33,245 bases of DNA, taken from assembly GCA_003599485.1 (NCBI GenBank), contig QZKM01000034.1, positions 1 through 33,245 on the forward strand, written 5' to 3'. Below the pieces are notes generated by a model that saw only the letters and a program-made list of their open reading frames with translations, did no database searches and was not told where the DNA came from. The number at the start of each line of letters is the position of its first letter. Position 1 is the first letter of the stretch. Origin of the DNA: Gammaproteobacteria bacterium (GTDB taxonomy: Bacteria > Pseudomonadota > Gammaproteobacteria > SURF-13). A program made the position numbers and the translations under genes. Positions 1 through 33,245 of this stretch are shown piece after piece.

Positions 1-17
1 CGTTTAACTCTTGGCAT
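1..17 (-). CDS. rplT: 50S ribosomal protein L20, first codons only
   Basis: Only the first five codons and part of the sixth are inside the window. They read MPRVK, the usual start of ribosomal protein L20. A purine-rich AGAGG lies just upstream of the ATG as a ribosome binding site. The position after rpmI completes the canonical infC-rpmI-rplT order. L20 binds 23S rRNA early in 50S assembly and in enterobacteria represses this operon at the translational level; whether it does so here cannot be seen. Confidence 0.85.
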
Positions 18-26
18 GACGACCTC

Positions 27-224
27 TTAACTGTAGGGTAACAGACGGCGCAAACCCGCGACGTCGGAGTCATCCACCATGAGGGTGCCGCCGAGCAGGC
101 GTTTACGCTTGGCGTTCTTCTTGGTGAGGATGTGTCTATGATGCGACTGGCGGTGCTTGAATCCGCCCGAGGCCGTGCGCTTGAAGCGCTTGGCCGCGCC
201 GCTGTTGGTTTTCAGTTTTGGCAT
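27..224 (-). CDS. rpmI: 50S ribosomal protein L35
   Basis: A 65-residue, very basic protein beginning [17 protein letters not shown], the L35 signature, and full length for the family. L35 is a component of the large ribosomal subunit. It lies 53 nt downstream of infC and just before rplT, all transcribed leftward. The ATG has only a modest GAGAG sequence as ribosome binding site. Product and start are both secure. Confidence 0.97.
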
Positions 225-277
225 AACTTATATCGCTCTCTAAATACTAAATATGCTGCTAAATACCGCCCAGTCCG

Positions 278-814
278 TCAGGATGCAGCGCTGCGCCGTG
301 CGGCCTTGGGCGCGATCACCATGATCATCTGCCTGCCTTCCATCTTGGGGAATTGCTCCACCGTGCCGACTTCCGCCAGATCGGTTTCAATACGCTTCAG
401 CAAACTGACCCCCAGTTGTTGATGCGCCAGTTCGCGCCCGCGATAGCGGAGCGTGACCTTGGCCTTGTCCCCCTCGTTCAGAAAGCGCACCAGGTTGCGC
501 AGCTTGACCTGATAGTCGGCTTCCTCGGTGCCAGGGCGGAACTTGACTTCCTTGACCTGTATCTGCTTCTGCTTTTTCCTGGCCTGATGGCGCTTCTTGT
601 TTTCTTCGAACAGGAACTTGCCGTAATTCATGATGCGGCATACCGGCGGTTTGGCGTTGGGTACGATCTCCACCAAATCCAGCTCGGCGTCATAGGCCAG
701 TTTCCTGGCTTCCTCGACCGGCACGATGCCGATCTGCTCGCCGTTGGCCCCGATCAGGCGCACCTCCGGGGCGGTGATTTCATCATTGAGCCGGGTGTCT
801 CTTTCCGCAGCGAT
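278..814 (-). CDS. infC: Translation initiation factor IF-3, apparent AUC start
   Basis: IF-3 binds the 30S subunit and discriminates against non-canonical start codons and wrong initiator pairing. The only in-frame standard start is a GTG at 761-763, which would remove the conserved N-terminal segment. Reading upstream adds 17 codons ([17 protein letters not shown] after the start) that match IF-3 N-termini, beginning at an ATC at 812-814. A strong GAGGAGGA Shine-Dalgarno sits at 822-829, eight bases before the ATC. This gives 178 residues, close to the 180 of E. coli IF-3. Starts of the AUU/AUA/AUC class are characteristic of infC and allow IF-3 to repress its own translation. The gene begins 16 nt after the thrS stop, so the two are probably cotranscribed. 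Confidence 0.95.
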
Positions 815-830
815 AGGTGCTTCCTCCTCG

Positions 831-2756
831 TCAAGTCTCTAAAACAGCATGGCCGCGGTGCGCGATCTCGGTACGGCTTCGCTCCACAAAGGCCTCCAGC
901 GTCATCGGCCCCAGGTCGCCGCCTTGCCGGGTGCGCACGGCCACGGTGCGGTTTTCGGTCTCCCGGTCTCCCACGACCAGGAGATAGGGAACACGTTGCA
1001 GTGTATGCTCCCTGATTTTAAAGCCTATCTTCTCATTGCGCAAGTCTGATTTTACCCTGAGTCCTTGTTTTTTCAGCATTTCCACGCATTGCCCGGCATA
1101 CCCGGCCTGATTATCGGTAATATTCATCACCACGGCCTGCACCGGCGCGAGCCAGAGCGGGAAGGCCCCGGCGTATTCCTCGATCAGAATGCCGATGAAG
1201 CGTTCCAGCGAACCCAGGATGGCGCGGTGCAGCATCACCGGCGTCTGCCTGGAGCCGTCCTCGGCGATGTAGTGGGCGCCGAGGCGGGCCGGCATGGCGA
1301 AGTCTATTTGAATGGTCCCGCACTGCCAGATGCGCCCGATGCTGTCCTTGAGCGAGAATTCGATCTTGGGGCCGTAGAACGCACCTTCGCCCGGCTGTAA
1401 ATCCCACGGCAGTTGTTTGGCGTTGAGCGCCTGTTCCAGCGCGTGTTCGGCCTTGTCCCATGCCTCGTCCGAGCCGATGCGCTGCGGCGGGCGGGTGGAA
1501 AGCTTGTAGATGATGTCCTTGAAGCCGAAATCGCGGTACACCTGATGCAGCAGGACGATGAACGCGGACACTTCACCCTGCATCTGGTCTTCGGTGCAGA
1601 AGATGTGCGCGTCGTCCTGCACGAAATTACGCAGGCGCATCAGGCCGTGCAGCGCGCCGGACTGTTCGTTGCGGTGGCAGGAGCCGAACTCGGCCAGGCG
1701 CAGCGGCAGGTCGCGGTAGCTTTTCAGCCCCTGGTTGTAGACCTGAATGTGGCACGGGCAGTTCATCGGCTTCACCGCGTACAGGCGCTTCTCCGACTCG
1801 GTGATGAACATGTGTTCCTTGAATTTTTCCCAGTGCCCGGACTTTTCCCACAGCGAGCGGTCCACCACCTGCGGGGTGCGTATCTCCTGGTAGCCGTGCT
1901 CGCGCCACAGCGCGGCCATGTAGCCGGTGACCTCCTGATAGATGCGCCAACCGTGCTCGTGCCAGAACACCATGCCCGGCGCTTCTTCCTGGAAGTGAAA
2001 CAGGCCAAGTTGTTTGGCGAGCTTGCGATGGTCGCGTTTCTCGGCTTCCTCCAGACGGTTCAGATAGGCCTTGAGGTCTTTTTCGTTGAGCCAGGCGGTG
2101 CCGTAGATGCGTTGCAGCATCTCGTTTTTCGAGTCGCCGCGCCAGTACGCGCCCGCGACCTTGGTGAGCTTGAACGCCCTGAGCTTGCCGGTGCCGGGCA
2201 CGTGCGGGCCGCGGCACAGGTCTATGAAATCGCCTTGTTTGTAGAGGGAAAGCTCCTCGCCGGCGGGGATGTCCTCGATGATGCGCGCCTTGTACTCTTC
2301 CCCCATGTCGCGGAAAAATTTGATCGCCTGCTCGCGCGGCATGACGGTGCGCGTCACGGGAAAATCCTGGTCCGCCAGCTGCTTCATGCGCGCCTCGATG
2401 GCGGCCATATCCTCCGGCGTGAAGTGGCGCTCGAAGGCGAAGTCATAGTAAAAGCCATCCTCAATCACCGGGCCGATGGTGACCTGCGCCCGGGGGAACA
2501 GCTCCTTCACCGCCTGCGCCAGCAGGTGCGCGCTGGAATGGCGGATCACCTCCAGCGCCTCGGGGCTTTTGTCGGTGACGATGGCGACGCTCGCATCGTG
2601 GTCGAGCGTGTACGACATATCCACCAGCTTCCCGTCCACCCTGGCCGCCAGCGCCGCCTTGGCCAGCCCCGCGCCGATGGAGGCGGCGACGTCCTTGATG
2701 GTGACGGGCTGCGGATACTCGCGGCGGCTGCCGTCGGGGAGGGTGATGATGGGCAT
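831..2756 (-). CDS. thrS: Threonyl-tRNA synthetase
   Basis: A 641-residue class II aminoacyl-tRNA synthetase that charges tRNA-Thr, full length for the bacterial enzyme. In order it shows a TGS domain (about 1-60), the editing domain with the HSSAHLLAQ motif, the catalytic core, and a C-terminal anticodon-binding domain. The three expected zinc ligands are present: Cys in MNCPCH, His in DDAHIF and His in [10 protein letters not shown]. The ATG at 2754-2756 has no Shine-Dalgarno. The bases immediately upstream belong to a palindromic GAGTGGC repeat that ends nine nt before the start codon, so the initiation region looks rearranged. It leads the thrS-infC-rpmI-rplT cluster. Confidence 0.98.
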
Positions 2757-2764
2757 GTTAAAGA

Positions 2765-2843
2765 CAGTGGCGAGTGGCGAGTGGCGAGTGGCTAGGGGTC
2801 ATTTATCTGTTGCTCGCTACTCGCCACTCGCTACTCGTAACTG
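2765..2843. repeat. Palindromic GAGTGGC-heptamer repeat, copy 1
   Basis: The left arm is CAGTGGC followed by iterations of GAGTGGC; the right arm is its imperfect reverse complement, ending at 2843. Aligning the left arm with the reverse complement of the right arm gives about 26 of 31 identities, so the element can form a long hairpin or cruciform. It occupies the space between the thrS start codon (nine nt away) and tRNA-Val. Two related copies are at 18158-18232 and 33111-33166. All three begin with CAGTGGCGAG. Copies 1 and 3 also share a central AGGGGT core. Confidence 0.85.
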
Positions 2844-2851
2844 GGTTTAGG

Positions 2852-2926
2852 TGGTAGGCGCGAGTGGGATCGAACCACCGACCACTACCATGTCAAGGTA
2901 GTGCTCTACCACTGAGCTACGCGCCT
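2852..2926 (-). tRNA. tRNA-Val (anticodon GAC)
   Basis: The reverse complement folds as a standard 75-nt tRNA. It has a perfect 7-bp acceptor stem (AGGCGCG with CGCGCCT), a D-arm beginning TAGCTCAG, a 5-bp anticodon stem around TTGACAT, a TTCGATC T-loop and an encoded CCA end at 2852-2854. The anticodon GAC is at 2892-2894, giving valine. It is transcribed in the same direction as thrS, with repeat copy 1 between them. Confidence 0.96.
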
Positions 2927-2983
2927 GTGAACTTTAATTACGGCGCATTTTATCACGCCTGAGCGCAGTTTATGAAGCTGTGG

Positions 2984-5011
2984 TTAAACTGCCTTGCGCT
3001 GGGTGAGGCCGAACAGTTGTTCGCGCAACGCCTTAATCTGGTCACGCACTTCCGCCGCTTCCTCGAATTCCAGGTCGCGCGCGTGTTTGTGCATCTGTTG
3101 TTCCAGTTTTTTGATCTTCTGCACTACCTTTTCGGGCGGGAGCGCGAGGTAATCGGCGCTTTCCTCCGCGGATCGGGCGTAGCGCCTGGGCTGCTCCGGC
3201 GCGCGCGCGCCTTCCATGATGTCGGCGACGGCCTTCTGGATGCCGCGCGGGGTGATGCCGTGTTTCTTGTTATAAGCGGTCTGTTTGGCGCGGCGGCGTT
3301 CGGTTTCGGCGATGGCGCGCTGCATGGAGCCGGTAATGCGGTCGGCGTACAGGATCGCCTTGCCGTGGATGTGGCGCGCGGCGCGGCCGATGGTCTGAAT
3401 CAGCGAGCGCTCGGAGCGCAAAAAGCCTTCCTTGTCGGCGTCGAGGACGGCGACCAGCGACACTTCCGGCATGTCCAGCCCCTCGCGCAATAAATTGATG
3501 CCCACCAGCACGTCGAAGGTTCCCAAACGCAAGTCGCGGATGATTTCGACCCGCTCTACGGTTTCGACGTCGGAGTGCAGATAGCGCACCTTCACGCCGT
3601 GTTCGGTTAGATAGTCGGTGAGGTCTTCGGCCATGCGCTTGGTGAGGGTGGTGACCAGCACGCGCTCGTGCCGCGCCACGCGCCGGGTGATTTCGGACAG
3701 CAGGTCGTCCACCTGGGTGGCGGCGGGACGCACCTCGATTTCGGGGTCCACCAGGCCGGTGGGGCGCACCACCTGTTCGGCCACCGCGCCGGAGCGTTCC
3801 AGTTCGTACGGGCCCGGCGTGGCGGAGACGTAGATCACCTGAAACGGATGTTGTTCGAACTCGGCGAATTTCAACGGCCGGTTGTCGAGCGCCACCGGCA
3901 GGCGGAAGCCGTATTGCACCAGGGTTTCCTTGCGCGAACGGTCGCCCTTGTACATGGCGCCGACCTGCGGCACGGTGACGTGGCTTTCGTCTATGATGAG
4001 CAGGGCGTTGGACGGCAGGTAGCTGAGCAGGGTCGGCGGCGGTTCGCCGGGTGCGCGGCCGGACAGATAACGCGAATAATTTTCGATGCCGGGGCAGTAG
4101 CCGAGTTCCAGTATCATCTCCATGTCAAAGCGCGTGCGCTGCTCCAGGCGCTGCGCCTCGACCAGTTTGTTGGCCGCGTACAACTCTTCCAGGCGCAGGC
4201 GCAGGTCGGTTTTCATCTGCTCCACCGCGCCCAGCATGATTTCGCGCGGGGTGACGTAATGCGATTTCGGGTAAACGGTCAGGCGCGGCACGCGGCGCAG
4301 GACTTCACCGGTGAGCGGGTCGAAGTAGCTGAGCGTTTCGATCTCGTCGTCGAACAGCTCGATACGCACCGCCTCGCTGTCGGATTCGGCCGGATAGACG
4401 TCTATCACCTCGCCGCGCACGCGGTAGGTGGCGCGCGCCAGCTCGATGTCGTTGCGCGTGTACTGCAGCTCGGTCAGGCGGCGCAGGATGTGGCGCTGGT
4501 CCACCTTGTCGCCGCGTTTCAGGTGCAACACCATGCCGAGGTAGGACTGCGGGTCGCCCAGGCCGTAGATCGCCGACACGGTGGCGACGATGATGGCGTC
4601 TTCGCGCTCCAGCAGCGCGCGCGTGGAAGACAGGCGCATCTGTTCGATGTGCTCGTTGATCGAGGCGTCTTTTTCGATGTAGGTGTCGGAGGAGGGGACG
4701 TAGGCCTCCGGCTGGTAGTAATCGTAATAGGACACGAAATACTCCACCGCGTTGTGCGGAAAGAACTCGCGCATCTCGCCGTACAACTGCGCGGCCAGGG
4801 TTTTGTTGGGCGCGAGGATCAGCGCCGGGCGCTGCACGGTTTGGATGACGTTGGCGATGGTGTAGGTCTTGCCGGAGCCGGTGACGCCGAGCAGGGTCTG
4901 GCGCGCGAGGCCGTCGCGCAGCCCTTCCACCAGGCGTGCGATTGCCTCCGGCTGGTCGCCGGCGGGGCTGAAACGCGTGCTCAGGGCGAAGTCCGGGCGT
5001 TTTTCATTCAT
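2984..5011 (-). CDS. uvrB: Excinuclease ABC subunit B
   Basis: UvrB is the DNA-loading helicase-like subunit of nucleotide excision repair; UvrA passes damaged DNA to it and UvrC then incises. Visible motifs are Walker A GVTGSGKT (about residues 42-49), the beta-hairpin [10 protein letters not shown] (about 95) that clamps DNA, the DESH Walker B box, helicase motifs through QTIGRAARH, and a C-terminal UVR domain that binds UvrC. I chose the ATG at 5009-5011 (675 aa, close to E. coli UvrB). An in-frame TTG at 5033-5035 adds eight residues, but it coincides with the expected transcription start of a TATACT -10 box at 5039-5044. I see no LexA-type operator upstream. Confidence 0.97.
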
Positions 5012-5038
5012 GGGGGATTCTGGTTGCGCGTTCAATCA

Positions 5039-5046
5039 AGTATAGT
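5039..5046. promoter_or_regulatory. Overlapping divergent -10 boxes, uvrB / aminotransferase
   Basis: The 8-bp stretch AGTATAGT reads TATACT (5039-5044) on the minus strand toward uvrB and TATAGT (5041-5046) on the plus strand toward the aminotransferase gene. Matching -35 boxes are poor on both sides, so this is a suggestion from hexamer similarity and position between two divergent genes only. Confidence 0.35.
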
Positions 5047-5082
5047 AAGTAAATTTTGGGTCATAGTTGAGGGATTTCCAGT

Positions 5083-6273
5083 TTGGACGTGCAACTTTCC
5101 AGGCGCGTAGCGCTCATCAAGCCGTCCGCCACGCTCGCCGTCACGGCGCGCGCCGCCGCGCTCAAGACGGCGGGCAAGGACATCATCGGCCTCGGCGCGG
5201 GCGAGCCGGATTTCGACACCCCCGATCATATCAAGCAGGCGGCGATCAAGGCGATACAGGCCGGCTTTACCAAATACACCGCGGTGGACGGCACGCCGGG
5301 GCTGAAACAGGCCGTCGCGGCCAAATTGCGGCGCGAGAACGGTCTCGATTATACCCCGGATCAGGTGCTGGTGTCGGCGGGCGGCAAGCACAGCTTTTAT
5401 AACCTGGCGCAGGCGCTGCTCAATCCGGGCGATGAGGTCATCATCCCCGCGCCCTACTGGGTGTCGTACCCGGATATGGTGCTGCTGGCCGAGGCCAGGA
5501 CGGTGATTGTGCACGCGGGCATCGAACAGCAGTTCAAGATTACCCCGGTGCAACTCGAAGCCGCCATCACGCCCAAAACGCGCCTGGTGGTGCTGAACAG
5601 CCCCTCCAACCCGACCGGCGCGACCTACACCCGCGCCGAGCTTGCCGCGCTGGGTGAAGTGCTGCGCCGCCATCCGCACGCGTTAATTGCCAGCGATGAT
5701 ATTTACGAACACATCCTGTTAAGCGGCGAACCGTTCAGCAACATACTCAACGCCTGCCCGGAATTGTATGACCGCACGGTGGTCATCAACGGCGTATCCA
5801 AGAGTTATTCGATGACCGGCTGGCGCATCGGCTATGCGGCGGGGCCGAAGCCGCTGATTGAGGCGATGAAGAACATCCAGTCGCAAAGCACCTCCAATCC
5901 GGCCTCGATTTCACAGGCCGCGGCGCAGGCGGCGCTGGAAGGCGATCAGTCGTTTATGAAGGATTGGCTGCGCCAGTTCAAGGAGCGCCACGCGTTTGTA
6001 GTGAAGGAATTGAACCGCGTCAAAGGCGTGCAATGCCTGCCGTCGCCGGGCGCGTTTTATTCTTTCCCCAGGGTGCAAGACGCGATCGAAACACTGGGTG
6101 TGAAGGACGACGTGGCGCTGGCCGAATATCTGCTGAACGAAACCGGCGTGGCGCTGGTGCCGGGCTCGGCCTTCGGCGCGCCGGGCTACCTGCGGCTGTC
6201 GTTCGCCACCAGCATGGATAATTTGCGCGAGGCGCTCGCACGCATGCAAAAGTTGCTCGGCACGACAAGCTAA
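5083..6273 (+). CDS. Aspartate aminotransferase, class I/II fold
   Basis: A PLP-dependent fold-type I aminotransferase of 396 aa that most likely interconverts aspartate and 2-oxoglutarate with oxaloacetate and glutamate; some relatives also use prephenate. It has the N-terminal GLGAGEPDFDTPDHI motif, NSPSNPTGA, the PLP-lysine box GVSKSYSMTGWRIGY, and a C-terminal arginine in YLRLSFATS that binds the substrate carboxylate. The start is a TTG at 5083 with GAGGGA at 5069-5074 spaced eight nt away; an in-frame GTG at 5089 is the alternative. Its end overlaps the convergent glyoxylate aminotransferase gene by four bases. The exact substrate cannot be fixed from sequence alone. Confidence 0.93.
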   Translation: MDVQLSRRVALIKPSATLAVTARAAALKTAGKDIIGLGAGEPDFDTPDHIKQAAIKAIQAGFTKYTAVDGTPGLKQAVAAKLRRENGLDYTPDQVLVSAGGKHSFYNLAQALLNPGDEVIIPAPYWVSYPDMVLLAEARTVIVHAGIEQQFKITPVQLEAAITPKTRLVVLNSPSNPTGATYTRAELAALGEVLRRHPHALIASDDIYEHILLSGEPFSNILNACPELYDRTVVINGVSKSYSMTGWRIGYAAGPKPLIEAMKNIQSQSTSNPASISQAAAQAALEGDQSFMKDWLRQFKERHAFVVKELNRVKGVQCLPSPGAFYSFPRVQDAIETLGVKDDVALAEYLLNETGVALVPGSAFGAPGYLRLSFATSMDNLREALARMQKLLGTTS

Positions 6274-7445
6274 GACAACCGCTTGCGCGCCGTGGCGACG
6301 GCTACTCCGCGTTTGATAGGCGCATTGAGGCGCGCCAGCGTTTCCTCCAGCGCGCTCAGGCAGAACAGCACATTGGTGGGGTTGCTGGCGTAGCCCATCA
6401 GGCCGATGCGCCAGATTTTTCCCGCCATGACGCCTAACCCCGCGCCGATTTCCAGGTTGTAGTCGTTGAGCAGCGCGGCGCGCACCGCGGCGTCATCCAC
6501 GCCGTCGGGGATATAAATTGAATTCAACTGCGGCAGGCGCTCGTTTTCCTTGACCACGAAGCGCAAGCCCATCGCCTCGATGCCCGCCTTCAGCGCCTGA
6601 TGATTGCGTTCGTGGCGCGCCCAGGCGTTTTCCAGGCCTTCTTCTTGCAAAATGACCAGCGCCTCGTGCAGGCCGTACAGGGCGTTGATCGGCGCGGTGT
6701 GATGATAGGCGCGCTTTCCGCTGCCCCAGTAACCCATCACCAGATTCAAATCCAGGAACCAGCTTTGCACTTTGGTCTTGCGCGCCTTGATTTTTTCCAC
6801 CGCGCGTTCGCTGAAGCTCACCGGGGATAATCCGGGGGTGCAGGACAGGCACTTTTGCGAACCGGAGTAGATGGCATCCACGTTCCACTCGTCCACTTTG
6901 AGCTTTGATCCGCCGAGCGAGGTGACGGCGTCCACGATGACGAGCGCGCCGTGACGGTGCGCGATTTCAACCAGGGTTTTTACGTCGGATTGCGCGCCGG
7001 TGGAGGTTTCCGCGTGTACGAAGGCGGCAAGTTTGGCGTCAGGATTTTTCTTGAACGCCTGTTCCAGCTTGTTTGCGTCCACCGCGGACCCCCAGGCGTC
7101 CTCTACCATGACGGCGCTTGCGCCGCAGCGCTCCACGTTTTCCTTCATGCGGCCTCCGAACACGCCGTTCTGGCACACGATCACCTTGTCGCCGGGCTCG
7201 ACCAGGTTCACGAAACACATCTCCATGCCCGCCGAACCGGGTGCGGAGACGGGCAGGGTGAGCGGGTTTTTGGTCTGGAAGGCGTATTGCAACAGCGCCT
7301 TCATCTCGTCCATCATGGAAACAAACACCGGATCAAGATGACCGATGGTGGGGCGCGACATCGCCTCCAGTATGCGCGGGTTGACATCGGACGGGCCGGG
7401 GCCCATCAAGGTGCGGCGTGGAGGGTGGAAGGATGTTATCGTCAT
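6270..7445 (-). CDS. Alanine/serine-glyoxylate aminotransferase
   Basis: A class V PLP aminotransferase of 391 aa, of the family that converts glyoxylate to glycine with alanine or serine as amino donor. Motifs include RTLMGPGPSDVNPR at the N-terminus, the IVDAVTSLGG cofactor aspartate, and the PLP-lysine box YSGSQKCLSCTPG, which strongly resembles AGXT-type enzymes. It is the last gene of a leftward operon after glcD, glcE, glcF and a DUF3147 gene, so the glyoxylate made by glycolate oxidase is the likely substrate. No clear Shine-Dalgarno precedes the ATG. The LMGPGPS motif requires this upstream start rather than the internal methionine. Donor specificity is not decided by the sequence. 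Confidence 0.93.
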   Translation of the reverse strand: MTITSFHPPRRTLMGPGPSDVNPRILEAMSRPTIGHLDPVFVSMMDEMKALLQYAFQTKNPLTLPVSAPGSAGMEMCFVNLVEPGDKVIVCQNGVFGGRMKENVERCGASAVMVEDAWGSAVDANKLEQAFKKNPDAKLAAFVHAETSTGAQSDVKTLVEIAHRHGALVIVDAVTSLGGSKLKVDEWNVDAIYSGSQKCLSCTPGLSPVSFSERAVEKIKARKTKVQSWFLDLNLVMGYWGSGKRAYHHTAPINALYGLHEALVILQEEGLENAWARHERNHQALKAGIEAMGLRFVVKENERLPQLNSIYIPDGVDDAAVRAALLNDYNLEIGAGLGVMAGKIWRIGLMGYASNPTNVLFCLSALEETLARLNAPIKRGVAVATARKRLS

Positions 7446-7469
7446 GGAATTATATTTTTATGAAAACAG

Positions 7470-7820
7470 TTACAGTTGGACATTGAATCGTTTCAGGACA
7501 AGAATCATAACAAAGTACAGCCCCAGCGTGATAGCGCTGGAAATCGCCAGCGCGGGATAAAAGCCTAACCCCTTTTTTAGCAGCACCGGCAAGGCCAGAA
7601 ACAGGGAAAAGGAGGGGAGGACGAGCCAGAAGATGCTTTGCGAGAGCCGCGCGACCCTGGCCGTGTCCTGGGTATCTATATAGAGCCAGGTGAGGGCCAG
7701 CAGCGAAATCACCGGCAGCGACACCAGCAGCGCGCCGGCGAGCGTGCTGCGCTTGGAGAGTTCCGCCACCGCCACGATGATCAGGGCGGAAATAACTATC
7801 TTGAGGATCAAATAAGCCAC
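7470..7820 (-). CDS. DUF3147 family small membrane protein
   Basis: A 116-aa hydrophobic protein with about four predicted transmembrane helices (roughly 2-20, 27-45, 60-78 and 85-108). The segment SKRSTLAGALLVSLPVISLL followed by WLYIDTQD matches the DUF3147 family, for which I know no established function. I chose the GTG at 7818-7820, two nt after the glcF stop; upstream extension would run into glcF. It lies between glcF and the glyoxylate aminotransferase with short spacing, so it is part of the glycolate operon. A role in glycolate or glyoxylate transport is possible but is a guess from position only. Confidence 0.8.
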   Translation of the reverse strand: MAYLILKIVISALIIVAVAELSKRSTLAGALLVSLPVISLLALTWLYIDTQDTARVARLSQSIFWLVLPSFSLFLALPVLLKKGLGFYPALAISSAITLGLYFVMILVLKRFNVQL

Positions 7821-7822
7821 GG

Positions 7823-9031
7823 TCAGCCGTCCAGAAGTTCTATCCAGTGTTTTACCGGTATGTTCGCTGCGCTTTGCATATGGACAAGACAGCCGATATT
7901 GGCGCTGGCGATGCATTCAGGACTGCCGGACTGCAATGCGGCAAGCTTGTTGTTGAGCAGTTGCCGCGACAACTCCGGTTGCAATATCGAGTAGGCGCCC
8001 GCCGCGCCGCAACACAGGTGGCCGCCGGCAACGGGGGCCAATTCAAATCCGAGCTTGCTCAACAGGCTTTCCGCCACGTTGGTTATTTTCTGGCCATGCT
8101 GCAGCGAGCAGGGGGAATGAAAGGCGATTTTCCCGAGCGGCGGCGCTGGCTTGAGCGCGCTCAAATCCTGTCCTGACAGGACTTCACTGATGTCTTTGGC
8201 GATGGCCGAGATGCGCGCGGCCTTCTCCGCGTAGGCGGGGTCGTCGCGCAGCACGAGGCCATAGTCCTTCACCATGGGCGCGCAGCCGCTGGCGGTGACG
8301 ATGATTGCTTCCGCGCCGCGTTCGATATGCGGCCACCACGCATCAATGTTGCGGCGCATGAATCTTGCAGCCTCCTTATGCGCGCCCAGGTGATAGCTCA
8401 GCGCCCCGCAGCAGCCCGCAAAGGCCTCCCGCTGGATGCTGATGCCGAGTTTGTCCAGCACGCGCGCGGCGGCGGCGTTGATGTTAGGGTTGAGGGCGGG
8501 CTGCACGCAGCCGTCCAGCATCAGCATTTGCCTGCCGTGCCGCGGCACGGGCCAGGCGGAGTCCGGTTGTTTCGGCGGAATCCGGCGCCGCAATGAACCG
8601 GGCAGCAGAGGGCCGAGCAGCCGGGCAAGACGCAGCAGAAACCTGAAGCGCACGGGATAGGGCAGCACTGCGCGCAGCGCGCGGCGCTTCAGGCGTTCAC
8701 GCCAGGGACGCTTCACCTGTTTTTCGATGATGCCGCGCCCGATGTCCGCCAGACGCCCGTACTCCACGCCGGAGGGACAGGTCGTCTCGCAGGCGCGGCA
8801 GGTGAGACAGCGGTCTAAATGAGTCTGTGTCTTGCGCGTGACCTCGGCCCCTTCCAGCAGCGATTTGATCAGATAAATGCGCCCGCGCGGGCCATCCAGT
8901 TCGTCGCCCAGTAATTGATAAGTCGGGCAGGTGGCGTTACAAAACCCGCAGTGCACGCAGGCGCGCAGAATCGCGTCGGCTTCCCGGCCCTGGGCGGTGT
9001 TGAGATAGGCCGCGTTGAGTTGCGTCTGCAT
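7823..9031 (-). CDS. glcF: Glycolate oxidase iron-sulfur subunit
   Basis: The electron-transfer subunit of membrane-associated glycolate oxidase/dehydrogenase (GlcDEF). The 402-aa protein has two N-terminal 4Fe-4S motifs, CVHCGFCNATCP (about 26-37) and CLTCRACETTCPSGV (about 75-89). Two C-terminal CCG-type domains follow (GCCGALSYHLG and LCCGAAGAYS), as in GlpC and heterodisulfide reductase subunits. It passes electrons from the flavin subunits toward quinone. The start lies three nt after the glcE stop, with no separate Shine-Dalgarno, suggesting translational coupling. Confidence 0.96.
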   Translation of the reverse strand: MQTQLNAAYLNTAQGREADAILRACVHCGFCNATCPTYQLLGDELDGPRGRIYLIKSLLEGAEVTRKTQTHLDRCLTCRACETTCPSGVEYGRLADIGRGIIEKQVKRPWRERLKRRALRAVLPYPVRFRFLLRLARLLGPLLPGSLRRRIPPKQPDSAWPVPRHGRQMLMLDGCVQPALNPNINAAAARVLDKLGISIQREAFAGCCGALSYHLGAHKEAARFMRRNIDAWWPHIERGAEAIIVTASGCAPMVKDYGLVLRDDPAYAEKAARISAIAKDISEVLSGQDLSALKPAPPLGKIAFHSPCSLQHGQKITNVAESLLSKLGFELAPVAGGHLCCGAAGAYSILQPELSRQLLNNKLAALQSGSPECIASANIGCLVHMQSAANIPVKHWIELLDG

Positions 9032-9034
9032 GAT

Positions 9035-10096
9035 TTAAAGTTCGGCGTAAAGCCGGCCCGGATTGAAAATGCCCTGCGGGTCGAACACGTTTTTCAGGCG
9101 CTTGTGCAGGGCCAGCAGGGCGGGCGGGAGCGGATGGAACACCGAGCCGGTGTGTTCCCCGCCGCGAAACAGCATCGCATGTCCGCCGAGCTTGACGGCG
9201 GTGGCGCGGATCACGTCCGCGGGCAGCGGGTTTCTCAGCCAGCGCTGCGCGCCACCCCAGTCAATGAACCATAGACCGGGAAGCGACAAAAGCGGCGCGG
9301 CGGGGGGCAGTGACAGGCGCCACAATAATGTTCCGCTTTTAAAGAAATCATGCGTGTGTTCGCGCACCTGCCGCCAGAAGGACGTCTGATCGGAAAAGAG
9401 ATCGCCGCCGATTTTTTCCCGTGCGGCGCGCACGCCGCTTTCGCTGCCCGACAAACGCAGATACAGGGTATCGTTGCTGAAACAGGCGGCGGAGAGCGGC
9501 AGCGGTTGACGCGCCAAAGCGGTCATGGTTTCCAGCGCCTGTTGCGCGCTACAGCTTCTGGTCAGCGTGACTTCATGGTGCGGCTTGGGCGCGACCTTGA
9601 GCGAGATTTCGAGCAGAATGCCGAGCGTGCCGAGCGCGCCGGTCATGAGCCGCGCGGCGTCGAAGCCCGCGACGTTTTTCATCACTTCGCCGCCGAATTT
9701 CAGTACCTCGCCCCTGCCGTTGATGATCTTCACGCCCAGCACGAAATCGCGTGCCGCTCCCGCGTAAGGGCGGCGCGGGCCGGACAGCCCGCAGGCGATG
9801 GTTCCGCCCAGGGTGGCGCCGGGGCCGAAGTGCGGCGGTTCGAACGGCAGCATTTGGCGGTGCGCGTCGAGCGCGGCCTCGATTTCAGACAGCGGCGTGC
9901 CCGCGCGCGCGGTGATGACCAGTTCACCCGGTTCGTAGCGCAGGATGCCGCGATGATCCGCCATGGAGAGCGGCTTGCCCGCGGGCTGGCGGCCATAGAA
10001 GGCCTTGCTGTTTCCGCCCGCGATCCGCAGCGGAATTTTTTGCGCCAGCGCCTCCTGCACCGAAGCCAGCAGCGCGGCGCTGTGATCGGCGTCCAT
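9035..10096 (-). CDS. glcE: Glycolate oxidase FAD-binding subunit
   Basis: The smaller flavin subunit of GlcDEF. At 353 aa it carries an FAD_binding_4 (PCMH-type) domain, with the nucleotide-binding segments PLRIAGGNSKAFYG near the N-terminus and GPGATLGGTIACGLSGPRR around residues 100-120. It lacks the large substrate domain of GlcD, as expected. The ATG at 10094-10096 shares one base with the glcD TGA (TGATG), a translational coupling junction. Longer in-frame starts inside glcD are much less likely. Partners are GlcD and GlcF. Confidence 0.95.
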   Translation of the reverse strand: MDADHSAALLASVQEALAQKIPLRIAGGNSKAFYGRQPAGKPLSMADHRGILRYEPGELVITARAGTPLSEIEAALDAHRQMLPFEPPHFGPGATLGGTIACGLSGPRRPYAGAARDFVLGVKIINGRGEVLKFGGEVMKNVAGFDAARLMTGALGTLGILLEISLKVAPKPHHEVTLTRSCSAQQALETMTALARQPLPLSAACFSNDTLYLRLSGSESGVRAAREKIGGDLFSDQTSFWRQVREHTHDFFKSGTLLWRLSLPPAAPLLSLPGLWFIDWGGAQRWLRNPLPADVIRATAVKLGGHAMLFRGGEHTGSVFHPLPPALLALHKRLKNVFDPQGIFNPGRLYAEL

Positions 10097-11580
10097 CAAA
10101 AACGCTCCAGACCGGGAAACGGCAGCTTGCCGTGGTGCACGTGCATGGCGCCGAATTCCGCGCAGCGTTGCAGGGTGGGCACGGCCTTGCCGGGGTTGAG
10201 CAGCCCCTTGGGGTCGAAGGCGTATTTGATTTCGTGAAACTGGGCGAGTTCCGCGGATGCAAACTGGACGCACATCTGGTTGAGCTTTTCGACGCCCACG
10301 CCGTGTTCGCCGGTGATCGTTCCGCCGACTTCAAGGCACAGTTCCAGGATTTTCGCGCCGAACTCTTCAGCTTGTTTCAGTTCGCCCGGTTGATTGGCGT
10401 CGTAAAGGATCAACGGATGCAGATTGCCGTCACCGGCGTGAAACACGTTGGCGACGCGCAGCCTGTAGTGTTGCGACAGTCCGGCGATGCGCGTCAGCAC
10501 CTCCGGCAAACGGTTGCGCGGAATGGTGCCGTCCATGCAATAGTAATCGGGGGCCAGGCGTCCCACGGCGGGAAAGGCGGATTTGCGCCCCGCCCACAGC
10601 CTGAGGCGTTCGGTCTCATCGCGCGCGGTATGCGCTTCGTAAGCGCCGTTAGCCAGCAGCAGGTCGCGCACCCGCATGATGAGTTCGGAGACTTCTTCGT
10701 TGGCTCCGTCCAGTTCGCACAGCAGGATGGCGGCGGCGTCCACCGGGTAACCGGCGCGGGTGTAGTTCTCCGCCGCGCGCAGGGCGAGGTTATCCATCAT
10801 CTCCAGCCCCGCCGGAATGATGCCCGCGCCGAGGATGGCGCCCACCGCCATACCGGCCTGAGCGACGTCGTGAAACGCCGCGAGCACCAGTTGCGCGCGC
10901 TCCGGTTTGGGGAGGAGCTTCACCGTCACCTCCAGAATCACGCCCAGCAATCCTTCGGAGCCGTTCAGGAGGGCGAGCAGATCGTAGCCGGGGGTATCCA
11001 GCGTGTTGCCGCCCAGCTCCAGCAATTCGCCGTTCATGGTGAGCAGCTTGAGTCCCAGCACGTTGTGTACGGTCAGACCGTACTTCAGGCAATGCACGCC
11101 GCCGGAATTTTCGGCCACGTTACCGCCGATGGTGCAGACGATTTGCGAAGAGGGATCGGGCGCGTAGTACAGGCCGTAGGGTGCGGCCGCCTCGGAAATG
11201 GCGAGATTACGCACGCCGCACTCCACGCGCGCGGTGCGATTGTCCGGGTCTAGTTCGAGGATGCGGGTGAACTTGGCAAGCGACAGCAGCACGCCGTGGC
11301 TGAGCGGCAGCGCGCCGCCCGACAGCCCCGTGCCCGCGCCGCGCGCCACCACGGGAACGTGCATCTGGGCGCACAGGCGCAGAATTTCCTGTACTTGATG
11401 GGCGTTATCCGGCAGGCACACCACACCGGGCGGATTGCGGTAGGCGGTCAGCCCGTCGCATTCATAGGGCCGCGACTCTTCGGCGCCGGCCAGCACCGCT
11501 TCCGGCGGCAGAATACGGTGCAGCGCCGAGACCTGCGCGTTGAGATCCGGGGAAAGTGCAGCAGTGGCGGATTTCGGCAT
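10096..11580 (-). CDS. glcD: Glycolate oxidase catalytic subunit
   Basis: GlcD oxidises glycolate to glyoxylate using FAD. The 494-aa protein has the PCMH FAD domain (VARGAGTGLSGGALP, then TIGGNVAENSGGVHCLKYG) and the C-terminal FAD-linked oxidase domain with NVFHAGDGNLHP and the GTITGEHGVGVEK flavin/substrate motif. I chose the ATG at 11578-11580, which begins MPKSATAAL and gives the family length (E. coli 499). In-frame starts further upstream overlap the divergent surE promoter region. It is the first gene of the glcD-glcE-glcF-DUF3147-aminotransferase operon. No glcC-type regulator is next to it. Confidence 0.97.
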   Translation of the reverse strand: MPKSATAALSPDLNAQVSALHRILPPEAVLAGAEESRPYECDGLTAYRNPPGVVCLPDNAHQVQEILRLCAQMHVPVVARGAGTGLSGGALPLSHGVLLSLAKFTRILELDPDNRTARVECGVRNLAISEAAAPYGLYYAPDPSSQIVCTIGGNVAENSGGVHCLKYGLTVHNVLGLKLLTMNGELLELGGNTLDTPGYDLLALLNGSEGLLGVILEVTVKLLPKPERAQLVLAAFHDVAQAGMAVGAILGAGIIPAGLEMMDNLALRAAENYTRAGYPVDAAAILLCELDGANEEVSELIMRVRDLLLANGAYEAHTARDETERLRLWAGRKSAFPAVGRLAPDYYCMDGTIPRNRLPEVLTRIAGLSQHYRLRVANVFHAGDGNLHPLILYDANQPGELKQAEEFGAKILELCLEVGGTITGEHGVGVEKLNQMCVQFASAELAQFHEIKYAFDPKGLLNPGKAVPTLQRCAEFGAMHVHHGKLPFPGLERF

Positions 11581-11612
11581 GACGCAAAGTATAGCAGTGC
11601 GCCGTACTTGCA

Positions 11613-11618
11613 TATAAT
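11613..11618 (+). promoter_or_regulatory. -10 box (TATAAT) ahead of surE
   Basis: A consensus TATAAT lies 17 nt upstream of the surE ATG in the 55-bp gap between divergent glcD and surE. No convincing -35 hexamer is seen at 16-18 bp. Transcription would begin only about ten nt before the ATG, leaving little room for a Shine-Dalgarno, and none is visible. On the minus strand TATACT at 11588-11593 could serve glcD. Confidence 0.45.
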
Positions 11619-11635
11619 ATGCGTACACACGGCCT

Positions 11636-12421
11636 ATGAAAATTCTCCTCAGCAATGATGACGGCTACCAGGCGCCCGGTATCGTGTGCCTGGCGCAGGC
11701 GCTGCGCGAGGTGGCGGACGTGGTGGTGGTGGCGCCGGAGCGCGACCGCAGCGGCGCCAGCAACTCTCTTACCCTGGATGCGCCGTTGCGCGCGGTGCGC
11801 GTCAGCGAGCACCTGATCCGCGTGGACGGCACGCCCACCGATTGCGTGCACCTCGCCATCACCGGCCTGCTGGAGCACGAGCCTGACATGGTGATCGCCG
11901 GCATCAACGGGGGCGCGAACCTGGGCGATGACGTGCTTTACTCCGGCACCGTGGCGGCGGCGATGGAGGGTCGTTTTCTGGGCCTGCCCGCGCTGGCCGT
12001 GTCGCTCATCGGCCCGGCCTGCGCGCACTACGAAACCGCGGCGCGCGTCACGCGCCAGCTCATCACGCGCCTGCTTAGCGACCCCTTGCCCGCGGACACC
12101 ATCCTGAACGTCAACGTGCCTGACCTGCCGTGGGAACAGATCGCGGGCTTCGAGGCCACGCGCCTCGGCCACCGGCACAAGGCCGAGCCGGTGGTACGCG
12201 GCACGGATCCGCGCGGGCGCACCATCTACTGGGTCGGGCCGCCGGGGGCGGAGCAGGACGCAGGTCCCGGCACGGATTTTTACGCGGTGCGGCGCAACCA
12301 TGTTTCCGTCACGCCGATACAGGTGGATCTCACGCGCTACAGCGCGCTTGACCAGGTGGCGCACTGGGTGCAGGGTTTGTCTTTCGCCGCTATGCCGGAA
12401 AAAAAGGCGCGCGGCGCATGA
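11636..12421 (+). CDS. surE: 5'/3'-nucleotidase SurE
   Basis: A metal-dependent nucleoside monophosphate phosphatase of 261 aa. The N-terminal [16 protein letters not shown] contains the two metal-binding aspartates. The family-specific [36 protein letters not shown] and NVNVP segments follow. The protein is slightly longer than the usual 250 aa through a C-terminal tail. It heads the surE-pcm-yqaA-nlpD cluster, a gammaproteobacterial stationary-phase and envelope locus, and its stop overlaps the pcm start (ATGA). Confidence 0.97.
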
Positions 12422-13071
12422 TGCCCCATCGTGGCATCGGCATGACCTCGCAGCGCACGCGCGAGCGTCTGGTGCAGCGCCTGGAAGAGCAGGGCATCCG
12501 CCACCCCGGCGTGCTGGACGCGATACGCCACACGCCGCGCCACCTGTTCGTGGACGAGGCCCTGGCGAGCCGCGCCTATGAAGACACCGCGCTGCCCATC
12601 AGTTACGGCCAGACCATCTCCCAGCCCTACATCGTCGCGCGCATGACTGAAGCCCTGCTGGAAGGCGCGCCGGAAAAGATACTGGAGATCGGCACCGGCT
12701 CCGGCTACCAGGCGGCCATCCTCGCGCGCCTGGCGGCCGAGGTGTACACCGTGGAGCGCATCGAGGCGTTGAAAAAACAGGCGCGCAAGCGTTTTGCGGA
12801 ACTGAAACTGCGCAACATTCACGTCAAGCAGGACGACGGCGGGCTCGGCTGGCCGGAACACGCGCCGTATGACGCCATTATCGTCACCGCGGCCTCCGTC
12901 GAGGTGCCCGCCGCGCTGATCGCGCAACTTGCCACCGGCGGGCGTATGCTGGTTCCCGTGGGCGCGCCCGGCGCGCAGGATTTGCTGCTCGTCACGCGCA
13001 CGCCGCAAGGTTATGAGCGCCGCGCGCTGGAGCGGGTGAGCTTTGTGCCGCTGCTGAGCGGGGTGGCCTGA
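12418..13071 (+). CDS. pcm: Protein-L-isoaspartate O-methyltransferase
   Basis: Repairs isoaspartyl residues in ageing proteins by S-adenosylmethionine-dependent methylation. SAM motif I is [13 protein letters not shown] (about residues 91-103). [17 protein letters not shown] is the family substrate region and YDAIIVTAA is the post-I/II strand. The ATG at 12418 overlaps the surE stop; the internal ATG at 12442 ([10 protein letters not shown]) gives the more usual N-terminus and is a real alternative. Full length is 217 aa from the first start. The stop codon shares one base with the next gene's ATG. Confidence 0.96.
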
Positions 13072-13646
13072 TGCGCATCTTTTCCGCGCTTTATGAACGG
13101 GTGATGCGCTGGTCGCGTCACCGCCACGCCCCTTGGTATCTCGCGTTCTTAAGCTTTACCGAATCCTCGTTTTTCCCCGTCCCGCCGGATGTGATGCTCG
13201 CGCCCATGGCGCTGGCGCGGCCGGAGCGCGCCTGGCGCCTGGCCGCGCTCACCACCGCCGCATCGGTGCTCGGCGGCTTGCTTGGCTATCTCATCGGTCA
13301 CTACGCGTTTACCTTCGTCGAGCCGTGGATACAGCGCATGGATTACGTGGAGGCTTATCAACACGCGCAGGACTGGTTCAGGGAGTGGGGCTTCTGGGCC
13401 ATGTTCATCGCCGCCTTCACACCTATTCCCTACAAGATGTTCACCATCGCCGCGGGTGTGATCGCCATGCCATTGCTGCCGTTCGTGATCGCCTCCTGCA
13501 TCGGGCGCGGCGCGCGGTTTTTTCTGGTCGCGGGCGTGATGCAGTGGGGCGGGGCGAGCATGGAGCAGGCGCTGCGCCGCTACATAGACCGTCTCGGCTG
13601 GGTCATGGTGCTCGCGGCGCTCATCGCCTATTTTGCGTTTCGCTGA
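13071..13646 (+). CDS. YqaA-like VTT-domain inner-membrane protein
   Basis: A 191-aa polytopic membrane protein of the DedA/VTT (SNARE-associated) superfamily, YqaA type. Family features are SFTESSFFPVPPDVMLAPM near residues 27-45, the GLLGYLIGHYAF helix, and the FIAAFTPIPYKMFTIAAG re-entrant region. Family members are thought to act in lipid or membrane homeostasis; the exact activity is not established for YqaA. It sits between pcm and nlpD, joined by TGATG overlaps on both sides, so the four proteins are translated in coupled fashion. Confidence 0.92.
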   Translation: MRIFSALYERVMRWSRHRHAPWYLAFLSFTESSFFPVPPDVMLAPMALARPERAWRLAALTTAASVLGGLLGYLIGHYAFTFVEPWIQRMDYVEAYQHAQDWFREWGFWAMFIAAFTPIPYKMFTIAAGVIAMPLLPFVIASCIGRGARFFLVAGVMQWGGASMEQALRRYIDRLGWVMVLAALIAYFAFR

Positions 13647-14395
13647 TGATACGGGTGTGGGCCGCCGCGTTCATCGTGCTGATACTCTCCGGCTGCGCCG
13701 GTTACGAAGGTTACGCCCCGGTGAGCGGCATGCGCGGCTCAGCCGGTCAAGCCGATTATTACACGGTAAAATCAGGCGACACCTTGTACTCTATCGCATG
13801 GGACTACGGCCAGGACTACAAGGAAGTCGCGCAGTGGAACCGCATTGCGCCGCCTTACCGCATTTACGCCGGACAGCGGTTGCGCCTTACGCCTCCTGCG
13901 GATATTTCCGTGGCGGCCAAATCCTCCACCCCGCCGCCCGCCGCCTCGACCGGGAGCACCGCCACAAATAAAAAAGCAACCCCGGCGGAGACCGCGCCAG
14001 GCGCCCAGGAAACCGGCGCTTCACAGGTGATCAGCTGGCGCTGGCCCGTGCAAGGCAAACTAGTGGGAAACTTCGGCGCGGGCAACAAGGGCATCAACAT
14101 CGCGGGCGAAGAAGGGCAGGCCATTCAGGCCGCCGCACCCGGGCGCGTGGTCTACAGCGGCAGCGGCCTGGTGGGCCTGGGCCAACTGCTCATCATCAAA
14201 CACGACAACACCTTCTTAAGCGCCTACGCGCACAATAAAACGCTGCTGGTGAAGGAGGGCGATCAAGTCAGCGCCGGACAACGCATCGCCGAAATGGGCC
14301 GCACCGGCGCCGAGCGCGTCATGCTGCACTTTCAAATCCGCAAAGACGGCAAGCCGGTAAACCCGTTGCAGTATTTGCCGGAGACGAAGCTTTAA
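13646..14395 (+). CDS. nlpD: Lipoprotein NlpD: LysM plus degenerate LytM domain
   Basis: NlpD activates the periplasmic amidase AmiC during cell separation. The 249-aa protein begins with a lipoprotein signal ending in LSGC, so the acylated residue is Cys17. A LysM peptidoglycan-binding domain follows (about 37-80, YYTVKSGDTLYSIA), then a linker rich in Pro, Ala and Thr, and a C-terminal M23/LytM domain. The first metal motif, HxGxDI in active enzymes, reads NKGINI here. The active-site ligands are therefore replaced, as in regulatory NlpD/EnvC proteins, which are activators rather than hydrolases. The ATG shares a base with the yqaA stop. Unusually, rpoS does not follow. Confidence 0.95.
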   Translation: MIRVWAAAFIVLILSGCAGYEGYAPVSGMRGSAGQADYYTVKSGDTLYSIAWDYGQDYKEVAQWNRIAPPYRIYAGQRLRLTPPADISVAAKSSTPPPAASTGSTATNKKATPAETAPGAQETGASQVISWRWPVQGKLVGNFGAGNKGINIAGEEGQAIQAAAPGRVVYSGSGLVGLGQLLIIKHDNTFLSAYAHNKTLLVKEGDQVSAGQRIAEMGRTGAERVMLHFQIRKDGKPVNPLQYLPETKL

Positions 14396-14399
14396 GCAG

Positions 14400-14434
14400 A
14401 CAGCCCGGATGCAGCATGGCGGAATCCGCACAAC
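14400..14434. repeat. Possible degenerate REP-like fragment
   Basis: The stretch CAGCCCGGATGCAGC followed by GGCGGAATCCG resembles half of a dispersed repeat of the type GTAGCCCGGAT...AATCCGGG that I recall from many gammaproteobacterial genomes. Only one imperfect copy is present in this window, so the assignment rests on recall and is weak. Confidence 0.3.
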
Positions 14435-14443
14435 AGTGCAGGG

Positions 14444-14606
14444 TTAAGGAAGCTCTGATTTATTTAGAGCTTCCGTGCGATGCATGGAGGAGGCATCGCC
14501 ATTTTTCAAATACACAAGTATTTGAAAAATGAAGAAAAGAAAAATCACATTGTTGCTTTTCGTGCTATGAGAATTCCAGGGATGGAATTATTCAGAGCCT
14601 CCTTAA
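14444..14606. mobile_element. 155-bp MITE with TTAA target-site duplication
   Basis: The element runs from 14448 to 14602 and is flanked on both sides by TTAA (14444-14447 and 14603-14606), consistent with a target-site duplication. The left end GGAAGCTCTGATTTATT and the inverted right end GGAGGCTCTGAATAATT agree at 14 of 17 positions. No transposase is encoded. Inside are adjacent perfect hairpins: 14448-14474 (9-bp arms), 14477-14499 (7-bp arms) and 14500-14531 (14-bp arms, ACAA loop). A small AATTCC/GGAATT stem lies near the right end. GGAAG-type ends with a YTAR duplication recall IS5-family elements, which would be the source of the mobilising transposase. That family assignment is inference. 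Confidence 0.75.
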
Positions 14607-14660
14607 GCGGTACAGGGTTGGGTACGGTCCAGACACATGGGTAACATTCGTAACTTCCAT
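14592..14660 (-). pseudogene. Cassette ORF truncated by the MITE
   Basis: An ATG at 14658-14660 is preceded by GGAGAG at 14666-14671, five nt away, a good ribosome binding site. It opens a reading frame of 22 codons that runs into the MITE and stops at the TGA in its terminal repeat. The frame starts 54 nt after the proposed recombination point of attC site 2, where a cassette gene normally begins. I read it as the start of a third cassette gene disrupted by the MITE. The encoded fragment is not recognisable. Beyond the MITE no related coding sequence is evident before nlpD. Confidence 0.5.
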
Positions 14661-14708
14661 CTCTTCTCTCCTTTATTCTCCGTTTCACCCCTCACTATGG
14701 CGATTGCA

Positions 14709-14795
14709 CGCTAACGTTTCGCGTAACTGGCGGAAGAAAGCAGAGCGAGGAACGAGCGGCGCTTTTTGCTGTCCGGGTTGATGGGCTTGTTATGT
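14709..14795 (-). other. attC recombination site 2 (87 bp)
   Basis: On the minus strand the site opens with ACATAAC (R'' box, 14789-14795) and closes with GTTAGCG (R' box, 14709-14715). Between them are imperfectly complementary halves: ATCAACCCGGA on one side and TCCGCCAGTT on the other. The R'' box is the exact complement of the GTTATGT at 15416-15422 that opens the same cassette. That complementarity is the diagnostic relation between the two ends of an integron cassette. The site begins two nt after the stop of the cassette gene. Confidence 0.72.
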
Positions 14796-14796
14796 T

Positions 14797-15396
14797 TCAA
14801 AATCTTACATCTCCTGTATACAGGAGATCTATCAATTCTCCATCTCCGATTTTTACTTCCTCCCGCTCTCCTTCCTCTCCGGAAACATAGGTAGTTCTGA
14901 TGGAGTTAATTTGAGCTACCACTGCTACGCCGTTCTTGAACCCAAAGTCTTTGAATAGGTCGGGATGCTCTTTGAGAAAGGAGTCAACCCTATCTTTATT
15001 GGAAAGTAGCGACAACTGCAATTCGGTTCCGAACATATAGTCGAAACTACTGAAAAGGCTTCTTTCCACCAAAACTACATACTGCGATTGATCGCGGGTG
15101 GCGATGTCCTTTATGGAGCCGATAAAGAGGATTGGCCTTTGTTGCAACCAAAGCCGCTCTAATTCTACGGTCAGGATTGGCTCGAACCTGAATCTTTCGC
15201 CCTTGCTTAAATTTGTTTCCCAGCCCGTTACTGAGTTTGTGCGCGAGGCCATTTGGGATACGGCGGCCTTGGTGGCATGTTCAACTCTTTCAACTTCGGC
15301 GCGCTCTGCCTCTCTTTTGGCTCTTTTCTCCATATAGGAATTGGAAAAATAGCCGACAGCTGCAACTGCAATAATTATCCATACGATTCTTTTCAT
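14797..15396 (-). CDS. Cassette-borne membrane-anchored protein, unknown function
   Basis: A 199-aa protein that I do not recognise. It starts MKRIVWIIIAVAAVGYF, an N-terminal transmembrane anchor (about 3-19). A highly charged, probably coiled segment rich in Glu, Lys and Arg follows (about 20-45), then a soluble domain of about 150 residues with alternating beta-like and charged stretches. One anchor with no signal-peptidase motif suggests a periplasmic domain tethered to the inner membrane. The gene fills nearly all of a 707-bp unit (14715-15421) bounded by attC-like sites, starting 25 nt after one recombination point and ending at the next attC. Its lower GC than the flanking housekeeping genes supports recent acquisition. 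Confidence 0.75.
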   Translation of the reverse strand: MKRIVWIIIAVAAVGYFSNSYMEKRAKREAERAEVERVEHATKAAVSQMASRTNSVTGWETNLSKGERFRFEPILTVELERLWLQQRPILFIGSIKDIATRDQSQYVVLVERSLFSSFDYMFGTELQLSLLSNKDRVDSFLKEHPDLFKDFGFKNGVAVVAQINSIRTTYVSGEEGEREEVKIGDGELIDLLYTGDVRF

Positions 15397-15415
15397 GTGG
15401 TGTCAGCGCCTTGAA

Positions 15416-15539
15416 ACATAACGGGACGCGAGTTGAGGCGCACCCCGAGTGATTAAGGATAGAATGATTCTATCCGTAATCACGAGCGGGCGACAGCCGC
15501 GACCGGAGGGAGCGGTGACGGCTCGAACGAGGGTTGGGC
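15416..15539 (-). other. attC recombination site 1 (124 bp)
   Basis: On the minus strand it opens with GCCCAAC (15533-15539), an exact match to the R'' consensus RYYYAAC, followed by CCTCGTTCGAGCCG. It ends with CAACTCGCG and GTTATGT (15416-15422), the R' box. The tip of the fold is a 35-nt inverted repeat at 15449-15483 with 17-nt arms (16 of 17 paired) and a single-base loop. The flanking halves pair imperfectly, with unpaired bases, as attC hairpins do. Confidence 0.72.
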
Positions 15540-15558
15540 GGCGGGCAGCGCCGCTCAA
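15422..15558 (-). mobile_element. ORF-less minimal gene cassette (137 bp)
   Basis: A GTTGAGC at 15553-15559 matches the R' consensus GTTRRRY exactly and nearly complements the GCCCAAC R'' box of attC site 1 (6 of 7). The span between the two recombination points therefore behaves as a complete cassette consisting almost entirely of its attC. The first part forms a separate hairpin, GTTGAGCGGCG with CGCCGCCCAAC at 15533-15559 (10 of 11 paired). Nothing resembling an attC or an integrase gene lies upstream, so the cassette may abut a former attI or a secondary GTT target. Confidence 0.5.
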
Positions 15559-15655
15559 CTAGAAATAGGCCGTCTAAATGACGTAATTTAATTACATCAA
15601 TACAGGAGATTTTAGATTAAATGAATTATATAACTATATGTTTATTATTATATTT
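15559..15655. other. AT-rich gap between cassettes and hicB remnant
   Basis: This stretch contains no supported gene. It is strongly AT-rich compared with the rest of the window and includes an imperfect palindrome, TGACGTAATT with AATTACATCA around 15579-15599. No integrase or attI feature is recognisable. Confidence 0.5.
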
Positions 15656-15824
15656 TTAACAATTCTTGTGTCCGAATATAGCTAAACCCGCTGGAAATTT
15701 TGCCTTTCCCGCCATGTCAGCAGGCTTGATGATGGCGTCCTCGCTGGAGGGGCTCTGCACGAGCCTTCAGACTTTCGATATGGAGTTGAAGCGCCTCTGT
15801 AATATCTGAACGGTTTCTTCCCAT
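15656..15824 (-). pseudogene. Degenerate HicB-type antitoxin remnant
   Basis: A reading frame from 15824 to 15717 contains SDITEALQLHIESLKARAEP, which resembles the helix after the HicB core (EALxLHIEGLxxxGEP). A one-base frame change near 15750 then continues as PSSEDAIIKPADMAGKAKF and stops at 15656-15658. HicB proteins typically have EPSSL(D/E) at exactly this junction, so the two frames look like one broken gene. Upstream, a third frame reads YAIFLHKDG, which could be the eroded N-terminus. The central strands and any hicA toxin gene are missing. The identification rests on short motifs. Confidence 0.5.
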
Positions 15825-15830
15825 CTTTAT

Positions 15831-15872
15831 GCAAAAAGATCGCGTACGCCGGAGCAGAGTATGCTCCGGCGT
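15831..15872 (-). terminator. Putative terminator hairpin
   Basis: A perfect 11-bp stem with a 5-nt loop (arms ACGCCGGAGCA at 15846-15856 and its complement at 15862-15872) lies 24 nt downstream of the 112-aa gene. Leftward it is followed, after seven bases, by CTTTTT. The geometry is near that of an intrinsic terminator, though the T-run is short and offset. Confidence 0.45.
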
Positions 15873-15896
15873 CGCGGCCGGGGAGGCGGAGTTAAT

Positions 15897-16235
15897 TTAT
15901 ACGACCCTGGTTTCGTGCGGGGTGGTATAACTTTCTTTTAGCGGTGGCGTGTAGGCGCTGGTGCGCTGCGTGACGTATTCTTCAATCTGTTGACTGGTAA
16001 GATCGAGCAGCGCGGGGTTGCCCGCCCAGTCGTCCCAGACGTGAGACATGATTTCGTCGTAGGTCTCCGGGCGATAGTGGGCTTCATCGCCCATGACGAG
16101 CACGTTGTAGATATGCTCGTCGAGTGCGCGATAGATGCGGTCGAGCTGGTCCGCGGCCCGTTGCTCGTGACCCTTCCACATATTCATTTTGCCGACGCAG
16201 TGTACGTCGCAGAGATATTTGCTGAGTGACATCAT
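15897..16235 (-). CDS. Orphan conserved-looking protein, 112 aa, unknown function
   Basis: I do not recognise this protein. I chose the ATG at 16233-16235 because GAGGAGGG precedes it by seven nt; the longer in-frame start would translate through a 10-bp leader hairpin. The protein is acidic and soluble, rich in Asp, Glu, Tyr, Trp and His, and begins MMSLSKYLCDVHCVGKMNMWKGHEQ. It has no signal or membrane segment. Two Cys and several His in the first 25 residues could bind a metal, but no named motif is complete. It stands alone between the cassette island and the Mth938-domain gene. Codon use and good translation signals suggest a functional gene. Confidence 0.7.
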   Translation of the reverse strand: MMSLSKYLCDVHCVGKMNMWKGHEQRAADQLDRIYRALDEHIYNVLVMGDEAHYRPETYDEIMSHVWDDWAGNPALLDLTSQQIEEYVTQRTSAYTPPLKESYTTPHETRVV

Positions 16236-16262
16236 GATCAGGCCCTCCTCATACGGCTTGGG

Positions 16263-16291
16263 GATGGGCCTGACCGGCTGGCAGGCCCATC
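16263..16291 (-). promoter_or_regulatory. Leader stem-loop upstream of the orphan gene
   Basis: A perfect 10-bp inverted repeat, GATGGGCCTG and CAGGCCCATC, with a 9-nt loop lies 28 nt upstream of the start codon, just ahead of the Shine-Dalgarno at 16243-16250. It could act as an mRNA leader structure or a protein operator. No T-run follows. Confidence 0.5.
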
Positions 16292-16417
16292 GTGGGGATT
16301 TACCAATCCTTTGGACCGGAAATGTGTGCAACACTTTTCAGCCTACGCCTGATTACCGGGGGATGCAAGGGGCACTGAGAATGAATTTAGACCCGGTTTA
16401 AAGCGGCATTTTTAAGG

Positions 16418-16822
16418 TTATATCATGAGCAGCGCGGCAACGACGCGGCGTCCGTCGGCCATGAGAAGATTGTAAGTGCGGCAGGCGGCGTCGGTGCTCA
16501 TGACCTCGATGCCGATGCCTTGCCGGATGAGCGGGGCGAGGGTGCTTGCGGAGGGAAAGATTAGCTGCGCGCCCGACCCGAACAATACGACTTCGGGATT
16601 CAATTCGATCAACTGTTCAAAGTGCCCGGCGCGCAGTTCGGCGCAGCTTTGCGGAGGCCAGCCGCGCAGCAGTTGTCCGGGCGAGATAATCAGGCTTTGG
16701 GTAAGAATTTCCTGTCCTGCAGAGGCCGTCCGGTCCGCCGCGGGCAGCTTGACGGTGATCCGGCCCGGTGCGTAGGAGAGGATGCTGTAGCGCCCGGCGC
16801 CGTCTTCCAGATGGAATTTCAT
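16418..16822 (-). CDS. Mth938-like domain protein (DUF498)
   Basis: A 134-aa soluble protein of the Mth938/Xcc1710-like family (formerly DUF498), with characteristic segments SLIISPGQLLRGWPP, PEVVLFGSGAQLIFP and GIGIEVMSTDAACRTYNLL. Eukaryotic relatives (NDUFAF3, AAMDC) include a respiratory complex I assembly factor; the bacterial function is not established. It is complete for the family and starts at the ATG at 16820-16822. It is transcribed away from alaC and appears monocistronic. Confidence 0.88.
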   Translation of the reverse strand: MKFHLEDGAGRYSILSYAPGRITVKLPAADRTASAGQEILTQSLIISPGQLLRGWPPQSCAELRAGHFEQLIELNPEVVLFGSGAQLIFPSASTLAPLIRQGIGIEVMSTDAACRTYNLLMADGRRVVAALLMI

Positions 16823-16912
16823 GTAATGGGGTTTCTCGGTGGAACGGGGTAAATCATTTAGGATATAAACCGGCGCGTCGCCAACGGCTCCATGCGCCCT
16901 AAATTCCTTCCA

Positions 16913-16941
16913 TTACGGGCAGTTAGCGTTTAAACTATATC
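16913..16941 (+). promoter_or_regulatory. Candidate promoter for alaC-hom-thrC
   Basis: TTACGG (16913-16918) and TATATC (16936-16941) are separated by 17 bp in the 160-bp gap between the divergent Mth938-domain gene and alaC. Both hexamers deviate from consensus. No other signal is seen in this gap. Confidence 0.35.
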
Positions 16942-16982
16942 CTGCTTGAAAAGAACAGTCTACCGGGCCTTATAAAAAAACC

Positions 16983-18191
16983 ATGATGGACGATTTCCCC
17001 AGAATCAAGCGGCTGCCGCCATACGTCTTCAATATCGTCAATGAATTGAAGGCCAGGGCGCGCGCGCGCGGCGAGGATATCATTGACTTCGGCATGGGCA
17101 ATCCCGATCAGCCCACGCCGCAGCACATCGTGGACAAGCTGGTGGAAACGGTGCAGCGCGGCGACACCCACCGCTATTCGCTGTCGCGCGGCATCCCGCG
17201 CCTGCGCCGCGCGATCTGCAATTGGTACAAAACACGTTTCGACGTAGACCTCGATCTTGAAAAGGAGGCCATCGTCACCATCGGCTCCAAGGAGGGCCTG
17301 GCGCATCTGGCGCTGGCCACGGTGGGGCCTGGGGATGCAGTGCTGGTGCCGAATCCGGCGTATCCCATCCACCCTTACGGCTTCGTGATTGCGGGCGCGG
17401 ACATCCGTCACGTGCCGCTGGTGCCGGGCGTGGATTTTTTCGCCGAGCTGGACAAGGCGATCAAGGATTCCTGGCCCAAACCGAAAATGCTGGTGTTGAA
17501 TTTCCCGTGCAACCCGACGGCGCAATGCGTGGAACTGGATTTTTTTGAAAAGGTGATTGCGATTGCGCGCGAGCATCAGATTTGGGTGGTGCATGATCTG
17601 GCTTATGCGGATATCGCCTTCGATGGTTATGTCGCGCCGTCCATTTTGCAAGCGCCGGGCGCGAAGGAGGTCGCGGTGGAGTTTTTCACCCTGTCCAAGA
17701 GCTACAACATGCCCGGCTGGCGCGTGGGATTCATGTGCGGCAATGAAAAGCTGGTCGCGGCGCTGGCGCGCATGAAATCGTATCTGGACTACGGCATGTT
17801 CACGCCGATCCAGGTGGCGGCCATCAGCGCACTGGAAGGCCCGCAGCAGTGCGTGCGCGACATCGCCGCCATGTATCAAAGCCGGCGCGACGTGTTGTGC
17901 GAGGGGCTGAACTCGATGGGCTGGGCGGTGGAAAAACCCAGGGCCAGCATGTTCGTGTGGGCGCCGATCCCGGAGCCCTACCGCCAGCTCGGTTCACTGG
18001 AATTCGCCAAAAAACTGCTGGAACAGGCCAAGGTCGCGGTGTCGCCCGGCATCGGCTTCGGGCAATACGGCGACGACCATGTGCGCTTCGGCCTGATTGA
18101 AAACGAACACCGCACGCGCCAGGCCGTGCGCGGCATACGCGAGATGTTCCGTAAAGGCAGTGGCGAGTTGCGAGTGGCGAGTTACAAGTGA
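16983..18191 (+). CDS. alaC: Alanine transaminase (AlaC type)
   Basis: A fold-type I PLP aminotransferase of 402 aa, AlaC-like, that forms alanine from pyruvate and glutamate. Motifs include [13 protein letters not shown] near the N-terminus, [11 protein letters not shown], and the PLP-lysine box [15 protein letters not shown]. AlaC genes often precede hom and thrC in proteobacteria, as here. The last eleven or so residues ([11 protein letters not shown]) are encoded by repeat copy 2, which begins at 18158 inside the gene and supplies the stop codon. The natural C-terminus has therefore been altered by the repeat. Domain integrity is otherwise complete. Confidence 0.93.
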
Positions 18192-18232
18192 AAAAAATAC
18201 ACTCGCTACTTGCTGCTTGCCATTAGCCACTG
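18158..18232. repeat. Palindromic GAGTGGC-heptamer repeat, copy 2
   Basis: It starts with CAGTGGCGAG, like the other two copies, and ends with CCACTG five nt before the hom ATG. The two arms of about 33 nt match at roughly 24 positions when one is reverse-complemented, around an A-rich centre. It overlaps the end of alaC and occupies the whole alaC/hom junction. Confidence 0.82.
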
Positions 18233-18237
18233 TTTTT

Positions 18238-19551
18238 ATGAAACCCGTCAAAATAGGTTTGCTCGGTCTCGGCACGGTGGGCGGCGGCACGATCAACGTG
18301 CTGGCGCGCAACGCGGGCGAGATCACGCGCCGCGCCGGTCGCGGCATTGAAGTCACCCACGCGGCGGCGCGCGACCTCAAAAAAGCGCGCATTTGCAAAA
18401 CCGCGGGGATAAAACTTACCGCCAAGCCGATGGAGGTGGTGAGCGACCCTGAAATAGAAATTGTGGCCGAACTCATGGGCGGCATGGACCCCGCGCGCGA
18501 ACTGGTGCTGCACGCCATCGCCAACGGCAAGCACGTGGTGACCGCGAACAAGGCGCTGATCGCGCGGCACGGCAACGAAATCTTCCGCGCCGCGCGCGCG
18601 AAAGGCGTGATGGTGGCGTTCGAGGCCGCGGTGGGCGGCGGCATCCCCATCATCAAGGCGATCCGCGAGGGTTTGGCGGGCAACCGCATCGAGTGGCTGG
18701 CGGGCATCGTCAACGGCACCAGCAATTTTATTCTCAGCGAAATGCGCGACAAGGATCGGGATTTCGCCGACGTGCTGGCCGAGGCGCAGCGCCTGGGTTA
18801 CGCGGAGGCCGATCCCGCGTTTGACATCGAGGGCACGGACGCCGCGCACAAGCTCACCATACTGGCCGCGATTGCGTTCGGCATCCCGCTGCAATTTGAC
18901 AAGGTGTACACCGAGGGCGTCACGCGCGTGACGCGCGACGACGTGAGCTATGCGGAACAGTTCGGCTACCGCATCAAGCACCTCGCCATCGCGCGCCGCA
19001 CCCCGGCGGGCGTGCAGTTGCGCGTACACCCCACGCTCATCCCGCGGCGGCGCTTGATCGCCAACGTGGACGGGGTGATGAACGCGGTGGTGGTGACCGG
19101 CGACGCCGTCGGCCCGACGCTCTACTATGGTGCGGGCGCGGGCGCCGAGCCTACCGCCTCCGCCGTGGTGGCGGACCTGGTGGACGTGGTGCGCGCGCTG
19201 ACCTCGGACCCGGAAAACCGCGTGCCGCACCTCGCGTTCCAGCCCGACGCGCTGTCGGATTTGCCGATTTTGCCGATGGAGCAGGTGGAAACGGCGTATT
19301 ATCTGCGTTTGCAGGCCGCCGACCGCCCCGGCGTGCTGGCCGACGTCACGCGCATTCTGGCCGATCAGGAAATCAGCATCGAGGCGATACTGCAAAAGGA
19401 ACCGGCGCAGGAGGGCAGCGACGTGCCGGTGATTATCCTGACGCATCGCGTGCTGGAACAGCGCATCAATCAGGCGATCGCGCGCATCGAGGCGCTCAAG
19501 GCTATCTCCGCGCCGGTGACGCGTATTCGTCTGGAGCAGCTTGCACGCTGA
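18238..19551 (+). CDS. hom: Homoserine dehydrogenase
   Basis: Reduces aspartate-4-semialdehyde to homoserine, the branch point to threonine and methionine. From the ATG at 18238 the protein is 437 aa. It has a Rossmann NAD(P) motif GLLGLGTVGGGTIN (about 7-20), the catalytic region around GIVNGTSNFILSEM and YAEADPAFDIEGTDAAHK, and a C-terminal ACT domain (LRLQAADRPGVLADVTRIL) that usually mediates feedback inhibition by threonine. Longer in-frame starts would translate through repeat copy 2 and are unlikely. No Shine-Dalgarno is present; only the TTTTT spacer separates the repeat from the ATG. thrC follows. Confidence 0.97.
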   Translation: MKPVKIGLLGLGTVGGGTINVLARNAGEITRRAGRGIEVTHAAARDLKKARICKTAGIKLTAKPMEVVSDPEIEIVAELMGGMDPARELVLHAIANGKHVVTANKALIARHGNEIFRAARAKGVMVAFEAAVGGGIPIIKAIREGLAGNRIEWLAGIVNGTSNFILSEMRDKDRDFADVLAEAQRLGYAEADPAFDIEGTDAAHKLTILAAIAFGIPLQFDKVYTEGVTRVTRDDVSYAEQFGYRIKHLAIARRTPAGVQLRVHPTLIPRRRLIANVDGVMNAVVVTGDAVGPTLYYGAGAGAEPTASAVVADLVDVVRALTSDPENRVPHLAFQPDALSDLPILPMEQVETAYYLRLQAADRPGVLADVTRILADQEISIEAILQKEPAQEGSDVPVIILTHRVLEQRINQAIARIEALKAISAPVTRIRLEQLAR

Positions 19552-19573
19552 GTTTTTCAGGGTTTTTTAAGCC

Positions 19574-20647
19574 ATGAGCACACGCTATACCGGACTGATA
19601 GAAAAATACCGCGACCGCCTGCCGGTGCGCGATGACACGCGCCTCATCAGCCTGGGGGAGGGCAATACGCCTCTGATCCGGCTGCACCATATTCCGCGCC
19701 TGACCGGCAAGGACGTGGATATCTACGTCAAATATGAAGGTTTGAATCCGACCGGCTCATTCAAGGATCGCGGCATGACCATGGCGGTGACCAGGGCCGT
19801 GGAGGAGGGCAGCCACGCGGTCATCTGCGCCTCCACCGGCAACACCTCCGCCGCCGCGGCGGCCTACGCCGCGCGCGCGGGCATCAAGGCCTTCGTGCTG
19901 ATACCCGACGGCAAGATCGCCATGGGCAAGCTGGCGCAGACCATGATGTACGGCGCGACCATCCTCCAGATCAAGGGTAATTTCGACGATGGCATGAGGC
20001 TGGTGAAGGAAGTGGCGCAAACCGCGCCGGTGACCATCGTCAACTCCATCAACCCGTACCGCCTGCAGGGGCAGAAGACTGCTGCATTTGAGATCGTGGA
20101 AGAGCTGGGCTTCGCGCCGGACTATCACTGCCTGCCGGTCGGCAACGCCGGGAATATCACGGCGTACTGGATGGGGTACAGTGAATACCATGCAAGCGGG
20201 ATCATCCATCAGCGCCCGCGCATGGTAGGTTATCAGGCCTCCGGCGCGGCCCCGTTCCTGCGCGGCGAAATGGTGGATAATCCGGAAACCGTGGCCACCG
20301 CGATACGCATCGGTCATCCGCAGTCATGGGATGCCGCGTGGCGTGTGCAGAAGGAATCTGGAGGCTGGTTCGCCGAGTGTACGGATGAAACCATACTCGC
20401 CGCGCAGAAACTGCTGGCCGGGAAGGAAGGCATCTTTTGTGAACCGGCCTCCGCCGCCTCGCTCGCGGGCGCGCTGCGCGACATTGAATCAGGCAAGATC
20501 ACCGCAGGCGCCAAAATAGTCTGCACCCTCACCGGCAACGGACTGAAAGACCCGGATATTGCCATTAAACAAAGCACCGCCACGGTTATCAGCGTGGAGG
20601 CGGAGCTGGACAAGGTGCAATCCGCCATCCTGCGGAATCTCGCCTGA
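19574..20647 (+). CDS. thrC: Threonine synthase
   Basis: Converts O-phosphohomoserine to threonine with PLP. The 357-aa length matches the short class of threonine synthases (fold-type II). The PLP-lysine motif is [11 protein letters not shown] (about 54-64). [19 protein letters not shown] is the substrate-binding asparagine loop and [16 protein letters not shown] is the phosphate-binding glycine loop. It begins 22 nt after hom and completes the threonine branch. Homoserine kinase is not in this window. Confidence 0.97.
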
Positions 20648-20687
20648 CGGCTGCTTGTAAACGGGATTCATAAAGTAGTATCTTTTT

Positions 20688-21812
20688 ATGATGATGCCGG
20701 AACGCGCCAACAAGACCCTGATTTGCAGCGTCGCCTTTCTGGACATAGTCAGCTATTCCAGCAAGCCGGTCGCTGAGCAGATTCGTTTCAAGGAGTGTTT
20801 GAATGAAGCGATTTCGGAGGCGATTCAGGATATTCCACTTAACGACCGGGTGACCCTGGACACCGGCGACGGGGTGGCGTTGTGTTTTTTCGGAGATCCG
20901 GAGGACGCCTTGTTCGCGGTCATGCATTGCCGCGACATTTTGCGCGAGAAGGAGCAGGCCGACCCGCTGCAAATGGAATTGCGTATCGGCATCAATCTTG
21001 GGCCGGTCAAGCTGGTCAAGGATATCAACGGCCAGCCCAACCTGATCGGCGATGCGGTCAATGTCGGTCAGCGCGTGATGAGCTTCGCCCATCCCGGCCA
21101 AATCATGGTGTCACGCTCCTACTACGAGGTCGTTTCACGTCTTTCCCAGGAGTACGGGCAGCTTTTCCAGTACCAGGGTATGCGCACCGACAAACACGTG
21201 CGCGAACACGAAATCTATGAGGTGAGCTTGAGCGGTGGCGTTAACGCGCCCTTGCCCAAGGCGCTACATAGCCGGCGCAGGAGTGACCGGGCCGTGTTGC
21301 AGGTCGTGAACGATGCGCGGCGTGATGATGGCCGGACGACGCAACCCGAATCGAGCCGGAAATCACGTGTCAAAACCATTGTTTACGGGGTGGTGGCGTT
21401 TCTGGCGCTGGTTGTGGTTTTGGATATACTATTCAGAGGCGGAGTATTGTCCAAGGCGCAACCGCCGCAGGCGGGCGCGGCTCAACAGGCGAACACCGGG
21501 AGCAAACAAAAACCGGAGGCAGCCGGAAGCGAGACAGCGAGCGTCATCGCGGCCGGAGACGGCCAGGCAGCGCAAGACGCGTCCAGGCAGACGGCCAATG
21601 AAAAAGCAGGCTATCTCAGCTTCGCCATTTCGCCCTGGGGCGAGATATACATAGACGGCAAGAAGAAAGGCGTCTCACCGCCGCTCAGCAAATTGAAAGT
21701 TTCGCCCGGAAAGTATACTGTTGAAATAAAGAATGGTGATTTTCCCGGCTATACGGAGACGGTTGAAGTCGCCGCCCGGAAAACGGTAAAAATCAAACAT
21801 AAGTTTCACTAG
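20688..21812 (+). CDS. Class III nucleotidyl cyclase homologue with TM and PEGA domain
   Basis: A 374-aa membrane protein. Residues 10-180 form a class III cyclase catalytic domain with metal aspartates Asp19 (AFLDIVSYS) and Asp61 (DTGDGVALCF). Asn125 and Arg129 (GDAVNVGQR) are also in place. The positions that select the purine, normally Lys and Asp or Thr, are occupied by Leu57 and Asn118, so substrate and product are uncertain. A basic stretch precedes one transmembrane helix (about 230-249). A low-complexity Ala/Gln linker and a PEGA domain (about 308-372, with YIDGKKKGVSPPLSKL and VSPGKYTVEI) follow, presumably in the periplasm. It is followed six nt later by a TPR lipoprotein gene, its likely partner. 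Confidence 0.9.
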   Translation: MMMPERANKTLICSVAFLDIVSYSSKPVAEQIRFKECLNEAISEAIQDIPLNDRVTLDTGDGVALCFFGDPEDALFAVMHCRDILREKEQADPLQMELRIGINLGPVKLVKDINGQPNLIGDAVNVGQRVMSFAHPGQIMVSRSYYEVVSRLSQEYGQLFQYQGMRTDKHVREHEIYEVSLSGGVNAPLPKALHSRRRSDRAVLQVVNDARRDDGRTTQPESSRKSRVKTIVYGVVAFLALVVVLDILFRGGVLSKAQPPQAGAAQQANTGSKQKPEAAGSETASVIAAGDGQAAQDASRQTANEKAGYLSFAISPWGEIYIDGKKKGVSPPLSKLKVSPGKYTVEIKNGDFPGYTETVEVAARKTVKIKHKFH

Positions 21813-21818
21813 CGGATC

Positions 21819-22307
21819 ATGATGAATTGGCGTCACTCATGGCGGCCCTGGCTCACGGTGCTCAGTGTCCTTGCATTGACCGCTTGTGAGACCGGTCCGC
21901 TCAAGGATGTGTTCGAAAAACCCGCCGGGGTGGAGACGCAACCGTCCGGGGGCGTCGGCACACCCGCGGCACAGGCTGCCTCTGCACGCACGCTCACCGT
22001 GGCGGATTTGAAATTCGCTCTGGGCGTGAAGAGCTATGAAGAAGGTAACTACAAGGAAGCGCAGCAGGCCCTGCAGGGCGCGCTCAATGACGGCCTGGAG
22101 AAAAAAGAGGACCAGGTGCAGGCGTATAAATATCTGGCCTTCATCCACTGCGGCGCGAAACGCGAAAAGTCCTGCCGCGAGGCGTTCACTAAGGCGCTGG
22201 AACTGAATCCGGATTTTGAACTGAGCAGCGCCGAAGCGGGACACCCAATATGGGGCAAGGTGTTCCGGGAGATAAAAGAGGCGAAGCAGGTGAAGGACGC
22301 AAAATAA
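21819..22307 (+). CDS. TPR-containing lipoprotein
   Basis: A 162-aa lipoprotein. The signal ends in LTAC with Cys23 as the lipidation site. The +2 residue is Glu rather than Asp, which fits sorting to the outer membrane. A short disordered segment precedes two or three tetratricopeptide-like helical pairs (about 62-140, including AYKYLAFIHCGAKREKSCREAFTKALELNPDF). TPR domains bind proteins or peptides. The gene is tightly linked to the cyclase-PEGA gene (six nt), so the two probably act in one envelope-sensing module. No enzymatic motif is present. Family and localisation are clear; the function is not. Confidence 0.85.
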   Translation: MMNWRHSWRPWLTVLSVLALTACETGPLKDVFEKPAGVETQPSGGVGTPAAQAASARTLTVADLKFALGVKSYEEGNYKEAQQALQGALNDGLEKKEDQVQAYKYLAFIHCGAKREKSCREAFTKALELNPDFELSSAEAGHPIWGKVFREIKEAKQVKDAK

Positions 22308-22321
22308 AGCCCAACTGGAGG

Positions 22322-22765
22322 CTAAATAGCGCCCATTTTCGCCGCCCGTCCCAAGCCCTGTAAATATAGCGCTTCATCCGGCGCGGTTCCGTTACGCTGA
22401 GCCCGCCAAAGCGTCTCTCCCAAACATTCCAGCATCCAGTGTTCCGCCTCATGGGCGTCGCCCAGTTGCGTCAGCAATGCCTGGTGCAGCTCATTAACAC
22501 CCGCCGGACGGCGCGCGGCGAGCTGCTCGCGCAGGGCGATGTGCATGCCCATGTGCAGAAACGGGTTGCTTATGCCGGATTCCGCCGGGTAGTCGTGTTC
22601 CAGCGCCCGGTCTTCATTTTCCAGCAGGCGCTGATACTCCGGGTGGTCGCCTATCACGTCCGCAATGATTTTCTCCAGCGGCGCAAGCGCGCCGCGCTCA
22701 CGGTGCTTGCGCCAGGCAACAAGAAACACCTGCCGCAGCGCGCGGCGGTCCCGGCCGAACATCAT
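22322..22765 (-). CDS. DUF1841 family protein
   Basis: A 147-aa soluble protein of DUF1841, a proteobacterial family without an established function. Matching segments are MFGRDRRALRQVFLVAWRK at the N-terminus, HPEYQRLLE, NPFLHMGMHIALREQ and EAEHWMLECLGETLW. Conserved His and Glu in the last two stretches suggest a helical, possibly metal-binding bundle, but this is not demonstrated. Its ATGATG start overlaps the nth stop, so it is the last gene of the rsx-asmA-nth-DUF1841 transcription unit. Confidence 0.9.
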   Translation of the reverse strand: MMFGRDRRALRQVFLVAWRKHRERGALAPLEKIIADVIGDHPEYQRLLENEDRALEHDYPAESGISNPFLHMGMHIALREQLAARRPAGVNELHQALLTQLGDAHEAEHWMLECLGETLWRAQRNGTAPDEALYLQGLGRAAKMGAI

Positions 22766-23400
22766 GGATGTTCCGTTTTGTCAGGATAGTCACAAAGATC
22801 GGCGATCACGCAGGCGGGGCAGCGCGGTTTGCGCGCGGTGCAGGTGTAGCGTCCGTGCAGAATCAGCCAGTGGTGCGCGTCATGCTTGAATTCCGTCGGA
22901 ACAAACCTGTTTAATTTATCCTCCACCTCGCGCACGGTTTTTCCGGGCGCGAGCCCGGTGCGGTTGGCGACGCGGAAGATGTGCGTATCCACCGCAATGG
23001 CGGGTTCGCCGAACGCGGTGTTTAAAATCACATTGGCGGTTTTCCGGCCTACGCCGGGCAGGGCCTCCAGCGCCTTGCGGTCATGCGGCACCTGTCCCTG
23101 ATGCCGTTCGATGAGCAGCGCGCAGGTCTTGATGATGTTGCGCGCCTTGCTGTTGTAAAGCCCGATGGTCTGGATGTATTTTTTGAGGCCCTTCTCGCCC
23201 AGGGTCAGAACCGCGCGCGGGGTGTTGGCCACGGGGAATAATTTTTGTGTGGCCTTGTTGACGCTTTTATCCGTGGCCTGCGCCGAAAGCACCACCGCTA
23301 TTAACAGTTCAAACGGCGTGGAATAATTGAGCTCGGTGGCGGGCTTTGGATTGGCGCTCTTGAGGCGTTCAAAGAGGGCGCGACGCTTGTGCTGATTCAT
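22762..23400 (-). CDS. nth: Endonuclease III
   Basis: A DNA glycosylase/AP lyase that removes oxidised pyrimidines in base excision repair. From the ATG at 23398-23400 it is 212 aa, matching E. coli Nth (211). The helix-hairpin-helix LPGVGRKTANVIL carries the catalytic Lys, and VDTHIFRVANR carries the catalytic Asp. The C-terminal 4Fe-4S cluster ligands follow the canonical C-x6-C-x2-C-x5-C spacing (CTARKPRCPACVIADLC). The start overlaps the AsmA gene stop (ATGA). nth downstream of rsx genes is a conserved arrangement in gammaproteobacteria. Confidence 0.97.
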   Translation of the reverse strand: MNQHKRRALFERLKSANPKPATELNYSTPFELLIAVVLSAQATDKSVNKATQKLFPVANTPRAVLTLGEKGLKKYIQTIGLYNSKARNIIKTCALLIERHQGQVPHDRKALEALPGVGRKTANVILNTAFGEPAIAVDTHIFRVANRTGLAPGKTVREVEDKLNRFVPTEFKHDAHHWLILHGRYTCTARKPRCPACVIADLCDYPDKTEHP

Positions 23401-24767
23401 TCTTCTGCGGGCGGGGCAGGCTGTTCCGGCGGGTCGCGGCTGAGCCAATCTTTGATCTTCTCCGCCGCCTCGCCCGCCTTCAAGCCGAGGCTGGTGCCGA
23501 GTCCCGGCCCCAGCAGCGCGGTGCCCGCCACCGCCCCGGCGACGGCGGCGGGCGGCACCCGTAGCGTTGGATTGTCCACCGTGCCCGCCACATTGAACGG
23601 CACTTCGGCCAGATTGATGCCGGCCTTAATGGCGATCTTCACCCGTCCATCCAGTTGCTTGCCGGAGTTGATGTTCACGTTGCCGCTGCCGTTCAGCAGG
23701 CCGGAACTGATGTTCAGATCCCTGAAGCGATACTCGTTGCCGGTGAGCTCCAGCGTGCCGGTGAATTCATCAAATCGCGTTTCACCCTCACCCGTGCCCT
23801 CCTTGGCCATGGTTTGAGCGGCCTTGGCCAGGTCTACCTTGTAGATCACGCCCTTTAGCACCCTGAATTCTGCGTTGACTTGCGGTGCATCGAACAGTTG
23901 GCTGGCGCTGGCGGCGCGCAGCGAATAGGTAGCGTCACCGTCCAGGGCGCCGGTCATACTGCGCTTGGAGCTGAACAACGCCAGCAGCGGTTGTACCTGC
24001 ACGCCATGACTGCTGAGCACGCCATACAAGCGCCAGTTCCTGTCCCATTCCATATCCGCCGTGGCGCTGATCTGGCCGCCGTATAATTCGCCTCTGATGG
24101 ACTGTGTATGCAACCCGGTATCCGTGAGCAGAATGCCGCCGGATAAGGTATCGAATAAAATCCCAGGCCCTAATGGCGGCTGCCATTGCCGTGCCATGAC
24201 CTCCAAGTGGTAATTCCGCTCCTTACGCCGCAGCGCCAGCTTCAGTTTTCCGTCACGGCTGGAGAACGAGGCGCTTTTGAAATCGTTACGCGGCGTAAGT
24301 TGCACGCTGCCGTTGAACGGGCCCAGGTTTATTTTTTGCAGCGCTAGATTCACGTTGTCGAGTTTGATCGTATGGAGCGGCGCCACTTGCAGGTTGCTGT
24401 TTAAAAACCAGCCTGGCAGTTTGGCCAGCGCGGCTTGGCGCAGGGTGACGTCGCGCAGTACGACGTTGTGGATCGCCTTGGCCGGGTTGAACAGCGCATG
24501 GAAATTCAGGTTGATATTGCACGACGCGATTTTTACATCGGTGTTTTTCCCGATGCTGACCTGTTTCAGATGCACATGCGGCAGGGGCAGCAGGGCGCCG
24601 CGCATCTCCTCTATACGCACCGGCTCCTGCAGCGCGCGGCTGGCCAGTTTTTCGATGTCGGGCAGGTAGTGATTAAACGGGACGACGAACGGCAGGATGA
24701 GAGCAAGCGCCACCACGACAAACGTTGCGGTGGCAAGATGCCTGAGGCAGGCCAGGGCCGTTTTCAT
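23397..24767 (-). CDS. AsmA family protein
   Basis: A 456-aa protein of the AsmA superfamily, which in other bacteria act in envelope assembly or as bridge-like lipid-transfer proteins. An N-terminal transmembrane anchor (about 11-32, ATFVVVALALILPFVV) is followed by a large periplasmic beta-rich region. The C-terminal AsmA signature includes LNISSGLLNGSGNVNINSGKQL and a final stretch resembling PAAVAGAVAGTALLGPGLGT. It lies between rsxE (15 nt away) and nth (overlapping), where many genomes have nothing. The link to the Rsx complex is therefore probably transcriptional rather than functional. Confidence 0.87.
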   Translation of the reverse strand: MKTALACLRHLATATFVVVALALILPFVVPFNHYLPDIEKLASRALQEPVRIEEMRGALLPLPHVHLKQVSIGKNTDVKIASCNINLNFHALFNPAKAIHNVVLRDVTLRQAALAKLPGWFLNSNLQVAPLHTIKLDNVNLALQKINLGPFNGSVQLTPRNDFKSASFSSRDGKLKLALRRKERNYHLEVMARQWQPPLGPGILFDTLSGGILLTDTGLHTQSIRGELYGGQISATADMEWDRNWRLYGVLSSHGVQVQPLLALFSSKRSMTGALDGDATYSLRAASASQLFDAPQVNAEFRVLKGVIYKVDLAKAAQTMAKEGTGEGETRFDEFTGTLELTGNEYRFRDLNISSGLLNGSGNVNINSGKQLDGRVKIAIKAGINLAEVPFNVAGTVDNPTLRVPPAAVAGAVAGTALLGPGLGTSLGLKAGEAAEKIKDWLSRDPPEQPAPPAEE

Positions 24768-24782
24768 GCGATCGGGAGGACG

Positions 24783-25475
24783 CTAAGCTGTGGCGCCCGC
24801 CTCATGTGGCAAGGGTACGGCCTGTGCGCTGCGCCGTTCGATATGGGAGTCAACCACATTTTTGACGGCGATCAACAGCCCCAGGCCGATGAACGCGCCG
24901 GGCGGCAGAATGGCGAGCAAAAAGCCGTGATAATGCTCAACCAGGGTAATGGTCCAGTCTTTCGCCGCTTCGCCGAACACGAGATGGGCGTTGGCCAATA
25001 ACGTTCCGTGTCCAAGGGATTCACGCAGCGCGCCAAGCAACACCAGGGCGAGCGCGGAGCCGAGACCCATCATGAAGCCGTCGGTGGCGGCGCGCGCCAC
25101 CGTATTTTTGGACGCGAACGCCTCGGCGCGCGCGATGATGATGCAGTTGGTGACGATGAGCGGGATAAAGATGCCGAGGATAGTGTGCAGTTCGTGCAGG
25201 TAGGCGTTCATGGCCAGTTCTATCGCCGTCACCACGCTGGCGATCACCAGCACGAACACCGGCAAACGGATCTCCGGCGTGACCAGGTTGCGGATCAGGG
25301 ACACGATGGTGTTGGACAGGGTGAGCGTCAGGAGGGTGGCGAGGCCCAGTCCCAGCGCATTGATCACGCTGTTGGAAACGGCGAGCAGCGGGCACAGTCC
25401 GAGGATTTGAACGAAGGCCGGGTTGTTGGCCCACAGACCATCGTGGACGATTTTGCCGTAAGGAGTTGCGCTCAT
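24783..25475 (-). CDS. rsxE: Rnf/Rsx electron transport complex subunit E
   Basis: An integral membrane subunit of the Rnf/Rsx ion-translocating ferredoxin:NAD oxidoreductase. It is 230 aa with about six transmembrane helices and sequence similarity to RsxA ([18 protein letters not shown]; the [12 protein letters not shown] motif in a membrane helix). The ATG at 25473-25475 is chosen because GAGGG lies eight nt upstream and gives the usual N-terminus; a longer frame would overlap rsxG. It is the sixth gene in the rsxABCDGE order. Confidence 0.95.
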
Positions 25476-25485
25476 GATAGTACCC

Positions 25486-26136
25486 TCATTGGGCGGGAGC
25501 CGCCGCCGTGGCCGGCGCTGTGACCGGTGCAAACAGTTCGTCACGGTGCGCGGCGAAATAGTTTAAGGAATTATACACCGCTTTGACCACCGCGCGCGGG
25601 GTGATGGTGGCGCCGGTGAACTGGTCGAACGCGCCGCCGTCTTTTTTCACTTTCCATTGACCGGGCTGCGGATCGCTCAGCGAGCGCCCGGTGAATTTCA
25701 GAATCCAGCCGGAGCGCGCCTCTTCGATGGGATCGCCGAGGCCGGGCGTCTCGCGGTGTCCGATCACGCGCACCCCGGCCAGTGTGCCGTCGTAGCGGAT
25801 GGCGATGAGCAGCTTGATCGGGCCGCTGTAGCCGTCTGGCGCGATCACCGGAGTGAATACCGCCGCCACGGGTATACCGCCTTTACGCGCACGGTGCACC
25901 TTTACCGTCTTCGGCCCCAGTTCCGGCGCAGTGACGTCCAGCGTGTCGCTGAGCAGGTCATTATCATGCTGACCGGTGGGCAGGAGCGCATGCAATTTTT
26001 GCAACAGCGATGCGCGCTCGCTCTCTGCGATGCGCGCGCGCGTCTGATCAAAGGTGTAGGCGACGATGGCCGTGCCCGCCACCGCAAACAGGGCCAGCGC
26101 CACGCCGGTGCGCAACATGTGCCGGGTCAGCGCCAT
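25486..26136 (-). CDS. rsxG: Rnf/Rsx electron transport complex subunit G
   Basis: The 216-aa RsxG/RnfG subunit has an N-terminal membrane anchor (about 8-28) and a periplasmic FMN-binding domain. The covalent FMN attachment motif reads [12 protein letters not shown], with the threonine of the (S/T)GAT(I/V)T signature as the flavin ester site. [14 protein letters not shown] is the second family motif. The start immediately follows the rsxD stop (TAG-ATG), and the stop lies ten nt before rsxE. Confidence 0.95.
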
Positions 26137-27171
26137 CTATTTTTTATGCCCGAATACGCGCGGCTGCGTGTAGTGATCTATCAGCGGCGCCGCCATGTTC
26201 ATCAGCAGCACGGCGAACGCGATGCCGTCGGGGTAGCCGCCCCAGGCGCGGATGATATAGGTGAGGATGCCGATGCCCGCGCCGTAATACAGTTTTCCGC
26301 GCGGCGTGGTGCACGCCGACACCGGGTCGGTGGCGATGAAAAACGCGCCCAGCATCGCCGCGCCGCTGAACAGATGAAACGCGGGAGACACATAAGCGTC
26401 GCCGTTGAACAGATGAAATGCGGTGGACATCACCAACAAGCCGCCCAGCAGCGCCACGGGGATGTGCCAGGTGATGACTTTTTTATACATCATCCACAGC
26501 CCGCCCGCCAGAAACAGTCCGTTGATCCATTCCCAGCCCAGCCCGCCCAGGCTGCCGAACACGGGACTGGCGCGGCGCGCGGCTTCAACCGTCTCGCCCA
26601 GGTGAAGATGGGTCTTGAGCGTATCGAGCGGCGTCGCGGCGCTCACCGCGTCCAGCGTCAAGCCGGGTGGCGCCGCGCCGCTGAAAATCACCTGGGCGGC
26701 TTGCGCAAAACTCAGCGCGTGCCCGCTCACCGTTTCCGGAGCGAGCCACTGCGTCATCTCGCGCGGAAAGGAGATGAGCAGCACCACGTAGCCCGCCATC
26801 GCGGGATTGAAGGGGTTGCAGCCGAGTCCGCCGTACAATTGTTTTGCGACCACGATGGCGAACGCCGTCCCGATCAGGGTAATCCACCACGGCGCAAGCG
26901 GCGGCAGAGACAGCGCGAGCAAAAAAGCGGTGACCAGCGCGCTGCCGTCGAGCAGAAACGGCTTGATGGGACGTCCGCGTGCGGCGAGCATGACGGCCTC
27001 GCTGGCGAGCGCGACAATAGCTGCAAGCATCACGTTTACCGCCACGCCCCAGCCGAAAAACCAGATAGTGGCGATCACGCCGGGGATCAGCGCGTAGATC
27101 ACGCGCAGCATCACGCTGGAAACGGGCGCGGCGCTGTGCAAATGCGGTGAACTGGACGTTTGCATGTTCAA
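26137..27171 (-). CDS. rsxD: Rnf/Rsx electron transport complex subunit D
   Basis: A polytopic membrane subunit of 344 aa with eight or more helices. The flavin-binding threonine lies in LDAVSAATPLDTLKT, the RnfD equivalent of SGAT. GLGCNPFNPAMAGYVVLL and FFIATDPVSACTTPRGK are RnfD/NqrB family motifs. It contributes to ion translocation coupled to electron flow between ferredoxin and NAD. The start overlaps the rsxC stop by four bases; a second ATG two codons later is equally possible. Confidence 0.96.
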   Translation of the reverse strand: MNMQTSSSPHLHSAAPVSSVMLRVIYALIPGVIATIWFFGWGVAVNVMLAAIVALASEAVMLAARGRPIKPFLLDGSALVTAFLLALSLPPLAPWWITLIGTAFAIVVAKQLYGGLGCNPFNPAMAGYVVLLISFPREMTQWLAPETVSGHALSFAQAAQVIFSGAAPPGLTLDAVSAATPLDTLKTHLHLGETVEAARRASPVFGSLGGLGWEWINGLFLAGGLWMMYKKVITWHIPVALLGGLLVMSTAFHLFNGDAYVSPAFHLFSGAAMLGAFFIATDPVSACTTPRGKLYYGAGIGILTYIIRAWGGYPDGIAFAVLLMNMAAPLIDHYTQPRVFGHKK

Positions 27172-28640
27172 TGCGGCGCCGTTTCGCGCGGCGCGTTTTT
27201 GCCCGCCAGTTCCGCTTTTTTCTGCGCGTGACGCGCCTCGCGCTCGGCCTTTTCCTGCGCCAGGCGCGCCAGACGGAACTCATGCCGTGCACGCGCCACG
27301 TCCGCTTTCTGTTTCTCGCGCTCACGCGTCCAGATTTCGCCCTTGGCGTAGCGGTAGTATTGCACCAGTGGAATGTGGCTCGGACACACCGCCGCGCAAC
27401 AGCCGCATTCGATACAGTCGAACAAATTGTAATTTTGCGCCTTGTCGAACTCCTTGGCGTGCGCGTGCCAGTACAGTTGTTGCGGCAGCAGATTGGCCGG
27501 GCAGGCCTCGGCGCACGCGCCGCAGCGTATACAGGGCATGGCGGCTTGCACGGCGGGAGCATGTTCCGCGGCCAGCAGACAGTTGGTAGTTTTGACCACG
27601 GGCGCGCTGGAGGTGTGTACGCTGAAACCCATCATGGGTCCGCCCATCACCAGATGTCCGATGGAAGATGGGTCCGCGCCGCACTGCTGCAGCAGTTCGG
27701 CCATGGGCGTTCCGAGCAGGACTTCCAGATTGCGCGGCTCAGGCACGCCGGGGCCGGTGATCGTGACGTAACGCGAGATGAGCGGCTCGCCAAGCTGCAC
27801 CGCGCGATGCACCGCGGCGGCGGTGGCCACGTTGTGGCACACGATGCCGATGTGTACCGGCAGGCCATTGCTTGGCACTTCCCTGCCGGTGAGCACGTGG
27901 ATCAACTGTTTTTCACCGCCGGCCGGATAGCGCGTCGGCACCTGAATGACTTGAATGCCGTCAATGCGTAACTCCCGCAGTGCGCGCACCAGAGCCGCGT
28001 ACGCCTCTGGCTTGTTGTCCTCGATGCCGATGATGCAGTGCGCGGCATGCAGCGCGTGACGCATGATCCGGATGCCATGAATGATTTCGGCGGCGCGCTC
28101 GCGCATCAGCATGTCATCGCAGGTGATATAGGGTTCGCATTCCGCCGCGTTCAGAATCAGCGTGTCCACCGTCTTGCCGAGCGGATTGAGCTTGATGAAG
28201 CTCGGAAAACCCGCGCCGCCGAGGCCCACGATGCCCGCCTCGCGGATCAGGTTGCGCAGGTGGCTGGGGTCTTGCGCGGTGTAATCCGGCGTGGGATGGC
28301 GCTCGCACCACTGTTCCGCGCCGTCGGTCTCAATCACGATGCACGGCGCGCTCAAGCCCGAAGGGTGGGGCACGGGGAAATCGCCGGCGGCGATCACCGT
28401 CCCGGAACTGGAGGCATGCACCGGCGCGCTCACGTAGCCTTCCGCACGCGCGATCACCTGACCTTTGAGCACGCGCTCGCCCACGGCGACGACGGGTTTC
28501 GCCTCCGCGCCGATGTGCTGGTGCAGGGGCAGGGTCAAGCGCTTGGGCAGGCGCGCGCGCTGTGTTGGAAGTCGAGTGGATTCCGTCTTATGTCCGGAGA
28601 GATGCAACCCGCCGGGGAAGCGCCACAGTTTGGCGTTCAT
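27168..28640 (-). CDS. rsxC: Rnf/Rsx electron transport complex subunit C
   Basis: The peripheral NADH-binding subunit of Rnf/Rsx. From the ATG at 28638-28640 it is 490 aa; longer frames run into rsxB. The glycine-rich [16 protein letters not shown] binds NADH/FMN, as in NuoF-like proteins. Two ferredoxin-type 4Fe-4S motifs lie at [15 protein letters not shown] and [15 protein letters not shown]. The charged Lys/Ala/Arg C-terminal tail is short compared with the long repeats in E. coli RsxC. Start and stop overlap rsxB and rsxD by four bases each. Confidence 0.96.
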
Positions 28641-29188
28641 GCATGGCTCCCCGCGGCTTCCAAGGGCGCCTGCCATTTCCAACTGCGGATATCCTGCTGC
28701 ACCGGAGCCATGCGGATGCAGTCCACAGGACAGGGCGCGACGCACAGTTCGCAGCCGGTGCATTCCTGTTCGATCACGGTATGCATCTGCTTGGCCGCGC
28801 CGAGTATCGCGTCCACCGGGCAGGCCTGGATGCACAGGGTGCAACCGATGCACAGCGGCTCGTCAATCACCGCCACCATTTTCGGCTTCACCGCGCCATG
28901 CCTGGCGTTGAGCGGCTTGGGGTCGCGCCCTAGCAGATCGGCCAGCGCGATGATCCCGGCTTCGCCACCGGGCGGGCACTGGTTGATGTCCGCCTCGCCC
29001 TTGGCGATGGCTTCGGCATAAGGGCGGCAGCCGGGATAGGTGCACTGGCCGCACTGCGTCTGCGGCAGCAGCGCGTCTATCTTGTCCACCAGAGGATCGC
29101 CCTCGACCTTGAAGCGCACCGCGGCGAACCCAAGAATCAAGCCGAACGCCGCCGCCAGGGCGGTGAATGCGAGGATCGCGGACAGCAT
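28637..29188 (-). CDS. rsxB: Rnf/Rsx electron transport complex subunit B
   Basis: A 183-aa iron-sulfur subunit. It has an N-terminal transmembrane anchor (about 1-25), the 4Fe-4S motif [16 protein letters not shown] (about 48-63) and two ferredoxin clusters ([16 protein letters not shown] and [16 protein letters not shown]). It relays electrons between ferredoxin and the membrane subunits. The gene overlaps the end of rsxA by one base. Confidence 0.97.
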
Positions 29189-29769
29189 CAGGCTTTAATC
29201 AGGCCGGAGAAGCCCATGAAGGCGAGCGACATGAGACCGGCGGTGACCAGCGCAATGGCCGGCCCGCGAAACGCCACCGGCACGTCGGCCGCTAGGATGC
29301 GTTCGCGCAGCGCGGCGAACAAAATCAGAATCAGGGAAAATCCCGCCGCGGCGCCGAAGCCGAACAGCGCGGAATGCAAAAAGCCGTGCTGCTCCTGCAC
29401 GTTGAGCAGCGCCACGCCCAGCACCGCGCAGTTGGTGGTGATCAGCGGCAGGTAGATGCCCAGCACCTGATACAGCAGCGGACTGGTTTTGTGCACCACC
29501 ATCTCGGTGAATTGCACCACCGCCGCAATCACCACGATGAACGCGATGGTGCGCAGATACTCTATGCCCAGCGGCTGCAGCAGATATTCATTGACCAGAT
29601 AACTGCAAATGGAGGAGAGGGTGAGCACGAACGTGGTGGCGAGCGCCATGCCCATGGACGTTTCCAGCTTGCGCGACACGCCCATGAACGGGCACAGGCC
29701 CAGAAACTTCACCAGCACGAAGTTGTTTACCAGCACGGTGCTGACAAGGATGAGCGCGTATTCAGCCAT
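29188..29769 (-). CDS. rsxA: Rnf/Rsx electron transport complex subunit A
   Basis: A 193-aa integral membrane subunit with six helices, homologous to RsxE. It begins [21 protein letters not shown] with the FLGLCPFMG motif. The second half-helix [13 protein letters not shown] contains the conserved Cys. It is the first gene of the rsx operon, with a consensus -10 box about 30 bp upstream. In E. coli the Rsx complex keeps SoxR reduced; in autotrophs Rnf can make reduced ferredoxin. Which applies here cannot be read from sequence. Confidence 0.97.
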
Positions 29770-29799
29770 GGCCGCCGGGGATTCCAGGTAAGAGCCTGC

Positions 29800-29823
29800 A
29801 TTATAGGGGCGGCTCTACATAAA
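29800..29823 (-). promoter_or_regulatory. Candidate rsxA promoter
   Basis: TATAAT on the minus strand (29800-29805) lies about 30 bp before the rsxA ATG. A loose TTTTTG-like -35 sits roughly 18 bp further upstream, in a very AT-rich stretch (about 29818-29870) that could act as an UP element. The -10 is good and the -35 is weak. No clear terminator hairpin is seen for the convergent-side metG end within this 106-bp gap. Confidence 0.45.
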
Positions 29824-29875
29824 CAAAAAGAATATTATTATATATTTATATGAATTTTAATTATATAAAAACGGC

Positions 29876-31924
29876 TTATTTGACCCGCATACCGGGCTGC
29901 GCGCCCGCGTGAGGCTCCAGTATCCACAAATCCTTCCCGCCCGGTCCGGCGGCCAGCACCATCCCTTCCGACAGGCCAAACTTCATCTTGCGCGGCGCGA
30001 GATTGGCCACCATCACCGTGAGCCTGCCTTCGAGATCGGCGGGCTGGTAAGCCGATTTAATGCCCGCGAACACGGTGCGCGGTTTTTCCTCGCCGATGTC
30101 CAGCGTGAGCTTCAACAACTTCTCCGCGCCTTCGACGTCTTCCGCCTTGACTATGCGCGCGATGCGCAGGTCAATTCTGGCGAAGTCATCAATGGTGATG
30201 GCGTCCGAGCTTTCACCGGCTGACGGTGTGGGCGTGGCGGTTTTCATAGTAGCCGTTTCCTTGCTCGCTTCGAGCATAGCTTCGATTCGCTTTGGTTCAA
30301 TGCGGGTCATGAGGTGCTCATAGTTATTCATTTTCAGCGGAGAAAAGGACAAATCGTTCCAGGCCAGTTTCCTGGAGATGTTGAACAGGCCGGCAACCCC
30401 TTCCGATAACGAGGGCAATATGGGCGATAGATAAATCGTCAACACATAGAACGCGTGGATGCAATCGCTGCATACATCGTGCAGTTTCTGGCTATGCGCC
30501 GGATTTCTGGCCAGCTCCCATGGCTTGTGTTTGTCAAAATACTGGTTGATATGATCAGCCGCTTTCATCACAGCGCGCAGCACTTTGCCGTATTCCCTCT
30601 GCGCATAGGCGGCGGTGATCTCGTTTGCCGCATCCATGGCCGCGAGCGTACAGGCGCGATTGATGAACTCGCCTTTATAGTGCGCCTCGGACAAAACGCC
30701 CTCAAAATGATTGGTCAGGAATCCCGCCGCCCGGCTTGCAATATTGATGTACTTGCCAATCAGGTCGCTATTCACTCGCGCCACGAAATCATCCAAGTTT
30801 AAATCAATATCCTCCATCGTGCTGTTGAGCTTTGTCGCGTAGTAATAACGCAGATACTCCGGATTCAGATGATCGAGATACGTGCGCGCGGTGATAAAAG
30901 TGCCGCGTGATTTGGACATCTTCTGGCCGTTTACGGTAAGAAAGCCGTGGGCGTAAATCGCGGTGGGCTTGCGGTAGCCCGCGCCTTCGAGCATCGCGGG
31001 CCAGAACAGGGCGTGGAAATACAGGATGTCCTTGCCGATAAAATGGTAAAGCTCAATGTCACTGTCCTTGCGCCAGTAGTCATCAAAATTGATGCCTTTG
31101 CGCTCACAATAATTTTTGAAACTCGCCATATAGCCGACCGGCGCATCGAGCCAGACGTAAAAATATTTATCTTTGGCGTCGGGAATCTTGAAGCCGAAAT
31201 AAGGCGCATCGCGCGAAATGTCCCAGTCCTGTAAACCCGCGGCGAACCACTCGTCCAGCTTGTTGGCCGCTTCCGATTGCACGTGACGCGGCTGCGTGAT
31301 GTCCGGAAACAACCAGGTACGCAGGTCGTCGGCGAAATCGCCGAGCTTGAAGAAATAGTGCTCGGACTCTTTTTCAACGGGCTTGGCGCCGGAGAGCACG
31401 GAGACCGGGTTTTTCAAATCCGTCGGCGAGTAGGTCGCGCCGCACGCCTCGCAACTGTCTCCGTACTGATCCTTGGCGCCGCAGCGCGGGCACTCGCCTT
31501 TTATAAAGCGATCAGGCAGAAACAGGCTTTTGACCGGATCGTACGCCTGCTTGATGGTGCGCTGCGTGATGTGACCACCCTTGCGCAGCTTCAGATAAAT
31601 ATCGCGCACCAACGCCTCGTTCTCCGGCGAGTGCGTGGAGTGGTAATTGTCGAACTTGACGCCAAAGGCGTGGAAGTCGGCCAGATGTTCCTTGTGCATG
31701 CGTTCGATCAACGCTTCCGGCGCAATGCCCTCGGCTTCGGCGCGCAGCATGATGGGCGTGCCGTGCGCGTCGTCGGCGCACACATAGGTGCAGTCGTGCC
31801 CCTGCATCTTCTGAAACCGCACCCAGATGTCGGTCTGGACGTATTCCACCAGATGGCCGAGGTGGATCGGCCCGTTGGCGTAGGGGAGGGCGCTGGTGAC
31901 GAGGATTTTTCTTTTTGAGGTCAT
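29876..31924 (-). CDS. metG: Methionyl-tRNA synthetase
   Basis: A class I synthetase that charges initiator and elongator tRNA-Met. The 682-aa protein has the HIGH-type motif PIHLGHL (about 18-24) and the zinc-binding [18 protein letters not shown] (about 145-162). KMSKSRGTF is followed by the anticodon-binding helical domain and a C-terminal tRNA-binding (OB-fold) domain of about 100 residues that dimerises the enzyme. It is the long MetG1 type found in gammaproteobacteria. It is transcribed divergently from apbC. Confidence 0.98.
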
Positions 31925-31958
31925 GGGGGCGTTGGTGGTGATGTCATGGCGCTTGGCT

Positions 31959-31968
31959 TATAATTATA
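31959..31968. promoter_or_regulatory. Overlapping divergent -10 boxes, metG / apbC
   Basis: The sequence TATAATTATA contains a consensus TATAAT on the plus strand (31959-31964, toward apbC) and another on the minus strand (31963-31968, toward metG). They share two bases in the 90-bp gap. Neither has a strong -35 at 16-18 bp. If both work, the two promoters would exclude each other. Confidence 0.45.
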
Positions 31969-32014
31969 CGTTTGGCGCGCGGAAAAGGACATCGAAGCCG
32001 CGGAATGAGGCGAC

Positions 32015-33106
32015 ATGGGCGGTATTTCACAAACGGATGTAGAAACCCTGCTGAAAGAAGTGGTAGACCCCTGCCTGGGGCAAGACCTGGTTACGGCCAG
32101 GGCGGTGAAAAACATCGCTGTATCGGACGATGGGGTGAGCGTCGAGATCGTGCTGGGCTATCCGGCCAAGGGCTGCCAGGAACAGCTCGCAGAGCAGGTG
32201 CGTAAAAAGTTGCAGTCTTTGCCCGGCCTCAAACGCGCCGAGGTCAAGGTAAGTTCGCACATTACCGTGCACGCGGTGCAGCGCGGCGTGAAACCGCATC
32301 CGGCAATCAAGAACATCATTGCCGTGGCCTCCGGCAAGGGCGGCGTGGGCAAGTCCACCACGGCGGTGAACCTGGCGCTGGCGCTGGCCGCCGAGGGCGC
32401 GAACGCAGGCATACTGGACGCCGACATCTACGGCCCCAGCCAGCCGCGCATGCTGGGCGGGAACGAGCGCCCGGTATCCAAGGACGGCAAGAGCATGGAG
32501 CCGGTGCTGCGACATGGCATCCAGTCCATGTCCATCGGTTACCTGATAGATGAAGAGACGCCCATGATCTGGCGCGGGCCGATGGTGACCACCGCCCTGG
32601 AGCAGTTGCTCAACGACACGCGCTGGCAGGACGTGGACTACCTGGTGGTGGACCTGCCGCCCGGCACCGGCGATATCCAGCTTACGCTGTCGCAGAAGAT
32701 TCCGGTGAGCGGGGCGGTGATCGTCACCACGCCGCAGGACATCGCGCTGCTCGACGCGCGCAAGGCGCTCAAGATGTTTCAGAAGGTCGAGGTGCCGGTG
32801 CTCGGCATCATCGAAAACATGAGCACGCACATTTGCAGCCAGTGCGGACACGAAGAGCACATCTTCGGCGCGGGCGGCGGCGAGCGCATGGCCGAACAAT
32901 ATGACGTGGACTTGCTGGGCTCGCTGCCGCTGGATATTTCAATCCGCGAGAACGCCGACAACGGCCATCCCAGCGTGATGGCTGAGCCCGACGGCCGCAT
33001 CGCGCAAATATACCGCGACATCGCGCGCAAGGTGGCGGCCAAACTCGCGCTCCAGGCCAGGGACTTCAGTGCTAAATTTCCAAAGATTGTCATTCAAAAT
33101 ACTTGA
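32015..33106 (+). CDS. apbC: Iron-sulfur cluster carrier protein ApbC/Mrp
   Basis: A P-loop ATPase of the Mrp/NBP35 family that binds and delivers 4Fe-4S clusters. The 363-aa protein has an N-terminal MIP18/DUF59 domain (about 1-80), the deviant Walker A GKGGVGKST (about 108-116), DADIYGPSQPRMLG, the PPGTGD box, and the C-terminal CSQCGHEE cluster-binding CxxC. It starts at the ATG at 32015. It may serve the many iron-sulfur proteins in this window (GlcF, RsxB, RsxC, Nth), which is inference. Repeat copy 3 begins five nt after its stop. Confidence 0.96.
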   Translation: MGGISQTDVETLLKEVVDPCLGQDLVTARAVKNIAVSDDGVSVEIVLGYPAKGCQEQLAEQVRKKLQSLPGLKRAEVKVSSHITVHAVQRGVKPHPAIKNIIAVASGKGGVGKSTTAVNLALALAAEGANAGILDADIYGPSQPRMLGGNERPVSKDGKSMEPVLRHGIQSMSIGYLIDEETPMIWRGPMVTTALEQLLNDTRWQDVDYLVVDLPPGTGDIQLTLSQKIPVSGAVIVTTPQDIALLDARKALKMFQKVEVPVLGIIENMSTHICSQCGHEEHIFGAGGGERMAEQYDVDLLGSLPLDISIRENADNGHPSVMAEPDGRIAQIYRDIARKVAAKLALQARDFSAKFPKIVIQNT

Positions 33107-33110
33107 ACTA

Positions 33111-33166
33111 CAGTGGCGAGCAGCGAGTGGCCAGGGGTGACGCTTTCCCTCGCCACTCGCCACCAG
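33111..33166. repeat. Palindromic GAGTGGC-heptamer repeat, copy 3
   Basis: It begins CAGTGGCGAG, as the other copies do, and has an AGGGGTGA core shared with copy 1. The right arm CTCGCCACTCGCCACCAG mirrors the left arm in reverse complement. It fills the apbC/dcd gap and starts five nt after the apbC stop. It is shorter than copies 1 and 2. Confidence 0.8.
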
Positions 33167-33196
33167 TAACCCGCTGCTAACTTAAGGAGCATTTGA

Positions 33197-33245
33197 TTGA
33201 GCATCAAATCAGACAAATGGATCCGCCGCATGGCGGAGCAGCACG
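33197..33245 (+). CDS. dcd: dCTP deaminase, N-terminus only
   Basis: The frame opens with TTG at 33197 and reads SIKSDKWIRRMAEQH after the start, the characteristic N-terminus of dCTP deaminase, which makes dUTP for thymidylate synthesis. AAGGAG at 33184-33189, seven nt upstream, supports the TTG start. The gene runs off the window. apbC followed by dcd is a common proteobacterial order. Confidence 0.9.
   Translation, partial: MSIKSDKWIRRMAEQH

Follow-up and report, generated by a model that had tools for sequence, protein, structure and literature searches.

Integrons are normally described as a single intI-attI platform with its cassette array. Two phenomena close to the one reported here are already known. 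Clusters of attC sites lacking an integrase (CALINs) have been described in Xanthomonas at fixed loci away from intI (PMC12444791), and insertion of cassettes at attG and secondary sites is established (Loot 2024, via PMC12444791 and PMC12901181; Recchia and Hall 1995, via PMC10127599). The attG sites are characterized in PMC12901181, citing Loot et al. 2024, as strongly divergent from classical att sites. The Delta-attI gene cassettes of mobile integrons (PMC12901181) also place parts of attI away from the intI-attI junction, but in those an attI fragment takes the place of attC at a cassette's 3' end within an integron, whereas in the loci considered here the attI-like sequence lies upstream of the cassettes at chromosomal loci. 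In the literature we searched, we found no description of attI-like sites that are scattered behind host genes and used repeatedly for different cassettes, and it is these sites that appear to be new.

The window, by which we mean the whole stretch of 33,245 nucleotides analysed, lies on contig C22 of a 1.69-Mb genome (G000), which together with five relatives makes up a family of six genomes (f1, G000-G005), all of them fragmented assemblies. Comparison by tblastn shows that the order surE-pcm-yqaA-nlpD-DUF498-alaT-hom is kept in the four relatives that could be compared (G002-G005), and because in these nlpD is directly followed by DUF498, with the segment of the window absent rather than carried as an undivided ancestral sequence, the extra stretch of about 2 kb is an insertion in the window genome (Table 1). 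The original prediction, which was made from the sequence alone, had read this region as integron-type cassettes lacking an integrase and sitting where rpoS normally sits. By gammaproteobacterial synteny the placement holds, as outgroups G006 and G009 have nlpD on the same contig as an rpoS whose product scores above the cut-off, with no more than about 0.4 kb between the two. It does not carry over to the family, in which none of the six genomes has an rpoS match above the cut-off, and since rpoS is missing family-wide its displacement by the cassettes is ruled out and nothing was replaced. Five of the six genomes retain the neighboring nlpD, the exception being G001, in whose 76%-complete assembly it was not found.

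Table 1. Features of the window between nlpD and the DUF498 gene, with positions in the window; a slash within a sequence marks the crossover point
Feature	Position	Strand	Basis or remark
nlpD, left flank	13646..14395	+	Peptidase_M23 and LysM
Extra stretch of about 2 kb (cassettes, dispersed repeat, unknown ORF)	14396..16417		Not present in the nlpD-DUF498 interval of four relatives
MITE-like dispersed repeat (163 bp)	14443..14607		Ends compared, TTAAGGAA..CTCTGA and TCAGAG..TTCCTTAA; many copies in family genomes
attC site 1 (attC1), attC of the 199-aa cassette	14709..14795	-	41.5 bits; structurally decayed
Gene cassette, 707 bp	14716..15422	-	Complementary ends GTTATGT and ACATAAC
Cassette ORF, 199 aa, hydrophobic N-terminus, no family	14797..15396	-	ORF call and profile searches
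attC site 2 (attC2), with 35-nt hairpin in variable part	15416..15539	-	13.7 bits and array identity
ORF-less mini-cassette, 137 bp, attI-proximal	15423..15559	-	Two GTT crossovers as boundaries
attI-like site	15555..15599	-	Crossover before GTT at 15559-15557, TATTTCTA/GTTGAGC
145-aa ORF, no known family, upstream of attI-like site, same direction	15897..16334	-	ORF call; the beginning of its region is conserved in G001:C10
DUF498 protein, right flank	16418..16822	-	PF04430, E 1.5e-26

The integrase model TIGR02249 (cut-off 265 bits) found no match anywhere in contig C22, so the locus is free of intI as had been proposed and as the CALIN definition has it. The genome-wide search for intI and further attC sites that was suggested along with the original prediction changes the picture, because it reveals an intact integrase and a long cassette array elsewhere in the same genome, as well as an attC on contig C2. 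The full-length intI (C44:4823-5764; 490.8 bits, E 9e-148) adjoins mnmG, and behind it come attI and about a dozen cassettes, which run to the end of the contig. As intI also lies beside mnmG in G001, G003 and G004, and G002 retains a scrap of it there, the mnmG-linked integron is the ancestral integron of the family; in G005 the mnmG-linked attI and array are present without intI. Among the main-array cassettes at L006 (G000:C44), the one at 5946-6557 codes for an AbiU2-like HEPN protein and the one at 11535-12392 for an Mrr-type restriction endonuclease domain, both of them possible phage defences. In this genome the end of C44, the start of C33 and the end of C31 all break in near-identical copies of attC2, and C33 therefore probably continues the C44 array. 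Such breaks are also what an assembly chimera would exploit, with the attC2 repeat as the bridge between a main-array fragment and the nlpD contig. We regard this as very improbable, given that both flanks (nlpD on one side and DUF498-alaT on the other) are orthologous neighbors, that the attC2 of the window has private differences and its attI-like site is not that of C44, and that the same architecture occurs on C2 free of the attC2 repeat.

Both of the predicted attC-like sites, directly oriented on the minus strand and about 0.6 kb apart, were recovered. The covariance model that we built, R1, was trained on 16 attCs from the main array (C44, C33) and two relatives with the window excluded, and it places site 1 exactly at the position given in Table 1 (E 3.7e-9 in the window, 1.9e-7 genome-wide). 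Site 2 belongs to a long, divergent attC type and its R1 score (E 0.13 in the window) would not pass by itself, but two stretches of the intI-linked array match it closely, C44:14002-14104 with 97% identity over 103 bp and C44:13232-13327 with 96% over 96 bp. Judged by their sequence, the two sites are attCs; of the two or more nearby attCs that define a CALIN, site 1 qualifies by model score, whereas site 2 would do so by homology and not by score. Across the genome R1 matches eleven sites on C44, two on C33, one on C2 and site 1 of the window, plus one at chance level; an Rfam search returned no attC family match and only chance hits to miRNA models. A cruder scan by regular expressions, boxes and palindromes did not separate the true sites from shuffled DNA, which is why the covariance model was used instead, and which in isolation would suit a reading of the locus as chance inverted repeats beside an ordinary orphan ORF. 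Given the model score and the 96-97% identity of site 2 to attCs of the intI-linked array, that reading is already refuted and we give it virtually no weight.

The structural side of the original prediction fared less evenly. The complementary ends of the 707-bp cassette were confirmed as exact complements within a 12-nt inverted repeat, and an ORF lies between crossover points with complementary R''/R' boxes at both ends, as expected of an integron cassette. The proposed hairpin is not borne out for site 1, for which the bottom strand gives a z of +1.5 with unpaired R boxes and hence no attC fold; its sister in C44, 81% identical, folds as an attC bottom strand with a z of -7.5. The bottom strand of attC2 reaches a z of -4.5, yet its R boxes are unpaired in the MFE structure, and the same absence of R-box pairing is seen for some attCs of the main array, the stems of which are nevertheless strong. 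The hairpin with paired R boxes on which mobility depends was thus seen in neither attC of the window cassettes. Because attC1 no longer folds, the present mobility of the window cassette is doubtful; this copy would be old and may no longer release its gene.

The locus most likely represents a small integrase-less platform, composed of an attI-like site, an ORF-less mini-cassette and a cassette bearing an orphan gene. Searches of 349 other genomes of the class and of 72,556 plasmids gave no homologue of the protein encoded by that gene, and neither this protein nor the 145-aa ORF product has a significant match in Pfam, NCBIfam or PHROGs. Cassette proteins commonly lack a known family or homologue. 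A fuller version of the mini-cassette is found at C44:13105-13321 and behind htpG in the relative G001 (contig C128). Since the attI-proximal attC2 is almost identical to the copies in the array and the hairpin of the distal attC is lost, the proximal unit would be the newest and the distal unit the oldest and most decayed. A 19-nt inverted repeat (17/19) links window positions 14801-14819, at the end of the cassette ORF, with 15600-15618, just outside the attI-like site.

On its nucleotide sequence, the window array begins at an attI-like site that the original prediction had overlooked, and because this site flanks the array, the cassette feature extends to about 15599 rather than ending at 15559. 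The sequence leading into the first cassette unit is GATGTAATTAAATTACGTCATTTAGACGGCCTATTTCTA/GTTGAGC in the window, as against GATGTAAAATTATACATCATATGGGCTGTCTATTTCTA/GTTGGAC at the C44 attI. The two share an identical 13-nt core and resemble each other over about 45 bp, a stretch that takes in a palindrome upstream of the crossover; in the window this palindrome is imperfect and reads GATGTAAT-TAA-ATTACGTC. The core TATTTCTAGTTRRRY has exactly three copies in the 1.69 Mb of the genome, namely the C44 attI, the window and C2:52925-52939, and the reversed control gave none. Against the C2 site the window site is 83% identical over 47 bp (E 1.1e-5 genome-wide), and under a profile of intI-adjacent attIs it scores 15.9 bits (E 0.025), which is marginal on the profile alone. 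The site is therefore like the cognate attI in sequence but not adjacent to intI, of which neither a copy nor a remnant was found within 1.5 kb upstream. The classification as a CALIN or secondary-site insertion is supported, with no intI in the contig and the cassette attC called by the model, and it is the insertion point that has to be amended, from any GTT to an attI-like site in a genome that holds an intact integrase elsewhere. Like CALINs as defined for IntegronFinder, the locus is chromosomal and has two direct sites read as attCs, no nearby intI and an intI elsewhere in the genome, but it differs in starting at a recognisable attI-like site and in the weak covariance score of site 2. 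With the sedentary chromosomal integron on C44 it has the attI type and the attC types in common, but it lacks intI and consists of two cassette units only.

The window site is not alone. We trained a sequence-only attI profile on five intI-adjacent attIs and ran it on the six family genomes, where it returned 12 further matches at E < 0.01 against about 0.06 expected, not counting the sites of the training set or the one linked to mnmG in G005; several weaker matches include the window and the acsA sites. Many of the family sites lack intI and mostly lie just behind core genes; most follow a gene of the same direction, and in most a small ORF begins within about 50 bp. The names TSUP, acsA, glnD, htpG, ilvA and nrdB used here are our own presumptive assignments, made by eye from the protein sequences and not from a database. 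An attC follows the site at C2, in the window, at G001:C152, G001:C128 and G005:C38, and weakly at G002:C20. C2 repeats the architecture of the window, with an attI-like site just behind a TSUP-family gene, then a 127-aa ORF, then an attC of 51.4 bits, and no intI. At several ectopic sites, those at acsA included, no attC is detectable behind the first ORF, and such ORFs are therefore cassettes by position only. Among 55 genomes of the class outside the family, the profile gave four matches at E < 0.01, of which two are attIs with intI next to them, a third has a degraded intI as its neighbor, and the last lies in G031. The G031 site, at L286 (G031:C10) 12255-12299 in another family, lies behind an nrdB-like gene with no full-length intI (E 0.003). 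The site at G026:C60 was rejected as an ectopic site outside the family, since the degraded intI upstream makes it an ordinary attI. A further integrase-less cassette locus at L101 (G000:C6), about 53850-54900, holds a HigB/HigA-like pair and an acetyltransferase-like ORF with an attC2-type site between them. At L103 (G001:C128), from 5053 onward, cassettes lie behind htpG with an ORF-less attC2 cassette first, and a later stretch is duplicated in tandem, possibly as an assembly artefact.

These parallel sites bear on the possibility that the window is the remnant of a second complete integron, the intI of which once lay beside the window attI and was later deleted. The likeness of the site to a real attI fits such a history, as does the unexplained AT-rich sequence of about 300 bp between the site and the 145-aa ORF, and decay is seen elsewhere in the intI scrap of G002, in the intI-less mnmG-linked attI of G005 and at G001:C152, where about 160 bp are in common with G001's own intI-attI region. 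We nonetheless consider it improbable, for no trace of intI lies within the 1.5 kb upstream of the window site, and at the parallel acsA, glnD, htpG and TSUP sites the gap to the end of the upstream gene is 3-46 bp, too short to hold intI. Save for the scrap at G001:C152, no intI remnants were found upstream of the ectopic sites.

The same survey weighs on whether ordinary insertion at attG or secondary sites would suffice, with IntI using nearly any GTT and the likeness to attI limited to the part that IntI contacts. The established cases of such insertion and the fact that core similarity is strongest beside the crossover speak in its favor, and the window likewise has cassettes at a GTT outside an integron, most likely inserted by IntI in trans. 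The sites described here, however, resemble copies of the resident attI, and they are found again at orthologous positions where the cassettes differ. The best of them reach E 1e-6 against whole genomes in unrelated flanks, and the attI match of about 45 bp, palindrome included, stands against the strong divergence from classical att that PMC12901181 ascribes to attG. We therefore hold this explanation to be unlikely, though worth serious consideration.

Recurrence is seen behind acsA, where a site is common to G001, G003 and G004, which represent three genera. The left flanks are 79-86% identical over 150 bp up to the crossover and then drop at once to 45-51% (null mean 47%), and the ORFs that follow differ among the three genomes. 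Site-specific insertion at a conserved target should produce just such a pattern, which is judged here from position and breakpoint, with no attC detected. An 87-bp match downstream of the acsA cassettes was considered as the resuming right flank and set aside as repeat-like sequence. At the end of glnD, G001 has an attI-like site followed by an ORF, while the site in G005 appears to be empty; the end of htpG differs in all six genomes.

Taken together, we infer, with a probability of roughly 0.78, that the window cassettes were inserted in trans by the resident IntI encoded on C44, at an ectopic attI-like site that is one of a dispersed set. The attI-like sites would most likely be descendants of one attI-type sequence, carried to the 3' side of host genes, from where cassettes could be transcribed from the upstream gene. 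As for how these units spread, IntI recombines conservatively and would make no copies of them, and they have only about 45 bp in common, set in unrelated flanks. More tentatively, at a little under even odds, a single IntI may serve many attI units of about 45 bp, palindrome included, at the 3' ends of core genes, which would then act as conserved satellite platforms with cassettes exchanged in trans and read from the upstream gene. Gene capture in this family seems not to be tied to one locus. If attI-type sites are indeed dispersed and reused at fixed loci, cassette capture would be spread over the chromosome, cassette genes would be controlled by many different host promoters, and comparison of orthologous sites, such as that of acsA in three genera, would make the origin of CALINs testable.
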